Shown: positions 1-64,000 of the stretch, in pieces | How positions within the stretch are numbered: the first letter of the stretch is position 1 | How the letters are laid out: every line of letters begins with the position of its first letter | Source of the DNA: Haloarcula marismortui ATCC 43049 | Lineage (GTDB): Archaea > Halobacteriota > Halobacteria > Halobacteriales > Haloarculaceae | Assembly: GCF_000011085.1 (NCBI RefSeq) | Contig: NC_006396.1 | Location: 806,001-870,000, forward strand | Reading direction: 5' to 3' | DNA: 64,000 bases | The notes under the pieces: model-generated | Database searches by the model: none | Seen by the model: only the letters and a program-made list of their open reading frames with translations | What the model was told of the DNA's origin: nothing | Position numbers and translations under genes: made by a program

Positions 1-237
1 CGTATGGAACTCGTGACTACTGGCAGCGGCATTGATGCCGTGGAACAGCACGAGGTCCGGGTCCGACGGGTCGCCGGCTTCAGTGTACGCGATATCGAAC
101 CCACGCCAGCGGTACGTCCCCTGTTCCCCGTCGAGCATCGGTTCGAACGCGCCGGCCCGCGACTGTAGCACGCGGTTGGCAGCGGCTGTCGCGCCGACCG
201 CACCAACGACCGCACCGAGCGCCTTGCGGAGTTTCAT
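1..237 (-). CDS. alpha/beta hydrolase, N-terminal part (cut by window edge)
   Basis: The minus strand reads from an ATG at 237 for 79 codons and runs off the left edge. The N-terminus is a hydrophobic Ala/Gly/Val-rich stretch (residues 8-20) that could be a signal or anchor. It is followed by a strand pattern ending in DLVLFHGINAAASS, which matches the HG oxyanion-hole motif of alpha/beta hydrolases. The nucleophile elbow and catalytic triad lie outside the window, so substrate and activity cannot be judged. It is transcribed away from meaB, which lies about 100 bases upstream on the same strand and ends at 345. Confidence 0.7.
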   Translation of the reverse strand, partial: MKLRKALGAVVGAVGATAAANRVLQSRAGAFEPMLDGEQGTYRWRGFDIAYTEAGDPSDPDLVLFHGINAAASSHEFHT

Positions 238-344
238 ACTGATGACTTGGGACCCGGAGTATGTTATACATGCTGGAAGATCGTCAGATAGCTGTCGCTA
301 TCGGTCCGGGCAGACATGGTTCCGCGAACGCAACAGTCCCGAAG

Positions 345-1403
345 TTAGTTCCCGTCGCGCCGCTCGTCGAGACACTCTCGGAGCGGTTCGAGCACCTCGT
401 CGACAACCGTGTACGGATCAGTATGGCGCTCGATGACGGCGTCGACGTACTGCTCGATGCCGCCGCGGCGGTCAAGTTCGTCGACCAGTAGTTCGTTGGC
501 ATCCTCCCGAAGGAGAGTTCGAATCTCGGCGGCGAAACGCTCCCGGGCTTGCCCCTCTCGACGGCCGGTTCGGTCCAGATACGCGCCGTGGTTGGCAAGC
601 GCGTCTAAGAAATCCTCGACGCCCTCGCCCCGATTGGCGACTGTCTCCACGATAGGGGGGTTCCACGTCTCCGACTCGTCCGCCTCATCATCGGCGGCAT
701 CGGTGGACGCATCGCCATGGTCGCCGGCGAGTTCAGTCGCGCCGTGATGGCCGGAGTCCGGGCGTCCGCTCTGTCCCTGTAACATCTCCCGGAGTTGCTG
801 GACGGTCCGGTCGGCCCCATCGAGGTCGGCCTTGTTGACCACGAACACGTCACCGATTTCGAGGATGCCGGCCTTGAGCATCTGGACGTCGTCGCCGCTG
901 CCCGGCGGCACGAGCACGGCGACGGTATCGGCGGTGCGGACGATGTCGACTTCGTTTTGCCCTGCGCCGACCGTCTCAACGATGATCTTGTCCTTGCCGA
1001 ACGCGTCCAGCGCGGTCACGGCGTCGGTCGTCGCCGTCGACAGCCCACCGAGGGAGCCACGAGCAGACATCGACCGGAAGAACATATCCATATCGCCAGC
1101 GTTCGAGGCCATCCGTATCCGGTCGCCGAGCACCGCGCCGCCGGAGAACGGCGAGGATGGGTCAATAGCGATGACGCCGACGGTCTGTCCCTGCTCACGG
1201 TAGGTCGCTGCGACCTTATCGACCAGCGTGGACTTGCCCGCGCCGGGGCTGCCGGTGACGCCGATAACGTCGGCTGTGCCGGTGTGCTGATGGAGGTCGG
1301 AAATTATCTCTCGGTACCCCGAGGAACGGTTCTCTATCAGTGTGATGACTCTGGCGAGGGCGCTGTGCTTGCCCGCAAGCAGGTCAGCGACGAGGTCGCT
1401 CAT
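345..1403 (-). CDS. meaB: MeaB/ArgK-family GTPase, methylmalonyl-CoA mutase chaperone
   Basis: G3E-family P-loop GTPase of 352 residues that is expected to guard loading and reactivation of the B12 cofactor of methylmalonyl-CoA mutase. Visible motifs are the P-loop GSPGAGKS (51-58), the DPSSPFSGGA segment (81-90), ETVGAGQ (143-149) and the guanine-specificity motif NKAD (190-193). Family members are usually near 330 residues; the extra length is a His/Asp/Glu-rich insertion at about 208-245, in keeping with halophilic proteins. The ATG overlaps the stop of the upstream B12-binding subunit by four bases (ATGA), so the two are probably translationally coupled. Confidence 0.93.
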   Translation of the reverse strand: MSDLVADLLAGKHSALARVITLIENRSSGYREIISDLHQHTGTADVIGVTGSPGAGKSTLVDKVAATYREQGQTVGVIAIDPSSPFSGGAVLGDRIRMASNAGDMDMFFRSMSARGSLGGLSTATTDAVTALDAFGKDKIIVETVGAGQNEVDIVRTADTVAVLVPPGSGDDVQMLKAGILEIGDVFVVNKADLDGADRTVQQLREMLQGQSGRPDSGHHGATELAGDHGDASTDAADDEADESETWNPPIVETVANRGEGVEDFLDALANHGAYLDRTGRREGQARERFAAEIRTLLREDANELLVDELDRRGGIEQYVDAVIERHTDPYTVVDEVLEPLRECLDERRDGN

Positions 1404-1822
1404 CGCTCGGGCGCGTTCTCGTGGATGTAGTCGATCATCTCCTCCATGGACGCGCCCGGGCCGAATATCTCGTCGACGCCCTGCCCGCGGAGTTCCTCCT
1501 GATCGTCATCCGGGACGATGCCGCCGACGAGGATGAGCCGGTCATCGAACGCGTCATACTCTCTTAGCCCGTCGAGAATCTTTGGGACCAGCGTGTTGTG
1601 CGCCCCCGAGAGAATGGAGATGCCGACGACATCTACGTCCTCCTGCACAGCGGCCTGCACGACTTCGTCGGGCGCTCGATGGAGCCCTGAGTAAATCACT
1701 TCAAAGCCAGCGTCACGGAGCGCCCGCGCGATGACGTGTGCGCCCCGGTCGTGTCCGTCGAGTCCGACTTTCGCCACCAGACACCTGATGGTCCGTTCCG
1801 TCTGCTCCTGCTCGACACTCAT
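1400..1822 (-). CDS. methylmalonyl-CoA mutase, B12-binding (small) subunit
   Basis: A 140-residue stand-alone cobalamin-binding domain. It carries the DGHDRG signature (DxHxxG, residues 22-27), whose His-24 is the lower axial ligand to cobalt, plus the downstream SILSGAH and GGIVPDDD loops of the Rossmann-like B12 fold. In many archaea the mutase is split into a TIM-barrel subunit and this domain. The barrel subunit is not in the window. ATG 1822 is chosen because the family alignment begins right after it; an in-frame extension to 1870 would add a poorly fitting basic N-terminus. It is coupled to meaB downstream. Role: conversion of methylmalonyl-CoA to succinyl-CoA. Confidence 0.9.
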   Translation of the reverse strand: MSVEQEQTERTIRCLVAKVGLDGHDRGAHVIARALRDAGFEVIYSGLHRAPDEVVQAAVQEDVDVVGISILSGAHNTLVPKILDGLREYDAFDDRLILVGGIVPDDDQEELRGQGVDEIFGPGASMEEMIDYIHENAPER

Positions 1823-2097
1823 GCCAGTACGTACCGCGCGGTGTGTTTTCATTCTTGCCCTATCCATCATGATCTATTTTTATTACGAGCGGACTTCGAA
1901 GCGTGAGTTCTGTGAACAGCCACCATTGCCTCGCTCGCGAGAAGTGCGGGCGTCCCGACTGGCGAGGTTCACGTCGGCTGTGGCTCACAGAGGCCGGCTT
2001 GGCGTGAGTGGAGCGGTCAACGACAGGCGCACAGGCCACAAGTGAACTATCCCAGAGAACGACAATTCTAAGTTCGCTGCTAGCGGCGTTTCCACCA

Positions 2098-2772
2098 GTG
2101 CGAACAGTCGCCGTCATCCCCGCGTACAACGAGTCGAGCACCATCGGGTCGGTGATCGACGGAACGAGCCGCTACGTCGACGAGGTCGTCGTCGTCGATG
2201 ACGGCTCGTCGGACGACACCGCGGCCATCGCCCGTGAGCACGGCGCACACGTCGTTACACACGTGTTCAACACCGGTGTCGGCGGGGCCGTCAGGACGGG
2301 CTATCAGTACGCAATTCGGCACGACTACGACTTCGTCGTGCAGGTCGACGCCGACGGCCAGCACGACCCGGAGAAGATTCCGACCCTGCTTGACCACGCC
2401 GAGGACGCGGACATGGTCATCGGCAGCCGCTACCTGAACGAGAGCATCGACGACTACCCGCTTATCAGGCGGCTGGGAATCACCTTCTTTACGACCGTCG
2501 TGCGGAAGCTGGGCGGCATCGACATTACCGACGTAACGAGCGGTTTCCGCGTCTACCGCGTGTCGGCGCTGCAGGATATCCTCCACCGCTCGGACAACCA
2601 CTGGGCAGTCGAACAGACGCTCGATGCGGCCCAGCGCGGCCAGCGGATCGAAGAAGTATCGATAGCGATGCCGATCCGGGACGAGGGCGAGTCACAGTTC
2701 AGCCTCGACACGCTCGTGCTCTACCCGCTCCGGATGACTGACACGGTGTTTCGCGTCCTCCTCTTTCGCTAA
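2098..2772 (+). CDS. family 2 glycosyltransferase (polyprenyl-phosphate sugar transferase type)
   Basis: Cytoplasmic GT-A enzyme of 224 residues, similar to dolichyl-phosphate mannose/glucose synthases. It shows VIPAYNE at the N-terminus, VVVDDGSSDDT (31-41), and the metal-binding DAD (84-86) within VQVDADGQHD, then VIGSRY and TSGFRVY acceptor motifs. There are no C-terminal membrane helices. GTG 2098 is preferred because the fold begins immediately (RTVAVIPAYN); the longer in-frame reading from 2008 adds a Ser/Thr-rich leader of unlikely coding character. First gene of a four-gene same-strand run (2098-5030) with two-base or overlapping junctions, so probably an operon for lipid-linked sugar synthesis. 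Confidence 0.88.
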   Translation: MRTVAVIPAYNESSTIGSVIDGTSRYVDEVVVVDDGSSDDTAAIAREHGAHVVTHVFNTGVGGAVRTGYQYAIRHDYDFVVQVDADGQHDPEKIPTLLDHAEDADMVIGSRYLNESIDDYPLIRRLGITFFTTVVRKLGGIDITDVTSGFRVYRVSALQDILHRSDNHWAVEQTLDAAQRGQRIEEVSIAMPIRDEGESQFSLDTLVLYPLRMTDTVFRVLLFR

Positions 2773-2774
2773 CT

Positions 2775-3161
2775 ATGGTCTTTGGATTCGACTACTCACT
2801 GGTTAACCTCTTGTCGCTGGTCGTCGGGCTGGCGTTCCTCGCGAACGGGTTTATTATCGTCAGAAGCGAACGCGAGTCGCTGGAGTTGTTCGTGATGTCG
2901 CTGCTGCTCGGCACGGGGCTCATCGTCGTTGCTATCGTCCCCAACGTGTTCGAGGTCGTGGCGCGGCTACTGGGCCTGGAGTGGAAAGCCCGCGCCATCC
3001 TCGTCATCTCGAACCTGACGCTGTTTGTGGCGGTGACGTACCTGCTCAACCGCATCGGGCACATGTACGACCGGCTGTCGCGGCTGAACGAGGAGTTGAG
3101 CCTTCTCCGGAGCGAACTTGAGGAACATCAGCTACAGACCGAGGACAAGCAGGATGAGTAA
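2775..3161 (+). CDS. DUF2304 membrane protein
   Basis: Small integral membrane protein of 128 residues with three predicted helices (about 8-28, 38-58 and 74-92) and a charged C-terminal coiled coil (95-122). The pattern matches DUF2304 proteins, which are repeatedly found beside polyprenyl-phosphate glycosyltransferases and may recruit or anchor them; that role is inference. It starts two bases after the glycosyltransferase stop, and its own stop overlaps the deacetylase start by eight bases. Confidence 0.82.
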   Translation: MVFGFDYSLVNLLSLVVGLAFLANGFIIVRSERESLELFVMSLLLGTGLIVVAIVPNVFEVVARLLGLEWKARAILVISNLTLFVAVTYLLNRIGHMYDRLSRLNEELSLLRSELEEHQLQTEDKQDE

Positions 3162-4011
3162 CCGCGCGGTGCTGTCGATAGATTTCGAGCTGTTTACCCA
3201 GACACCGGCCTACCGGAGCGCGTCGGGGACGACCGACCGCGACGGCGTCGGCCTCGACGGCGGTCGATTTTTCAGGGACACGCTCGCAAAGTACGACGCG
3301 ACGTCGACCGCGTTCGTGGTCTCCTCGGTTGCCGAGTCCCATCCCGACGCCGTGCGGGCGCTTGCTGACGCGGGTCTGGAAATCGCCTCGCATACGCACA
3401 CCCATCAGTTGCTCTCGGATCTCGACAGCGACGGGCAACGAAGGGAGTTGTCCCAATCGAAGGACGTACTGGAGCGAGTCACCAACGAGCGGGTTTCAGG
3501 GTTCCGAGCACCCGCCTTCGACATCACCGACGACCACTTCGATCTGCTTTCCGACATCGGATACACGTACGACTCTAGCGTCGTCTCAAGCCGGTCGATT
3601 CCGGGGTGGTACGGCGGCGAGTACGACATTCACGAACCGGTCCAAGCGACGGCGGTCCGCCCGGACGCACCGGACAGCATTACCGAGTTCCCGGCAAGCG
3701 TCATGCCCGGCCTGCAGTTGCCCCTCACCGGGACCTGGCTCCGGTTTTTCGGCCCGCGATACACGATTCTGGGCATGAAACTGCTGGCCCGCCGGGGTAT
3801 CACACCGATGCTGTACGTCCATCCCTGGGAACTGGTCGACCTGCCAGCTGTCGAAGGGGTGCCGACGCGGGTGTACGTCAGGACCGGCGACTGGATGCGC
3901 CGGGCCGTCGAGCGGATTCTCCAACAGGACTTCGAGTTCACGACCGTGCGGACAGCTCTGGTGGACGGTGAAGCGGCCGCGACGCAGCTACAGAGGGGCG
4001 AGACACCGTGA
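3154..4011 (+). CDS. polysaccharide deacetylase (NodB-homology, CE4-like)
   Basis: A 285-residue polysaccharide deacetylase-family protein, expected to remove N- or O-acetyl groups from a surface glycan or its precursor. The NodB motifs are visible: SIDFE (8-12) for the catalytic Asp, SHTHTH (79-84) for metal-binding His residues, and GFRAPAF (116-122). A late YVHPWE supplies the usual C-terminal His. No signal peptide is seen, so it may act on a cytosolic, lipid-linked substrate. ATG 3154 overlaps the DUF2304 stop; the longer in-frame start at 3118 would overlap DUF2304 by 44 bases and is less likely. Confidence 0.88.
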   Translation: MSNRAVLSIDFELFTQTPAYRSASGTTDRDGVGLDGGRFFRDTLAKYDATSTAFVVSSVAESHPDAVRALADAGLEIASHTHTHQLLSDLDSDGQRRELSQSKDVLERVTNERVSGFRAPAFDITDDHFDLLSDIGYTYDSSVVSSRSIPGWYGGEYDIHEPVQATAVRPDAPDSITEFPASVMPGLQLPLTGTWLRFFGPRYTILGMKLLARRGITPMLYVHPWELVDLPAVEGVPTRVYVRTGDWMRRAVERILQQDFEFTTVRTALVDGEAAATQLQRGETP

Positions 4012-5030
4012 CGAGTCGGGCTCGTGATCTGGGGATCACGGTCGCCCAGTACGGTATCGCCGTCGTTGCGCTTTCGTGGCTGCTCACGCAGTTCGACATC
4101 GCGAGCGCAATCGACCTGCTCGCCAGCGTCGAAACCGAAACGGCGCTCGCGGTCGTCGCCGTCAGCGTTCTCGGTATCTGTGGCCGGGCCTACTCGTGGC
4201 ACGCGGTAATCACCCCGCTCGCACCGGTCCAGTTCCGGACCGCCGCCGGGACGACGCTCATTGTGAACTTCGTCAATCAGTTGCTCCCGTCGCGGCTCTC
4301 GGGACGGCTGGCTGCGCCGTTCGTCCTCCGGAGCCAGACCGGAATGGCTTACAGCGACGCTGCAGCCGCGTCGGCGCTTCACACCAGCATCTTTGCCCTA
4401 TACTACGGCGTCGCGGCGACTGCTGGCCTCATCCTGGCGATTCCACTGCTCCGGGTCGAACTTATTCTGTTGCTGGCGCTTGCGACAAGCCTGTACTTCG
4501 CGGCCGGCCTCGCCATACTGTTCGGAGGCCTCAATCTCTCCTATCTGGACCGGCTCATCGGCTGGCTGTCCGGGGTCGCGGTCCGGGTTCCACGCTTCGG
4601 TGAGGGACTCGCGGCACGGCTCGACGGCCTGCTCGAGTTCACCGACAGTTCGACAACGACGTTTCGGTCGCTCGCGAGCGAGCCGGCAGTGTGGCTCCGC
4701 TACGCGGTCGGCTGGGCCGTCGACCTCGTGCTCGCACCCGGTGTCCGCGTCGGCCTGCTGCTGGGGAGTTTCGGCGTCGCGTTCGAACCGCTGGTCGCGT
4801 TGCCGCTGTATCTCTTGGTCGCGTACACCGTGACGCTCCTGCCGCTGACGCCCGGCGGCATCGGCATCACCGAGGCCACGGCGACGGCGGTGTTCGTCGC
4901 GCTGGGTATTCCAGCGGAGGTCATCATCCCCATCATCTTCGTCGACCGGTTCCTGAGTATCTACCTGCCGTCACTCGCAGGCTGGTATCCTTCTGTCCGG
5001 CTCGATGTCGCGTCACTGACGACGGAGTAG
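4008..5030 (+). CDS. flippase-like membrane protein (LPG synthase TM/UPF0104 family)
   Basis: Integral membrane protein of 340 residues with about eight hydrophobic helices. It has the conserved NFVNQLLPSRLSGRL region and the late LPLTPGGIGITEA motif typical of the lysylphosphatidylglycerol synthase transmembrane / UPF0104 family. In this setting it probably moves or modifies a polyprenyl-linked glycan rather than aminoacylating lipid, because no synthase domain is attached. The GTG start overlaps the deacetylase stop by four bases (GTGA), supporting coupling. It is the last gene of the operon and converges on the GT39-like gene. Confidence 0.83.
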   Translation: MTSRARDLGITVAQYGIAVVALSWLLTQFDIASAIDLLASVETETALAVVAVSVLGICGRAYSWHAVITPLAPVQFRTAAGTTLIVNFVNQLLPSRLSGRLAAPFVLRSQTGMAYSDAAAASALHTSIFALYYGVAATAGLILAIPLLRVELILLLALATSLYFAAGLAILFGGLNLSYLDRLIGWLSGVAVRVPRFGEGLAARLDGLLEFTDSSTTTFRSLASEPAVWLRYAVGWAVDLVLAPGVRVGLLLGSFGVAFEPLVALPLYLLVAYTVTLLPLTPGGIGITEATATAVFVALGIPAEVIIPIIFVDRFLSIYLPSLAGWYPSVRLDVASLTTE

Positions 5031-5058
5031 CCGGCCCCCAGGATACATCAAAGCGGAC

Positions 5059-6846
5059 TCAGAACGGCGGATGACGGCTCGTATCGCACTCGCCATCGCG
5101 TTCCAGAATGAGGGTGTACTGATTTGCCGCGAGTTCCTGCTCGTCGGCGAACTGGTCCGTGTGCGGGACGACGCCGAGCCGGAGCAGGTCGGTGAACGAG
5201 CCGGGGGTCGGTCGCTGGGGCACGAAGTTCGGTGGCCGCTCCCCGAACTCGGCGACGATTCTGTAGTTGTACTCCTCGTTCAGGAGATTCCGGAGGTAGG
5301 TCGCCTGTGCGTCACCGTTGCGGTAGTAGGTATCCTCCTTGAGGTACAGCAGGTCCCGATACCCGACCTGAATGTATCGCGGGCACGCCATCGCTTCCTC
5401 TGCCTCCGAGTCTTGGCCGGCGACGTGTCTGGCGGTCAGCGAGTGCGGGACGGCAGTGTCCTGAATATGGACGCGATACGTCTCCACCACGTCGCCATCC
5501 TCGCTGTTCTTTTCGAGCCACGCTGTCGCTTCGTCCCGGGGCATCGACGCGAACTGGGCCGTCCCGATACCGGCGTAGACGGCCGTTGTTACCAACAGAA
5601 CCGCCATCACCGGTCGTGCCAGAGACGACGAGCGTTCGCGGAGCTCCACCAGTCGCCCCCCGACGAGTAAGGCGATGAGCGGGAACGTCGGTATGAGGTG
5701 GTGCACCCGGAAGTCGTGCCACTGGGAGAACATCGCGATGTAGGCCGTCAGGCCGGTCAGAATGAGGACGGTCCCGTGAAATGCAGAACCGCGGTCACGA
5801 ATGGTTGCAACAGTCGCCACGACGCTGGCGGCGGCCGCGGTAACCAGCGGCAGTCCCAGCGCGCTGAAATAGCCCCGCAGGAACCACCACCACATCGGGG
5901 CGTCGGGACCCGTTGGGTGGCTCATCCGCGAAGTCGAGCCGCCGAACACCCGCTCGATGAACGGCTCGGGCCCCGCCACGAGGGCGGTTGGAAATCCGAG
6001 TACAATCATGGCGAACCCGAACAGAGCGCCGCTCAGGAGGAGCTTCGGCCGGTAGAGCGTCTCCGTCAGCGGCGCGTCAGCGGCACGGGCACGCAGGACG
6101 AAGGCGACGCCGATGAGAAGGATAACCGGCGCGGCCGTCAGTTTGAATGCGATGGCGACACCACCGGCCGCGCTCGCCGCCAGAAACAGCGTTCCGTCGT
6201 CGGTCTGGACGTACCTGACCAGCAGGTACAGCGCGAGGAGGACGAACACCAGCGCCGGCATATCCTCGCCGGCCTCCTTCGAGATTGTGAGAAAGCCGAA
6301 AGTCAGCGAGAGCACGACGGCCGAGAGCCGGCCGGCGTTGCGCCCCTCGATTGCGACACCGAGGCGATAGGTGAGGTAGACAGCACAGAGCGCAGCGACG
6401 ACGTTTGTCAGGCGGATGGAGACGAGACTCCAGGTCCATATCCACTCGGGCGTGGCGGCCCAGACCTCGTAGTGGCCGAACTCCCAGCTGGGGAAGGCAA
6501 TCGTGGTGAACGCGTCTAGATCCCCGGTGAGAGCCGCGACGAGCACGACGGGGAGGATGGCCAGCGCATAGAGATATAGCGTCGCGCCGAAGGGGGCCCG
6601 GCCCCACTCGATACCGGCTTTGAGCCCCTCGAAGCTCGGTTCTTCGAGAACCGATCCGTAGACGACCATGGCGTCGAGCAACCGACTGTACTCGTCACGA
6701 GTCGCAAAGTTCGGAATGCGATGCCAGAACCAGAACCCGACGATAACAGTCGACAGCAGGAGCACGTAGCGGAGATAGGGGTCGTCCCGGAAGTCCGACC
6801 GTACCTGTTCGACAGCACGTCGGGACAGTGACCGCCAGCCACTCAT
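5059..6846 (-). CDS. GT39-like polytopic membrane glycosyltransferase
   Basis: A 595-residue membrane protein with about eleven helices followed by a soluble C-terminal domain from about 440. The first extracytoplasmic loop carries the acidic pair Asp-51/Glu-52 (FATRDEYSRL), the signature of GT-C enzymes of the PMT/ArnT (glycosyltransferase 39) superfamily, which use lipid-phosphate-linked sugars. It would fit as the enzyme transferring a sugar made by the adjacent GT2/DUF2304 group onto a protein or lipid outside the membrane. The exact acceptor is unknown. ATG 6846 is the only reasonable start. Confidence 0.82.
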   Translation of the reverse strand: MSGWRSLSRRAVEQVRSDFRDDPYLRYVLLLSTVIVGFWFWHRIPNFATRDEYSRLLDAMVVYGSVLEEPSFEGLKAGIEWGRAPFGATLYLYALAILPVVLVAALTGDLDAFTTIAFPSWEFGHYEVWAATPEWIWTWSLVSIRLTNVVAALCAVYLTYRLGVAIEGRNAGRLSAVVLSLTFGFLTISKEAGEDMPALVFVLLALYLLVRYVQTDDGTLFLAASAAGGVAIAFKLTAAPVILLIGVAFVLRARAADAPLTETLYRPKLLLSGALFGFAMIVLGFPTALVAGPEPFIERVFGGSTSRMSHPTGPDAPMWWWFLRGYFSALGLPLVTAAAASVVATVATIRDRGSAFHGTVLILTGLTAYIAMFSQWHDFRVHHLIPTFPLIALLVGGRLVELRERSSSLARPVMAVLLVTTAVYAGIGTAQFASMPRDEATAWLEKNSEDGDVVETYRVHIQDTAVPHSLTARHVAGQDSEAEEAMACPRYIQVGYRDLLYLKEDTYYRNGDAQATYLRNLLNEEYNYRIVAEFGERPPNFVPQRPTPGSFTDLLRLGVVPHTDQFADEQELAANQYTLILERDGECDTSRHPPF

Positions 6847-6888
6847 CGTGTCACCGCTCCGGGGTGTGAGTTGAAAAGACTGCCCTTC

Positions 6889-7575
6889 TCAGAAGTAATC
6901 GGCATCGAACTCCCGGCGGAGGATGTAGTGGTTCGCGTACCCGCGGACATACTTCGCAAATAGCGAGACATATCCCTCGTCTGCCTCTCTGCGGGCCGAC
7001 GTAGCGACACAGGAGTCAGCGTCGTAGACGATTCGGCCGTAGTCTTTCATCCGCAGTGAGAGTTCCGTGTCCTCCATAAACGGGATGTCCTCGTTGAAGC
7101 CGCCCGCGGCTTTGAAGGCGTCGGCCCGGAAGCTACAGTTGAAGCCCGGTTGCTGGACGAAGCCCAGCGGCCAAGACACCCGATACCAGTAGTCCGACAG
7201 CAGCTTGAACAACACGCGGTGTTTGAGACTGTCTTCGAGCGGCCGTGCGGGCCCACCAACGCCGATCACCTCGTCGTCAGCGTAGTGCCTGAGATGCAGG
7301 CGAACCCAGTCCTCGGGGACCACTGTGTCGGCATCGGTGAACAGCAGAATCGGGGCTGTTGCGGCCGCGGCTCCGCGGTTTCTGGCGATTCCCGCCCCGC
7401 CCTCGTCGCACCGGACAACGGTGTCGACGAAAGGGGTGTCGCGGGCCACCTGCTCCGTGCCGTCGTCGCCGCCGACTACGACGACCAGTTCGACGGGCTG
7501 TGACTCGAAGGGAGCCAGACAGCGGGCCAGCGACTCCGCCTCGTTGTAGGCCGGGACGATAACTGCGGCGTCCAT
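6889..7575 (-). CDS. family 2 glycosyltransferase
   Basis: A 228-residue GT-A enzyme with VIVPAYNEAESL at the start, VVVVGGDDGT (31-40), an ARNRGAA segment and the DAD metal site (81-83). The later FMEDTELSLRM gives the ED acidic pair expected near the catalytic base. A moderately hydrophobic segment sits in the middle, but there is no clear membrane helix. It lies 42 bases upstream of the GT39-like gene on the same strand, so the two are probably cotranscribed. It differs from the 2098 enzyme and is nearer to bactoprenol-independent transferases. Confidence 0.86.
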   Translation of the reverse strand: MDAAVIVPAYNEAESLARCLAPFESQPVELVVVVGGDDGTEQVARDTPFVDTVVRCDEGGAGIARNRGAAAATAPILLFTDADTVVPEDWVRLHLRHYADDEVIGVGGPARPLEDSLKHRVLFKLLSDYWYRVSWPLGFVQQPGFNCSFRADAFKAAGGFNEDIPFMEDTELSLRMKDYGRIVYDADSCVATSARREADEGYVSLFAKYVRGYANHYILRREFDADYF

Positions 7576-7710
7576 CTGACCCGCCGCTACACCGTACAGA
7601 CAGAAATACTATCCGATGGTCAGGAGAGCGCGGGTCTCAGGCAGCGGTGAACTTGCCTTCGAGTCACCGATCCGGGTAGTCACCGGAGAAACGGCAGACG
7701 ACAGCCCATT

Positions 7711-9321
7711 TCAGTTCCGCTCTGGCTGGCCGCTCCCGTCGGTCACCGGTGCGGTGTCGCCGGTCGCCGCTGTCGCGTGGCCGGTCCCGCCGGAGACAGC
7801 GAACTCGAAGCTACTGAGCAGTTCCGAGAGGTTCTCGGCCTGATCCGAGAGATGGACCACGTCGTCTGTCACACCTTCGATGGCCGCAGTCTGTTCTTCG
7901 GCCGCCGCGGCTGCGGTCTGGGCCCCCGCGCTCGTCTGCTCGGTCATCGAGTCGAACTCCTCGACCATCGCAACCACTTCCTCCGCGGAGGCGGCCTGTT
8001 CGTCGGTCGCATCGTCGACGGACTGGATGCCGGTGTTGACCTCCTCAACGTGCTGGAGGATATCTTCGAGAACGCTGATAGTCTCATCGACCGTTTCCAG
8101 ACCGTTGTCGACGCGTTCATCCATCTCGTGAATCCCGTCGACGGTCTCGTTCGTCGACTCCTGAATCATTTCGATACGGTCCGCGATGCGCTGGGTCGCT
8201 TCCCCGGTCTCCTGTGCGAGGCCCTTGATTTCGTCGGCGACGACAGCGAAGCCCTCGCCGGCCTCGCCGGCGCGAGCGGCCTCGATAGAGGCGTTGAGCG
8301 CCAGCATGTTCGTCTGCTCGGCGATGTCTTCGATGACGCTGACGATCTCACCGACCTGCTCCATCTCGTTGTTAAGCGATTCGACACTGTCGATGGTCGA
8401 ATCGGCCTGTCGCTCGATGGCCTCCATCTCCGATTTCGCCTCGGTGACGTGCTCGCTGCCAACAGAACCGAGTTCGGACGCCTGTGCGGATTTCTGTGCT
8501 ACTTCGTCGGTCGAGGACGCTATCTCTTCAATGGTCGCAGACAGATCGGTCATCTCGTCGGTGACCTTCGTGACGGTATCGTGTTGCTTGTCGGTGTTCG
8601 AGGCGATTTCCTCGACGTTCTCGCTGACCTCCCTGCTCGCACTCCGCACCTCCTCGGCACTAGCGCCGAGTTCGTCCGTCGAGTCGTCGACCTGTCCGGC
8701 GAACTGCGTGACGGTCGTCAGCGTCTCCGAGAGCGTCTCCATCATGTCGTTGAACGCCGTCGCGATCTCAGTCATGGCCTCTGTTCGGCTTTCGGGATCC
8801 ATCCGCTGCGTGAAGTCACCCTCAGCGGCCGCATGCATCGTTGTACTGAACGACTCGGCTTTCGCTCGCAGATGACCGTTTAGTTTCTCTGACGCCTGTT
8901 TCGCCTGCTCAGCTTCCTGCCGGGCCTCATCAGCTTCCCGTTTGGCCGCCTCCGCCTGCTGGCGTTGCTCCTCAGCGGTCTCACGCTGTTCCTCCGCCTC
9001 CGCGCGCCGACTCGCGGCCGTTTTGGTAGCCGTCTTGAGGTCCTCGACAGTTGCGATGGTTCCTGTCGAGGCAATCGCGGTTACGCCAATGAGCACTGCC
9101 AAGAGGGACGTACCCAGCGCATCCATGATCGCTCCCGCGATGCCGATCCATTCGAGGAACACAACACCGGTCCAGAGAAACCCGAGTGCTGCGGCGAACG
9201 AGAAGTTCGCCCAGAACCCCGAATCGAGCTCGGTTTCGCGGTACGTTTTCACGCCGAGAACGACCGTGGCGGCGTAGGCGGTAACCGCGATGAAGTCCGC
9301 GAGGATGATGGGCGCACTCAC
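7711..9321 (-). CDS. methyl-accepting transducer with three N-terminal membrane helices
   Basis: A 536-residue halobacterial transducer (Htr). Three hydrophobic helices (about 6-27, 37-61, 64-87) have only short loops, so no large external ligand domain exists. A long charged coiled coil (about 95-150), a HAMP-like segment around [11 protein letters not shown] and a full MCP signalling domain follow. The hairpin tip around [19 protein letters not shown], which contacts CheA/CheW, is intact. The tail is Ala/Thr/Gly-rich. The GTG start overlaps the stop of the upstream three-helix protein by four bases. The likely stimulus is in or at the membrane, such as potential or a lipid-soluble signal; this is inference. 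Confidence 0.9.
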
Positions 9322-9674
9322 GGTTCTGTCCTCCCGCCATCGGCGGCGACATCTGGGCCGTCCTCAAGACCGATTTCCGGGCCGTCACCACCGGCATCGT
9401 CCGCCAGTACTTGCTTCCGGCGCACGTACGCCGCAAACAGGAACACGAGCCCCGACCCCATCAAGCCGAGGTAGTGCTCAGCGTAGTTGAGTACTGTTCC
9501 CAGAAACAGGTTCTCGACGTTAGTCACGACCGTTGCCAGAATCAGCAGTACGTAACCGACTACGAACAACCGGGAACTTCGCCGGTAGTACAGCAGTACC
9601 GGGATGAGTCCGATAAGCGCAACGATAGGGAGTACGGCTTTGTGTGGGTCGAGTGCAGCCAGTCCTGTTTGCAT
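9318..9674 (-). CDS. small three-helix membrane protein coupled to transducer
   Basis: A 118-residue protein with three predicted helices (about 13-30, 36-58, 62-84) and an acidic cytoplasmic tail. The segment [21 protein letters not shown] resembles sensor-type membrane modules with Glu/His residues inside helices. I do not recognise a named family. It is translationally coupled to the transducer (GTGA overlap) and has its own promoter, so the two probably form one sensing unit. A TATA-like element at 9700-9705 lies 26-31 bases before its ATG, consistent with a leaderless message. Confidence 0.72.
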
Positions 9675-9699
9675 GAAACAGTATCAGCTTGAGATTGTG

Positions 9700-9705
9700 T
9701 TATAC
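9700..9705 (-). promoter_or_regulatory. TATA element for the three-helix/transducer pair
   Basis: On the minus strand GTATAA lies 26-31 bases upstream of ATG 9674, which is the spacing expected for a leaderless haloarchaeal transcript. Confidence 0.55.
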
Positions 9706-9777
9706 GTTACCACCCAATTACAACGATTGAAAACGACATAACCGTTTTTCCAACAGCAGATCGGGACCGGTATCCAG

Positions 9778-11127
9778 TTACTTGCGACGAGCGAGAGCGA
9801 CGCCGGTGACAGCGGCGACAAGTGCAATGCCGGCAAGCGTCCCGAACAGTGCTGTCGCGTTCGCAAAGGCCAGAATCGACCCGGCGAGACCACCGCCAAG
9901 TGCGCCGACCCCGAACACGCCAAGATACGTGAAGCCATATGAGAGTCCGCGCGTTCCGGCGGGCGTGTACTCCGCGACGGCGGCCTGATACATCGGCTGA
10001 ACGACGAACAGTGCGATGCCCAGAAGTGCACCCAGCACTGCCAGCGGCCCGAAGCCCATCGCCGACACCGGAACGAACAGCACCGCAAGGACGGCAAGCA
10101 CCAGGAACGAGCCGGCGATACCGTATTCGACGGGAATCCGGTCGCTCAGTTTGCCGCCAGCGTACTGGCCGAGGACGCCGATGAGCAACAGGCCGGCATA
10201 AAAGTAGTCCTGTGGCTTGAGCGTCTGGCCCGTCCCGACCTCGATACCGAGCGCCGACAGGACGCCGGGAGGCAACAGCGTCTCTATCGGGATGGGCTCG
10301 AAGCCCGGCAGGCCTCGAAGGAGTTCCGGAAGGAACGTGAGGACGCCGCGGTAGTACAGCCCCGAGCACATGACGACGACGAACACCAGCAAGAAGCTCC
10401 CGGTCAACAGGTGCTTGCTCTCCGTGAGAAATTCCCCGAGCGAGTCGATACCGCTGCTGGCTTTCGACCCGCCGTCAGTCGCGGCCGTCACCGCCGCCGT
10501 CTCGTCGAAACTCGCCTGTGAGGCATAGACAGCGGCGAGCAACGCCGGAACGCCAAGGACGAGCGCGACGGTCCGCCACTCGGCGACCAGCAGGAGAACT
10601 GCGGCGACGAGCGGGCCGAGGCCGATTCCGAGGTTGCCGGCGACGCCGTGATAGGCCAGTCCGGTCCCACGTTGTTCGACACCTTTGCTGATGAGCGAGA
10701 GCCCGGCTGGGTGGTAGACGCTGGCCGAGAGGCCCCAGAGGACAAGCGCCAGCGCGATGACGACCATACTCGGGGCAAGGCCAAGCAGGATGTACGAGCC
10801 GCCCATGCCGAGCAGACAGCCCGTGATGAGGCGACGGGAGCCGATACGGTCAACGACGATACCGCCCGGGAGCGCACCAGCCCCGAACAGGCCGTAGCCC
10901 AGCGTCACGATGACGCCGACGGTAGCCGTCGTCACGTTGAACTGGGCGATACCAAGATTGATGAGGTCGAATTCGGTGAGCCAGATGACGACAAAGATCG
11001 GGACTGCCATCTCGTAGGTGTGGACGAGTCCGTGTGCGAGCATGACCAGTGCGGTGATCGCTCGGTCGTTCGCGTTCACAGTGTGATTCGTGTCGGCCGC
11101 CGGCAAGTGTGTGACGGTTTCGCGCAT
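9778..11127 (-). CDS. MFS transporter
   Basis: A 449-residue permease with about twelve hydrophobic segments. The loop after helix 2 reads GALPGGIVVDRIGSRRL, the G-x-x-x-D-R-x-G-R-R loop of the major facilitator superfamily, with a second weaker copy GGKLSDRIPVEYG mid-protein. An extended central hydrophilic region (about 215-240) and a long extracytoplasmic loop containing LRGLPGFEPIPIETLLPPG are visible. Substrate is not predictable; similar haloarchaeal proteins are often labelled fosmidomycin-resistance-like or nitrate/oxalate antiporters without proof. It appears to be a single gene. Confidence 0.87.
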   Translation of the reverse strand: MRETVTHLPAADTNHTVNANDRAITALVMLAHGLVHTYEMAVPIFVVIWLTEFDLINLGIAQFNVTTATVGVIVTLGYGLFGAGALPGGIVVDRIGSRRLITGCLLGMGGSYILLGLAPSMVVIALALVLWGLSASVYHPAGLSLISKGVEQRGTGLAYHGVAGNLGIGLGPLVAAVLLLVAEWRTVALVLGVPALLAAVYASQASFDETAAVTAATDGGSKASSGIDSLGEFLTESKHLLTGSFLLVFVVVMCSGLYYRGVLTFLPELLRGLPGFEPIPIETLLPPGVLSALGIEVGTGQTLKPQDYFYAGLLLIGVLGQYAGGKLSDRIPVEYGIAGSFLVLAVLAVLFVPVSAMGFGPLAVLGALLGIALFVVQPMYQAAVAEYTPAGTRGLSYGFTYLGVFGVGALGGGLAGSILAFANATALFGTLAGIALVAAVTGVALARRK

Positions 11128-11170
11128 TCACGCGTGCGCCTTTTTGACCCCTCGCAAAAGCAGGGGTGGG

Positions 11171-11177
11171 TTTTTAT
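11171..11177 (+). promoter_or_regulatory. TATA element for the RHH gene
   Basis: TTTTTAT lies 25-31 bases before GTG 11202, supporting that non-ATG start as a leaderless one. Confidence 0.5.
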
Positions 11178-11201
11178 GTCCGAACAGTATAGGCGGCAAG
11201 T

Positions 11202-11429
11202 GTGAGCAAGATCAAGGTGTCACTCCCGGACCAGGTGGACTCGGACATCCAGCGACTCGTCGAACAGGGCGAGTTCCTCAACCGCGACCAAGCCGTGGAA
11301 GACCTCCTAAAGCGAGGGATTTCGGCCTACAATACCACGACCGAAGAGACCGAGACGCTTGATGAAGAGATTTTCGACCAGACGGCCTCCGAACAGCAGG
11401 ACCCGGCAATGCAGGACGATTTCCTCTAA
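11202..11429 (+). CDS. ribbon-helix-helix DNA-binding protein
   Basis: A 75-residue acidic protein beginning with a GTG. Residues 1-45 fit a ribbon-helix-helix fold: a beta strand with alternating polar residues (SKIKVSLPDQV), then two helices separated by a turn (LNRDQAVEDLLKRGI). The C-terminal 30 residues are acidic and probably disordered. Such proteins usually act as dimeric repressors; no toxin partner is adjacent, so an antitoxin role is not supported. Its stop codon overlaps the end of the convergent membrane gene by four bases. Confidence 0.75.
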   Translation: MSKIKVSLPDQVDSDIQRLVEQGEFLNRDQAVEDLLKRGISAYNTTTEETETLDEEIFDQTASEQQDPAMQDDFL

Positions 11430-11746
11430 TCGCGGTTCTGTGAGAGTCGGCTGTCGTCCTCGGCTGCCCGTTGTCCGGAGCCGTTGTCTTCCTGCCGCTG
11501 TTGTTTCATTTTTGCGCCGGGTTTCGGACCTCTGTCGACTGACTCGTACGGCGTTTCCGCGATACTCTCCGGGATGATGTACCACGCGAGACCACCGCCA
11601 ACGACGGTTCCGCCAACAAACATTCCAGCAACAATCAGCAGTTCCGCACCGCCGTACAACGTCACAAGCCCCATCGAGACGCCGATGAGAAGCGCGAATC
11701 CGACTTGCGTGTATCTGAGAAATCGTTTCCGGTCGGCGTCCGTCAT
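11426..11746 (-). CDS. small two-helix membrane protein
   Basis: A 106-residue protein of unknown function with two membrane helices (about 17-35 and 38-58) and a hydrophilic C-terminus containing a Gln/Arg/Asp-rich tail. ATG 11746 (TDADRKRFL) is preferred; ATG 11761 would add five residues. It converges on the RHH gene with a four-base tail overlap. No family is recognised beyond a general haloarchaeal membrane protein. Confidence 0.65.
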   Translation of the reverse strand: MTDADRKRFLRYTQVGFALLIGVSMGLVTLYGGAELLIVAGMFVGGTVVGGGLAWYIIPESIAETPYESVDRGPKPGAKMKQQRQEDNGSGQRAAEDDSRLSQNRD

Positions 11747-11801
11747 CGAGGGACCGACCATTAGCGACCCCCGGTACAGACTGGGAGTGTTCGGTTGACC
11801 A

Positions 11802-12347
11802 TCAGTAGAAGCCCCGCTCTACGTCTTCTTCGATAACGTCCTCGAACTCCGCGTCGAGTAGTTCCTCCGCTTCTTCGAACGTCTCAGTGAGTTCACTCAT
11901 CTGGTCTGGTCGGTCGTGGTGATCGAACTCCATCGGCCCGTAGGCCGGGGAGTCCATCGCGTCCATCATGTCCTCCAGCAGCGCTTGCGGTGACGTCGGT
12001 GCGTCCGCATGCGTTTCGAGGACCGTTTCGAGGTTCTTCGCCTTCTCTTTGGCGTCGTCCTCGTCTTCCGGCCCCTGCTGGACACCGAAAATGCCGGACC
12101 CGTCGTCTGGAAACAGCGGGTCGATGTCATCGTCGATACGGCGTGCCACTTGCGACCCGACGCCCTGTACCTCGAAGGGGTTCTTTGCGTAGGTTTTGAG
12201 TTGATAGACACCGGCGTCAGGGTGACCGAAGTAGATGTCCTCGCCGATTCCGTTCGCGCGGTCGCCCCCGACGGCACGCCAGTCCCCCGGATTGGCATTG
12301 CTCTCCATCACGTCTTCGAGAATGTCCTGCCAGTCACGAACGCGCAT
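11802..12347 (-). CDS. conserved haloarchaeal protein of unknown function
   Basis: A 181-residue, very acidic soluble protein. The first 70 residues (WQDILEDVMES, DWRAVGGDRANGIGEDIYFGHP) look like a small folded domain, possibly sugar- or nucleotide-interacting. The rest is Asp/Glu-rich and helical, with two long helices near the C-terminus. No catalytic motif, membrane helix or signal peptide is visible, and I do not recognise the family. It starts with ATG and is probably monocistronic. Confidence 0.68.
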   Translation of the reverse strand: MRVRDWQDILEDVMESNANPGDWRAVGGDRANGIGEDIYFGHPDAGVYQLKTYAKNPFEVQGVGSQVARRIDDDIDPLFPDDGSGIFGVQQGPEDEDDAKEKAKNLETVLETHADAPTSPQALLEDMMDAMDSPAYGPMEFDHHDRPDQMSELTETFEEAEELLDAEFEDVIEEDVERGFY

Positions 12348-12557
12348 TGTCAGTTTCCTGTTCGGACTGGGTCAGAATGAACCCATCGGTCCCGACTGCT
12401 GCCAGGGGCGAAGAAATGTCGGATATACTGGCTTGGCTGCCCTGACGACTGTGGCCACTGTCGAGAACCATACCGGGGATTGATTATCTTTCACGTTAGT
12501 TTCCATGATAACAGCTCGGGGTGTCGCAGTACGGGCGTACGTTACGAGGGGCGACAA

Positions 12558-14654
12558 GTGGGTACAGCATCCGATACTGACCATGGCGGCGTTGACTGGC
12601 GGCAGCTACTACTGGTAAGTCTTTGCCTCGTTGGGCTAATCGTCGCTGCGTTTCTGGCCCCACCACCGGTCACCGAGAGCGGGGTCGACAGCAGTGGGGG
12701 CAGTGACGGGAGCCCCGGGTCTGAACCACTGACGCAGACGCCAGCCGATACACGAGAACAGCGTCGCGACGGTGGCGGGAGCAGCAACGTCACAGGCGAC
12801 ACAGAGCCGATTCCGATTCCCGGCGAGACTGCCCCGCCCACTGAAGACGGCTGTGGTGTCCTCATTGAATCGACGCCAAAAGCCGGGCATCCCCTCACAG
12901 TCCTGGTGTATCAGGATCTGGAACCAGCGGGCGCGACCCGTGTCTGGTTCAATGACCGGTATGTCGGTTGGACTGACCAGAGCGGGCAGGTGACCGGACA
13001 GGTGCCCTACCAGCGCGAACTGAACGTAACGGTCGAATCGCCGGGCCCAGAGCCATGTCAGTTCTACCGTCGACCGGACGAGGAAGCAGGCGCTGAAACG
13101 GCTGACCGCCTCGCGAAAGGTGATATGTGGCCATCTGGCGCGGGTGATTCGACAGCCACACGCCAGCAGACAGCGGCCGACAACGACACCGGTCAGTACC
13201 GTGTCGCCGGGAGCGTCAACGTGACACTGCTTGGCGAACCGTATCCCGGGTCGACTGTCCCGCTTGTTGCAACGGTCGACGGCGTCCCGGTACGAAACGC
13301 GACTGTGAGCCACGACGGCGATATCGTCGGCCGAACTGACACCACCGGCCAGTCTCAACTAACAGTCCCAGATACCGATACTACTGCGGTAACCGTGTCC
13401 CGCGGCGAGTTCGAGGGCACCGCACGCGTTGACGTGCTGAACTTACACGTTCGCGTCATGCCAGCGAAGACCCTCCCAGTCCCGGGTGATAGCGCCGCAG
13501 TCAACGCCACGAGAAACGGAGAGGCAGTTAAGAATGCGACTGTGACGCTCGGCGACCAGCGCCGGGGGACGACTGGCGCTGACGGCACCGTTGCTGTCTC
13601 ACTCCCGGCAAATCCCTCGCTTACCGTTACAGCGGCAACAGACAGACAGACAGCGAGAACAACGCTCTGGGACGCGTACATCGGGACCGTCGTAGTGAGT
13701 TCAGTGCTGCTGGTGACAACTGTGGTGACTATCGCTATCGCCGCACTGCTGTACACCCCCAGGGTCGCACGCGGCATCGGTGTTCTCTGGGCGCTCTTCG
13801 ATTCGCTGTTTTTCATCGGCGTGCTCTGGGAACGCGACGGACTGGCCATCGCGCTCACAGTCGTGAGCGTCGCCGCGCTGTATCACTATCGGGCGGATGC
13901 GCTCTCCGGCGGGCAGGCGGTCGCGTATGCAGTCAAGAACAGCGGTAAAATGCTTGCTGGCTACGTCGCCCGGGTCGTTCAGTTGAGTCGGCGAACAGCA
14001 CTCTGGCTGGTTGGCCGTATCGAAGCCATGCTGAGCATTGGCCGACGACTGGCTATCCGTCTGGCCGCATGGCTCGCGTCGCTGCCGCTAACGGTGACAG
14101 GACTGTCCCGCCGCTTCCAACAGTGGCTCCGGTCGGCCGGGTATCGAGCCATTACTGTGGCCAGGGCTGAAACCACACCACGCCGGATTGTAACGCTCGG
14201 ATTCTCGTGTGTCGTCGTGATACTGAGCTATGTTCGCTGGGGCACGACCGGTGCCGCCGTGGCTGTGGCTGGAGTGGGGCTGGGTGCGGTCAGTGTCTAC
14301 ACCTCTGGCCTGACCGACGATACGGACCGCCCAACTGCGGCATCTAGCTCCGGACCGAGCGAGTCGGTTACTGACTCGTCGGACGGCGACGAGTCTGCTC
14401 TTCCGTCGCTCCGGGACATCTGGCGTGCGTTCGCCAGGCACGTCGTCCCCGGACACTGGCGGACGCGGACGCCCGGCGAGGTGTCCCGGGCCGCAATCGA
14501 CAGCGGCCTCCCGAGGGCACCCGTCGAAGCACTGACAGAGGCGTTCCGAGACGTCGAATACGGCGGCCAGTCGAGTGACAGTCGCCGTGAACAGGCCCGT
14601 AACGCGTACGATGCGCTGGTGAGCGCGAGCGACGAGCAGGAGGACACAGAATGA
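12558..14654 (+). CDS. membrane protein with external Ig-like repeats and cytoplasmic DUF4129-like tail
   Basis: First gene of the MoxR/DUF58 cluster, 698 residues. An N-terminal helix (LLLVSLCLVGLIVAAFLAP) is followed by a low-complexity stalk and at least three beta-rich Ig/carboxypeptidase-regulatory-like units with repeated NATV and DGTV patterns. Next come several helices (around 390-460 and 560-600), then a cytoplasmic domain with the Arg/Ala-rich helical pattern of DUF4129 proteins (SRAAIDSGLPRAPVEALTEAF). It is expected to display domains outside and contact the cluster's DUF58/MoxR proteins inside. GTG 12558 is chosen because it gives a normal short N-terminus; the reading from TTG 12480 adds an unlikely leader. 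Confidence 0.78.
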   Translation: MGTASDTDHGGVDWRQLLLVSLCLVGLIVAAFLAPPPVTESGVDSSGGSDGSPGSEPLTQTPADTREQRRDGGGSSNVTGDTEPIPIPGETAPPTEDGCGVLIESTPKAGHPLTVLVYQDLEPAGATRVWFNDRYVGWTDQSGQVTGQVPYQRELNVTVESPGPEPCQFYRRPDEEAGAETADRLAKGDMWPSGAGDSTATRQQTAADNDTGQYRVAGSVNVTLLGEPYPGSTVPLVATVDGVPVRNATVSHDGDIVGRTDTTGQSQLTVPDTDTTAVTVSRGEFEGTARVDVLNLHVRVMPAKTLPVPGDSAAVNATRNGEAVKNATVTLGDQRRGTTGADGTVAVSLPANPSLTVTAATDRQTARTTLWDAYIGTVVVSSVLLVTTVVTIAIAALLYTPRVARGIGVLWALFDSLFFIGVLWERDGLAIALTVVSVAALYHYRADALSGGQAVAYAVKNSGKMLAGYVARVVQLSRRTALWLVGRIEAMLSIGRRLAIRLAAWLASLPLTVTGLSRRFQQWLRSAGYRAITVARAETTPRRIVTLGFSCVVVILSYVRWGTTGAAVAVAGVGLGAVSVYTSGLTDDTDRPTAASSSGPSESVTDSSDGDESALPSLRDIWRAFARHVVPGHWRTRTPGEVSRAAIDSGLPRAPVEALTEAFRDVEYGGQSSDSRREQARNAYDALVSASDEQEDTE

Positions 14655-15577
14655 ATCGTCGTCACGTCGGGCTGGGAATCGCCGTGTTGTGTGGCCTGCT
14701 ACTTGTGGCTGCCGGCGCGGTTATCGGGCTGATAGGGACGCCAGAACCGGCGGCGTCCGGACCGGGTGCGGCGGGTGTCCTCGTCCTCCTCGTCTGCGTG
14801 CTCGTAGCCTTCTGGAAGCTTTTGCGGACGCCCGACGACCCCGCGATATCACCGTCACCGTGGGCTGCTGACGACGGGTTCACCAGAGAATATCTGGAGA
14901 CGACGCCGACAGATGACGCTGTCTCCGGAACCGACCTCGCAGAACGCGTGGAGGCGGCGGTTGCGCAGGCCCGCGACGACGGGTCAGTCGACGGGAGCGT
15001 CGGTCCTGTTCGGGAACCACTTCGGGCGACGCTCACGGAGGCACTGGTCCAGGGCGGCCACGACCCCGACTCGGTGAAAGCACAGTTAGCCGCGGGGAGC
15101 TGGACGGACGACCCGGTTGCCGCCGCGGTACTGGACGAATCCGTCGCGCCGCCGGACCGGCCGTTTCGCGCTCGCCTCCGGGCCTGGCTGTTTCCAGAAA
15201 AGGCCGTCCGAAAGCGGTGCGCGCGGGCAATGGCGGCAGTCAGCGTTGCGGCCGACGACGCGTTGCCGACGGTTGTCGGCCAGCGAGCGCCGCGTCCGGT
15301 GCCAGTCGTCGCCCCAGCAGTCGCCGACCTGCAGCGGGCGGCTGACGGGAGCCTCCAGCGGGCCATCGACGGGTCGATTCCCAAGCGAGAAGACATCGAG
15401 GCCAGCGAAAACGGCACATCTGAAGATGCCCGCGTCGACAGGGACGGAACTGCCGCGGACGGCGCGACCAGCAGTGAATCGGAAACTGACGGGACGACGC
15501 TGGTCAACGATGACGGAACGGATGCCACAGCCACCAACGGGGCCGACTGGGGCGATGTAACGGAGGGGAGAGACTGA
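14651..15577 (+). CDS. membrane protein of the MoxR/DUF58 cluster
   Basis: A 308-residue protein with two N-terminal membrane helices (about 7-29 and 36-55) and a large acidic cytoplasmic part. Residues 90-180 are helical and similar in style to the DUF4129-like tail of its upstream neighbour. The C-terminal 70 residues are a disordered Asp/Glu/Thr/Ser tail. Proteins of this layout sit between the DUF4129-like and DUF58 genes in haloarchaea, but their function is not known. ATG 14651 overlaps the previous stop by four bases and its stop overlaps the DUF58 start, so the genes are translationally coupled. Confidence 0.75.
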   Translation: MNRRHVGLGIAVLCGLLLVAAGAVIGLIGTPEPAASGPGAAGVLVLLVCVLVAFWKLLRTPDDPAISPSPWAADDGFTREYLETTPTDDAVSGTDLAERVEAAVAQARDDGSVDGSVGPVREPLRATLTEALVQGGHDPDSVKAQLAAGSWTDDPVAAAVLDESVAPPDRPFRARLRAWLFPEKAVRKRCARAMAAVSVAADDALPTVVGQRAPRPVPVVAPAVADLQRAADGSLQRAIDGSIPKREDIEASENGTSEDARVDRDGTAADGATSSESETDGTTLVNDDGTDATATNGADWGDVTEGRD

Positions 15578-16908
15578 TGGGGCGACGGGCCACGCGGTGG
15601 CGCGGCGCAATCGTTGCCGCGCTGGCACTCGCCGGAGCGGGCATCTGGGAGGGAAACGGGACACTGCTGCTGGCCGCGACGCTCCCGCTCTCGTATCTGG
15701 CCTACGGAGTCCTGTCGACCGCTGCTGTCCCGGCAGCACTCGTCGTGTCGCGGGCGGTCGACCCGACGCCAGCGCCCCCGGGGCACCCGGTGACAGTCCA
15801 GTTGACGGTGACAAACAGCGGCCAGCAGACACTGTCGGACGTCCGGGTCGTCGACGGCGTTCCGACTGACCTCGCAGTGCTGGATGGGTCGCCACGCGGT
15901 GGCGAGACGCTTGCTGCCGGCGAATCAGTCACGATAGAGTACACGCTCATCGCCCGCCGGGGCGAACACGACTTCGACGAGCCACGGCTTCGCGTCCGGG
16001 GAACAGGTGCCGGTGAAGTCGCGACTGCGACGCGACACCCCGGAGGCGATGACAGGCTGGTGTGTCAGTTGGACGCGCAGGCGCCGCCGCTGTCCGACCG
16101 GGGGACCGACCGCGTGGGCCAACTCACAACCGACGCCCCCGGCGATGGCTTCACCTTCCACTCGACGCGGGAGTATCAGCGCGGGGACCCGGCCGGCCGC
16201 ATCGACTGGCGCGGCTACGCGAAGCGCGGAGAGCTGTCGACGGTCAACTACGAGCAGTGGGTATCGACGACGGTCGTGTTCGTCGTCGATGCCCGTTCGC
16301 CAGCCCGGGTGACTGCCGGTCCCGGTCGCCCAACAGCGGTCGAACTCGGCGCGTACGCGACCACGCAGGCACTGACATCGCTGCTGGATGCCGGCCACGA
16401 GGTCGGGCTGGCAATCGTCGGCATCGACGGCGACGGGCCAGCGGGACTGACGTGGCTCCAGCCAGGCGACGGACCCAATCAGCGGTCGCTAGCTGTCGAA
16501 CAGCTACGGGCCGCTGCCGATGCTGCCGAGAGCGACCCGGCTGGTGGGCCAGCAGACGAGGCCGACACACAGCGACAGTTCCGGAAGGTGATGGAGATGG
16601 CCGGACCCCGCTGCCAGCTGGTGCTCGTATCGCCGCTGCTCGACGACGCGCCAGTCACTGCGATGGCGTCGTGGGCGGCGTTCGATTGCCAGCGAACCGT
16701 GCTCTCGACGGACGTAACCGCGGCGAGCACCGTCAGTGGACAGTACGAGCACGTCCGCCGTCGGACCCGTCTGGCGCGGTGTCAGGCGTCCGGGGCCCGG
16801 ACGATAGACTGGCGACGTGGGACACCGCTGCCGCTCATCCTCGATTACGCCTTCGCCGTCGCAGCGCGCCAGCCAAGTGGCAGCGCCCAGCTAGGAGGCG
16901 GAGCGTAA
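15577..16908 (+). CDS. DUF58 domain protein
   Basis: A 443-residue protein: two N-terminal membrane helices (about 9-55), an Ig-like/CARDB-like segment (about 65-130, TVTNSGQQTLSDVRV), then the DUF58 core. The signature REYQRGDPAGRIDWRGYAKR lies at about 197-216, and a von Willebrand-A-like strand with VVFVVDARSP follows. DUF58 proteins pair with MoxR AAA ATPases and are thought to be clients or adaptors in assembly of membrane or surface complexes. ATG 15577 shares a base with the preceding TGA. Confidence 0.88.
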   Translation: MGRRATRWRGAIVAALALAGAGIWEGNGTLLLAATLPLSYLAYGVLSTAAVPAALVVSRAVDPTPAPPGHPVTVQLTVTNSGQQTLSDVRVVDGVPTDLAVLDGSPRGGETLAAGESVTIEYTLIARRGEHDFDEPRLRVRGTGAGEVATATRHPGGDDRLVCQLDAQAPPLSDRGTDRVGQLTTDAPGDGFTFHSTREYQRGDPAGRIDWRGYAKRGELSTVNYEQWVSTTVVFVVDARSPARVTAGPGRPTAVELGAYATTQALTSLLDAGHEVGLAIVGIDGDGPAGLTWLQPGDGPNQRSLAVEQLRAAADAAESDPAGGPADEADTQRQFRKVMEMAGPRCQLVLVSPLLDDAPVTAMASWAAFDCQRTVLSTDVTAASTVSGQYEHVRRRTRLARCQASGARTIDWRRGTPLPLILDYAFAVAARQPSGSAQLGGGA

Positions 16909-18336
16909 ATGATTGGCGGGCCGCGACTCGACACACCATCGGCCGTCGGCGAGGAGGGGCGGCCGCGGGCGACCAGTCTGACTATCGCCGCGCTCATCAT
17001 CGCCGCGTTCGCCCTGACGACAGGCGTTCTCTCTGGCGACCCGAAACTGTTCAGCGGTATCGCACTCCTCGCCGGCATTGCCGTGGCGGGGCTGACCCTG
17101 CTGGACCGAGACGGGCTGGGACCGACGGTCATTGGCCACCTCTGTTTCCTGCCGGCAGCGACTGGCCTCATTGCCTCGGTCGGGCAGGTGGCAGTCGCCC
17201 CGCTTCTCGCGCTCGGTGTCGCCGTCGCAATGGTTGGCGTCGCGGCTGCCTGGACCAACGTGCTCGACAGAGAGACAGTGTCAGCGGCGACAGTGAGCAG
17301 CGTCGTTTCGTATCTGTTCACAGTGGCGGGCCTCGTCGTGGGCACTGTCGTCCTCGCGCTCGCGTGGTTTAGCTGGGAGCTGGTGAGCGCTGTCGCCGGT
17401 GGAACATCGCCGATGGCCGCCACGGTCTGTCTCGGTGTCCTCGGTGTCGCCGCATCGGGCTGCCTGTATTTTGCCGTGGCACAGCTTCCACTCGTGCAGT
17501 TGACAGCGCGGAGCCGCCGCGACGCGATAGCTACCAGACTGAAACGGGGGACTCGGGCGCTCAAACTGGTCGCAATCGGTTCAGCGGCGTTCACTGTAGT
17601 CGTGCCGTTGGCACTGCTGTTGACGCCGTTTGGTCAGCTTGTCGCGTCCCCACCGTTCAGTCTCGGTATCCGAGTGCTGTCGTCGTGGGTCGTTCTTGCG
17701 CCGCTTCTGGCAGTCACAGTCGGCGCGCTGGTTGCTGGTAGCGGTGCGATTGTCATCCGAAAGTTCACGACTGAGTTCAACGCCGCCTCGGTGCGGACTG
17801 TCGGAGCCGCCATCGCGGCAGTTGGCTATCTGGTGTTGCTAGCCCTGTTCCTCCTGCGGACTGGCATCTTCGAGTTCGGCTCGTTCATAACTGTGTTCTT
17901 CGGCGCACTCCTCCTCCCGTTGCTCGTGTATCTGGTGCTCGTGCTCGTCAACGGGGCACTCACATTTGGCCTGTTGCCAGCGCGTGCCGGCCCCGCAGCA
18001 CTGACCGCTTCAGGACTTATCTGTGCGAGCATCGGTGCGGCACAGGCCGACCTTCCCACGCTACTGGTGTTTGCTGGTGTCGTCAGCGGCCTCGTCGCCT
18101 GGGACGTTGGTACATTCGGCCTCGGACTGACAGCAGAGCTGGGTCATCGTCCGGAAACACGACGGCTGGAGCTGTATCACAGCGTGTTCGCCGTCGGCGT
18201 CGGGCTGCTCGGTATCGCCGCCGTCGGCATCGTCGATGCAGCGCGCCGTGCCGTCGGTTCCGCAATCGGGTCGCCGGAGACAATGGCACTCGCCGCAATC
18301 GGTGTGTTACTGCTGCTTGCCCCGCTTCGTGGCTAA
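16909..18336 (+). CDS. polytopic membrane protein of the MoxR/DUF58 cluster
   Basis: A 475-residue hydrophobic protein with about twelve predicted membrane helices and few polar loops; the longest loop (around 195-215) is Arg-rich and presumably cytoplasmic. It starts immediately after the DUF58 stop, which places it in the same operon. No transporter signature is visible, so it may be a structural or scaffold subunit. It is seen beside DUF58 genes in haloarchaea but has no known activity. Confidence 0.75.
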   Translation: MIGGPRLDTPSAVGEEGRPRATSLTIAALIIAAFALTTGVLSGDPKLFSGIALLAGIAVAGLTLLDRDGLGPTVIGHLCFLPAATGLIASVGQVAVAPLLALGVAVAMVGVAAAWTNVLDRETVSAATVSSVVSYLFTVAGLVVGTVVLALAWFSWELVSAVAGGTSPMAATVCLGVLGVAASGCLYFAVAQLPLVQLTARSRRDAIATRLKRGTRALKLVAIGSAAFTVVVPLALLLTPFGQLVASPPFSLGIRVLSSWVVLAPLLAVTVGALVAGSGAIVIRKFTTEFNAASVRTVGAAIAAVGYLVLLALFLLRTGIFEFGSFITVFFGALLLPLLVYLVLVLVNGALTFGLLPARAGPAALTASGLICASIGAAQADLPTLLVFAGVVSGLVAWDVGTFGLGLTAELGHRPETRRLELYHSVFAVGVGLLGIAAVGIVDAARRAVGSAIGSPETMALAAIGVLLLLAPLRG

Positions 18337-18340
18337 GGGA

Positions 18341-18373
18341 CTGGTTCATGCTATCCCATCCGGGATGGACCAG
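18341..18373. repeat. imperfect inverted repeat between the membrane operon and moxR
   Basis: Outer arms CTGGT (18341-18345) and ACCAG (18369-18373) enclose inner arms CCATCC (18356-18361) and GGATGG (18363-18368) around a single G. The ten-base asymmetric bulge at 18346-18355 would loop out on one side. It starts four bases after the upstream stop and could end the long transcript or bind a regulator of moxR. Confidence 0.5.
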
Positions 18374-18409
18374 TAGCCACTGTGAACTGACAGATACCGG
18401 CTAATGGTA

Positions 18410-18417
18410 CATATTGA
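18410..18417 (+). promoter_or_regulatory. TATA element for moxR
   Basis: CATATTGA lies 27-34 bases before ATG 18444 and supports that start over the upstream TTG at 18414. Confidence 0.45.
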
Positions 18418-18443
18418 TACACCCCGAGTGCAACGCATGGAGC

Positions 18444-19649
18444 ATGGCCGGGTTATCGTCGGATTTGAGCGTTGCGTCGGCGTCAGAACACTGTCTCAAC
18501 ATTGTGGAGCGAGTTGAGGAGGCTGTCGTTGTCGAACGCCGAGTGCTGTTCGAGACACTGGCTGGCGTCATCGCCAGAGGACACGTTCTGGTGGAAGACG
18601 TACCGGGAACGGGCAAAACTGCTCTGGCGCGGGTGCTGGCGGAGGCGCTGGGGCTTGAATTTACCCGGATACAGTTCACACCGGACCTGCTGCCGGCGGA
18701 CGTGACCGGGTCGAACGTGTACAACGAACACGAGCGGGAGTTCGAGTTCGCACAGGGGCCGGTGTTCTCGAATGTCGTGCTCGCAGACGAAATCAACCGC
18801 GCACCGCCGAAGACCCAGTCTGCACTGCTTGAGTCAATGGAAGAGCGGCAGGTCAGTGTCGACGGGACGACGCATCCCCTCCCGACACCGTTCGTCGTTA
18901 TCGCGACCCAGAACCCCATCGAGCAGGAAGGGACCTTCCAGCTTCCCGAGGCCCAGCGGGACCGCTTCAGCGTGAAGACGTCAATGGCCTATCCCGATGT
19001 CGAGGGGGAAATGGGGCTGCTCGACCGGCGGGCCAACCGGCGAACACTCTCGCCGTCGGTCGACCCGGTAGTTGACCCAGAGACGGTGCGTGCCCTTCAG
19101 GAGTGTGCAGAAGACATCCGCGTCGACACCAAGGTTCGTCGCTATATCGTCGACCTGGCGCGGGCGACACGCGAAGACGACCGGACAGAGATCGGCGTCT
19201 CGCCGCGAGGCGTCCAGCGGGTCTTCGAGGCAGTCCGAGCCAGTGCAGTCATCGCCGGCCGGCGATACTCCACTCCGGACGACGTGAAGCGGCTGGCGAA
19301 CGCGACGATGAGTCACCGACTGGTCCTGACGACGGAGGCCACCATCGAAGGAACGGAGAAGGCCGACGTGATTCAGGCCGCTCTGGACGCCGTCGACGTG
19401 CCCGCAGTCTCACCGAATGCGCCGGACGACACGCCCGAACCGACGACAACAGGCGGGTCCGAACGCGCTGACTCACCATCGGAGGCGACACCAGACGGCG
19501 ATTCTTCCGGGCAGCGCCCCGAACGGAGTGCTGGTGAAGCAGCGGAGAACGAAGCTACGCAACTGGACGGAGATGACGGCCAGCCCACCGACTCGGCAGG
19601 AGACACGCCGAGCCGGAGTGGTGAGGACGACATCGGACACGGACAGTGA
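18444..19649 (+). CDS. MoxR-family AAA+ ATPase
   Basis: A 401-residue AAA+ chaperone-like ATPase. Walker A is DVPGTGKT (52-59), Walker B with the MoxR signature is ADEINRAPPKTQSALLESME (114-133), sensor 1 is ATQNPIEQEGTFQLPEAQ, and the C-terminal lid is followed by a disordered acidic tail (about 330-401). MoxR ATPases act with DUF58 and VWA proteins to mature or activate membrane complexes. It follows the three membrane partners on the same strand but has its own TATA element, so it may be expressed both with and without them. Confidence 0.92.
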   Translation: MAGLSSDLSVASASEHCLNIVERVEEAVVVERRVLFETLAGVIARGHVLVEDVPGTGKTALARVLAEALGLEFTRIQFTPDLLPADVTGSNVYNEHEREFEFAQGPVFSNVVLADEINRAPPKTQSALLESMEERQVSVDGTTHPLPTPFVVIATQNPIEQEGTFQLPEAQRDRFSVKTSMAYPDVEGEMGLLDRRANRRTLSPSVDPVVDPETVRALQECAEDIRVDTKVRRYIVDLARATREDDRTEIGVSPRGVQRVFEAVRASAVIAGRRYSTPDDVKRLANATMSHRLVLTTEATIEGTEKADVIQAALDAVDVPAVSPNAPDDTPEPTTTGGSERADSPSEATPDGDSSGQRPERSAGEAAENEATQLDGDDGQPTDSAGDTPSRSGEDDIGHGQ

Positions 19650-19671
19650 GCGCGAGCGGGTAGCCGAACGG

Positions 19672-19677
19672 CTTTAC
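19672..19677 (+). promoter_or_regulatory. TATA-like element for the DUF2237 gene
   Basis: CTTTAC lies 24-29 bases before ATG 19701, consistent with a leaderless transcript. Confidence 0.4.
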
Positions 19678-19700
19678 TCCACGGAACAGCCAGACGTGGT

Positions 19701-20096
19701 ATGGAAAGCGAACGCAACGTCCTTGGCGGGGAGTTGGCTCCCTGCTCGATGGACCCCGAGACCGGGTTCATGCGCGACGGGTACTGCTACCCGCTCCAGC
19801 GCGACCCGGGCCGGCATGAGATTTGTGCCGTGATGACGGCGGAGTTTCTGGAGTACAGCAAGGCACAGGGCAACGACCTCGTGACGCCGCGGCCGGAGCT
19901 GAACTTTCCGGGTCTTGACCCCGGTGACAGCTGGTGTGTCTGTGTCCCGCGCTGGATAGAGGCCCACGAGGCCGGGCGCGCACCGCCGGTGAACCTCGAC
20001 GCGACGAGCGAGGACGTGCTCGAAGACGTGTCGCTGGAAACGCTGCAGGAGTACGCTGCCGATGGTGACTCGGATGCCGACGCGACCGCTGAATGA
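19701..20096 (+). CDS. DUF2237 family protein
   Basis: A 131-residue soluble protein matching DUF2237. The family pattern is clear: NVLGGELAPCSMDPETGFMRDG near the start, then CAVMTAEFLEYSKAQGNDL, and GLDPGDSWCVCVPRW. Four to five conserved Cys residues and a Trp are visible. The biochemical role of the family is not known to me. The acidic C-terminus is probably disordered. It appears to be a single gene between moxR and the Dna2-like helicase. Confidence 0.85.
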   Translation: MESERNVLGGELAPCSMDPETGFMRDGYCYPLQRDPGRHEICAVMTAEFLEYSKAQGNDLVTPRPELNFPGLDPGDSWCVCVPRWIEAHEAGRAPPVNLDATSEDVLEDVSLETLQEYAADGDSDADATAE

Positions 20097-20165
20097 GCCA
20101 CGCCGCGAACGACTTTTGAGGGACCGCCCCGTCGCTTTGGCCGTGCAACAGGGGAGGGCCAAGCG

Positions 20166-22901
20166 ATGAGCGTGGACCGCGTTCGTGGCGTCGTCGTCGA
20201 CATCGAGGAGCCAAAGACGGTGAACACTCAGTACGGCGAGAGCGACCTCTGTGAGGTGACGATACGCCCCGACCGCGGGGCCGGGGAGCCCACGACGGTC
20301 ACGCTCTGGGGAAAGTGGACCGAGAACGCCGCCGCCATCGAGACGGGCATGGAGATCGCCGTCTACAATCCTGACGAACGAGAGTACCAGGGCGAACAGC
20401 AGTACTCTGTCGGCGGTGACGCCACGCTGGTCGTCCAGCCGGATTTCCTCGTCGACGTGACTGACATCCGGGCGTGGGTGCAGTGCCCGCGGATGTACTA
20501 CCTCCGGAAACTCGACGGCGCGGAGCACGCTTACCCGCTGGTGAAAGGGACCGTCGTCCACGAGGTCTTTGGCGACTTACTTCGGGGCCGGGACCTCGAC
20601 ACCGCCATCGAGGAACAGGTCGACGCCGCCGGCCTCGACATCGGACTGCTCGGCCGGGAGGCCGACGAAGTGGCCGGGGACGTGCGCGACCACGCGTCGG
20701 CCATCCAGGGGTGGCTCCAGCAGGGGACGCTTACAGAAACCGATGAATGGCGCTCCGAGATGACGCTCATCTCCGAGCGATTCGGCATGAAGGGGCGAGC
20801 AGACGCCGTCCGGCGTGGGATGCCCGTCGAACTCAAGACCGGCAAAAACACCAAACGAGAGCCGCGGTTTCAGGACAAGATACAGGCGACGGCGTACGCC
20901 CTGATGCTGGGCGAGCGCGCGGCTGGCGCGGGCAGCGCCGTCGACGCAGCTCCAGATACGGGCACACTTCTCTACACCAAGAACGCCGCTGTCGACCGCA
21001 ACGAGGAGAGCGGCGACCTCTCGCCGGCAAAGGAGTTCTCTATCGGGAGCGGACTCCTAAATTACGTCGTCCGGACCCGCAACGCGATTGCGGCCATGGA
21101 GTACGACTCTGGCGTGCCGACGGGCTACGAGGCCAACGCCAAATGCGAGTACTGCTTCGAGCAGGACACCTGCATGGCCGTCTCCGGCCGCCTCGACCAG
21201 GAATCCAAAGCAGGAACAGTCGGTCGGGCAGTGCCCGACGAGGAACTGGACTACTTCGAGCGGTTCTACACGGCCGTCGAGGCCGAACGCCGGTCCGTCC
21301 ACCGGGAGTACGCGAAGCTCTGGGAGCAGACGCCCGAAGAGCGGGCCGACAACGACCGGGCGCTCATCGGCCTGGAACCGACCGGTCGCCGGGAACTCGA
21401 CGGCGGCCGCTGGGAACTCCGGGCAACCGGGACGGGGGCCGTCTCGAAGATCCGCGAAGGTAATCTCGTGCTCGCCAGCGACGGCGACCCGGTGACCGGC
21501 AACGCCGAACTGGCCCGCGTCGAGCGACTGGGCAACGAGGCGCCACGCGCCTCGGATAGCGGGAACGGCAACGCCGTGAACGAGGAGATCGTCGTCACGG
21601 CCGACGAGCCGCTGGACCTCCGCCGGCTGGACGTGTATCCCTCCGAACTGACGACCGACCGGCTCCAGAACGCGCTCCACGACGCCGTCCTCCTCCAGTC
21701 GCCCGAGCAGAAGGACGTGCTGTTCGGGCGGCGAGAGCCGAAGTTCAATCCGGTCGAGGAGACGTTCATTGACAACAACGACGCCCAGAACGAGGCCGTC
21801 CAGTTAGCGGTCGGCGCGGAGGATTTCGCGCTCGTCCACGGCCCGCCGGGGACGGGCAAGACATACACGCTGGCGCGGATGGTCAGGGCCCTCGTTGCTC
21901 GCGGTGACCGAGTCTTGCTTTCGGCGTTTACCAACCGCGCCGTCGACAATCTGCTGGAAGCGCTGGAAGAACAGGGCTACACCGACATCGTCCGCGTCGG
22001 CACGGAGAGCGGCGTCCGCGATGACATGCAGAAGTACCGGCTGGAGACCAGCGGCGACCCCGGCGAGTGTGCGAGTCGGCTCCAGAGCGCGCAGGTCGTC
22101 GCGGCGACGACGGCCACCTGTGGCGGAAGCACGCTTCAGACGCAGGAGTTTGACGTGGCCGTCGTTGACGAGGCTGGCCAACTCACCGAGCCAGGGACGC
22201 TGGCGGCGACGACGCTGGCCGACCGATTCGTGCTCGTCGGCGACCACCAGCAGCTCCCGCCCGTAGTCCAGTCCGAGGACGAGACGCTGTCGACCTCGCT
22301 GTTCGAACGGCTTATCGACGCCCACCCCGACGCTGGCGTGATGCTCGACCGCCAGTACCGGATGGCCCAGCACATCCAGGCCTTCGCTTCGCGGGAGTTC
22401 TACGACGGGCAGTTGCGACCCGCGACCGGCGAGGTGGCGGCCCAGCGGCTCGATGACCTCGATGGCGTTGCGACAGCGAGCTTACCCGAGGCACTCCGAG
22501 ACCGAGTGGCGTTTGTCGACTCCGGCGGCAGTCAGGTCGGCAACACCAACCCGACCGAAGCCGACCGGATTGCCGAAATCCTCGCGTCGTATCGGTCTGC
22601 GGGGGTTCCGGCCGCCGACATCGGCGTCATCGCGCCGTACCGCGCGCAGGTCGCGGAGATTTCCAAGCGCCTGCCGGACGTGACCGTCGACACGGTCGAC
22701 CGGTTCCAAGGGTCGAGCAAGGAGGTCATCGTCATCTCCTTCGTCGCCACCGAGACGCTCGACAGCCCGATCTTCGAGGATTACCGGCGTATCAACGTCG
22801 CACTCACGCGGGCGAAGAAGGCGCTCGTCCTCGTCGGCGACGGCGACGCGCTGGCGACCGACGAGGTGTACGGTCGGATGGTCGAGTGGGCGCGGGGCTG
22901 A
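20166..22901 (+). CDS. Dna2-like protein: OB fold, Cas4-type Fe-S nuclease and SF1 helicase
   Basis: A 911-residue fusion. The N-terminal 90 residues resemble an OB fold. A PD-(D/E)XK nuclease of the RecB/Cas4/Dna2 type follows, with a Cys near 107 (VQCPRMYYL), the catalytic VELKTGKN segment near 220, and Cys residues near 325, 328 and 334 (CEYCFEQDTC), the usual four-Cys Fe-S cluster layout. The SF1B helicase half has GPPGTGKT (near 559), DEAG (near 668), QYRM (near 728), RFQGSSKE (near 845) and VALTRAKK (near 877). It is expected to process 5' flaps or DNA ends in replication and repair. It abuts the convergent PH-domain gene with no gap. Confidence 0.9.
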   Translation: MSVDRVRGVVVDIEEPKTVNTQYGESDLCEVTIRPDRGAGEPTTVTLWGKWTENAAAIETGMEIAVYNPDEREYQGEQQYSVGGDATLVVQPDFLVDVTDIRAWVQCPRMYYLRKLDGAEHAYPLVKGTVVHEVFGDLLRGRDLDTAIEEQVDAAGLDIGLLGREADEVAGDVRDHASAIQGWLQQGTLTETDEWRSEMTLISERFGMKGRADAVRRGMPVELKTGKNTKREPRFQDKIQATAYALMLGERAAGAGSAVDAAPDTGTLLYTKNAAVDRNEESGDLSPAKEFSIGSGLLNYVVRTRNAIAAMEYDSGVPTGYEANAKCEYCFEQDTCMAVSGRLDQESKAGTVGRAVPDEELDYFERFYTAVEAERRSVHREYAKLWEQTPEERADNDRALIGLEPTGRRELDGGRWELRATGTGAVSKIREGNLVLASDGDPVTGNAELARVERLGNEAPRASDSGNGNAVNEEIVVTADEPLDLRRLDVYPSELTTDRLQNALHDAVLLQSPEQKDVLFGRREPKFNPVEETFIDNNDAQNEAVQLAVGAEDFALVHGPPGTGKTYTLARMVRALVARGDRVLLSAFTNRAVDNLLEALEEQGYTDIVRVGTESGVRDDMQKYRLETSGDPGECASRLQSAQVVAATTATCGGSTLQTQEFDVAVVDEAGQLTEPGTLAATTLADRFVLVGDHQQLPPVVQSEDETLSTSLFERLIDAHPDAGVMLDRQYRMAQHIQAFASREFYDGQLRPATGEVAAQRLDDLDGVATASLPEALRDRVAFVDSGGSQVGNTNPTEADRIAEILASYRSAGVPAADIGVIAPYRAQVAEISKRLPDVTVDTVDRFQGSSKEVIVISFVATETLDSPIFEDYRRINVALTRAKKALVLVGDGDALATDEVYGRMVEWARG

Positions 22902-24584
22902 CTACGCGTCCGCGTCGCCCCTGTCGCCTGTCCGCAGCCCTGCAACGTGTGCGGTGAGCCGGTCCCGTAGCGTGTCTCTGAGTTCTTTTGCGGTGTCCTC
23001 GTCGATGTCGTACACCCGAGCGACGCCGCCGAGCAGGCTCGACGAACTCGCCGTGTCAGCCCCCACGGTCGCCAGGTCACGGCGGCGCTGGAACGGCGAC
23101 CGCGTGACGAACACCGTCTGGAGCCGGTAGTACGGCACAATGCGCGTCGTCCGCCGCCAGAACCCGCTCCGGGTCGCCAAGACCGAGCCATCGAGGTCGA
23201 ACCCGCGGTGTCGCCAGCGGAAGTGTGCCGCTGGCACGACCGGGAGAAAGAGGAGGGCGGCGAGCCACCAGTAGCCCGTCGCAAGCACCAGCGAGTCGAC
23301 GGCGTAGGCGACTGCGGTGAGTCCGGCCGCCGCCAGCGAAAAGCGCGCGAGATAGCGCCGACGGGCGCGCTTCGGCGGGCGGTCGAAATCGAGGTCGCCG
23401 AACGGTTCGATGTCACGGGCCAGTTCGTACACTTCCTCGCGGGGCGCGAGCGGGACGGCGACGCCCTGCGTTGACTGCTGGTTCCCACCGCTGTAGCCGG
23501 CCGTCTCAACGGCCAGCGTCGCGTAGCCGAACCGCCGCATCAGTACGTTCTCGCGGATGGTGACCGTCTGGACCTTCTCCAGCGGGATGTTGCCGCTGTA
23601 CCGGCGCAACAGCCCCCGCTCGTACCGGAGGTCGCCGTCGGCCTGTGTGAGCCGGAAGCCGTAGTATTCGATGACTGTCAGCGCCACGCTGACGACAAGT
23701 GCGAGCAGGAGGAACTGGACGAGCGAAATCGCGGCGAAGACGACGAGTCGCGTGGATTCCGGCGAGCTAGCCAGCCAGCGGATGACGGGTCCATTCAGCG
23801 ACGCGCCAACGAGGGTCGCGTTGAACCGAAGGACGGCCCAGACGACGTCCATCCCAAGCGGGAGCGACGCCAGCGTCAGGACCGGCGCGGCCGGCCGAAC
23901 GGAGACAAGCGCGTACGTCAGGAGCTCGCGCTGGTCGAACGCGAACAACAGCGACCCGTCCGGCTGGTCGCGTGGTTCCGTGTCCGAAGCCGAGGCCGAG
24001 TCCTCGAAGTCGTTCGCCGTCTGGGCGTCGCCGGTGTGTGCAGGTGTGGGACCGGTCACGCCGGGGAGGTCAGCGTGGGCCGACCGGCCAGATGTTGCAG
24101 TCCCAGACACCGCGCCGGCGGTTTCTGCCGCCGACTCGGCGGCTTCGTCCCGGTCGTGAGTCCGCACGTAGTTCCGGAGGCGTTTGACCTCTGCCTCGTC
24201 AACTGCGTCCAGCGTGGCCTCCGTCGCGCTCCCACCGGCCGTCTCAAAGCGGACGATTGCGAGCCCGAGCAGGCGGTTGAGGATGTTCTGTTCGACATCG
24301 AGATTCTGGACGCGGCCCAGCGGAATCTGGCGGGACTGTCTGGCGAAGACGCCAGATTCGACGGTGAGCGTGTCCCCGTCGAGTTCGTAGCGAAAGCGGA
24401 AGTACCGTGCCAGCGCGTAGCCGCCAAACGTCAGCGCGCCGAGCAGGCCCAGCAGCGGAACCGCGAACGCTGGCAGTCCAAGCATTCCGGTCCCGACGGA
24501 CCCGCCGAAGAAGCCGAAGAAGCCGCCTTGTAGCGCCGCTCGGGCGACGCTCAGAACCGCACTTCGCGGGTGGAGCCGGTTCAT
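22902..24584 (-). CDS. bacterial-type PH (YdbT-like) membrane protein
   Basis: A 560-residue membrane protein with about six helices and repeated PH-like (YdbS/YdbT, bPH2) soluble units. Each unit shows the pattern of a strand pair ending in a Q-x-I/V-P-L-x-x-V-Q motif: ARQSRQIPLGRVQNLDVEQN, RYSGNIPLEKVQTVTIREN and RTTRIVPYYRLQTVFVTRS. So three such modules are present. A disordered linker occupies about 130-195. The role of the family is unclear; the B. subtilis pair is linked to envelope stress. Its ATG overlaps the stop of the upstream PH gene by four bases. Confidence 0.85.
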   Translation of the reverse strand: MNRLHPRSAVLSVARAALQGGFFGFFGGSVGTGMLGLPAFAVPLLGLLGALTFGGYALARYFRFRYELDGDTLTVESGVFARQSRQIPLGRVQNLDVEQNILNRLLGLAIVRFETAGGSATEATLDAVDEAEVKRLRNYVRTHDRDEAAESAAETAGAVSGTATSGRSAHADLPGVTGPTPAHTGDAQTANDFEDSASASDTEPRDQPDGSLLFAFDQRELLTYALVSVRPAAPVLTLASLPLGMDVVWAVLRFNATLVGASLNGPVIRWLASSPESTRLVVFAAISLVQFLLLALVVSVALTVIEYYGFRLTQADGDLRYERGLLRRYSGNIPLEKVQTVTIRENVLMRRFGYATLAVETAGYSGGNQQSTQGVAVPLAPREEVYELARDIEPFGDLDFDRPPKRARRRYLARFSLAAAGLTAVAYAVDSLVLATGYWWLAALLFLPVVPAAHFRWRHRGFDLDGSVLATRSGFWRRTTRIVPYYRLQTVFVTRSPFQRRRDLATVGADTASSSSLLGGVARVYDIDEDTAKELRDTLRDRLTAHVAGLRTGDRGDADA

Positions 24585-25042
24585 ACCGCGTCCGTGGCCT
24601 CGCTCTCGTTCGCGAGGTCACGGAGTTGTTCTCGCAGTTCGGTGGCTCGTTCGGGCCGCAGGCCTGGAATCGTGATGTCCGCGCCGCGGGTCCCGGCAGT
24701 GTAGACGACGACACTCGCCAGCCCGATAGCTCGCTCTACTGGGCCGCGCGTGGTGTCGACGTGCTGAACACGAACGTACGGGACCGACGTGTCGGTCCGG
24801 GTCACGACACCGCGGAGGAGAAAGAGCGCGTCGTCCTGTAGGTCAAAACGCCAAATCCGGTGGGCAGCGATGGCATGGGCAACACCCAGAAGCACGAGCA
24901 CAACCCAGCCGCCGACGACCACCGTCTGTGGCAGTGAGACCGCGAACCGGTCGACAAGATACGCGATGACGCCGAGCACCGACGCCTGGATAACTGTCGA
25001 CAGAACCCACAGCAGTCTCACTCGCGGGTGAAGCGACTCCAT
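24581..25042 (-). CDS. small PH-domain (YdbS-like) membrane protein
   Basis: A 153-residue partner of the preceding protein: two helices (about 10-30 and 38-58) followed by one PH-like unit with the pattern RTDTSVPYVRVQHVDTTRGP. The two-gene order, small YdbS then large YdbT, with ATGA overlap, is the usual arrangement and suggests one complex. ATG 25042 is chosen because the hydrophobic part follows directly; the in-frame GTG region upstream to 25117 adds a basic leader. Confidence 0.85.
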   Translation of the reverse strand: MESLHPRVRLLWVLSTVIQASVLGVIAYLVDRFAVSLPQTVVVGGWVVLVLLGVAHAIAAHRIWRFDLQDDALFLLRGVVTRTDTSVPYVRVQHVDTTRGPVERAIGLASVVVYTAGTRGADITIPGLRPERATELREQLRDLANESEATDAV

Positions 25043-25191
25043 GTCCGAATCGAGGGGCCGGCCGCGGATTAACGGTTTGGCTCCGGAACGAAATTGGAAG
25101 CGTTCCGACCCACACATGGGTCAAACAGTGGGCAGAATCGTCTGAAACTTCGAAAAACGTCCTTGTATGCCCCCGACGCCGGACAAAGCGT

Positions 25192-25518
25192 ATGTCACGA
25201 AGCCGACGGACGTTTCTGACGACGCTCGCCGCTGCAAGTGTCACGCTCCCGCTCGCTGGCTGTGCCGGCGGCGACGAACAATCCGCAGACGAGGAGGCAG
25301 AGTCAATGAACGATGAGGGGATGACTGACTCGATGGACGACGAGGGGATGACTGACTCGATGGAGGGCGGCGAAACGAGCAGCTCGATGGCCCAAGAGAA
25401 TAACACAGCGATGGACGGCAGCGCAATGACCGAATCGATGACGGAGGCAGCGGACGGCGAGTCGATGGGTGACGACGAAATGAATGACGGAATGACGGAA
25501 AACGAGACTGCGTCGTAA
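25192..25518 (+). CDS. Tat lipoprotein, Met/Asp-rich with tandem repeat
   Basis: A 108-residue exported protein of unknown function. The N-terminus has a twin-arginine motif (SRRTFL), a hydrophobic core and a lipobox LAGC, giving lipid-anchored Cys-24. The mature part is almost entirely acidic and rich in Met, Ser, Thr and Glu, with a repeated nine-residue unit DEGMTDSMD. About fifteen Met residues lie in the mature domain, which could bind a soft metal such as copper; that is inference. There is no folded domain in view. It is divergent from the PH genes and convergent with carbonic anhydrase. Confidence 0.75.
   Translation: MSRSRRTFLTTLAAASVTLPLAGCAGGDEQSADEEAESMNDEGMTDSMDDEGMTDSMEGGETSSSMAQENNTAMDGSAMTESMTEAADGESMGDDEMNDGMTENETAS
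25312..25364 (+). repeat. two-copy tandem repeat of 27-bp period in lipoprotein gene
   Basis: Two 26-base copies (25312-25337 and 25339-25364) differ at one base and encode two copies of a nine-residue Met/Asp unit. In-frame 27-bp steps would allow the copy number to vary without breaking the gene. Confidence 0.85.
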
Positions 25519-25543
25519 GCCGCCCGGTGATGACCGTATCGGA

Positions 25544-26182
25544 CTACACGCGCTCGTTGACCTGTTCAGCGACGCGCTCGCCGGGCCGGCGGAGGTGGCC
25601 ACTCTCGACTTCGTAGACGTAGCCTGTCACCGTGACATCATCGGGAATCAGCTCGTGGTTTTCGAGGTATTCGACCTGTGCCGCACAGGCCGCATCGATG
25701 TCGTCGGTCATCCGGACCCACTCCGCGATTGACGCGTCACCGATGTCTAGCTCCGGCAGTGCCGGGTCTAGATCGATATCATCGAGGTCACCGTCGACCG
25801 CGGCCTCGAACCCCGCGACGACGTCCTCGTCGGACGCGCTCATCATCCCGCAGTCGGTGTGGTTGACGACGATGATTTCCGTCGTATCGAAATACTGTGT
25901 TGTCAGCGCCGCCGAGCGAATTACGTCGTCTGTTACCTTCCCACCGGCGTTTCGGTATATCTGTGCGTCGCCCAGCGAGAGCCCAAGCGCGTCCTCGACG
26001 GGGATTCGCTCGTCCATACACGCGACGACGAGCAGTTGCTTGTCGGTCGGGATGCCCTTGCGCCGTCGACGCGCCCAGTCGTCCCTCGCGTCGACGCCGT
26101 CGTCAACCGATTCGTGGACGTGGCCGGCCTCCGGCTCTTCGTGGTCGTGCGCGTCGTCACTCCCGTGTGTGTGATGTGGCAT
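25544..26182 (-). CDS. beta-class carbonic anhydrase with His-rich N-terminus
   Basis: A 212-residue zinc enzyme interconverting CO2 and bicarbonate. Zinc ligands Cys-55, His-108 and Cys-111 lie in VACMDERI and NHTDCGM; the Asp-57/Arg-59 dyad is present. The first 25 residues carry seven His (MPHHTHGSDDAHDHEE and GHVHE), an extension not needed for catalysis that may hold metal. The protein is acidic throughout. A TAAA-containing segment near 26211-26216 sits at promoter distance upstream. It is convergent with the Tat lipoprotein gene. Confidence 0.9.
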   Translation of the reverse strand: MPHHTHGSDDAHDHEEPEAGHVHESVDDGVDARDDWARRRRKGIPTDKQLLVVACMDERIPVEDALGLSLGDAQIYRNAGGKVTDDVIRSAALTTQYFDTTEIIVVNHTDCGMMSASDEDVVAGFEAAVDGDLDDIDLDPALPELDIGDASIAEWVRMTDDIDAACAAQVEYLENHELIPDDVTVTGYVYEVESGHLRRPGERVAEQVNERV

Positions 26183-26275
26183 TGCAGAACACGCCTTTGT
26201 GCCCCGTGGCCTTTACTGCTTGCTCGTCGGCAGTACAGCGGAGGAAAGTAATCCGAGTCGAACAGTCCCAGCCAC

Positions 26276-29026
26276 TCAGTCGTCAGTGGCGACGGCGCTG
26301 TCTTCGCCGTTTCCGTCGTCAATCTCGTTTAGCACGCGCTGGTGGAACTCCTGCAGGACGGCCGACTCGTCCTCAGCGAGGACCACGTCGCTGGCCATCA
26401 GCGTTGCGAGGCCGAAGGCGCGTGGCGACGGCGAGTCGACGCGGGTCCGGACCACGTCCACGTCGCCGTCCTGCATCGCACGCAGGATAGTCTCAATGCC
26501 GTCGACGTTGAGCTTATCCTCCAGAATCTCGCGGTATGTCTCTTCGACGACGGCGAAATCGCCAAGGTCCTCGGCGAACCCGAGCAGCATCTCCGAGGAG
26601 ACCTGCTGTTCGCTGGCCGATTTCTCGTAGCCCTTGTAGCGTTTGAGTATCATCAGGGACCGCGTGGCGTTGATGCGGAAGTATCGCTGGAGGAGGTCTG
26701 TCCCGTCGAGGCTGGCCCGCAGGTCCTCGCGGGCTGTTTCTGGGTCCAAATCGCGGACGATTCGCGCGATGTCCACCTTCCGGTTCAGCGGCATCGAGAG
26801 CGTGAAGCCGTTGTCGGCGACGGCGACCTGAACGTTCGCGCTTGCCTCCCGGGCGATGTGATACGCCAGTAGCCGAGAAAAGCCGTCGTTGAACCGCCGG
26901 CCGTAGTTCGAGTGGATGTGGTAGTGCCGTTCGTACTCGTCGTGGTCAAGCGTCTCCTCGATGACGAGGCGGTCGGTCGTCGCGACGCTATCAGGTCCAG
27001 CGTAGGCAACCTGCTCGCGGAACATCCGCGCGATGGCCCGGACGCTGTTCTCGTCGACGGGGAACGTCCGGAGCCAGTTCCGGACTTCCGACATCCCGCC
27101 GTCGGCCAGTCGGTCCAGCAGTTGGCCCTGAAAGTCGAGTATCTCGCGGCCGAGGTCGTACGACAGCGGGAGGCGCTCGGAGAACCACGACGGGACCGTC
27201 GGGCGGGCGGCGGTCCGGTCGACGTACACCTTCGACCCGCGGCGGTAGCGGTACTCGAAGTTGTTCCCACCCAGTACGAACACGTCGCCTTTCTCTAACG
27301 TGTCCAGGTACGATTCGTCCAGCTGGCCGACCCAGCTGTCGTCGCTCCGGGTGACAACGTCACAGGTAAACGAGTCCGGAATCGTTCCGATGTTGGTCAT
27401 GTAGATGACGCGTGCGAGCCGTCCACGCTTGCCGATGAGATGCTCACCCACGTCGTAGTCCTCGTAGTGGTGCTCGCCGTCGGGCGCATCGTTCGTGTCC
27501 CGCCAGATTTTGGCGTAGACGTTCTTGTCCTCCATTCCCGGGTAGTCGGCGGTCATGTACCGCATCAGCCGTTCCCAGTCCCCGTCGTCGTAGTCCCGGT
27601 ACGGGTAGGCCCGACGGAGGACGCTTTTGAACGTCTCCTCGGGGCGGACATCGTTGATGGCCATGCCGTATATCTGCTGTGTGGCCACGTCCTGTGCGTT
27701 CTCGGGGATGAACACGCGGTCGACAAAGCCCCGTTCGGCCTTTTCGAGCATCACCGCACACTCCACGAGTTCGTCGCGGTCCAGTGCGATGACCCGGCCT
27801 TCGACAGTTTCGCCGAGCTGGTGGCCGGCGCGGCCGATGCGCTGGAGCAACGCGGCCACGGATTTGGGCGAGCCGACCTGCACGACGAGGTCGATATGAG
27901 GCATATCGATGCCCAGTTCCAGGCTGGTCGAGGTCGTCACCACATCGAGTGACCCCTCCTTCAGCGACTCCTCGATGTCGCGGCGTCGCTCCTTCGAGAG
28001 CGAGCCGTGGTGACAGCCGGAGTTGGACTCGTCGTAATCACCGAACTTTTCGCGGAGGTTGTGCAGGACGCGTTCGGCTCCCGAGCGCGTGTTCGTGAAC
28101 ACGAGCGTGTTGGTGTGAGATTGGATGTGGTCGTGGAGCTGGGTGTAGAACCGCTCGGTAATGATGTCCCGCGGCGTGTTGATGAGGTCGTCGGCCGGAC
28201 AGGACAGTTCCATGTCGAAGTCGCGGGCAAACCGCGTGTCGACGATTTCGTAGTCGCGGGGCTCGCCGCCGGGCTCCTCACAGCCGACCAGAAACTCCGC
28301 GACGGTGTCGAGCGGTTCGACGGTCGCCGAACAGCCGATTCGCGTCGGCGGTTCCTCGACCATCTCCTCTAGGCGCTCCAGCGACACCGAGAGGTGGGTC
28401 CCGCGCTTGTTCTCTGCGAGGCTGTGAATCTCGTCGACGATGACGTACTCGATGGTTTCGAGTTTCTTTTTGAACTTCGGGGAGTTCAGCAGAATTGCGA
28501 GGGTTTCCGGCGTCGTATTGAGGATGTGGGGCGTCGTTTCGAGCATCGCCTGCCGCTCGCTGTCACTGGTGTCCCCGTGGCGGATGGCGTGCCGTATCTC
28601 CACGTCCTCGCCACGCTCATCGAGTTTGGCAGTGATACCGTCGAGTGGCTGTCCGAGGTTCCGGTGGATGTCGTTGGCCAGCGACTTCAGCGGCGAGACG
28701 TACAGACAGTAGACGGAGTTCTCCAGTTCGTCCTCGCGGGCCTTCCCGAACAGTTCATTGATGATGCCAGTGAAGGAGGCGAGGGTCTTGCCGCTCCCCG
28801 TCGGCGCACAGATGAGCGCGTTCTCGCGCTCGTGGATGAGCGGGATGGCCTCTTTCTGTGGCGGCGTGAAGAAGCCGCCGTTACCGGGGACGAACTCGCC
28901 GAACTGCTCGACCCACCACTCCTGAACGACGGGCGCGAGGCGGTCAAGCACCTCGGCGTCGTCGATGTCGACCGCCTCCGGGTTGAACTCCGGGTCCGTC
29001 GCTGCGAGACGCTCGCGTCCTCCCAT
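26276..29026 (-). CDS. Lhr-type DEAD/DEAH-box helicase
   Basis: A 916-residue superfamily 2 helicase of the Lhr family, likely used in DNA repair or replication-fork handling. Motifs: CAPTGSGKT (Walker A, near 75-83), DEIHSL (motif II), SATVEPL (motif III), TNTRSGAERVLHNL (IV), and GIDMPHIDLVVQVGSPKSVAALLQRIGRAGH (V-VI, near 375-405). The winged-helix and long C-terminal Lhr core follow. The length equals Lhr-core family proteins. It is convergent with carbonic anhydrase and divergent from the aldolase gene. Confidence 0.92.
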   Translation of the reverse strand: MGGRERLAATDPEFNPEAVDIDDAEVLDRLAPVVQEWWVEQFGEFVPGNGGFFTPPQKEAIPLIHERENALICAPTGSGKTLASFTGIINELFGKAREDELENSVYCLYVSPLKSLANDIHRNLGQPLDGITAKLDERGEDVEIRHAIRHGDTSDSERQAMLETTPHILNTTPETLAILLNSPKFKKKLETIEYVIVDEIHSLAENKRGTHLSVSLERLEEMVEEPPTRIGCSATVEPLDTVAEFLVGCEEPGGEPRDYEIVDTRFARDFDMELSCPADDLINTPRDIITERFYTQLHDHIQSHTNTLVFTNTRSGAERVLHNLREKFGDYDESNSGCHHGSLSKERRRDIEESLKEGSLDVVTTSTSLELGIDMPHIDLVVQVGSPKSVAALLQRIGRAGHQLGETVEGRVIALDRDELVECAVMLEKAERGFVDRVFIPENAQDVATQQIYGMAINDVRPEETFKSVLRRAYPYRDYDDGDWERLMRYMTADYPGMEDKNVYAKIWRDTNDAPDGEHHYEDYDVGEHLIGKRGRLARVIYMTNIGTIPDSFTCDVVTRSDDSWVGQLDESYLDTLEKGDVFVLGGNNFEYRYRRGSKVYVDRTAARPTVPSWFSERLPLSYDLGREILDFQGQLLDRLADGGMSEVRNWLRTFPVDENSVRAIARMFREQVAYAGPDSVATTDRLVIEETLDHDEYERHYHIHSNYGRRFNDGFSRLLAYHIAREASANVQVAVADNGFTLSMPLNRKVDIARIVRDLDPETAREDLRASLDGTDLLQRYFRINATRSLMILKRYKGYEKSASEQQVSSEMLLGFAEDLGDFAVVEETYREILEDKLNVDGIETILRAMQDGDVDVVRTRVDSPSPRAFGLATLMASDVVLAEDESAVLQEFHQRVLNEIDDGNGEDSAVATDD

Positions 29027-29122
29027 TGTCGGCTCTTACCGACCTGTAGGACTGCCGGGGCAAGTGGGTTCCGCCATATCGACGGGAAAACGACTAAGCG
29101 ACCGCCACGTCTGGCCTGTGGC

Positions 29123-29998
29123 ATGGCCGACTCCTTCGACGTACTGACGCCGCTGGTGACACCGTTCGACGCCGACGGCAACCTCGATGTCGCTGGCATA
29201 GAGTCGCTGGTCCAGCACGTCGTAGCGGCCGGCGTCGACGGCATCGTTCCCTGCGGGACGACTGGCGAGTTCGAGACGCTGTCGCCGCAGGAGTACCGGA
29301 CCGTCGTCCGAACCGCAGCGACGACAGCGCCCGACGACTGCCGCGTCATCGTCGGGACGGCCGCCACCGACGTTGCGACTGTCCACAAGCGGATGGCGTT
29401 TGCCGCCGAGCAGGGCGCAGACAGCACGCTGGTCGTGCCGTCGTACTACGGCGGCCAGGCGAGCGGAGCGGGCAACGAGGCGTTCTTCGACGCGGTACTG
29501 GCCGACGCGCCGCTGCCCGTCTACCTCTACAACATCCCCGGGGCCGTCGGACAGGAACTCTCCATCGAGACGGTCGCCGCGCTCGCTCAGTCCGACGCCG
29601 TCGCGGGACTCAAGGACTCCTCGGGCGACCTCCCGTACGTCACCGCGGTCATGAATCAGACGCCTGCGGATTTCACCGTCTACCAGGGCCACGACGGCCT
29701 GTTCGTCCCGTCAATTGTGCTGGGCGGCGACGGTGGCATCAGCGCGCTCTCGCACCTACTGTTTGACGAACTGGAGCAGGCGGGTACTGCCGTCGCAAGC
29801 GGCAATGTTGCACAGGCCAGAACAGTCCAGCGGGACGTCCTCTCGCCGCTCTCGGACGCGTGTGCCGAATTCGGTTTTGCGCCAACGGTGAAGGCGCTGC
29901 TCGCCGACCGCGGCGTCATCGACCACGCGACGGTGCGACCGCCCAGAACCTCGCTTTCGTCGGACGCGGTCGCGTCGGTGACCGAACGGCTGGAGTGA
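29123..29998 (+). CDS. DHDPS/N-acetylneuraminate lyase-family aldolase
   Basis: A 291-residue TIM-barrel class I aldolase. It has PCGTTGEFETLSPQEY (substrate carboxylate-binding loop), YNIPGA (family Tyr) and GLKDSSGD with the Schiff-base Lys. It could be dihydrodipicolinate synthase, or a 2-keto-3-deoxy(phospho)gluconate-type aldolase used in the haloarchaeal semi-phosphorylated Entner-Doudoroff route; the sequence alone does not decide, and no lysine-pathway or sugar-acid genes adjoin it. ATG 29123 is used because the fold starts at once; a long upstream in-frame reading overlaps the Lhr gene. Confidence 0.87.
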   Translation: MADSFDVLTPLVTPFDADGNLDVAGIESLVQHVVAAGVDGIVPCGTTGEFETLSPQEYRTVVRTAATTAPDDCRVIVGTAATDVATVHKRMAFAAEQGADSTLVVPSYYGGQASGAGNEAFFDAVLADAPLPVYLYNIPGAVGQELSIETVAALAQSDAVAGLKDSSGDLPYVTAVMNQTPADFTVYQGHDGLFVPSIVLGGDGGISALSHLLFDELEQAGTAVASGNVAQARTVQRDVLSPLSDACAEFGFAPTVKALLADRGVIDHATVRPPRTSLSSDAVASVTERLE

Positions 29999-30068
29999 GT
30001 CTCTAGACTCAAATGGGTCTGTGAGGTTCCACGAGATTCATTACGCTGGGCGGCAGTGAACGGAATAT

Positions 30069-30893
30069 ATGTCGTTGCTGCCCTCCCGCGGTCCCGACAC
30101 AAGCACCTCACAGGACGGGGAGCTACAGGTCGTCGGGGTCGACGAAGATGTCTCGGCCGTACTCGATGCCCTCTCCTCGGAAACGGCCAGAGAAATACTC
30201 AACACGGTCTACGAGGAGCCGGGGACACCCTCAGAACTGGCCGACCGGCTCGATATGTCGATACAGAAGGTCTCCTATCATCTGGAGAAACTGGAAGACG
30301 AGGAACTCATCGCTGTCGCCGGGGTCCAGTACTCAGAGAAAGGCCAGGAGATGAAGGTGTACGAGCCCCCGGATGACCCGCTGGTGCTGTTTGTCGGCAC
30401 ACAGGACCGCAAGCAATCGCTCCGGTCGCTCGTCCGCCGCGTTTTGCCTGTTATCGGCATCCTCACTGCGGCCAGCGTCATGCTGCAACTCCTGCTCGGG
30501 CAGTTCCCGGTCCAGTTCGGGAGCTCCGGGGCCGGCGACGCAGGAACCGCCGGTGACGGTGCGCAGGGTGGCGGAGACGTCGAGCGTCTGGACGCGGCGA
30601 ACCAGACAGCCGCGACGGCCGATACCACACCGACCCCGACAGCGGCGGACGACGGCGGATTCCAGGTGGCGGAGGCGACGGAGGCCCCAGAAGCCACGCC
30701 GGCCCCGAAAAGCACTCCGGCTCCGGAGGCCGACACCCCGGTCGAAGTAATGACCGAGGAGGCGCGGCAACTGACGACCGACGCCGCGGCCAGTGGCGGC
30801 TTCCAAATTGAGCCCGGTGTGGCCTTCTTCCTCGGCGGGTTGCTGGTCCTGACGCTGTACGTCTCGTTCTGGGCGTACAGAAACTACCGCTAA
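30069..30893 (+). CDS. membrane-tethered winged-helix regulator
   Basis: A 274-residue protein. Residues 28-95 form an ArsR-type winged helix (DALSSETAREILNTVYEEPG, then MSIQKVSYHLEKLEDEELI). A helix at about 122-145 crosses the membrane, followed by an external Thr/Pro/Ala/Glu-rich stalk (about 150-245) with two GGFQ boxes, and a second helix (about 252-271) ending in the cytoplasm. The DNA-binding domain would sit inside and the stalk outside, so it may sense envelope state. It has a TATA-like segment near 30037-30043. Confidence 0.83.
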   Translation: MSLLPSRGPDTSTSQDGELQVVGVDEDVSAVLDALSSETAREILNTVYEEPGTPSELADRLDMSIQKVSYHLEKLEDEELIAVAGVQYSEKGQEMKVYEPPDDPLVLFVGTQDRKQSLRSLVRRVLPVIGILTAASVMLQLLLGQFPVQFGSSGAGDAGTAGDGAQGGGDVERLDAANQTAATADTTPTPTAADDGGFQVAEATEAPEATPAPKSTPAPEADTPVEVMTEEARQLTTDAAASGGFQIEPGVAFFLGGLLVLTLYVSFWAYRNYR

Positions 30894-30915
30894 GTCGATT
30901 AACGGTTCAGTCGCT

Positions 30916-31530
30916 TCAGTCCGATTTAACGCGTTCGGCGACCAACACGCCAGCCTGCTCGGTAACCATCTCGACGGCCGTCAGTGCGTAGCCGGCATCG
31001 GTGAAGGCATCAGCGAGGACGCCGACCGTCGCCGGGTCGTCGACTTCAGGGCTGTAAAATGGTGCGTCGGGGTCGTCGTCGCCAAACAGCATCACGTCCC
31101 CGAGGACAATGCGCCGCGGCCCCAGGTCGGCGATTGTGTCGATAGCCTCGCGTTTCTCGTCGTCGCCAAGATGGTGCATCGCAAAGTTCGATGTGACGAT
31201 GTCCACCGGCCGGTCGACGTTCGGAGCGCGGAAGCGGCCGTCGCCGAAGGAAACGTTCTCGACGCCTCGCCCGTCGGCTTTCTCCCGAGCTTTCTCCAGC
31301 ATCCCGTCGCTGATGTCGCGGCCGATAATCTCCGCTGCGTCGGACGCGAGTGCGAACGCAATCGCTCCGGTGCCCGTGCCGAGGTCAAGTACCACGTCGT
31401 CGCTCTCGGGGGCCGCGTGGTCGACAACGAAATTGACGCAGGCGCGATACGCCGCCGAATCCTGGTCCTCGTCGTACGCGTCGGCGTGGTCGGAGAACCG
31501 CTCGGCGTGCTCGTCGAGTGATTTCTTCAT
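30916..31530 (-). CDS. class I SAM-dependent methyltransferase
   Basis: A 204-residue methyltransferase of the UbiE/COQ5-like type. The SAM-binding motif I is VVLDLGTGTGAIAFALA; motif II-like and the FAMHHLGDDEKREAI post-motif follow, then a cytosolic C-terminus. The substrate is unknown. ATG 31530 is preferred over the extended reading from 31554. It is convergent with the tethered HTH gene. Confidence 0.84.
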   Translation of the reverse strand: MKKSLDEHAERFSDHADAYDEDQDSAAYRACVNFVVDHAAPESDDVVLDLGTGTGAIAFALASDAAEIIGRDISDGMLEKAREKADGRGVENVSFGDGRFRAPNVDRPVDIVTSNFAMHHLGDDEKREAIDTIADLGPRRIVLGDVMLFGDDDPDAPFYSPEVDDPATVGVLADAFTDAGYALTAVEMVTEQAGVLVAERVKSD

Positions 31531-31813
31531 ACTCGCTTCTCGTCGTACTCGCACAAGTGTCTCCCGCTCCGTTTCGCGGTTTTGCCGCAGACGCGGTTCG
31601 GTTAAAACAGTTTTTGAGCCACGGGTGAATTTTTGCTATCCCCGTCCCAAGCATGAACTGCGCCGTCGACGGGTGACCTTCCCACGCGGCCGCCCTGACC
31701 CCGTCCCCGCCGACGGCCACCGCCCTCACTCCGCTGACGCTCCCTGGTGGTTCCCCTGGCAACGTGTTCCCCCAGACACCAACCCTTTGTCCGTTCGCTC
31801 GCTGTCGTCCGGT
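31531..31813. other. intergenic region between methyltransferase and MBL genes
   Basis: A 283-base divergent gap. A possible plus-strand TATA (GGTTAAAACA near 31600-31610) precedes a seven-codon open frame at 31653 (ATG to TGA); there is no family evidence, so I do not call a gene. The right half is C-rich and unstructured. Confidence 0.4.
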
Positions 31814-32566
31814 ATGCGTCTCACGTTTCTCGGCACCGGCAGCGCCATGCCCACCGGCTCTCGAATGCAGTCCGGCTATCTGCTGGAGCGCGACGGGAAC
31901 CGGCTGCTCGTCGACTGTGGTAGCGGCGTGTTGCACTCGCTGGCACAGACCGACACGGGGTACGAAGGCGTCGACACTGTCTTGCTGACTCACCACCATC
32001 TGGACCACGTTTCCGACCTCGACGTGCTGATGAAGGCCCGCTGGCTGGCCGGTGAGACGGACCTCACGATAGCTGGCCCGCCGGGGACGAGCGATCTGGT
32101 TCGGGACCTGCTCGAAACACACGACTACATGCAGGACCGACTGGACCTGACACTCAGGGATCTCGATGGCGGGCCCTTCGAACTGGCTGGGTTCAGCGGC
32201 GACACCTGCGAGACGCGCCACTCGATGCAGTGTTTCGCTTACCGGCTTTCCGTCGATGACGGGCCAGCAATAACGCTCGGCGCTGACTCCGAGGCGTTCA
32301 CGGATCTCATCGAGTTCGCCGACGGGTCGGCCGTACTCGTCCACGACTGTTCGTTCCCGGACGATGTGGACGTGTCGAACCACCCGACGCCGACAACACT
32401 CGGAGAGACGCTGCGCGATGCCGACGCCGAGGTCGGGCGCGTGTACCTCACCCACCTGTACCCACACACGGAAGGGCGACACGAGGAGATGCTTGAGTCG
32501 ATAGCGGACAGCTACGATGGCGACGTGCAGTTTGCCGAGGACAGCCTGACGATAACAGTTAGCTAG
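31814..32566 (+). CDS. MBL-fold metallo-hydrolase (RNase Z-like)
   Basis: A 250-residue metallo-beta-lactamase-fold hydrolase. The dinuclear-metal motif THHHLDH (HxHxDH type) lies near residues 58-64, and later metal ligands in CETRHSMQCF, the Asp in LGADSEAF and the terminal His in LTHLYPH follow. This layout fits RNase Z-like proteins, though the exosite arm of true tRNase Z is not seen, so the substrate is uncertain. ATG 31814 begins MRLTFLGTGSA, the usual start of the fold. It converges on the histidine kinase with a four-base overlap. Confidence 0.87.
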   Translation: MRLTFLGTGSAMPTGSRMQSGYLLERDGNRLLVDCGSGVLHSLAQTDTGYEGVDTVLLTHHHLDHVSDLDVLMKARWLAGETDLTIAGPPGTSDLVRDLLETHDYMQDRLDLTLRDLDGGPFELAGFSGDTCETRHSMQCFAYRLSVDDGPAITLGADSEAFTDLIEFADGSAVLVHDCSFPDDVDVSNHPTPTTLGETLRDADAEVGRVYLTHLYPHTEGRHEEMLESIADSYDGDVQFAEDSLTITVS

Positions 32567-33720
32567 ATGCGTTCGAGCGTGACGCGGAACTCGGCCCCGC
32601 CAGCGTCGCTTTCGCCCACGCTGACGCTGCCGCCGTAGGATTCAGTCAGCGCCCGAACGAACCCGAGGCCGAAGCCGGTCCCCGAACTCTCCTGGCCCTT
32701 CACACCCATCTGGAAAATATCCTCGCGCAAGTCCGGCGAGACACCGTCCCCGTCGTCGGCGAAACAGACCGTAACTTCGTCGGGGCTGACTTCCGCCGGA
32801 TGCACTCGCATGTGGACATCGCCCTCGTTGTGGACCGCCGCGTTGGACATGATGTTCGTGAACACCGAGTCGAGCAGGTCACCGCCGTACACCTGATACT
32901 CGAAGTCTGACTGCGCAAAATCGACAGTCAGTGACCCGTAGTTGTCTCTGACATCACGCACCGTGTCCCCGAGGACCGATTCGAGGTCCTGTGGCTCCGG
33001 GTTGTCCTGAGCTTCCAGCGTCGAGACGAGGTCGCCGACGCGCTGGATGAGGTCGGCGGCGCTCTCGGCCGCGCGCTGGATCTTGCCGGCGTACTCCTCA
33101 GTCTGGCCGTCGACCTGTCCAGCGACGACATCGGCGAACCCAGCAATGACCTGCAGGTCGTTACCCAGGTCGTGGCGGAGCAGTCGGTCGTACATCTCAA
33201 TCATCTCCTTTCGCCGTTCCAGATCCCGATGAGCCCGCTCTAGCCGTTCGCGAGAGCGGATATTGGAGATGGCCGTCGCGGCGTGGGTGGCAAGAATTTC
33301 CATCGGTCTGACGTATTCGTCTCCGAACTCCTCGACGGTCTGTGACCGAGTGACCAACACCGCAGTCACCTCATCGCCCATCCGGGACGGGACAGCCAGC
33401 GCACCCGTCACATCCGAGTCGGCCGTGACAGCGGCATCAGCGCCCTGTTCGACCAGCGTTTCGCCGGCCTCCTGCGCCCGTCGAGCCAAGTCACTCGGTG
33501 GCTCGCCCTGCACGAGGTTCGGGTTCGTACTGTGGACGACGCGGAGCTCGTCGTCGCGAACCTCGACGAACGTAGAGTACGAGAACTCGAACAGCAGCGA
33601 CATCGCTTCGAGCGTGAGCGAGACGACTTCATCGACGGACTCGCAGCGGTTGAGTGCCTGGCCGTATTTGTTCAGGTCGGCGACCTGTCTGGCAAAGTCC
33701 TGTTGTTCTTCGAACGACAT
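32563..33720 (-). CDS. GAF histidine kinase
   Basis: A 385-residue soluble sensor kinase. A GAF domain occupies about 15-150 and is preceded by a helical N-terminus. The phosphoacceptor segment RLLRHDLGNDLQVIAGF carries the His; the ATP-binding half has NIMSNAAVHN (N box), FADDGDGVSP (G1) and SSGTGFGLGFVRALTESYGG (G2). There is no membrane helix. No response regulator is nearby. ATG 33720 is chosen over GTG 33729, three codons upstream. Confidence 0.88.
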   Translation of the reverse strand: MSFEEQQDFARQVADLNKYGQALNRCESVDEVVSLTLEAMSLLFEFSYSTFVEVRDDELRVVHSTNPNLVQGEPPSDLARRAQEAGETLVEQGADAAVTADSDVTGALAVPSRMGDEVTAVLVTRSQTVEEFGDEYVRPMEILATHAATAISNIRSRERLERAHRDLERRKEMIEMYDRLLRHDLGNDLQVIAGFADVVAGQVDGQTEEYAGKIQRAAESAADLIQRVGDLVSTLEAQDNPEPQDLESVLGDTVRDVRDNYGSLTVDFAQSDFEYQVYGGDLLDSVFTNIMSNAAVHNEGDVHMRVHPAEVSPDEVTVCFADDGDGVSPDLREDIFQMGVKGQESSGTGFGLGFVRALTESYGGSVSVGESDAGGAEFRVTLERI

Positions 33721-33838
33721 ATCACCCACTCCTCGCAGACATTGGAACTACGTACCAATGGAGAGCGGGGCAAAAAACGGTTTCGGGGGACTCACCGGCG
33801 GAATGAAAGACGGTAGACACGTATCGTGGGTAGCGGCC

Positions 33839-34906
33839 TCAATCGAGGCGGTAACGCAGTAGCGCCGCGACACCGCCCAGATTCGAGAGTTGCTGTCCGG
33901 GCGCAAACTCCGCGGAGAAGACGGTTACGTCGCCGCCTTTCTGTTCTGTCGTTTCGATGATCTGGTCGACATCGATATCCCAGTCGCCCTCGCCGGCCCG
34001 CTCCAGCCGGAGTCGTTCGTCCAGCACGAGCAGCGTCTCGATAGCGCCGTAGTCGGCCGCCTTGGCGACTTCTTCCGGTCCGTAGGCCACCTCCGAGCCT
34101 GAGCCGATGCGCGCCATCAGTTCGTCGATGTAGTCCGCCTCCTCGGCGATGCGGGTCTGCTGCTGGACGTCCTCGACAGCGCCGCGTTTGAGTACTTCGT
34201 GGACACCGCGGTCACCGACAGCGGACGTGTCGACGACAGTAATCTGTTCGGCGATATCGGGAATCTCGTCCTGAAAGTGGTCCAGCGCGTCCTGTTTGGT
34301 GAAGCCGGGACCCGCAAGGATGTAGGCGTCCACGTCCTGCCGCTTGAGGACTGACGCCAGCTCGTCGAACAGTTCCTTCCGTGGACGGGCGTACTCCCCC
34401 TTCCCGGTCGTCGAGGTGATCGTCGCTCGCTCCTCGGTGCCGTACTGGGCGACAGTGTGGACGTGAGCCTCTCCTTCCTCTACGGTCGCAATCGCCACGT
34501 CGGGGTTCTCCGTCGCCTCGACGGCCTCTTCCAGACGGTCGGCCTGATCGGGCTTGAGGTGCTTCTCGACGGTGAGTTCGGTGTGTTCCTCGACGTTGAG
34601 CGTGTGGTGAAAGCCCAGCTGGTCCTCGCGGGAGCAATCGACAATTTCGCCGCCGACACGGAGGCGGTTGGCGAACTTCGCGAACTCCACGTCGGTGACC
34701 TCGATCTGAATCCACATCGGCTCGCGCTCGCCGCCTTTGTCCCGGAGGTTGTCATCGTTGCGCTGGATGCGCCGCGTCGTGTCGCCAGAGACGAGGTCCC
34801 CCGGCTCGATGACATACGAGAGGTGCCAGAGGTCGTCAAGCGTCTCGGGGACCACCTCGATGCGTTCTGCCCCTTCCGCGGTGGTCTCCTGACTCTGTAT
34901 TTGCAT
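33839..34906 (-). CDS. pelA: mRNA surveillance protein pelota (Dom34)
   Basis: A 355-residue pelota/Dom34-family protein, close to the usual archaeal length. It has the N-terminal Sm-like domain ([20 protein letters not shown]), the central domain and the C-terminal eRF1-like domain ([24 protein letters not shown]). The GGQ motif of release factors is absent, as expected for pelota, which rescues stalled ribosomes with aEF1A/ABCE1. RqcH, a later step in ribosome quality control, is encoded 2 kb away on the same strand. Confidence 0.95.
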
Positions 34907-34991
34907 ACTGAAGCGTCCGCTTCAGGGACACAAGTGTTCTGCCATTCGATTCGCCGGAACGGTGAGACACCGAATCGGCGTACTGTGCCGA

Positions 34992-35693
34992 TCAGGCAAC
35001 CGAGCCTGTCGCGGGCGTCTCATCGCCTGCGTCAGTGGCGGGCATATCCCGCACGGCCGTTCCGATGGCGTAGGTCCCCGCCACGTTCGCGTAGAACGTC
35101 ACGAAGGGGGCCAGCACCGCGCCGATGACGACAGCGTTCAGGACGCCGATGAGGACGCCGGCGATCAGGCTGATACCGAACGCGACCAGCCAGCCAGTGG
35201 CGTAGGTCCGGCTGAACGCGAGCCGGCGAAGTTCGTCCGGTGCGAACGCCGCCGCGATGCTGTCCGTGCGAACGTACGCGACGATTGCGGCCGGGAGCAC
35301 GTACGCGATAGCGAGCGAAAGTACGGTCACCGCGAGCGTCGCGACGAGGGCAATGAGGCCGACAGCCAGTCCGCTTCCGGCCCCGTTGCCGCCCAGACCT
35401 AGCGTCGCACCGCTTGCGAACACCGCCGCAAGGGCGATGGCCGCCGGGACGAGTGAGTAGGCGAATCCGATAGCGAACACCTTCAGGCCGTCCATACCCA
35501 GGTCGCCCCAGTCGTCGAACACCGGCGGTTCGGCCTCATCGTCCAGCACCGCTCGGAGTGTCCGGGCGATATAGCCGAGGACGAAGAACACCGGCACGAC
35601 GAGGAAACTCAGGAACAGCAACACGCCCCCGATGGCGATGGTTTTCACTGCGCTGTCGCTGTCCCGCGGATACGATAGTGCTTCTTGGAACAT
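34992..35693 (-). CDS. DUF4013 membrane protein
   Basis: A 233-residue membrane protein with about five to six helices. The pattern MFQEALSYPRDSDSAVKTIAIGGVLLFLSF near the start and DDWGDLGMDGLKVFAIGF match the DUF4013 family of haloarchaea and methanogens. Function is unknown. ATG 35693 is favoured over a longer in-frame start (35738) because family members begin with the short amphipathic leader. A GGAG Shine-Dalgarno-like sequence precedes the ATG by seven bases, which is unusual here, and a possible hairpin leader lies upstream. Confidence 0.85.
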   Translation of the reverse strand: MFQEALSYPRDSDSAVKTIAIGGVLLFLSFLVVPVFFVLGYIARTLRAVLDDEAEPPVFDDWGDLGMDGLKVFAIGFAYSLVPAAIALAAVFASGATLGLGGNGAGSGLAVGLIALVATLAVTVLSLAIAYVLPAAIVAYVRTDSIAAAFAPDELRRLAFSRTYATGWLVAFGISLIAGVLIGVLNAVVIGAVLAPFVTFYANVAGTYAIGTAVRDMPATDAGDETPATGSVA

Positions 35694-35704
35694 GGTGGTA
35701 CTCC

Positions 35705-35760
35705 GTGACATCGGCCTGGCTGGCGTGGTCGCTGCCACGTCAGTCTCGACAAGGTGTCAC
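35705..35760 (-). promoter_or_regulatory. possible hairpin leader before the DUF4013 gene
   Basis: On the minus strand the leader would start near 35760. GTGACA at 35760-35755 (minus reading) pairs with TGTCAC at 35710-35705, and nested inside are CGTGG/CCACG arms (35739-35735 and 35728-35724). A GGAG element follows directly before the ATG. Two AT-rich TATA-like segments lie upstream (35764-35773 and 35786-35793), so the leader would be about 45-70 bases long. Confidence 0.4.
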
Positions 35761-35763
35761 ATC

Positions 35764-35793
35764 AATTTATAATACAACGTACAGGTATATATA
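35764..35793 (-). promoter_or_regulatory. TATA-rich segment for the DUF4013 gene
   Basis: Minus-strand TATTATAAAT (35764-35773) and TATATATA (35786-35793) are candidate TATA boxes for a transcript with a real 5' leader rather than a leaderless one. Confidence 0.45.
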
Positions 35794-35849
35794 GCAGTAC
35801 GTGCGCCGTGCTGGCAGTTGTAGCCGGCAGTCGGGCAATTCTCAGCGTC

Positions 35850-36881
35850 TCACTGCTGGTCAGGGGTGCCGTCGGCGGCCGCCTGTAAGCTGGCGAACGC
35901 CTCCCACGAGGGGTCCGCTCCAGGGTGGGACTGCCGGGCGCCGTCGACGTACAGCCCCTCACCGTCGGTCACTTCGCCGACGACGGCGGCCGGCGTCCCG
36001 CGGTCGCGGAGCGCACCGACAACATCGTCGGCATCTGCGGGGTCGACGGCGGCCAGGAGCGTCCCGCAACTGCTGACGTGCCAGGGGTCGATATCGAGCG
36101 CGTCACAGAGCGCGCCGACGCCGTCAGCAAGCGGCATCGCATCGCTGTCCACGTCGAATCGGACGCCCGCACCGTCGGCCATCTCGATGAGCGCACCAGT
36201 GATGCCGCCCTCGGTGGCGTCGTGCATCGCCATCACGTTTCCAGCGTTCGTCGCAGCCATGGCGTCCTCGACGAGTGCGGTGTCGGCCAGACGTTCCTGT
36301 GCAGTGGCGGTTCGGTCGGGCGACAGCCCGATCTGCGTCGGGAAGAGGGTCGCGAACAGGCCCGTGACTTCCGCACCGGGACCGGTCCCGACGACCAGTT
36401 TGTCGCCCGGTCGTGCGCCGTCCGGGCGGACGATGTCCTCGTGGGGCCCGACGCCAAGCACCGTTGCGCCACCGACCCATGAATAGTCGACGCCCGAATA
36501 CCGGGCGGTGTGGCCGGTGACGACGCTCACGCCGACTTCTTCGGCCCGTTCAGCGAAGCCGTGCCACATCGCCGCCAGTTCGTCGTCTGTCATCTCGGGC
36601 GGGAGCGTGAACGTCACTGAGAGATGCGACGGCGGGATGCCGGAAACGGCAACGTCGGCAAGTACCACATCGAGTGCAAACCGACCAGCCCGTTCGAACC
36701 CCAGATCGGGGAGCACCGACAGCGGGTCGGTGGCTGTGACGAGAGCGTCACCGCCCACGTCGATGACGCCGAAGTCAATGCCGTGCGTCGGCCCCAGCGT
36801 CACGTCTTCTCGGTCCGCGCCCAGTTCCGGGTAAATGACGGTATCGAACAGGTCGCGGTCGATTTTCCCGAGGTCGCTCAT
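35850..36881 (-). CDS. AIR synthase-related (PurM/HypE-fold) protein
   Basis: A 343-residue PurM-fold protein of the AIR synthase-related family that includes HypE, ThiL and SelD. The fold elements are ATDPLSVLP, LADVAVSGIPPSHLSVTFTLP, GHTARYSG and HDATEGGITGALIEMADGAGV. Hydrogenase-specific C-terminal Cys of HypE is absent, so it is not a clear HypE; a haloarchaeal paralogue with unknown ATP-dependent chemistry is likely. ATG 36881 is chosen over GTG 36893. Confidence 0.8.
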   Translation of the reverse strand: MSDLGKIDRDLFDTVIYPELGADREDVTLGPTHGIDFGVIDVGGDALVTATDPLSVLPDLGFERAGRFALDVVLADVAVSGIPPSHLSVTFTLPPEMTDDELAAMWHGFAERAEEVGVSVVTGHTARYSGVDYSWVGGATVLGVGPHEDIVRPDGARPGDKLVVGTGPGAEVTGLFATLFPTQIGLSPDRTATAQERLADTALVEDAMAATNAGNVMAMHDATEGGITGALIEMADGAGVRFDVDSDAMPLADGVGALCDALDIDPWHVSSCGTLLAAVDPADADDVVGALRDRGTPAAVVGEVTDGEGLYVDGARQSHPGADPSWEAFASLQAAADGTPDQQ

Positions 36882-36926
36882 CCGGTCAGTCACCTCCAGC
36901 GCGGTGTTCTCTCTGCCCCCGCATCG

Positions 36927-39080
36927 TCAATCCTCAGTCATCCGACTGCCGCCGGGCGGCAGGAACTCCTGTATCTGGTCCGGGCTGGCGACCTTGCGGA
37001 CGAACGTCTCGTCGGCGAACCGCTCCTTGAACTCGCGGTAGAGGCGCTTGGCGATATCGTTCTGGGCGTACTGGCCCGGTTCAACGGTGATGCTCGTCGC
37101 GGCCTGTCCCTCGATAGCCGCCGGCGGGCCACCGATGACCCGCGTCTCGTCGTCGCAGGTGATACCGACGGCGACGCCGGCCGGCGTGCCCTCGAAGTAC
37201 GTCCGGTCGCCGCGGACGGCGAAGCCGCCCTTCTCCAGATACTCGCCGCTTTCCGGCGTTTTCGACACCTGGTCGGGGTCGACCATGTACACGTCGCCGG
37301 CGAACTTCCCGTCTTTCCAGACCGAGGAGTACGAGACCGCGAACTGGGCGGCCTGGTCCAGTGACGACTGCGGGAACTCAACCTCCTTGGACGGCTCACT
37401 GGGACCGGTGGCCTTGAGCACCGTGACCGGGCCGCCGTGGGCCTGCGCGTGGAAGAACTTGTCACCGCCCTCCAGATACTTCTGGACGAGTTCTTCGTTG
37501 TCGTCGGCGTCGCGGCCGCCGATGACGAGGAAGCCGTCCGAGGTGTGGAACCAGCGGAACTGCTCGTACCAGCGCTCGGTCGACCGGGTCGGAATGGACT
37601 GCATCGAGAGCCAGTCCGTCGGTTCGTCCTCGGCCTCGTCGTTATCGGCTTCGTCCTCGCCGTCGTCGGCCTCCCACTCCTCGCGCCGCTCTTTGACCGC
37701 TTCGAGGTCCTCGCGGGTGTTCTCGATGGCAGCGAGCGCGCCCTCCTTCTTCTCCTCGATGCGTTTGGCCTCCTTGTACAGTTCGTCGGCGTTCTTCTCG
37801 ACGCCGGTGAAGGCGTCCACTGTGACCCGCGTCCCGTCGATGTCGAGGGTCACCGTCCCCTCGCTCCCGTCAAGCGAGACAACTGCTTCGGCGGCCGCGA
37901 TGCCGCGGTCGGCCCCCTCGTCAAACTTCGCCTCGATGTCGTCCCAGGACACGTCGTCCTGGCGGGCGGCCTGCACCGTCGAGAGCACGTCGTCGACGAG
38001 GTCGTAGTTGGCGTACAGCAGCTCGGCCTTCTCCCGTTCGACCTCGGCGTCGGCTTCGAAGTCCTCGATAGCCTGCTCCTGTTGCTGGATGATGCGCTGC
38101 TGTTTCTCTATCTCGGCCTCGAAGTCCGGGCGCTGTGTTTCGCCGCCCTCGACTTCCTCCTCCCGCTGGAAATTGAAGAAGTAGTCGTCCAGCGCGGGGT
38201 TGAACTCCGTGAAAGATTCGCTGTAGAGTTCTTCGTACTCCGCCAGCGGAATCGGCGTCACGTCGATGCGCCGGCGGTCCGGGTCATCGCCGGATTCCCC
38301 GTTGCCTGCACCGTCACCGTCGTCGAGCGTTTCGTAGTACACCCGCGGGTCGACATCTCCCTCACGCAGGCGCGTCCCCATCTCGTCGATGAGTTCGTAC
38401 AGCCGCTCGAAATCGGACTCATCGAGGTCGTCGACGGCGACGTTGTAGTCGATGCCGGCGCGGGTACACAGTTCCTCGCCGTAGAGGCCGCCGAAGTTCA
38501 GTTGCGTCGCCAGCGTCCGCACGAGGTCAGCGTCGGATTCCTTGATGCGAGCGACAAACCCGTCGTAATCGACAGTCATCGGGTTGAACCGCGCCGACGG
38601 GAATTCGTAGGGCGTCCCGGGTGCGACGGTTCGGGATTTGAGCCTGACCGTTTCAAGACAGTCGATGACCTCGCCGTATTCGTCCAGCACGGCGACGTTC
38701 CCGTCGCCGAACAGCTCCGCGACGATAGTCGTCGACGCGTCCTCGCGGTCGAACTCCAGTTCGATGATGCGGTCGAACTCGAACTGCTCGACGCGGACGA
38801 GGTCAGCGCCCGACAGCCGGTTCCGGAGCATCATCGCGAAGTCCGGCGGCCGACCCGGCGCGTCGGGGACGTGGCTCTGGTCGGCAACGTGGGCGCGCTT
38901 GACATCACCGACTTCGATGAGGAACTCGACGCGGCCGCGGTCGAAGTCCCGGAGCTTCAGTCTGACGAGGTCGTCCTCGGGGTAGAGGTACGCCTTGTCG
39001 AGCTTCGCGCCCTCGTAGCCGGCGAGTTCGCCCTCAAGAGCGGCGAGGTCGACGCTCGTCAGTTCCCGCTTGTGGTCCAT
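36927..39080 (-). CDS. rqcH: RqcH/NEMF-family ribosome quality control protein
   Basis: A 717-residue RqcH (Rqc2/NEMF) protein. The NFACT-N domain contains the Asp-103/Arg-104 pair (EQFEFDRIIELEF) that is needed for tRNA binding in RqcH/Rqc2. A long coiled coil lies at about 310-460 and a C-terminal NFACT-R domain follows (FRWFHTSDGFLVIGGRDADDNE). It would bind obstructed large subunits and add a C-terminal Ala-type tail. It is 46 bases downstream of the AIR-synthase gene's start region on the same strand. Confidence 0.93.
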   Translation of the reverse strand: MDHKRELTSVDLAALEGELAGYEGAKLDKAYLYPEDDLVRLKLRDFDRGRVEFLIEVGDVKRAHVADQSHVPDAPGRPPDFAMMLRNRLSGADLVRVEQFEFDRIIELEFDREDASTTIVAELFGDGNVAVLDEYGEVIDCLETVRLKSRTVAPGTPYEFPSARFNPMTVDYDGFVARIKESDADLVRTLATQLNFGGLYGEELCTRAGIDYNVAVDDLDESDFERLYELIDEMGTRLREGDVDPRVYYETLDDGDGAGNGESGDDPDRRRIDVTPIPLAEYEELYSESFTEFNPALDDYFFNFQREEEVEGGETQRPDFEAEIEKQQRIIQQQEQAIEDFEADAEVEREKAELLYANYDLVDDVLSTVQAARQDDVSWDDIEAKFDEGADRGIAAAEAVVSLDGSEGTVTLDIDGTRVTVDAFTGVEKNADELYKEAKRIEEKKEGALAAIENTREDLEAVKERREEWEADDGEDEADNDEAEDEPTDWLSMQSIPTRSTERWYEQFRWFHTSDGFLVIGGRDADDNEELVQKYLEGGDKFFHAQAHGGPVTVLKATGPSEPSKEVEFPQSSLDQAAQFAVSYSSVWKDGKFAGDVYMVDPDQVSKTPESGEYLEKGGFAVRGDRTYFEGTPAGVAVGITCDDETRVIGGPPAAIEGQAATSITVEPGQYAQNDIAKRLYREFKERFADETFVRKVASPDQIQEFLPPGGSRMTED

Positions 39081-39116
39081 GTCGGTGGCTGTCGGCGGGC
39101 ACCCAAAGGCGTTCCG

Positions 39117-40151
39117 TTACCTGCTGTCGGCGATTGCCTCGCCAGTCTCCAGTCCGTTCCGTAACGCCGCGTGGAGTCGCCCCTCGCCGGCCACCCAGTC
39201 GCCAGCGAAGTGCAGGTCGTGCTCGGCCGCACACGACAGCAGATCGTGGTCGACTTCGCCCTCGGGCTGGGAGTACCGCCAGTGCTGGTGGTCGGTCCAG
39301 TCGGGGTCGGCCAGCCGGTCGTCGTCCAGCAATCGGGCCGTCCGCGACGCGATGTCGTCGATGAGCGTGTCGGGGTGTTCGTCGTAGTTCGCAATCGACC
39401 ACGGTTCGTTCATCTGGACCAGCAGCAGGGACTCGCCGTCGGGGACGTGGCCGTCCTTGCACTCTTCGCGGCCGACCCAGCCGATATCGTGCTCTTTGTC
39501 GCTGTTGACCGCGGCGTACCACGGCACGTCGAGTTCGAAGGGATAGTGCAACACGCCGGAGATGACCGTTCGATAGGGGACGGCGGCGATTTCCTGCCGA
39601 AGCTCCCGACAGTCGTCGTGGTCCCACCGCGACTGCCCCAGCAGGTCAGCCGTCTGGGGAGCCGGCGGTGTTAGCAACGCGGCGTCGAAGTGTCCAAGGT
39701 CCGCCCCCTCATCGTCCTCAAGCCGCCAGCCGTCGCGCTGTCGCTCCAGACGCTCAACCCGCACGCCGTTCTCTACGTCGGCGTCTGCCTCGTTGAACAG
39801 CCGCTTTGCGACCTGTGTAATGCCTGCCTCGTACGTCCATTTGTGTTCGTCAGCATCCCGCCCAGTGCCGATGTCGCCGGTCCTGTCGAACGCGTACACC
39901 GGTTCCTCGATATCGACGAGTCCCTCAGTCGGGAGGGTCTCTGTGACCAGTTCCGTCACGCGGCCGTCGTCGGCCTTGAGATAGTTCGCCCCGTACTCGT
40001 ACGTACAGTCGCCGTGCCGCCGGGTCGCAGCGCGCCCGCAGACGCCGCGGCTCTTCTCGAACACTGTTACGTTGACGTCCGCGTCGCGGAGCGCGTACGC
40101 TGCTGCCGCACCGGCACCACCGGCACCAACGACTGCGAGATTACGAGCCAT
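39117..40151 (-). CDS. NAD(P)/FAD-dependent oxidoreductase (renalase-like)
   Basis: A 344-residue flavoprotein. The N-terminal dinucleotide-binding fingerprint is VVGAGGAGAAAAYALRDADV followed by VFEKSRGVCGRAATRR; the family motif of renalase/NAD(P)-binding amine oxidoreductases. An FAD-contacting C-terminal segment near LHFAGDWVAGEGRLHAALRNG is present. Substrate unknown. ATG 40151 has a TTTTTA-type TATA 24-29 bases upstream; an in-frame extension to 40349 is rejected. It is in the same orientation as rqcH, 36 bases from it. Confidence 0.87.
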   Translation of the reverse strand: MARNLAVVGAGGAGAAAAYALRDADVNVTVFEKSRGVCGRAATRRHGDCTYEYGANYLKADDGRVTELVTETLPTEGLVDIEEPVYAFDRTGDIGTGRDADEHKWTYEAGITQVAKRLFNEADADVENGVRVERLERQRDGWRLEDDEGADLGHFDAALLTPPAPQTADLLGQSRWDHDDCRELRQEIAAVPYRTVISGVLHYPFELDVPWYAAVNSDKEHDIGWVGREECKDGHVPDGESLLLVQMNEPWSIANYDEHPDTLIDDIASRTARLLDDDRLADPDWTDHQHWRYSQPEGEVDHDLLSCAAEHDLHFAGDWVAGEGRLHAALRNGLETGEAIADSR

Positions 40152-40174
40152 ACTTGCCCGTCGGACGGTACGAG

Positions 40175-40180
40175 TAAAAA
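40175..40180 (-). promoter_or_regulatory. TATA element for the FAD oxidoreductase gene
   Basis: Minus-strand TTTTTA lies 24-29 bases before ATG 40151, supporting a leaderless start. Confidence 0.5.
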
Positions 40181-40222
40181 TCCACCACACAACCAGTTCG
40201 GACCGCCAGCCAGCGGTCCGAT

Positions 40223-40413
40223 TCAGCGGCTCCGCTTGCGTCGAAGGCCCCAACACGCCCAGCCGATGACAGTGAGTATCGTGACACCGACGCCCACCTG
40301 TGGGAGCGAGAAGCCGGACCCTGTGCTGCAGTCGTTGCCCAGCCAGCACCGTCAGTGACCGAAACAGATTGGTCTTCGACTGTGAGCGAGCCCGGAAAGT
40401 CTGCCGCCTGTAT
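40223..40413 (-). pseudogene. possible remnant of a surface-protein C-terminus
   Basis: Two minus-strand frames look coding but no start is seen. The upstream part, nearest the CARDB stop, reads AADFPGSLTVEDQSVSVTDG. A second frame then gives GSGFSLPQVGVGVTILTVIG followed by a basic LRRKRSR tail and TGA at 40223. A single-base shift near 40325-40340 would join them into a stalk, a hydrophobic helix and a charged tail, the layout of PGF-CTERM-type anchors. It could be the decayed end of an adjacent surface gene; it could also be chance. Confidence 0.35.
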
Positions 40414-40418
40414 GCGCT

Positions 40419-43400
40419 CTACACCCGACGATAGACGCGAGTAAGACCGGCGACCAGCGCTAGCACGAGTGCGGCCAGCTGGACAGTGAATCCCGGGCCA
40501 GACGCTGCGGCCGTTTCCGCGGCTGGCTCTGCGCCACCACCGCTTTCACCAGTCTCGTCAGTCGCGGACCCGCCTGTGCTCTGGGCGGTATCCGAGCCAA
40601 CACGCAGGTCACCGGCACTGACGCCGTTGACCGCGACTGCGCCGTCGACAGCCTCGAACTCTATTGTCACAGTCGTTTGTTCGCCGGCGTTAAGCCGGAC
40701 GGTCCGGGAAGCAACCGGGTCGCCGTCAACAGTGACCGTCAGCGTCTGTTCGGCGGTTTCGTCGGTCGGGTTCTCGACTGTCGCTCGCGCCGACGTGTTG
40801 AAACCGGCCCGGACCCAGTCAGCCATCAGCGACGCATCAGCAACGGTGAGTTCTGCGGGCGTCGACGTCGACATATTTGTATCCGAAGAGTCGGCTGTCA
40901 TCGGAGTGGACGCATTAGCGGCCGGGGAAACGACAGCGATGGTTGATAGATTGGACGCCGTCGCCCGAATGGACTTGTTCGTCGCGTTAACAGTACTGGG
41001 TAGCTGCCTCCAAGACCCGTTGTGGTACTGGAACACTCTGACGGCGTCCATCGACCCATTGGCCGGAAGCGCCGATTCGTTGAGCCGCAGGGTGTACGTC
41101 GCCCGGCTGATGGCAGACGCATTTGCGCCGGAAGTGACGGTCACGTATCCGCGCACACCGTCTTCCTGAACCGCGGCCATGTCGTTCGGCGTAGCGTGTG
41201 GGCCGAGCAGTGTCGCGTTGAACCCATCACTTTCGTTGGTTACGTTGAGCGAGAGTGCAGAGAGGGTAAAGGCCGGCGCGGTCTCGGACGGCCCGGAGCG
41301 GTTCAGCGACTGGGAGACCGTCGAGTTCGCAGCGTCGGCGGTCACCTGAACAGTGACGCCGTTATCGATTTGCGACAGCGAGATAGCAGGAGCCTCTGCA
41401 CCGCCGCCGTTGTCGGTCTCGTCGGACTCGTCATTGAAATTGAATCCGCCGCCACCACCGCCTCCGCCGCCACCACCGCCTCCGCCGCCACCGCCGCCTC
41501 CACCACCGTCGTCACTATTGCTTTCAGCTTCCACAGCGAGCGTTTCGGTGGTGGCGCTACCAATAGCGAGCGACCGGTTGCTCTCATTGTCAAAGGAGAT
41601 ACTGAAAGAGACAGTTGCCGTCTCACCGCCGGCAATCGGACCGATGGTTTTGGACTTAAGCGTCTGGTTGTTCTCTGTGAGCGCCGCGGTGTAGTTTCCA
41701 CTCTCTGTACCGACATTTGCGACAGTCGCTGTCACATCTACTGACTCGCCGGTTTCGACGGACTGATTGCTCAGTTTTACGTCGCGAACCTCGAACGTCG
41801 CGGGTTGGGTCACTGAAATGTTTCCGCCGGAGTCACTGTTGACCGCCACGTCGTACTCACCGCCACTCTCGAAGACGTAGACGAACGTGACGTTGGTCTG
41901 CTGACCGCCCGAAAGCGAGACGTTCGTCGTGTCCACGATGTCGTCGTTGGCCTGCAGTCGAACCGGGGAGGTTCCCGTCTCGTCACCGTTGTTAACGACC
42001 GTGGCAGTCACCTCGACGGGCTCGCCTGTTCGAGCGCCCGTCCGGTTCAGTTCGACAGCAGCCGTGTCAAACGCCGCCGGCTCCTTGACCGTGACCGTGC
42101 CAGCCCGCTCACCATTGATATCGACTACGTAGTTCCCACTGCTGTTGAAGACGTGTTCGTGCGTGATTTCTCTCGCCTCACCGCCATCCAAGGTCACTTC
42201 TCGGCTCTCCACAACGGAACTCGCCACTGAGAAGTTCCCCGTGGCGTTCCCCGCCTGTCCACCGGTGTTCGTTACGGTCGCGCTAAGTTCGACAGCGCCT
42301 CCCTGAGTCACAGACTCACTACTGACCGCCGCGTTGCTGATCTCGAACGTCGCCGGGTCAGTCACTGTCACACGGGCTCCGAACTGGTTGTCGACGGCGA
42401 TAGCTCGCGTCCCCGCATCGCTGAACGACTGGACGAACGTGACGGTCGTTTCCTCGCCGCCGTCGAGTGTCACCGACTGCGTATCTATCGTGGTACCGTC
42501 CTCCTGTAACCGCACTTCGGCCGTTCCGGTCTGGTCACCCTCGTTCCGAACAGTCGCGGCGACTGCTATCGGCGCTCCGGTGACGACATCCGTTCGGTTC
42601 AGGTCGACAGTGGTGGTTTCGAACGTCGCCGACTCGGACACACGGACCGTCCCGACCCGCTCGCCGTCGAGGTCGATAGCGTACGTTCCCACGGCGGTGA
42701 ACGGTTCGGTAAACGAGACAGTCGTCGATTCGCCGGGACCTAATCGCAGTTCCGTAGCGTCCGCACGCTCGTCAGCGACCGTAAGCGGGACCTCGTAGGT
42801 GCCTGCCTGGTCGCCGGTGTTCGTGACTGTTGCGGTCACCGCAACGCTCTTGACCTCGCTCGCACTCGTCATGTTCAGGGCCCTATCAGAGACCTCGAAC
42901 GTCGCTGGCTGCTCGACTGTGACTGCCTGAGTCTCGCCGCGAATCTCAAAAGTAAACTCACCAGCCTCATTGAAAGTATGCACGTACGTCGCCGTGCCCC
43001 TCTCGTCTGGTTCAAGAGCGATCTCGACAGTGCTAACCCTGTCCTCACCAAGGAAAATACGGACAGGCTTGCTTCCCGAAACGACACCTGTATTCTCCGC
43101 AGTGATGTTGAGTGCAGCAGCTCCGCCCTCAGTTATCGTCGTTGTATTTACAGAGGTGTCTGTGACAGTAATATTTGAACGGCCGACGATTAGTGTGCCA
43201 GCAGGTTCCCCATTGACGGTGACTTCGTGTTCACCGTCATTGACATAGCCACCATCATTAGTCTCCAGTCTGTAGCTTGCGTTCACTCTTTTTTTATTGC
43301 CAGGCTTGACAGTCACCTCTGATGAGCTGATAATCCCCACTTTTTGCCCACCGACTTCGATATCTACTGGAACCGTGCCTGTTGATCCGCCCGTGTTTTC

Positions 43401-44486
43401 GAATACTATGGACAGCCTAGGCGTCGGCGTTATCATCTGTCCCGAGTCAATTCGTGTATCGATTAATTCAGCCTCCTGCAGTTCAATGACCGGTGGCGGG
43501 GCCACTTCGACTTCTCCTACTTGTTTGTCCGCGATACCGACAGTGTAAGTTCCGACGTTGTTGAATGAACGAATATATGACACTTGTGTTTTTTCACCGC
43601 CGGAGAGTGTCACATTTTCCCTCACCTCGGTCTTGCCGTCAATGACGAACGGAACCGCGTAGCTCCCTTGCCGGTCGCCTGTGTTTTCCACCGTCGCTGT
43701 AATATTGACACTGTCGCCCTCGTTAATAGCCGACTGGCTTAGTTCCCGATCGGAGACTTCCAAGTTGGCCGGATCGCCGACGGCAATAGTCCGGGTTTGG
43801 TTGCTGGTGCCGAAGCTGTACTCACCCGGATTATCAAACGTGTATGCGTATTTTTCCGTCCCTGATTCGCCCGGTTCGAGGTTGAAAGACACTGCGTCGA
43901 CGGACTTCCCGTCTACGTAGGTGAAGATATCCCGCTGTCCGGAAACGGCTCCGGTATTCTCCGCGGTGACGGCCAGTTCGACGGCACCGCCCTCGCTGAC
44001 TGTCGTCGTATTCCATGCGTGAGATGTGACGGTAATATTCGGTTCGTCGACGACCAGCGTACCAGCGGACTCACCGTTGACAGTCACCTCGTGTTCCCCG
44101 TTTTCGATATAGCCGCCGTCACTGGTCTCCAGCACGTACGTCGTGGTCACGTTTCTCGACTTATCCGGCGCAACCGTCGCTTCGTCGGGGCCGATGACCG
44201 TCACTTCCCGCCCGCCGATATCGACGGTAATCGTTTCTTTCCCTTCCATGTCGCCTGTGTTCTCGAACGTGACCCACAGGTCGAGTTCCGGCGTGTTCTT
44301 CTGGCCCGTATTAGCTTGTGTGTCTATCAGTCCGACATCCTGTATCTTGACGTCCGGTCCTTCAGATGTCCCTGTCTCGTGATTAGACGCAGCCGCAACG
44401 CCCGGCCCAAACATCGGGGCCGTCGACACCGCAACCACAGCCAGTAGCGTCATCGCTGATAGCCACAGGCCCGTAATCTTACCCAT
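40419..44486 (-). CDS. large CARDB-repeat surface protein with PGF-CTERM-type tail
   Basis: A 1355-residue exported protein. A signal peptide (1-33) precedes about ten CARDB-like beta domains of 95-110 residues. Domains 1-3 and 4-6 appear to be a duplicated three-domain block: repeated LIDT openings, GGYIENGEHEVTVNG versus GGYVNDGEHEVTVNG, and NITVT openings. Domains 7-10 are single ATFE-type copies. A run of 21 Gly (994-1014) leads to a PGF-pre-PGF-like domain, then a last CARDB unit, and GPGF, a hydrophobic helix and RRV at the end: the archaeosortase-type anchor. The C-terminal tail is Thr/Glu/Ala-rich. It probably is an adhesin or S-layer-associated protein. Confidence 0.85.
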   Translation of the reverse strand: MGKITGLWLSAMTLLAVVAVSTAPMFGPGVAAASNHETGTSEGPDVKIQDVGLIDTQANTGQKNTPELDLWVTFENTGDMEGKETITVDIGGREVTVIGPDEATVAPDKSRNVTTTYVLETSDGGYIENGEHEVTVNGESAGTLVVDEPNITVTSHAWNTTTVSEGGAVELAVTAENTGAVSGQRDIFTYVDGKSVDAVSFNLEPGESGTEKYAYTFDNPGEYSFGTSNQTRTIAVGDPANLEVSDRELSQSAINEGDSVNITATVENTGDRQGSYAVPFVIDGKTEVRENVTLSGGEKTQVSYIRSFNNVGTYTVGIADKQVGEVEVAPPPVIELQEAELIDTRIDSGQMITPTPRLSIVFENTGGSTGTVPVDIEVGGQKVGIISSSEVTVKPGNKKRVNASYRLETNDGGYVNDGEHEVTVNGEPAGTLIVGRSNITVTDTSVNTTTITEGGAAALNITAENTGVVSGSKPVRIFLGEDRVSTVEIALEPDERGTATYVHTFNEAGEFTFEIRGETQAVTVEQPATFEVSDRALNMTSASEVKSVAVTATVTNTGDQAGTYEVPLTVADERADATELRLGPGESTTVSFTEPFTAVGTYAIDLDGERVGTVRVSESATFETTTVDLNRTDVVTGAPIAVAATVRNEGDQTGTAEVRLQEDGTTIDTQSVTLDGGEETTVTFVQSFSDAGTRAIAVDNQFGARVTVTDPATFEISNAAVSSESVTQGGAVELSATVTNTGGQAGNATGNFSVASSVVESREVTLDGGEAREITHEHVFNSSGNYVVDINGERAGTVTVKEPAAFDTAAVELNRTGARTGEPVEVTATVVNNGDETGTSPVRLQANDDIVDTTNVSLSGGQQTNVTFVYVFESGGEYDVAVNSDSGGNISVTQPATFEVRDVKLSNQSVETGESVDVTATVANVGTESGNYTAALTENNQTLKSKTIGPIAGGETATVSFSISFDNESNRSLAIGSATTETLAVEAESNSDDGGGGGGGGGGGGGGGGGGGGGFNFNDESDETDNGGGAEAPAISLSQIDNGVTVQVTADAANSTVSQSLNRSGPSETAPAFTLSALSLNVTNESDGFNATLLGPHATPNDMAAVQEDGVRGYVTVTSGANASAISRATYTLRLNESALPANGSMDAVRVFQYHNGSWRQLPSTVNATNKSIRATASNLSTIAVVSPAANASTPMTADSSDTNMSTSTPAELTVADASLMADWVRAGFNTSARATVENPTDETAEQTLTVTVDGDPVASRTVRLNAGEQTTVTIEFEAVDGAVAVNGVSAGDLRVGSDTAQSTGGSATDETGESGGGAEPAAETAAASGPGFTVQLAALVLALVAGLTRVYRRV
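41445..41507 (-). repeat. 21-codon glycine run in the CARDB protein
   Basis: A GGN-rich triplet tract encodes Gly-994 to Gly-1014. The hexamer- and nonamer-like internal repeats in the DNA suggest it can expand or shrink by slippage in steps of three bases. Confidence 0.8.
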
Positions 44487-44507
44487 GGGTTGGCCGATGA
44501 CAGTATG

Positions 44508-44515
44508 GTAATTAG
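44508..44515 (-). promoter_or_regulatory. TATA element for the CARDB protein gene
   Basis: Minus-strand CTAATTAC lies 22-29 bases before ATG 44486. It is just outside the IS element, whose left end starts at 44541, so only about 25 bases of native upstream sequence remain. Confidence 0.5.
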
Positions 44516-44540
44516 TTAGCGGGAACGAATCGCCAAGTAA

Positions 44541-44572
44541 GGTCCTACGCTCTTGCGTAGGAGATTGTTGAT
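44541..44572 (+). repeat. left terminal inverted repeat of the IS
   Basis: Begins GGTCCTACGCTC and pairs with the right repeat at 26 of 32 positions. Within it CCTACGC (44544-44550), TCTT and GCGTAGG (44555-44561) form an additional perfect hairpin. Confidence 0.75.
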
Positions 44573-44637
44573 ACTGGAGAGCAGTAGCTGCGGAGTCGAA
44601 GAGGACAAGAGCACCGCGCCAGCGGTGCCCGACACGA

Positions 44638-45522
44638 ATGATTCCGCTAGATGTGTTTGGGTCGGAATCGGTCGCAGCGGACCTGTTGGAGCAGGTTCGC
44701 TGGCGTGATGGTGTTACCTGTCCTCGCTGCCGTTCTGACCGGACGGTCAGAAACGGCAGCTACAGAGAGTTTCAACGGTATCTCTGTAAGAATTGCGACC
44801 GCACGTTCAACGATAAGACTGGCACAATCTTCGCTCATTCGAAGATTGCGCTCCGACGGTGGCTGTTTTCAATTTACGCGTTTCTCCGGTTTAATACGAG
44901 TCTCCGCCAACTACAGTGCGAAATCGAGGTGACACACAAAACGATGCACCGGCGCATCGAGCGCTTTGCCAGAGCGCTCGATGCGCCTTCCCTCAATCTC
45001 GTCGGCCCGGTCGAAATCGACGAAGTGTACGTCTCTGCCGGGAAGAAAGGCCGCGAGCGCGACCGGGAGTCGCGCTCGCGTGGCCTGTCTACGCGCGGGC
45101 GTGGTTCGTATAGCAGCGACAAGCCACCGATCTTCATCATCGCCGACCGTGGCACCGAACAGCGGTACGTGATTCCAGCGAAAGCCGCAGACGAATCGAC
45201 GATTCGACTCCTGCTGGCCGACCGCCAGCAGGAGTCGCTCACTGTCTATACCGACGGCTTTCGAGCGTACGAACCGCTCGAAGATGACGACGCATTCGAC
45301 CGCGAATACGTCGTCCATGGCGACGGTGAATACGCCGACGATGAGGTGCACGTCAACACCTGCGAGAGCCACGCGTCGCAGGTGCGACGGTGGCTCTCGC
45401 CCCACCGAGGTATCTCCAAAGACAAGCTGACACAGTATCTTAGAGCGTTTCAGCTACGCCGAGAGCTGTTTCGGAAACCCGGCCGAGATGCTCTCAAACA
45501 CGCTGTTCAAGCAACGCTGTGA
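44638..45522 (+). CDS. IS1595-family transposase
   Basis: A 294-residue DDE transposase. An N-terminal zinc ribbon has Cys-28, Cys-31, Cys-50 and Cys-53. The catalytic core shows Asp-128 (VEIDEVY), Asp-206 (YTDGFRAY) and an Asn/Glu/His cluster at 240-245 (HVNTCESH), as in IS1595 proteins. The reading frame is intact, so it may be active. The stop is two bases before the right repeat. It reads away from the CARDB gene. Confidence 0.93.
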   Translation: MIPLDVFGSESVAADLLEQVRWRDGVTCPRCRSDRTVRNGSYREFQRYLCKNCDRTFNDKTGTIFAHSKIALRRWLFSIYAFLRFNTSLRQLQCEIEVTHKTMHRRIERFARALDAPSLNLVGPVEIDEVYVSAGKKGRERDRESRSRGLSTRGRGSYSSDKPPIFIIADRGTEQRYVIPAKAADESTIRLLLADRQQESLTVYTDGFRAYEPLEDDDAFDREYVVHGDGEYADDEVHVNTCESHASQVRRWLSPHRGISKDKLTQYLRAFQLRRELFRKPGRDALKHAVQATL

Positions 45523-45523
45523 A

Positions 45524-45555
45524 ATCAACAATGTGCTACGGATGAGCGAAGGTCC
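45524..45555 (-). repeat. right terminal inverted repeat of the IS
   Basis: Reads GGACCTTCGCTC on the minus strand, matching the left end with six mismatches; it lacks the perfect internal hairpin because two hairpin bases differ. Confidence 0.72.
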
Positions 45556-45842
45556 TATTATCGCGCCCGCCGTCCGCTACTGCCAGTTCTAGTCTAATAA
45601 GGGATGCAGCCAGACATTACAGGTAATGGGCTAGTCACACCACTCCGGCAATACGGCTGTCACGTCGGTATACATATAGTACCTCAAATGACGTCTGTCC
45701 TTTCAATCGTCGCCCAGCACCCGTGGCGCGGTGGCGGCACCGCACGCTGAGCGGACACACAACATCGCAGTTCTGTAGCTATGGGCCACTCACAAGCCGT
45801 ACGGTTACACGGTAGCGATGGGAAAGTCAGGTCGGAACGCTA
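45556..45842. other. intergenic region between the IS and elp3
   Basis: No gene is supported in these 287 bases. A TATA-like tract (45669-45677) precedes a 20-codon open frame at 45688, but the spacing is wrong for a leaderless start and nothing else supports it. Confidence 0.5.
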
Positions 45843-47498
45843 TCAGAGACGCTTGCTCACGTACGGGCCGTCCTGCTTGTACCCCAGTTTCTCCCGGTAG
45901 TACTGCCGGACACCGATGCCGGAAATGACGGCCAGTTTCGGGAAGCCGGCGTCCCGGGCCAGTACCTCCGCTTTCTCCAGCAGTTTCTTTCCGTAGCCTT
46001 TGTGCTGGTGGTCCTCATCGTCACCTTCCTGCCCGACGCCGACGGCGTTGCCGTAGACGTGGAGTTCGCGGACGATTGCGGCGTCCTGTAGCTCCCGGCG
46101 CACCGGGTCGTTGGGGAACCGAAGCCGACAGAAGCCGACGAGGACATCGTTCTCGAAGTCCTCGAAGGAGATGAAGTGTTCCATGCCGCCACAGGCCTCG
46201 TAGGTCATCACGTCGAGTTCGATGTTCTCGGCGACGTCATCGCTGTGTCCGGCCTCCCGACAGCGGATACAGTCACACGTCCAGTCGTGTTCTTCCATCC
46301 GCTTCCAGGCGAGTTGCCGGAGGTTCGACTTCCAGACCCCGCCTTCGATGAAGTCAGCCGGGATGTCCCGCTGGACGCGCTGAAGTCGGGTGTAGCGGGG
46401 AATCATATCCTTGATTTCGGCGACTAACTCGGCGGCCTCGTCGTTGTCCAGCGGGTCGAACTCGTCTTTGCGCCACCAGTCATAGGTGACGGTTCCTTCG
46501 ACGATCAGCGTCGGGTATATTTTGAGGTAGTCCGGCCGCCAGTCGGTCTGCTCGAAGATACGTCGGAAGTCCTCCAGACACATCTCCTTTGACATCCCGG
46601 GCTGGCCCGGCATCATGTGGAAGCCAACTTTGAACCCTGAGTCGCGCAGGCGGCGGTTGGCGTCGATGGAGGCCTGGACGCCGTGACCGCGGTGCATCTC
46701 GCGGTTGATGCGCTCGAAGGTGGTCTGGACGCCCACCTCAACTTTCGTGGCGCCAAGGTCGAGCATCCGGTCGATCTGCTCGGGGTCACACCAGTCGGGC
46801 TTCGTCTCGAACGTCGTGGCGACGTTGCGGACATCGGCGGTCTCGTTCTCAGCGATAACGTCCTCCAGATAGCGGAACTCGTAGTCGTCTTCGGCGAAGC
46901 TCACGTCCTCTGCGGGCGTCGGCTCTCCGTCCACATCGAAGTCATTCATCGCTTCGAGGGCTCGCTTGACGAACCACTCCTGATAGTCGTGGCTCCGGGC
47001 TGTCATCGTCCCGCCCATCACGATGAGTTCGGCCTTATCCACGGGATGGCCGATCTCCCGAAGTTGGTTGAGCCGGAGGGTGACCTGCCCGTACGGGTCG
47101 TAGTCGTTCTGTTCGCCGCGTGCGGCCGCGGGTTCGTGACCGGTGTAGGACTGGGCGGAGGAGAACTCCGAGTCGGGGCCGCCGGGACAGTACAGGCACT
47201 TCCCATGGGGGCACCGCTCTGGCGAGGTCATGATAGCGATGGGGGACACACCCGAGGCGGTCCGAACCGGCTTGCGCTGGAGAACCTCCTCCAGCACCTC
47301 GCGGTGCTCCTGTGGCGCGTAATCGAGCAGTTCGGAGTTTTTCGGCACTTTCGGCGCGGAGTACTCGCGGCAGACATCGATCTTGGCTGATTCGACGTCG
47401 TCGCGCTCGACCTCACCTGCGAGAATCCGGTCGACCAGCTCCGCACACACCTGCTGGAAGGTCTCTGTCTCGTCTGGGTCCGGCGTCTCCGTGCTCAT
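45843..47498 (-). CDS. elp3: Elp3-type tRNA uridine-34 modification enzyme (radical SAM/GNAT)
   Basis: A 551-residue Elp3 protein that modifies the wobble uridine of tRNA (cm5U-type chemistry). The radical-SAM cluster Cys-96, Cys-101 and Cys-104 is in CPHGKCLYC; the GNAT domain with its acetyl-CoA loop (HQHKGYGKKLLEKAE) is at the C-terminus. Length is normal for archaea. It acts alone in archaea, without the other Elongator subunits. It is followed by a region that holds only IS material. Confidence 0.95.
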   Translation of the reverse strand: MSTETPDPDETETFQQVCAELVDRILAGEVERDDVESAKIDVCREYSAPKVPKNSELLDYAPQEHREVLEEVLQRKPVRTASGVSPIAIMTSPERCPHGKCLYCPGGPDSEFSSAQSYTGHEPAAARGEQNDYDPYGQVTLRLNQLREIGHPVDKAELIVMGGTMTARSHDYQEWFVKRALEAMNDFDVDGEPTPAEDVSFAEDDYEFRYLEDVIAENETADVRNVATTFETKPDWCDPEQIDRMLDLGATKVEVGVQTTFERINREMHRGHGVQASIDANRRLRDSGFKVGFHMMPGQPGMSKEMCLEDFRRIFEQTDWRPDYLKIYPTLIVEGTVTYDWWRKDEFDPLDNDEAAELVAEIKDMIPRYTRLQRVQRDIPADFIEGGVWKSNLRQLAWKRMEEHDWTCDCIRCREAGHSDDVAENIELDVMTYEACGGMEHFISFEDFENDVLVGFCRLRFPNDPVRRELQDAAIVRELHVYGNAVGVGQEGDDEDHQHKGYGKKLLEKAEVLARDAGFPKLAVISGIGVRQYYREKLGYKQDGPYVSKRL

Positions 47499-47576
47499 CG
47501 GCGTTGTGCGAAATCGGCGTCTCGGCCGAATAAGCGTGTCGCTCGGGTATCGTCAGCGACGGGGATAGCCGTGGGG

Positions 47577-47584
47577 TTCATTAT
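47577..47584 (+). promoter_or_regulatory. TATA element for the 44-residue CxxC gene
   Basis: TTCATTAT lies 22-29 bases before ATG 47606, consistent with a leaderless start. Confidence 0.45.
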
Positions 47585-47605
47585 CTTGTCACCCCATATC
47601 GAAGT

Positions 47606-47740
47606 ATGAGCGGTGAAACGGACGACACCAAGAGCCTCGACCGGCCGACCTTCCGCGGCTGCGTGTTCTGTTACAGCGCTGAGTGGGCATACTACGGCGC
47701 AAAGAAGGCGGCTAAGTCTGTTTCAGGGGCTAATAAGTAG
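47606..47740 (+). CDS. 44-residue CxxC small protein
   Basis: A short open frame with a well-placed TATA. The protein has one CxxC pair (RGCVFCYSAEWAYYGAKK) after an acidic N-terminus, and a Lys/Ser/Ala-rich tail. A single CxxC is not enough for a zinc finger in one chain, so metal binding would need dimerisation or a partner; a redox role is also possible. I do not recognise a named family. It is divergent from elp3 and precedes the transducer gene by about 370 bases. Confidence 0.6.
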   Translation: MSGETDDTKSLDRPTFRGCVFCYSAEWAYYGAKKAAKSVSGANK

Positions 47741-48106
47741 CACGGCCGGAGTCGCGGTTGGTAGACAGTGCGCAACTGGAAACAGCACATAGACTGTCAG
47801 ATCGTGACTGCAGGTACCTGGCCTCGGTATGTCAGTTGATACTGCCGGATGAGTATTCTGTGTTTGAACGCAGCGTGTGAGTGACGGGTAATACAGCAAC
47901 GCTGGGCTCCAACCACTATTTCCAATCCACTGGTTGCGAGCAATCCATCATACTGCGTCCGCCTGCAAGCATAAACGGGAGCCAGTGTCGGTTACAGGAG
48001 CGGCGCAAAGTTCTTTCAGTGCATGGAGTCCATGGCAATACCGCAGTTCAGGAAATGATAATCTGCGCGAAAAGGTTAATTTGCGGTATCCATACCATGT
48101 GTGCAT
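47741..48106. other. intergenic region upstream of the second transducer
   Basis: This 366-base stretch holds no supported gene. It carries the transducer promoter at its right end (TATA GGTTAATTT at 48074-48082) and a 12-bp palindrome GGTATCCATACC (48085-48096) between the TATA and the ATG. Confidence 0.55.
48085..48096. promoter_or_regulatory. 12-bp inverted repeat in the transducer promoter
   Basis: GGTAT and ATACC arms separated by CC lie just upstream of the start codon, at about -22 to -11. This position would allow a repressor to block initiation. Confidence 0.4.
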
Positions 48107-49999
48107 ATGGCACAGCCAACGGGAGACATTGGGCAGCAAACAGATCGCAATCCAGGCCCAGTCGAGCGGCTAGAAAGCTTCGTATCCTATATCCCGGACG
48201 GGTCTACAATCCCTGATAAACAGTGGCGTAACCGACACCGGAGTGTGGTAGTTGTGACGTTGCTACATATCCCGTTTCTGTTCGGGCTTGGCATCTACAC
48301 CGGGTCAACTCCGATAGCTGAAGCGCAAATCCCTGCTACCGCGCTGCCACGGGTACTGTTACTCTGTGGGGTTGTGTTCGCCCTGTCAGCTGGGAGCCTC
48401 ATCGCTCGCTTCAGGCGGCGTGTCAGGACAATCCTCTCAGTCACGGCGGTGTTTGTGTCGTCACTGGCCCTCGTTCAATTATCCGGCGGCTATATCGAAG
48501 CTCATTTTCATTTCTTTGTCGGGATGGCAATGGTTGCTGTGTACGAAGACTGGGTCCCATTCTTGTGGGGATTGGCGTATGTGGTTCTCACCCACGGGTA
48601 CTTTGGGACCATCGACCCGAGTCGCGTCTATAACCACGCGGCAGCAATTAATAACCCATGGGCGTGGGGGCTCATCCACGGTGGGTTCGTCCTGATGCTG
48701 TGTGTCGCCCTCGTGAACAACTGGGTGTCAACCGAGCGATCACGCGAGAAGTCACAGGAGCGTTTCGAACAAGCCGAACAACGCGCCTCGGAGATTGACG
48801 ACCTTCAGGCCAAACAAGAGGAGATAGAGCGGAAACGCGCAGAGGCAAAGGAAGCCCGCGAGAAGGCGGAGGCAAAAATGCAGGCCGCCGAGCAGCAAAA
48901 CACGGAACTCCAAGAGACAGCCAGCAGATTCAGCGAGGCGATGGCGGCTGCCGCTGACGGTGACCTGACGGTTCGCGTCGACCCCGATGTGGCCGACAAC
49001 GAAGCGATGGCACAGATCGCAGAATCGTTCAACAAGATGATGACGGAGACGGAGTCGGCGATGGAGGAGATACAGACGTTTTCGGAAGAGGTTGCAACGA
49101 CGAGCGACCAGGTCACGGCCGGTGCGAACGAGGCGACCGGAGCCAGCGAGGACATGAGCGAGTCGATTCAGGGCATCGCCAGCGGGGCGGACGAACAACG
49201 GGAGATGCTCGAAACCGTCTCCGACGAGATGACCGATCTGTCGGCGACCGTCGAAGAAGTCGCCGCGTCCGCCGAAACCGTCGCGGAGCGGTCCCGCGAG
49301 ACGGCTGAGATTGCAGACGCGGGCCAGGAGACGGCACAGGAAGCGATAGCGGGCTCCCGTGAGGTCCAGACGGCGATCGACTCGACCGTTGAAAACGTGG
49401 AGCGATTGGACGAGAAGATGGCCGAGATCGGTGACATCGTCGAACTCATCGGCGACATCGCCGAACAGACGAACATGCTGGCCCTGAACGCCAACATCGA
49501 GGCAGCCCGGGCCGGGAACGGATCTGGCGGCGACGGGTTCGCCGTCGTTGCGGACGAGGTCAAACAGCTAGCTGAGGAGACGCAAACCTCGGCAAGCGAA
49601 ATCGAACAGCTCATCGCGGAGACCCAGGCGCAGACCGAAACCACGGTCACGGAGGCACGGGGAGCCAAGGAGGACATGCAAGAGAGTACCGAAGCCGTGG
49701 AAGCTGTCGTCGACACGTTCACGCAAGTGGCTGAAAACGCCGAGGCGACCGACAACGGTATTCAGGAGATCAGCGACACGACCGATGACCAGGCCGCCAC
49801 GACCGAGGAAACGGTGGCGATGGTCGAGGAAGCCGTGGACATCAGTGAGGCGACCGCTGCGGAAACCGAAACCGCGTCGGCGACGGCAGAGGAGCAGGCC
49901 GCGTCCATGTCACAAGTCAGTGCCAGCATCGAATCACTCGCCGACCAATCGGAGCGGCTCCAGACGATGCTGTCGGAGTTCGAGGTCGGTAGCCGCTAG
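48107..49999 (+). CDS. methyl-accepting transducer with polytopic N-terminus and HxH motif
   Basis: A 630-residue transducer. About five to six N-terminal helices cover residues 40-205. One helix carries Glu-131, His-133 and His-135 in the motif EAHFHFF, followed by an acidic/Trp turn (YEDWVPF). This motif recurs in membrane sensors of several bacteria, and it could bind metal, heme or a small ligand; that is inference. A long coiled coil (about 210-275), HAMP-like segment and MCP domain with [18 protein letters not shown] complete it. ATG 48107 is preferred over GTG 48101 because it lies at leaderless distance from GGTTAATTT. Confidence 0.88.
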
Positions 50000-50003
50000 C
50001 GAC

Positions 50004-50492
50004 TCACTCCTCCCAGTACTCTTTTTCGGCGTTCCTGTCGAGATACGTCGACAGCGTCCGGTCTGCTTTCTCGCCGCCCGGAGGCGACCCGGCGTACAGT
50101 CCGACCATCTCCCGGTCGGGGTAGACAGTGATGTCCGGCTCCTCCATCGTCGAGACCATCAGCAGCCGGAGTTCAGACTCACCGGCTTCGATTTCATGCG
50201 CGCTCTCTTCGCCAGCCGGGAGCGCCACGTAATCGCCCGGTTCCAGCGCGTGTTCGTCGGCCTCGGGGCCGAGCCGGAGCGTTCCCGTTCCGCCACGGAC
50301 GAATATTGCTTCCTCGTTGCCCTCGTGGTAGTGGCGCACCCAGAGCCGCTTGCCCGGCGGGACGGCGTAGAGGCTCGCACCGAGTTGCTCACCCCCGGCG
50401 GCGTCACCGATCTGCTTGCGCTTGAACGTCCGGTCGCCGTGTTCGTGGTCGGTCCAGTCGAGGTCGGCTTCGTTGACGGGGCCGTTGCTCAT
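50004..50492 (-). CDS. cupin-domain protein
   Basis: A 162-residue single-domain cupin. The first cupin motif is present as RHYHEGNEEAIFVRGGTG with the metal-binding His and Glu residues, and the second as PAGEESAHEIEAGESELRLL. Function could be metal-dependent isomerase, dioxygenase or sugar binding; not decidable. It converges on the transducer with only four bases between the stops. Confidence 0.83.
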   Translation of the reverse strand: MSNGPVNEADLDWTDHEHGDRTFKRKQIGDAAGGEQLGASLYAVPPGKRLWVRHYHEGNEEAIFVRGGTGTLRLGPEADEHALEPGDYVALPAGEESAHEIEAGESELRLLMVSTMEEPDITVYPDREMVGLYAGSPPGGEKADRTLSTYLDRNAEKEYWEE

Positions 50493-50532
50493 GCCCGGTC
50501 AGACTGCCGGCAGGGAGAAAAAGTCTGTTGCG

Positions 50533-52713
50533 TTACAGTTCGTCGGCCAGCACGTCGAGCGTGGCGTCGAGGACAGCCGGGCGCTCGCCAGCCAGATAGC
50601 GGATGGTCCCCTCGCGGACGCTCCGTGTCGCGACGCCGCCTTCGGGAACTCGCTCGCTGACCTCGTTGACTAGCTCGTGCAGGTCCAGATCACCGTTGGC
50701 ACGGACGTACATCGTGTCCGTTGAGATGCCGAGCACGGCGTCACTCTCGTCGCGGACATCCCGGTGGAGTTCGTCGAGCAGGAGCGACTCCGGCGGGAAC
50801 TCGTACTGGTGAGTGAACGCGTCCGTGTCGAGCACGGCGATGTCAACGCCGTCAACAGTCCGGTGGTCAAGGTTGGCTCGAGCGGTGGACACCTCTTCGT
50901 CAACCTTCTCGCGGAACTGCTCGGCGATGTGGCCGGCCAGGCCGCCCACGTCTTCCTCGTCGTCGCCGAACACGAGGTCGGTGATGAGTTCGCGCTTGTC
51001 CTCGTAGGACTGGTAGTGGGCTTCGAGGGCGACAGCTTCGCGGAGTTCCGACACCGCAGTCTCGTCGTAGCCGGCCCCGCTGGCGGCGTCGATGTACGGC
51101 TCGGGGATATCCTCCCAGAAGCTCACGGCCGGGAGGTGTTGCAGGTCGTCGCGAACGTCCTCGTTGACGTGTGCGGCGACGTTGGCCGCGAGCGCCGTCG
51201 AGGTGGTCTCGGAAACGGCGTCAGCCGAGGGCGAGACGACGGCGTCGACTGTGTCGACGACTGCGCCGTCAACGTCGATGTCGTCGATGACGACGCTCGG
51301 CGCGCCGTAGACGTTCAGCAGGTCGAAGCCGTCGAGGCTCTCGCGCGTGCCGCCGGCGGCGACGAAGACGAACAGCGGGAGCTTCTCCTCGTGGCGCTCT
51401 CGGTTGTCGAGCATCGTCGTCGTGTCCTTCGTTGCGTCGTCCATGTCGTAGACGCCGCCCTCGATAGGTCGCCGGTCGAAGTAGTGATACTTCGCGTCGG
51501 CGCGGCGGTGCTGCTCGGTGACGAGCGGGAGCGCCGCCCGTTCGAGCGCGCTGCCGGCGAGGTAGCCGTCGGCAGTGTTAGCGTGGCGGACGATGACCGG
51601 TCGGTCGGTCAGCACTGCTTTCCGGATCTGGGTCGCCGCCTCGACCAGTTCATCGGAGAGGGCCGCGACCGCCGTGTCTTCGGCGAGCGGGTCGGCCGTG
51701 TCGGGTCGGGCCTCATCATCGAGCGCGTCGGCGAGCCGCTGTTCGACTTCTTCGCGCTCTTCTGCTTCGAGCACGTCGAGGTCCTCGGTCTCGACCTGCA
51801 GTTCGCCACGTCGCTCACGGACGTCGCCCGACAGTCGAATGTAGTCGTCTTCTTCGACTTCGGGGTAAGCGCGGACACCCGCTTCGACGAAGGCCGCGCA
51901 ATCGACAGTGCCGGTCTCGTCCTGCAGTTCGAACACTGTCGGCCCGGAGGTCTGTCGGATGCCGACGACTTCGCCTTCCAGCCGAACGTCCGCACCGACG
52001 TGGTCGTCAAGGTCGCCGATAGCCGCGGCGACCGGTTCATCGGTCGTCTCGTCTGACTGGCTTGCCTCGCTCTCTGCGTCGGCTTCCTCGTCAGACTCGG
52101 TCATGACGGCGGTGTTCGACCCACTGTCGTTGCCGCCAACGGACGCAGTGCCCTCGACGCGGTCGTCGTCGCTGGCTCGGCTGACAGCACCAGCGCTTGT
52201 GGAACTCTCGGAGTCAGGCTGGCTTGCGCCGGAGTCGTCGTCCGCACTCGACTCGTCGTCACTCTGGCTTGTTGACTCGTCGGCTGTCGATTCAGGCGCT
52301 GCTTCCTCGTCCACCTCGTCGTCTTCGTTCTCAAGCAGGACGGAATGGCCGATTTCCGGGTCGTCTACGAGGACGCCGCGGAACTCGCGTTCGGACTGGC
52401 GGATCGACCAGCCGAGGTCGACGTTGCCGTTGTCCCGTACGTTCTTGACCTGGACGTAGACGGTGTCGCCCGAGTCCCAGTCGAGGGAATCGAGCCGCTG
52501 GTCCAGTTCGCTCCGGTGGAGCAGCCCCGTTACGCTGTCGCCGATGTCGACGAACACGCCGAACTCGGCGAAGCCGTCAACACTGCCGCGGTAGTAGCGG
52601 TCGACCGATAGCTGGTCGGCACGCGAGCCACGGAACTCGAACAGGGCGTCCTCCTCGTGGAGGTCACAGATGCGTCCTTCGACAGATTTGCCGCAGATGA
52701 TACACGAACCCAT
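50533..52713 (-). CDS. RecJ-like (DHH-superfamily) protein with zinc, S1 and OB domains
   Basis: A 726-residue protein. Order: N-terminal four-Cys/His-type finger (CIICGKSVEGRICDLH), S1 domain (FGVFVDIGDSVTGLLHRSEL), acidic disordered linker (about 135-230), OB domain (VGADVRLEGEVVG), then DHH-superfamily phosphoesterase fold. The RecJ motif I is altered (RHANTADGYL in place of HxDxDG) and the DHH triad position reads VIDDIDVDG, so nuclease activity may be lost, similar to Cdc45-like members. ATG 52713 is used; the TTG at 52725 is not. Confidence 0.8.
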   Translation of the reverse strand: MGSCIICGKSVEGRICDLHEEDALFEFRGSRADQLSVDRYYRGSVDGFAEFGVFVDIGDSVTGLLHRSELDQRLDSLDWDSGDTVYVQVKNVRDNGNVDLGWSIRQSEREFRGVLVDDPEIGHSVLLENEDDEVDEEAAPESTADESTSQSDDESSADDDSGASQPDSESSTSAGAVSRASDDDRVEGTASVGGNDSGSNTAVMTESDEEADAESEASQSDETTDEPVAAAIGDLDDHVGADVRLEGEVVGIRQTSGPTVFELQDETGTVDCAAFVEAGVRAYPEVEEDDYIRLSGDVRERRGELQVETEDLDVLEAEEREEVEQRLADALDDEARPDTADPLAEDTAVAALSDELVEAATQIRKAVLTDRPVIVRHANTADGYLAGSALERAALPLVTEQHRRADAKYHYFDRRPIEGGVYDMDDATKDTTTMLDNRERHEEKLPLFVFVAAGGTRESLDGFDLLNVYGAPSVVIDDIDVDGAVVDTVDAVVSPSADAVSETTSTALAANVAAHVNEDVRDDLQHLPAVSFWEDIPEPYIDAASGAGYDETAVSELREAVALEAHYQSYEDKRELITDLVFGDDEEDVGGLAGHIAEQFREKVDEEVSTARANLDHRTVDGVDIAVLDTDAFTHQYEFPPESLLLDELHRDVRDESDAVLGISTDTMYVRANGDLDLHELVNEVSERVPEGGVATRSVREGTIRYLAGERPAVLDATLDVLADEL

Positions 52714-52777
52714 TACACGGTGCAAGCATGTCGGGCCTAAAACGGTTGTCGAATTCCGGACGAGCCAAACGGGATCT

Positions 52778-53041
52778 CTATTCGAACATCTCGCTTTCCT
52801 CTTCGAGTAGCTCTAGCCCTGAAGCGACGGCTTTCGCCTGTTCCGGGAACAGGGCGACCTCGATTTCGCTTCCCTGTTCGTCTTCGAAGGCAATTTTCAC
52901 GCGCTTGTCGCCGTATTCGCGAACGTCGACGCCGTCCACGTCGTACATCTTGATCGTCGCTTCCTTGTTTGAGGGGCCGACGCTCTTGAACGCTCCATCC
53001 TTGAGTTCCAGCATGAACTGGTCGATATCAATACTGAGCAT
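52778..53041 (-). CDS. small conserved protein of unknown function
   Basis: An 87-residue, mostly beta/alpha soluble protein with DGAFKSVGPSNKEATIKMYDVDG in the middle and a Glu-rich C-terminus. I do not recognise the family. ATG 53041 is preferred over the in-frame GTG 53056 because a GTTTTAG element (53068-53074) lies 27-33 bases upstream. It is a separate unit from the RecJ-like gene. Confidence 0.65.
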   Translation of the reverse strand: MLSIDIDQFMLELKDGAFKSVGPSNKEATIKMYDVDGVDVREYGDKRVKIAFEDEQGSEIEVALFPEQAKAVASGLELLEEESEMFE

Positions 53042-53067
53042 CGTGCGGAAACGCACGCCGCCGGACC

Positions 53068-53074
53068 CTAAAAC
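53068..53074 (-). promoter_or_regulatory. TATA element for the 87-residue gene
   Basis: Minus-strand GTTTTAG lies 27-33 bases before ATG 53041 and overlaps the 3' end of the next membrane gene upstream. Confidence 0.45.
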
Positions 53075-53700
53075 CCGTAGTTAGCGGCCAGCACCGAGAG
53101 GGCCTGGAAGCCACGGAAGCCGTAGCCGAAAATAATCGCGGCGGGGATGGCCCCGACGATTGCAGCCACCGGGAGCCTGACGTTGTGGACGACAGCGGTC
53201 CCGATCAGGTACAGCCCTGCGCCCCAGGCGGTGACGAGCACCCGGACCTCTGCGCTCGGCAGACCCGCCAGCAGACAGGGGGCCATCGCGTAGCACATCA
53301 CCTGCACAGTCTCACTGACGCCGCCGCGGTCCGACGCGACGGGGAGCAACAGCAGCGTCTGCAACGCCGCCGTCAGATGTACCGTTGCCGGCGTGACGAA
53401 CACGAGGATAGCAAACAGCGCCAGTACCGCAACGCCGGGCGAGAACCCGCCGATAGCGGGGTAATCGAACGGCCCTGTCGAAAGTAGCCCCCGCTCGGCC
53501 AGATTGACGACGGCATAGCGGCTCACCTCCTCGAAGAGGACAACCGTCGCCGCAAACACCAGCCCCGGAGCCTGGTCGCCCGGCGCGACGCCGGTGCGGA
53601 AAAAGCGCCGCGGACGCCGTAGTATCTCGACCCACGCGCGAACCAGCGCGGTTGGCCCCCGGTCCCGGCCACCGGTCGGATTCTCGACCCACTGAGTCAC
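53068..53700 (-). CDS. Yip1/DUF1282-like membrane protein
   Basis: A 210-residue membrane protein with about five helices; an amphipathic N-terminus (LVRAWVEILRRPRRFF) precedes the helices, as in Yip1-family haloarchaeal proteins. Function unknown. GTG 53700 is chosen; an upstream in-frame TTG (53709) is less likely. Its 3' end contains the TATA of the next gene. Confidence 0.75.
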   Translation of the reverse strand: MTQWVENPTGGRDRGPTALVRAWVEILRRPRRFFRTGVAPGDQAPGLVFAATVVLFEEVSRYAVVNLAERGLLSTGPFDYPAIGGFSPGVAVLALFAILVFVTPATVHLTAALQTLLLLPVASDRGGVSETVQVMCYAMAPCLLAGLPSAEVRVLVTAWGAGLYLIGTAVVHNVRLPVAAIVGAIPAAIIFGYGFRGFQALSVLAANYGF

Positions 53701-53750
53701 GACCGTCAATAAGACGTGGGTCGGTTTGACCGTTTCCTTCTCTCGGTCAG

Positions 53751-53867
53751 CGGCCGCTCACGGCTCGGACACCCACGGCGGTCCTCGCGGCTAATCGTCC
53801 GCTCCTTCGAACCGGCCGCTCACAGTTCGGACACGCAGAGTGGTCCTCACGGCTAATCATCCGCTCC
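53751..53867. repeat. tandem direct repeat of 55 bp, 62-bp period
   Basis: Copy A (53751-53805) and copy B (53813-53867) match at 47 of 55 positions. Copy B contains the last codons and stop of the FMN reductase gene; copy A lies immediately downstream of it. This looks like a small duplication of the gene's 3' end. Confidence 0.85.
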
Positions 53868-54431
53868 GACGTTCTCCGCACTCTCGAAACACGCCGGGTC
53901 CGGCTCGATGTTCGCGTACTGGACCGCTTCCTCGCCGAGGGTCACCACGCGTTCCTCGATGTCGGCGTCAACTATCTGGCCATCGGCGATATGGTTGCGC
54001 GCGTTCGGAACTGCAGCCTGATGTGGGATGACCCAGCAGTTCAGCGCCCGACAGACCGAGCGCAGGTGTTCGAGTGCGGTGATGGGAAAGCCCCCGCCAG
54101 CGACCGCCAGTAACCCCACGGTCTTGTGTTCGAACTCGTCGAACCCGCAGTAGTCGAGTGCGTTCTTCAACACGCCGGAATAGGACCCGTGATACACCGG
54201 CGTCCCCAGCAAAACTGAATCAGCCGCGTGGATGCTGTCAGCGAACGCGACGGCGTCACCGGCCTCGCGGTGGTCGGCGTCGAACACCGGCAGATCGAAC
54301 TCCTGGAGGTCGAGCAGTTCCGTCGTCGCTCCCGTCTCTTCGGCGGCAGCGAGTGCGCGCTCGATGCCGACTCTGGTGTAACTCTGCTCCCTGAGACTGC
54401 CGACGACGCCGACGACGCGTGGTTCGGACAT
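53853..54431 (-). CDS. NADPH-dependent FMN reductase-family flavoprotein
   Basis: A 192-residue flavodoxin-fold enzyme of the NADPH:FMN reductase (SsuE/ArsH/azoreductase-like) family. The FMN motif is GSLREQSYTRVGIERAL near the start; the family GTPVYHGSYSGVLKNALDYC follows, then a Glu/Arg C-terminus. ATG 54431. Substrate unknown. Its last codons lie in a duplicated segment. Confidence 0.88.
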   Translation of the reverse strand: MSEPRVVGVVGSLREQSYTRVGIERALAAAEETGATTELLDLQEFDLPVFDADHREAGDAVAFADSIHAADSVLLGTPVYHGSYSGVLKNALDYCGFDEFEHKTVGLLAVAGGGFPITALEHLRSVCRALNCWVIPHQAAVPNARNHIADGQIVDADIEERVVTLGEEAVQYANIEPDPACFESAENVGADD

Positions 54432-54539
54432 GGCAGACCTATGCAGTGGGGCCGATATATTGGTGGGGGACTAGGTGCGTCGCTAGTCTCGGTTCTGCTG
54501 CCGGATTACCATGATTACGAAGGTCGCTCTGGCCGACGT

Positions 54540-54710
54540 TCAGTTGTCGTGGTACACGTAGAGGAGGTTCGGATACGGGATGTACGCGACCCGTTCGAGC
54601 CCGCCACCGCCGACCTCCTTCTTCAGGTGGACACCGTTCGACCCTTCGACCACGTCGTGAATATTCTTGATTTCGGTACCGTCACTCAGCTCAGCAGTCA
54701 TATGCGACAT
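54540..54710 (-). CDS. 56-residue small protein of unknown function
   Basis: An open frame beginning at ATG 54710 with a CTTTAC promoter element (54734-54739) 24-29 bases upstream. The product is mostly polar, with a Gly-rich turn (EVGGGGLERV) and a Tyr/Pro-rich C-terminus (AYIPYPNLLYVYHDN). I do not recognise a family. It has no adjacent partner. Confidence 0.6.
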   Translation of the reverse strand: MSHMTAELSDGTEIKNIHDVVEGSNGVHLKKEVGGGGLERVAYIPYPNLLYVYHDN

Positions 54711-54733
54711 TGTATACCATACTCACTCTGGTC

Positions 54734-54739
54734 GTAAAG
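54734..54739 (-). promoter_or_regulatory. TATA-like element for the 56-residue gene
   Basis: Minus-strand CTTTAC lies 24-29 bases before ATG 54710. Confidence 0.4.
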
Positions 54740-54838
54740 CATCCCGGGCTGTGCGCGATCGACCGGCAGCAGTAGCTGAGAGTGTTCCGGATTACGTATG
54801 GTTTGCTGGCGTGAGCGGCTAAAAAAGGCGTCCGTGGT

Positions 54839-55285
54839 TCAGGAGCCGAGCTGGACCTTCTCGGACGAGGCCTCCTCACGGGAGCGGTGGCCGAGGTCGG
54901 CTTTCAGTGCCTCGATGGCTTCCTCCGGGTCGGTCTCCGAATTGAAGACCCGGTCGAAGCCGAGCGCTTTGAACGTCTCCCGCGTCTCCTCGAAGGAGTC
55001 CTGCCCGACGGCGAGGTTGCCGCCGATGTACGTCGTCACGTCGAGTCCTGCCTCGTTAATTTGTTGCTGGAATCCCTGGCAGTCCTGCTCGGCGTGGCCG
55101 TACAGCGACGAAACGAGTATCGCTTCGGCGTCGTGTTCATCCGCGGCGTCGATGAACTCCGACTGGGACGACTGGACACCGAGGTTGACTACGTTGAACC
55201 CTGCCGCTTCGAACGCTCGTTCCAGAATGGTAATCCCAACGACGTGCGCGTCGGAGCCGATGACACCGAGGATGACTGTCCTCAT
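54839..55285 (-). CDS. mamA: methylaspartate (glutamate) mutase S subunit
   Basis: A 148-residue B12-binding subunit. The signature DAHVVG (12-17, DxHxxG type) with His-14 as the cobalt ligand, plus NLGVQSSQSEFIDAADEHDAE and IGGNL, is characteristic of glutamate mutase sigma/S subunits. It catalyses, with the large E subunit, conversion of glutamate to 3-methylaspartate, an early step in the methylaspartate cycle of some haloarchaea. No E subunit or other cycle gene is adjacent. ATG 55285 has a TATA (ATAAAC, minus GTTTAT) at 55313-55318. Confidence 0.88.
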   Translation of the reverse strand: MRTVILGVIGSDAHVVGITILERAFEAAGFNVVNLGVQSSQSEFIDAADEHDAEAILVSSLYGHAEQDCQGFQQQINEAGLDVTTYIGGNLAVGQDSFEETRETFKALGFDRVFNSETDPEEAIEALKADLGHRSREEASSEKVQLGS

Positions 55286-55312
55286 ACAAGAGCATCAATG
55301 GGTGTCACCTAC

Positions 55313-55318
55313 ATAAAC
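55313..55318 (-). promoter_or_regulatory. TATA element for mamA
   Basis: Minus-strand GTTTAT lies 28-33 bases before ATG 55285. Confidence 0.45.
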
Positions 55319-55533
55319 CTAATGATAAACCATTATAGATAGTGAGAGCGGTTCACACACCAAGGAGAGGATATTAGCCATGATAGCCCAAACGAACCGA
55401 TAGACACAGCATCTATGGTACGCGACACGATTCAGCATCCGGCCGAGCCGCCGGGACTGCGCCGTCTATCGCGTCAGTCTACCCGGTGTAAAGCCGGCTC
55501 GGAACAATCACTCTGTCCGGCGTCGAGGCACAG

Positions 55534-56073
55534 ATGACGGCTATCCGCCGAGCCTTCGACGCCGACGCCGACGGCATCCGCCGGGTCGCACGGGCAGCGT
55601 GGCACGACGCCTACGACTCGCTGGACTCCGAGGTCATCGACGAGACGATATCCGACTGGTACGCCGACCCACTGGGTAGCGCGCTCCACGGCTGGGCCGG
55701 CGGCGTCCCCGCCAACGACCTCGACGATATCGAGGCGACACTGCTGGTCGCCGAACAAGACGGCGAAATTATCGGCTTCACTCAGGGTATCACTATGCAT
55801 ACGATGGGAACGATGCTGCGGCTGTACGTCCATCCGGAGCACCACGGTGAGGGTGTCGGGACGGCACTGTACGACCGGCTCGAAGACATCTTTCTGGAGC
55901 ACGGCGTCGAGCAGTTCCGGGCGCTCGACCTGGCCTCGAACGACCGGAGCCGGGAGTTCTTCGAGAATCTCGGCTTCGAGCGGACTAATGTTCGCACACT
56001 GACTATCGGTGGCGATCCCTACGACGAGGCTGTGTATTCCCGCGAACTATCGCCCGGAGAAGGCGATGAGTAA
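55534..56073 (+). CDS. GNAT-family N-acetyltransferase
   Basis: A 179-residue acetyltransferase. The acetyl-CoA loop HPEHHGEGVGTALYDRLED matches motif A of the GNAT fold, and the C-terminal FFENLGFERT fits motif B. The substrate is not evident. It starts at ATG 55534 and is divergent from mamA. Confidence 0.86.
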   Translation: MTAIRRAFDADADGIRRVARAAWHDAYDSLDSEVIDETISDWYADPLGSALHGWAGGVPANDLDDIEATLLVAEQDGEIIGFTQGITMHTMGTMLRLYVHPEHHGEGVGTALYDRLEDIFLEHGVEQFRALDLASNDRSREFFENLGFERTNVRTLTIGGDPYDEAVYSRELSPGEGDE

Positions 56074-56146
56074 GCCCAACAGGGCAGTTTCCCGAGGGCA
56101 TCGAGGGCGGATGCTGGCTCACCAGTGACGGCACTGTGGACCCGCC

Positions 56147-57154
56147 TCAAATACCGCTGACCGTCTCAATAAGCCCGACCGATTCGAGGGCCATCCAGCA
56201 GACGAACACCACGTACAGCCCAAGCAGGGTGTACGCTTCGCGGTCGGTGAGTTCGAGATCGGTCCGGATAAACACGATGAACACCAGCGTTGCAGCCCCG
56301 AGAAAGCCCATCGTCGGGATCGCCACGAGGAAATCGATGGTCGCCCGGCCCGCGAGAAGAACACCGACTGGAATCGCCACTAGCAGATTGAACGTATTGC
56401 TTCCCAGGACGTTCGTCAGGCTCGTGACGCTGTCGTCGTCTTTCGCCGCGCGAACGCTGACGAAGGCATCGGGAAGGCTCGTGCCGGCGGCGATAACTGT
56501 CAGCCCCCAGAGAAACGTCGGCGTATCGAAGATGACACCGAGAGAGAGCGCACCCTGAACCATCCCCTCGACGCCGACCGTGATGATGACGAGTCCGACC
56601 CCCAGCATTCCCCACTCCCGTCCCGGACGGACGCTGTGGGTTTCGTCTGCGACGTGCTCACTGGCGTCCTGCTGGTGCAAGAAGACGTAGATACCGTAGG
56701 CCATGAGCGGAACGGCGACGAGCGTCGGGGTCAGGATAGCCGCCCGGTTGGTGCCGCCCGGGACGTACGTCGCCCCGAGCGCGAACACGATAAAGAGGAT
56801 GAGGACGCTGATGATGTAGAACTGGGCGTCTTTGTGGACGATGTCACGCGTGGACCGAAGCTCCTCGCTCGAAAGCGCTGCGAGGGCCGGAATCACGAGC
56901 AGATTGAATATCGCGCTCCCGACGATAGCACCGACGCCTAGCGAGAATTCATCGTGGATGACGGTGCTGATAACGACTGAACTAATCTCAGGAAAGCTTG
57001 ACCCGACGGCGACGACGATTGCGCCGTGGACCGCCACTGGTAATCCGTAGTACTTGCTCAGCCGTTCCGCGGCCCGCTCGAAGTAGGCACTCCCCTTCCA
57101 GATGACAGCGGTTGCGACGATGATAAGAGCGACCGAACCCGGCAAGCCAGCCAT
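56147..57154 (-). CDS. calcium/cation antiporter (CaCA superfamily)
   Basis: A 335-residue exchanger with about ten helices. The two alpha repeats are clear: GSSFPEISSVVISTVI with GSAIFNLLVIPAL, and GTSLPDAFVSVRAAKDDDSV with GSNTFNLLVAIP. This fits the YrbG/Na+-Ca2+ exchanger-like branch; the second repeat has Asp instead of Glu at the acidic position, so ion preference is uncertain. It is the lone gene on its strand here. Confidence 0.88.
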   Translation of the reverse strand: MAGLPGSVALIIVATAVIWKGSAYFERAAERLSKYYGLPVAVHGAIVVAVGSSFPEISSVVISTVIHDEFSLGVGAIVGSAIFNLLVIPALAALSSEELRSTRDIVHKDAQFYIISVLILFIVFALGATYVPGGTNRAAILTPTLVAVPLMAYGIYVFLHQQDASEHVADETHSVRPGREWGMLGVGLVIITVGVEGMVQGALSLGVIFDTPTFLWGLTVIAAGTSLPDAFVSVRAAKDDDSVTSLTNVLGSNTFNLLVAIPVGVLLAGRATIDFLVAIPTMGFLGAATLVFIVFIRTDLELTDREAYTLLGLYVVFVCWMALESVGLIETVSGI

Positions 57155-57201
57155 TGTGGACGTATTGACCGCATGGGTTCAAGTGTGTATGCCACTCGCG
57201 G

Positions 57202-58137
57202 TCAGCGCTGGAGACGCGCGACCGTCTCGCCATCGCCGACCTCGACATCGACCAAGCCGTCGTCCGCAAGGTCGTCCAGCAGGCCGCGGAGCCACTCCCG
57301 GCCGTACTCCCCCTCAGGTGCGTAGTCGACGCGCACACGCGGACCGAGTTTGTCCAGTCGCAGGTCGTCATACTCCTTGAGCGCCGAGATGACGCGGCCA
57401 CGCATCTGTCGACGGCTCCCCTCGAACTCGGGTTGGGTCGGGACATCCGGTGCGGTGAAATCGCCCGTCTCGTATGCCGAACACCACTCGCGCCAGGGGC
57501 ACTGTGCGCCGTCACAATCCGGCGTTTTCTCGCAGGCGACACCACCCAATTCCATGATAGCGTTGTTCCAGACCCGCGACTGCCCTGCTGGCATGAGCGT
57601 GCCCGCAGCCGTTTCAAACGCCGAATCGTCGTCAGGCACGTCGAAGGCACGGTACAGGACGCGCTTGACGTTCGTGTCGACGACGGCGTTCCCGTTGTTG
57701 AACGCGAAGGAGGCGACAGCGTTGGCGGTGTAGGGACCGACCCCCATCAGGTCGCTGAGGCCGTCCGGGTCGCGGGGCCACTCGCCGTCGTAGTCATCGA
57801 CCACTTGACCGGCTGCTTCGTGGAGATACTTCGCCCGGTTGTTGTATCCCAGCGAGTGACTGGTCCAGAAGCCCACCACGTCCGACCGGTCGGCCTCGGC
57901 CAGTGCCGCTGCGGTCGGCCAGCGGTCCAGAAAATCCTCCCAGGCGTCGACGACCCTGTCCAGTTGGGTCTGTTGGCTCATCACCTCGGAAACGAGAATC
58001 TCGTACGGGTCTGTCGTCTCTCGCCACGGGTACGAGCGGTGGTCCGCCTCGTACCACTCCACGAGCGCGTTCTGGACAGCCGACGGGTCCGCGGGCACGC
58101 CTTCCGGGCGGTCCGTCGCTGTCGACTGGTCGGTCAT
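57202..58137 (-). CDS. mutY: A/G-specific adenine glycosylase MutY
   Basis: A 311-residue DNA repair glycosylase that removes A opposite 8-oxo-G. It has SEVMSQQTQLDRV with the catalytic Glu, the helix-hairpin-helix LMGVGPYTANAVASFAF, the catalytic VDTNVKRVL Asp, and the Fe-S cluster Cys set (CEKTPDC ... CPWREWC). The C-terminal domain is shorter than in bacterial MutY; no clear Nudix-like module. ATG 58137 chosen over a long upstream in-frame extension. Confidence 0.92.
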   Translation of the reverse strand: MTDQSTATDRPEGVPADPSAVQNALVEWYEADHRSYPWRETTDPYEILVSEVMSQQTQLDRVVDAWEDFLDRWPTAAALAEADRSDVVGFWTSHSLGYNNRAKYLHEAAGQVVDDYDGEWPRDPDGLSDLMGVGPYTANAVASFAFNNGNAVVDTNVKRVLYRAFDVPDDDSAFETAAGTLMPAGQSRVWNNAIMELGGVACEKTPDCDGAQCPWREWCSAYETGDFTAPDVPTQPEFEGSRRQMRGRVISALKEYDDLRLDKLGPRVRVDYAPEGEYGREWLRGLLDDLADDGLVDVEVGDGETVARLQR

Positions 58138-58261
58138 ACCCTCGCTTAGCCCTGTCCTGATTTGTGCGTGGCGGTCGTTGTCGCGCGTCCCATCGGCTGT
58201 CCGTCTGGAAAAATGCCGCCCCAGAATCGAAAGCAGCGTGCAATAGCGACAGCCGATAGTC

Positions 58262-60109
58262 TCAGTCGCTGGCTTCGGATCGTCCCCACTCGAACTCGGT
58301 TCCGTACCAGTCCGGTTCGTCCTCGCTGAACACGTCCGCGAACACGAACATCGCGCCGTCGGGGTAGGTCGTATCGACGTACAGCCGCCAACCGTGGGCT
58401 TCCGCGATGGTCTTGACGATAGAGAGGCCGAGCCCAGTTCCGTCCTCGCTCGTCGTGTGGCCGTACTCGAAGATGTTGTCGACCGCGTCGGTCGGAATCC
58501 CCGGCCCATCATCGGCAACGTAGAACCCGTGGTCCGTCAGCCCGACCGTGACGGTCACTTCCGGGCCGACGTGGTCGATGGCGTTGCGAAACAGGTTTTC
58601 GAGGGCTCGCAAGAGTCGCGTCCGGTCGGCGTCGATGGTTCGACTGCCCGCGACTTCGATGCTGGCGCTTTTGTTGTCGATGTTGTCCCACGCATCGGTG
58701 ATGACGGCCTCCAGCGGCACCGGGGCCGTCTCCTCGACGCTTGCGCCCTTTCTCGTCAGCGTCAACACGTCGTCGATTATCGACTCGATACGGTCGTGTG
58801 CGGCCTCGAGTTTCTCGATGTGGGACTGGAGATCAGCCGAATCCGTCCCCGGGTCCGACAGCCGCGTCGCAAGCAGTTCGACGTGCCCCCGGGCGACCGT
58901 GAGCGGGTTTCGGAGGTCGTGACTCAGCGTCGATGCGAATTCGTCCAGCCGCTCGTTCTGGCGCTCGAGTTCGTGGCTCGAACGCTCAGCTTCCTTCCGG
59001 GCTGCCTGCGCCTGCTGTATCTGTCTCCGGAGCGTGTCCCGCATATTTCCGAAGGCGTCGTACAGCCGCCCGACCTCGTCCTGCCGGGCTGTCGAGATGT
59101 CAACACCGAGGTCACCCTGTTCCATCGCCTGCGTCCGGTGACGGAGCTGTCTCAGAGGCCGAACCGTGTGCTGTCCGAAGAGGTACCCTGCGACGCCCAG
59201 CGAGATGGCTGCCGTCCCGATGACAGCGAGGAATCCCCAGCGGACGAGCCGGCTTGTTCCGTACAGCGACTCGCGCTCAGCGCTCGTCACAACCACCCAC
59301 GACGTGCCGTTGACGGGTGTGTACGTTGCGACGCGGTCCCCAGTTTCGATGGTCGTCGTTTGGCCCGCTGTCGCGGCTCGGCGGCCGTCCTGACTGATGG
59401 GCGTGGAATCGCCCTGACCGCCGATAAGCGGGCCCCCGTCCCCGGTGAGCAGTTGCGTTTTGAACCCGTTGCGCCCATCGTGAAACTGTGCGGCTGGGAC
59501 CCGGGCAACCAGAACTAGTGCCCCATCGCTATCGGGGACGGGAGTCACGAACGCTATCGAATAGCCGTCACCGTCCGCGTATGTTGTCGATCGCACGACT
59601 GTCTCAGTACCAGTGGTGTCGTTCATCGCCGCCAGTACAGGGGACTCCCAGACGGGTTCGACCGCCCACGGTGACCGGCCTTCTGTGCTCGTCTCAGTGC
59701 TGGCGACAACCATCTGGGAGCCGTTGACGGTGGAGACGTAGTGGAGCGAACGAACCTGTGACGACTCTGCCGTGGTGAGGTACTGTCTGATGTCTGTGGA
59801 CGTCCCAGTGTCGTACACGCCTGCAGCTGCGATAGCAATCGTCTCCGTCTCGGTGGTCGTCCGCCACTGCTCGATACTGTCGGCGTGATGCGTGGCCGAC
59901 GTTTCGAGGTCCGTCGCCGCGTCGCTGACGATCCGTTCCTGTATCTGCAGATAGCTGCCGAAACCGACGGCTGCGAGTACGATGACGATTACTGCCAGGG
60001 CGACAGCGAACTTCGCCGTGTAGCTCCTGTTCAGGACGACTGCGTGAAGCCGCTCTAGCAGCCCATCGGGTTGACTGGACGCTGCTGTCTCGTCCCCACC
60101 ACCTGTCAT
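58262..60109 (-). CDS. membrane histidine kinase with external sensor and HAMP
   Basis: A 615-residue kinase. A TM helix (about 30-55) is followed by a large extracytoplasmic sensor (about 60-290) of Cache/PDC type, a second TM helix (about 300-325), a HAMP (GQHTVRPLRQLRHRTQAMEQ), a coiled coil, the H box STLSHDLRNPLTVARGH and the HATPase domain (NAIDHVG, DDGPGIP, GLGLSIVKTIAEAHG). ATG 60109 is preferred; the longer in-frame reading upstream to 60430 crosses the divergent promoter region. Confidence 0.9.
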   Translation of the reverse strand: MTGGGDETAASSQPDGLLERLHAVVLNRSYTAKFAVALAVIVIVLAAVGFGSYLQIQERIVSDAATDLETSATHHADSIEQWRTTTETETIAIAAAGVYDTGTSTDIRQYLTTAESSQVRSLHYVSTVNGSQMVVASTETSTEGRSPWAVEPVWESPVLAAMNDTTGTETVVRSTTYADGDGYSIAFVTPVPDSDGALVLVARVPAAQFHDGRNGFKTQLLTGDGGPLIGGQGDSTPISQDGRRAATAGQTTTIETGDRVATYTPVNGTSWVVVTSAERESLYGTSRLVRWGFLAVIGTAAISLGVAGYLFGQHTVRPLRQLRHRTQAMEQGDLGVDISTARQDEVGRLYDAFGNMRDTLRRQIQQAQAARKEAERSSHELERQNERLDEFASTLSHDLRNPLTVARGHVELLATRLSDPGTDSADLQSHIEKLEAAHDRIESIIDDVLTLTRKGASVEETAPVPLEAVITDAWDNIDNKSASIEVAGSRTIDADRTRLLRALENLFRNAIDHVGPEVTVTVGLTDHGFYVADDGPGIPTDAVDNIFEYGHTTSEDGTGLGLSIVKTIAEAHGWRLYVDTTYPDGAMFVFADVFSEDEPDWYGTEFEWGRSEASD

Positions 60110-60163
60110 TATCTGATCTGAATCCTTCGGTAGTTGACCGCTACCCGTCGTTATGTTTAGTCC

Positions 60164-60180
60164 ATGATATAATTTATCAT
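60164..60180. promoter_or_regulatory. AT-rich palindrome between divergent genes
   Basis: ATGATA (60164-60169) and TATCAT (60175-60180) form a 6-bp inverted repeat with a five-base centre, inside an AT-rich tract that also contains TATAATTT and TTATAATC segments usable as TATA boxes for the kinase and for the small downstream gene. Confidence 0.45.
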
Positions 60181-60266
60181 ATGTTATAATCGTCGACACC
60201 TGCGTTTCGGGGTACGGTCCCAGACGAGTCGTAAGTGGTTTCCTCGCGCTCATCGTCCTCTTTCGT

Positions 60267-60593
60267 ATGAGCCTTGAGGATCTACAGGAGGATATCGAAG
60301 CGGCGTACGGCGACTTCGACGACGAGTTCGCACTCTCGATCGACCGCGAGACGCGCAACGAACTCGCGATGCTGTCAGTCGCACTCGACCCGGACGACCC
60401 GGACGAACTCGTCAGGCGCGCGGTCCACATGCTGTTTCAGTCGACCGTCGACCGCGGGACGCTGGATTTCCACCTCCGGTCGAGCTACGACTGCACGTAC
60501 GACGAGTACCTCTCGGGGATGACCTTCGACCAGATGACCGGGAACGACTTCCCCCAGCAACAGGACAAGGACGACCGGCGCTACCAGTTTTAA
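60267..60593 (+). CDS. acidic haloarchaeal protein of unknown function
   Basis: A 108-residue, very acidic helical protein; Asp/Glu and Arg alternate in the N-terminal helices, and the middle has ALDPDDPDELVRRAVHMLFQSTV, then a CTYDEYLSGMTFDQMTG segment. No motif or family recognised. It ends four bases into the convergent MgtC-like gene. Confidence 0.68.
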   Translation: MSLEDLQEDIEAAYGDFDDEFALSIDRETRNELAMLSVALDPDDPDELVRRAVHMLFQSTVDRGTLDFHLRSSYDCTYDEYLSGMTFDQMTGNDFPQQQDKDDRRYQF

Positions 60594-61873
60594 ATCAAGA
60601 GCCCCAGCGCCAGTACCGTGGCGACGCCAAGGACCACTGAACTCCAGAACGCGACACGCGTGGCGAAGGCGCGGTTCGGCCCCGAGGCAGTCAACGCTGC
60701 TTTGACCATGATGCTGGCGGCAGTTGCGGTCAGAATGGCGACCATCGCCGTCGGCCCGTCGATAGCGCCGCCGCGGTACAGCAACACAGCGGAAGTCGTC
60801 GCCCCGGCACTGGAAACGAGGCCACTGAGCGCCGACGTGATGTAGAGGCCCGCCGTCCCGAACTGCGTCTCCGCGAACCCGCCAGCGACCACGACCAGCA
60901 GGAATACCCCGCCAAAGGCAAGTGCATTCCGAAGCGAAAACGGACTTTCAAGCCCCATATCGACCGTCTCAGACCAATCAGCGGTGTATGCGGCAACAAC
61001 GACACTGCCGACAATGACGGCCCCCAGCGGAATGATCGCTTCGACCAGAACGCCCCGCTGGATAGTGAAAAACACGGTAATGAGGAGGTTCCGGAGCGCC
61101 ATCGCTGCGTCGGCCAGTAGAATCGCAGCCACGGCGTACGAGGTGGCGTCCGGCCGCTGTCGAACGTGGTCGAGCATCGTCCCGACTACCGCCGTCGACG
61201 ACGCAAGGCCGCCGAAAAAGCCGGTGACGGCGATACCACGGCCGCCGTACGTCTGGACGATGCCGTAGTTGACGATGCCGATGCCGGCGACGAACACTAC
61301 CATCAGCCAGATGACGCGCAGTTCCACGGCCACGTCAACCAGTCCGCCGGGTATCTCGACCGGTTCTGACGGGAGCAAGGGGTAGATCACAAAGGCGATG
61401 ATGGCGAACTCCGTCGCCGACCGCAGTTCCTCGCGGGAGAGCCCCCACGCCAAGGAATGGAGTTCCCGCTTGAGCACCAGCAGGAGCGACGAGAAAACCG
61501 CGACTGAAACGCCTTCGAGGATGAACCCCTGTGCGACCAGCGCCCCGATGCCGTATGCAACGAGCATCGATACAGAGGTAGTGAGTGAGAGCCCCTCTTC
61601 TTCCCCATCGTCAAGGAGTCCCTGCACTGCGAGCAAGATCCCTTGCACGATGACCAGCACGCCGCCGACGACGAGCAGCGCCTGGTTCTCGACCAGCGTG
61701 AACACCGCAGCGAGCAGGCTAATCAGTGCAAACGTCCGCACACCGGCTGACTTCTGTGACCACTCCCGCTCGAGGCCCAGAAACATCCCGAGCGCCCCCG
61801 CAAGCAGGATTCGAAACACGGTCGCCTGAATCGGCTCCGGGGATAGTTGCAGGAGGGTCGACATAGCGCCCAT
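60590..61873 (-). CDS. MgtC/SapB-DUF4010 fusion membrane protein
   Basis: A 427-residue polytopic protein. The first part shows the MgtC-family pattern (LGMFLGLEREWSQKSAGVRTFALISL), and the C-terminal half matches DUF4010 (FGGLASSTAVVGTMLD; SGLVSSAGATTSAVLLY). About eleven helices. Function in archaea unknown; MgtC-like proteins are linked to Mg2+ stress in bacteria. ATG 61873 or ATG 61864 (MSTLLQ). Confidence 0.87.
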   Translation of the reverse strand: MGAMSTLLQLSPEPIQATVFRILLAGALGMFLGLEREWSQKSAGVRTFALISLLAAVFTLVENQALLVVGGVLVIVQGILLAVQGLLDDGEEEGLSLTTSVSMLVAYGIGALVAQGFILEGVSVAVFSSLLLVLKRELHSLAWGLSREELRSATEFAIIAFVIYPLLPSEPVEIPGGLVDVAVELRVIWLMVVFVAGIGIVNYGIVQTYGGRGIAVTGFFGGLASSTAVVGTMLDHVRQRPDATSYAVAAILLADAAMALRNLLITVFFTIQRGVLVEAIIPLGAVIVGSVVVAAYTADWSETVDMGLESPFSLRNALAFGGVFLLVVVAGGFAETQFGTAGLYITSALSGLVSSAGATTSAVLLYRGGAIDGPTAMVAILTATAASIMVKAALTASGPNRAFATRVAFWSSVVLGVATVLALGLLI

Positions 61874-62323
61874 ACGTGAGTTGTGAGTTAACAGTTGGTG
61901 ATGTCATACATTCGTTCCGCACCCGTTTACCTGATGTCTAGTCTGAAATGTCCGAGATGCGGCGACTGATTCACTCCTCTCTCCGCTATGACAGCCTATT
62001 ACATCTCTCGGAAGTTGTCTCTGGCTTGAGAGCTACATACTGGCATGAAACAGACAGTGTATTCTGCCGATAATCGAGGCTGTATGCGTGAAATATTACA
62101 TCATCGCTCTTAGCACAGACACACCTCCGCCCTCAGTTTCCGGTATTTGTATTCCCACGAGTATCACTCAATCAAACATCGACTACCTGATTGCTGTCTA
62201 CTGTCTTCCGTTATCCATGGATAAGACGGTATATTCAGGCATAATGTATGTACTCACAGACATACTTATTCAACATTGATAATAGAAGGAAGTTATAAAC
62301 AAGCCCTAAATCAACTCCTTTGT
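61874..62323. other. AT-rich intergenic region upstream of the 7TM kinase
   Basis: A 450-base stretch of noticeably lower G+C than the rest of the window. No supported gene. It contains an inverted repeat GTATGT/ACATAC (62246-62251 and 62260-62265), and at the right end a TTATAAA box (62293-62299) positioned 25-31 bases before GTG 62324. Confidence 0.6.
62293..62299 (+). promoter_or_regulatory. TATA element for the 7TM histidine kinase
   Basis: TTATAAA lies 25-31 bases before GTG 62324, supporting the GTG start of a leaderless message. Confidence 0.6.
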
Positions 62324-64000
62324 GTGGGATTAGCGCCAGGCATACCGACGTGGATTCTCCTCATCGCTTTCGGTATAAATCTGGGAATTGCTGGCATTGC
62401 GATCCGCCGGAGGGGAGTCCGCGGAGCGGTCCCGCTCGCCGCGATAATGGTCTGCGTAGCGGTTTATTCGCTCGGTAACGGCATACTGGCAGCAAGCACG
62501 TCTATGTCGACGTACCGGGCCGGTCTCCTTGTCAAATACCTCGGGTTGCTCGGACTCGGGCCAACGCAGTTCTGGTTCGGGCTGACATACAGCGGCCGGG
62601 AATCGGTTCTCACTCGCCGACGCTGGGCGCTACTGCTCGCTCCGCCGGTCGTCATTTTGGGGTTTGTCGTGACCGCACAGTCACACGACCTGATGTGGAC
62701 CCTCGACGGGTTCGTGCAGGGACCGCCGCTCGCGAATCCAGAGCGCGAGAACGGCCCCATCTTCTGGCTCAATCTCCTGTACCAGTATAGTCTGATAGGG
62801 ACGACGTACGTCATCGTCGCGCTCTTCGGACTCAGGCGGAGCGGTCGGTACCGAACACAGGCGACGTTGATGTTGCTTGGCGGCATTATTCCGCTGATTG
62901 CGAGCGTGGTGTTCGTCTTCGGCAGCGGTCCGATGGGATCCGCAGACCAGACGGCGTTCGCATTCACTTTTACCGGGATTGTCTTCGCGATCGCGCTCTT
63001 TCGCTTTGACCTCCTTGACCTGATGCCCGTCGCGAGGCACACGCTCGTCGAAGAAATGGCCGACCCCGTCTTCGTCGTCGATAAAGACGAGCGGCTTGTC
63101 GACGTAAACGAGACTGGCGCAGCCCTCCTCGACAATGAAGGGACGGCGCTGGGCCGGTCTGCGACGGAGGTCATGCCGTCCTACGACTCGCTACCAGACG
63201 GCGACGACAGTGCCGACGCCGATGTTGTCATCGAGTCCAACAGCGGGCCCCGGTACTTCGATATCAACTGTTCGACGCTCACCGACCAAACTGGCTCAGT
63301 GATCGGAGAACTGCTCATTTACCGTGACGTGACTGAGCGTCGTATCGCGGAAGAGCGGTTTCAGCGACTCATCGAGCGGTCTTCGGACATGGTAACTATA
63401 CTGGACGAGGTCGGGGAGTTCACGTACGTCAGCCAGCCAGTCGAGAAGATACTCGGATACGAGCCGACCGAGCTGGTCGGCGAGAACGTCATTGAATACA
63501 TCCATCCCGATGATAGACGGGATGTTGCTGAGGATTTGGCCAAGTACGTCGACGATTACGGCTACTCTGGCACGTACGTCGTGCGGTTCCGCGACGCAGC
63601 GGGTGGCTGGCGTTTCATCGAAGCGCGCGCGACAAATCTGCTTGCCGACCCGTTCGTCGAGGGCATCGTCCTCAACTCCCGGGACGTGACCGAGCAACTA
63701 CAGCGAAAGCGGAAACTGGAACGGCAGAACGAACGGCTCGACCAGTTTGCGAGCATCGTTGCGCACGACCTCCGGAACCCGCTGAACGTCGCAAGCGGAC
63801 GTCTCAGTCTGCTTGAGCGCGATGTCGATGCTAGCCACGACGCGTCGATCAACGCGATTCAAGAGCAACTCGAGCGTATGGAATCGATTATCGACGACTC
63901 GCCCACGCTGGCTCGCTCAGGTGAAACGGTCACTGAAACAGACGAGGTTGATCTCGAGATGATTGCCTACGATGCCTGGCAGAGCGTCGAGACTGGCGGG
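62324..64000 (+). CDS. histidine kinase with 7TM N-terminus and PAS domains, truncated by window edge
   Basis: The open frame starts at GTG 62324 and runs 559 codons to the window edge. Seven hydrophobic helices form the N-terminal part (7TM histidine-kinase module), then a PAS domain (DPVFVVDKDERLVDVNETGA), a second PAS (SSDMVTILDEVGEFTYVSQP, YIHPDD, then the VLNSRDVTE PAC end) and the H box FASIVAHDLRNPLNVASGR. The ATPase domain lies beyond the edge. The upstream promoter is good; no upstream in-frame ATG is present. Confidence 0.88.
   Translation, partial: MGLAPGIPTWILLIAFGINLGIAGIAIRRRGVRGAVPLAAIMVCVAVYSLGNGILAASTSMSTYRAGLLVKYLGLLGLGPTQFWFGLTYSGRESVLTRRRWALLLAPPVVILGFVVTAQSHDLMWTLDGFVQGPPLANPERENGPIFWLNLLYQYSLIGTTYVIVALFGLRRSGRYRTQATLMLLGGIIPLIASVVFVFGSGPMGSADQTAFAFTFTGIVFAIALFRFDLLDLMPVARHTLVEEMADPVFVVDKDERLVDVNETGAALLDNEGTALGRSATEVMPSYDSLPDGDDSADADVVIESNSGPRYFDINCSTLTDQTGSVIGELLIYRDVTERRIAEERFQRLIERSSDMVTILDEVGEFTYVSQPVEKILGYEPTELVGENVIEYIHPDDRRDVAEDLAKYVDDYGYSGTYVVRFRDAAGGWRFIEARATNLLADPFVEGIVLNSRDVTEQLQRKRKLERQNERLDQFASIVAHDLRNPLNVASGRLSLLERDVDASHDASINAIQEQLERMESIIDDSPTLARSGETVTETDEVDLEMIAYDAWQSVETGG

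Follow-up and report, generated by a model that had tools for sequence, protein, structure and literature searches.

In the pairs formed by a sensory rhodopsin and its transducer (SRI-HtrI and SRII-HtrII), the two partners are encoded by neighbouring genes and the signal is handed over between helices in the membrane, where a complete seven-helix retinal protein is docked on a two-helix transducer. The locus described here, two minus-strand genes in a 64,000-nucleotide stretch of Haloarcula marismortui ATCC 43049 DNA (the window), is similar in that a receptor chain and a transducer are encoded side by side, yet it differs in having three helices per chain, and no conserved (Schiff-base) lysine was seen in the last helix in the sequences of either chain. 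We consider it probable (roughly 80%) that their products are the two halves of a single two-chain, 3+3-helix membrane receptor.

Rhodopsins are not the only separately encoded proteins that associate with Htr transducers. According to PMC3579733, BasB, CosB, OE2170R and OE2196F copurify with their Htrs, and the first two are classed there as periplasmic substrate-binding proteins, so that the view of the initial annotation, which held such an arrangement to be unusual outside the rhodopsin pairs, has to be given up. Like BasB-BasT and CosB-CosT, the window pair combines an Htr with a separately encoded, here putative, receptor protein; unlike BasB and CosB, its small protein consists of membrane helices with short ends, a Pfam match to a periplasmic substrate-binding domain is absent from its 118 residues, and the homologous chain is modelled as three helices. 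A further parallel is offered by the HisKA_7TM kinases (PF16927), in which a multi-helix membrane sensor is fused straight to the kinase, although that sensor, unlike the window pair, is a single chain with seven helices. The family has nine matches in this genome, one of them (E 5.2e-51) being the HisKA_7TM domain of a sensor kinase at window positions 62354-63028 on the plus strand. A sequence relation to HisKA_7TM was considered and rejected: hhalign against 17 members detected none, and the family is absent among the Pfam matches listed for the proteins of the window pair. One non-haloarchaeal small protein matched it at E 0.054, below the cut-off.

The features of the locus, in the direction of transcription, are the following (all on the minus strand):
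9713-9731: block TTCAATCGTTGTAATTGGG, largely conserved in an alignment of five same-genus orthologues and located upstream of the TATA box
9700-9704: TATA box of the small gene (TATAA), starting 30 nt before the ATG, found in 5/5 aligned orthologues
9318-9674: small subunit gene, 118 aa, from ATG to TGA, with three predicted helices and, judged by its charge pattern, an N-out/C-in topology
9474-9524: small-subunit signature T-N-x-E ... N-x-x-E-H (residues 51-67), by topology at the outer ends of helices 2 and 3
9330-9334: GGAGG, Shine-Dalgarno-like, inside the small gene and 8 nt before the transducer GTG
9318-9321: GTGA (TCAC on the plus strand), common to both genes, the stop codon of the small gene overlapping the start codon of the transducer
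7711-9321: 536-aa transducer of the Htr methyl-accepting type, beginning with GTG, PF00015 at E 2.9e-43
9034-9321: transducer membrane domain (residues 1-96), the putative receptor chain 2, covered by membrane-domain profile A2, with invariant D9, W37, W50, E57 and G60
8728-8847: HAMP-like stretch (residues 159-198), PF00672 at 22.8 bits and thus below Pfam's cut-off of 25
7945-8454: MCP signalling domain (residues 290-459), PF00015 at 148 bits against a cut-off of 34.6

Reading of the minus strand confirmed that the small gene shares the GTGA overlap with the transducer gene and that it encodes 118 residues behind a TATA box of its own, both as initially annotated. The fifth base of this box is A or T across the five aligned orthologues, and its position relative to the ATG suggests a leaderless or near-leaderless transcript. 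The upstream block TTCAATCGTTGTAATTGGG occurs in one exact copy in the genome, with five further copies at three mismatches and none other at fewer than three; it is possibly the site of a dedicated regulator. A motility-regulon motif was considered for it and set aside. At the gene junction, the four other same-genus orthologues (L002-L005) carry GGGAGG at the site corresponding to GGAGG, and the identical 4-nt overlap recurs at 16 of 54 haloarchaeal places (one of the 16 read by eye). Overlap and GGAGG together would couple translation of the two genes, giving near 1:1 synthesis of the two chains.

The transducer has three helices by hydropathy (5-23, 43-61 and 65-83), joined by short loops and lying within its first 96 residues. 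For the small protein only two (12-30 and 36-54) were detected at the threshold used; the third, which is polar and glycine-rich, is present in both AlphaFold models of homologous pairs described below, so that the count of three helices per chain stands. The mean net charge of the small protein is positive in loop 1 and the tail and negative in the N-terminus and loop 2. It matches no family above cut-off in Pfam, NCBIfam or PADLOC, and a sequence search for solved relatives of its profile returned none; the same search with the transducer membrane domain gave fragmentary matches only, the best at E 0.0038 (PvdL). PADLOC matches of the transducer were taken as coiled-coil noise. The idea that the two chains are copies of a duplicated three-helix unit was dropped as well, hhalign having found no similarity between them.

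Purifying selection acts on the small gene: dN/dS is 0.05-0.12 in 10 pairwise comparisons among five same-genus orthologues over the first 90 codons. Y41, T51, N52, E54, E66, H67, G70 and G75 of the small protein are invariant at 54/54 haloarchaeal places and N63 is kept at 48 of them, while D9, W37, W50, E57 and G60 of the partner membrane domain are identical in 51/51 sequences. Beside the invariant E57, transducer residue 58 (window 9148-9150, minus strand) is W, K or H (23, 21 and 7 of 51); this position is possibly a specificity switch between subfamilies.

In compact prokaryote genomes overlapping genes are frequent, and the adjacency seen in the window might accordingly be mere operon packing of two independent proteins. 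The distribution of the two genes argues against this. A family search found the small protein in 18 of 146 genomes, at 19 places, and the membrane-domain partner adjoined it at every one (19/19). In the class-wide profile search, the small protein was present at 49 places in 46 of 391 genomes, a patchy distribution in which a genome has either both chains or none. When the transducer membrane domain alone was used as the query, 52 places in 47 genomes were obtained, 49 of which lie in the same 46 genomes and adjoin the small genes. The other three are marginal 99-aa ORFs with E just below 1e-3, and one of these genomes has no pair; a scan of one ORF identified it as a DUF7521 protein, to which the other two are near-identical. 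There is thus no clear orphan of either chain in the 391 class genomes, although, since the searches scored the best 12-13 candidates of a first look per genome, a few could have been missed. In the sampled genomes the small protein and the transducer N-terminal domain occur together, adjacent, or not at all, and the pairing looks obligate. The initial annotation had named as its own refutation that the small gene be absent beside most orthologous transducers; we looked for this outcome and found the small gene adjoining 49/49 clear places.

Joined, the family and class searches yield the 54 distinct haloarchaeal places, with the partner downstream and on the same strand in 54/54. The nearest ATG or GTG start lies between -8 and +6 nt of the small-gene end (-4, 16 places; +3, 10; +2, 9; -8, 8; +1, 5; 0, 3; -1, 2; +6, 1), where the junctions of L084, L086 and L095 were read by eye and the choice of the nearest start favours short distances. 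A strict DNA motif run against an 84,980-species collection, from which records near the window's own genome were perhaps left out and in which distant relatives lack the motif, retrieved 35 stretches; 32 are haloarchaeal, and both profiles match in 32/32, the partner match of L147 being partial. The bacterial matches L149, L161 and L164, in which neither profile matches, were dismissed as chance. A single-chain fusion of both proteins was found at none of the 54 haloarchaeal and 7 other places, and the unannotated ORF lists around 12 named pairs showed no recurrent neighbour gene.

DUF7521 (PF24365), which resembles our pair in comprising haloarchaeal small membrane proteins, may be a distant relative of chain 2: a one-to-one profile comparison gave 51% probability and E 1.5e-4, a weak match to a profile of 30 automatically picked rows, at least one of which (L253) looks wrong-frame. 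The window transducer itself has no DUF7521 match among the best 25 of 27 families at E 10. DUF7521-type proteins with weak chain 2 matches are L210 1570-1863 (minus strand), L211 1639-1932 (plus) and L212 1556-1849 (minus), and the family has 4-12 matches in each of four genomes searched. Close to the receptor pair of Haloferax larsenii (L132 3404-4076, plus strand), an HTH-like gene is followed by a 101-aa membrane protein; by eye this resembles a pair of an HTH gene and a DUF7521-type gene.

The pair stays together through exchange of its output, which can be an MCP domain, a histidine kinase, PAS domains or nothing at all. An MCP core was matched in 50 of the 54 haloarchaeal partners. By Pfam, the partners of L020 and L021 have PAS domains together with a kinase ATPase domain; that of L087 is a kinase as read by eye, and that of a further named locus, L131, is a PAS-kinase with the ATPase domain recognised by Pfam. 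Outside the haloarchaea, a search of the phylum (392 genomes) and its follow-ups (179 and 11 genomes) led to eight distinct places. At seven of them a second three-helix chain adjoins the small gene; the eighth, L223 (G701), is without a partner and was discarded as a false profile match. The second chain continues into PAS domains and a kinase in L207 and L221 and into PAS domains in L222, whereas in L206, L208, L209 and L224 it stands alone, with a length of about 95 residues. The two genes overlap by exactly 4 nt in six of the seven pairs and abut in L209. The partner of L086 and the second chain of L209 (3450-3780, minus strand) are each interrupted by an in-frame stop, which could reflect a pseudogene, a sequencing error or recoding. 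The free-standing pairs L208 and L209, from two non-haloarchaeal genomes, adjoin a large SMC-like ORF, as judged by eye.

Assignment of these second chains is of uneven strength. L206 matches chain 2 at E 1.5e-6 with a profile built from haloarchaeal sequences only; for L221, a close relative of L207, and for L224, a profile whose seeds included the L206, L207 and L208 chains as well gave E 1e-23 and 6e-21. Matches are weak or absent for L208 (E 0.034), L209 (E 0.005) and L222 (none), the second chains of which were assigned by position and hydrophobicity. The initial annotation had considered the arrangement among Htr proteins; since the pair is also found joined to histidine kinases and, beyond the haloarchaea, as two free small proteins, it is not confined to them. 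Retention of the pair through output-domain exchange and outside the class is a second argument against operon packing.

A third comes from the divergence of the two chains. Over 33 pairs, distances between small proteins correlate with those between membrane domains at r 0.81, but with those between MCP cores at 0.45 only, the same value (0.45) as is obtained for the membrane domain against the MCP core of its own polypeptide; these are the 33 of 51 pairs from which an MCP core was cut out, the others being without MCP or without the cutting motif. The bootstrap interval of the difference in r is 0.17-0.54, and none of 2000 permutations reached 0.81. Over 50 pairs, the correlation between small protein and membrane domain is 0.79. 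Less favourable is that, in the three genomes with two pairs each, both chains share their nearest relative in four of six pairs and differ in L061 and L093. Co-evolution is specific to the membrane domain, and operon packing of independent proteins, already contradicted on these three counts, is very improbable.

If the small protein were an assembly or stability factor, a dedicated chaperone for transducer membrane domains of this class without any role in sensing, its strict pairing with them, the coupled translation and the shared evolution would likewise be explained. A chaperone, however, need not show the invariance that charged and polar residues, placed by topology at the outer helix ends, display in 54/54 small proteins, and the four non-haloarchaeal places with two small, free-standing chains offer no large client for it to serve. 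We therefore regard a chaperone as quite unlikely.

Covarying positions of the two chains lie at like membrane depth if the chains run parallel, N-out/C-in (P 0.008 for the top 30; 0.23, 0.055 and 0.011 for the top 10, 20 and 50), in a test that handled phylogeny by weighting and APC only and used alignments in which some tails of the separate chains are misplaced. The inter-chain covariation fits parallel docked chains and is supportive, not decisive.

The initial annotation had proposed a predicted complex as a check. Folding was carried out as a single tethered chain at two loci in which the genes share a frame, with the stop codon read as glycine; the window's own genes are out of frame, and the models are therefore those of two homologous pairs, from Halorientalis (L154, 206 aa; pLDDT 83.9, pTM 0.71) and Halobonum (L151, 218 aa; pLDDT 85.8, pTM 0.81). 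In both AlphaFold models, scored by pLDDT and pTM without an inter-chain error matrix, the chains dock and form six helices with a low-confidence linker between them. According to these predictions, the chains would lie side by side, both N-out/C-in, in a six-helix bundle with a GPCR-like layout minus one helix.

This comparison rests on VIA-align, in which the first-ranked solved structure has Z 14.9 (192 aligned at rmsd 3.9) for one model and Z 15.0 (187 aligned at rmsd 3.6) for the other, falling to 12.3 and 11.8 at rank 50. The background stated for the tool, from five mostly helical models without a clear match, is a typical top Z of about 14, with values as high as 13 still occurring at rank 50. 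By title, the best 50 matches of each model are GPCRs, GPCR-like designs or LYCHOS, with one 'a receptor'; microbial rhodopsins are absent from these 50 for either model, which excludes nothing. Foldseek gave best E values of 9.8e-3 and 6.4e-2, none at or below 0.001 and hence not significant, and both models have six helices, not seven. We read the resemblance to the GPCR-type fold as a likeness of layout, not as membership. Both N-termini are placed outside, on the grounds that the small protein has the charge pattern given above and that the signalling domain of the transducer is cytosolic; this is the orientation of TM1-3 and of TM5-7 in a GPCR, so that the helix without a counterpart would, by topology rather than coordinates, be TM4.

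By the same topology, N52, E54, N63, E66 and H67 of the small protein and D9 and E57 of the transducer would lie near the outer helix ends. The two-chain receptor proposed in the initial annotation is strongly supported by the 49/49 pairing and the docked models; its other part, that the receptor senses within the bilayer, has no direct support, since the invariant charged residues of both chains fall by topology at the outer helix ends, making a pocket on the outer face as likely as intrabilayer sensing. In such a receptor, the stimulus would act on the outer polar cluster contributed by both chains (N52, E54, E66 and H67 of the small protein, D9 and E57 of the transducer), and the resulting movement would pass down the third transducer helix into the HAMP-like coil, the MCP hairpin and finally CheA. 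That this shared pocket is the sensing site is a tentative proposal, conceivable rather than probable.

The two-subunit reading bears on transducers that have already been described. Hbt. salinarum DSM 3754 has two small-gene/Htr pairs. One of them adjoins what we take to be the CosT, CosB, SRII and HtrII genes, in an order fitting OE3473F, OE3474R and OE3481R. From position and helix count, its transducer should therefore be the orphan Htr7, in which case the other is probably Htr17; VNG1734H is presumably the small gene beside htr17. For Htr7 (OE3473F) and Htr17 (OE3436R), Table 2 of PMC3579733 gives three helices each and assigns no signal. Known receptors copurify with Htrs in the Hbt. salinarum interaction study (PMC3579733), where no small partner for Htr7 or Htr17 was seen to be named; a small membrane partner may simply have been missed. 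The Htr7 of Hfx. volcanii (HVO_1999) reaches higher levels in rods than in disks, although it fell short of the threshold set for the clusters of that paper (PMC10869688), and its transcript falls together with the che genes in an HVO_0758 mutant (PMC10716476).

A weak hint at redox comes from RosR, which under H2O2 stress binds the VNG1732C-VNG1734H-VNG1735C operon at its promoter (PMC4287449). This binding is in line with an alternative in which the pair, while still composed of two chains, senses membrane potential or redox (quinone) state in the manner of MpcT or HtrVIII and is not a ligand receptor; the charged residues in helix ends, and the lack of an extracellular domain large enough for a soluble ligand, speak for this as well. 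However, MpcT has two helices and HtrVIII six (PMC3579733 Table 2), and profiles of the pair matched none of three proteins called HtrVIII-like by eye, a comparison that leaves room for a distant relation. A potential or redox sensor is, in our estimation, unlikely, though less so than a chaperone. The window itself encodes a second transducer at 48107-49999 (plus strand; L193), of 630 aa with an MCP domain and several N-terminal helices, which by eye, when set beside L191 and L195, looks HtrVIII-like.

In its fullest form, the two-chain reading would describe a split GPCR- or opsin-like receptor, in which one chain of about 90-120 aa supplies the equivalents of TM1-3, the other those of TM5-7, and helix 4 is missing, and in which both chains contribute invariant acidic, Asn and His residues to an outer pocket. 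Such a receptor would be an old module of the haloarchaeal phylum, either free or plugged by its second chain into kinases and transducers, and would supply the missing subunits of Htr7 and Htr17. Taken as a whole, we put this forward as a possibility that is more likely wrong than right. Receptor-transducer pairs and multi-helix sensor kinases are already known; our search of the open-access literature found no obligate three-plus-three split with exchangeable output, nor any paper in which the small gene is presented as part of a receptor.

If the two-chain reading is true, two orphan transducers of the model archaeal taxis system become a testable two-subunit receptor. The pair also shows one membrane-sensor unit reused with an MCP domain, with a kinase or with no output. 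The pair may represent a natural compact receptor bundle split into equal three-helix halves, and as such it bears on the origin of the 3+1+3 seven-helix receptors.
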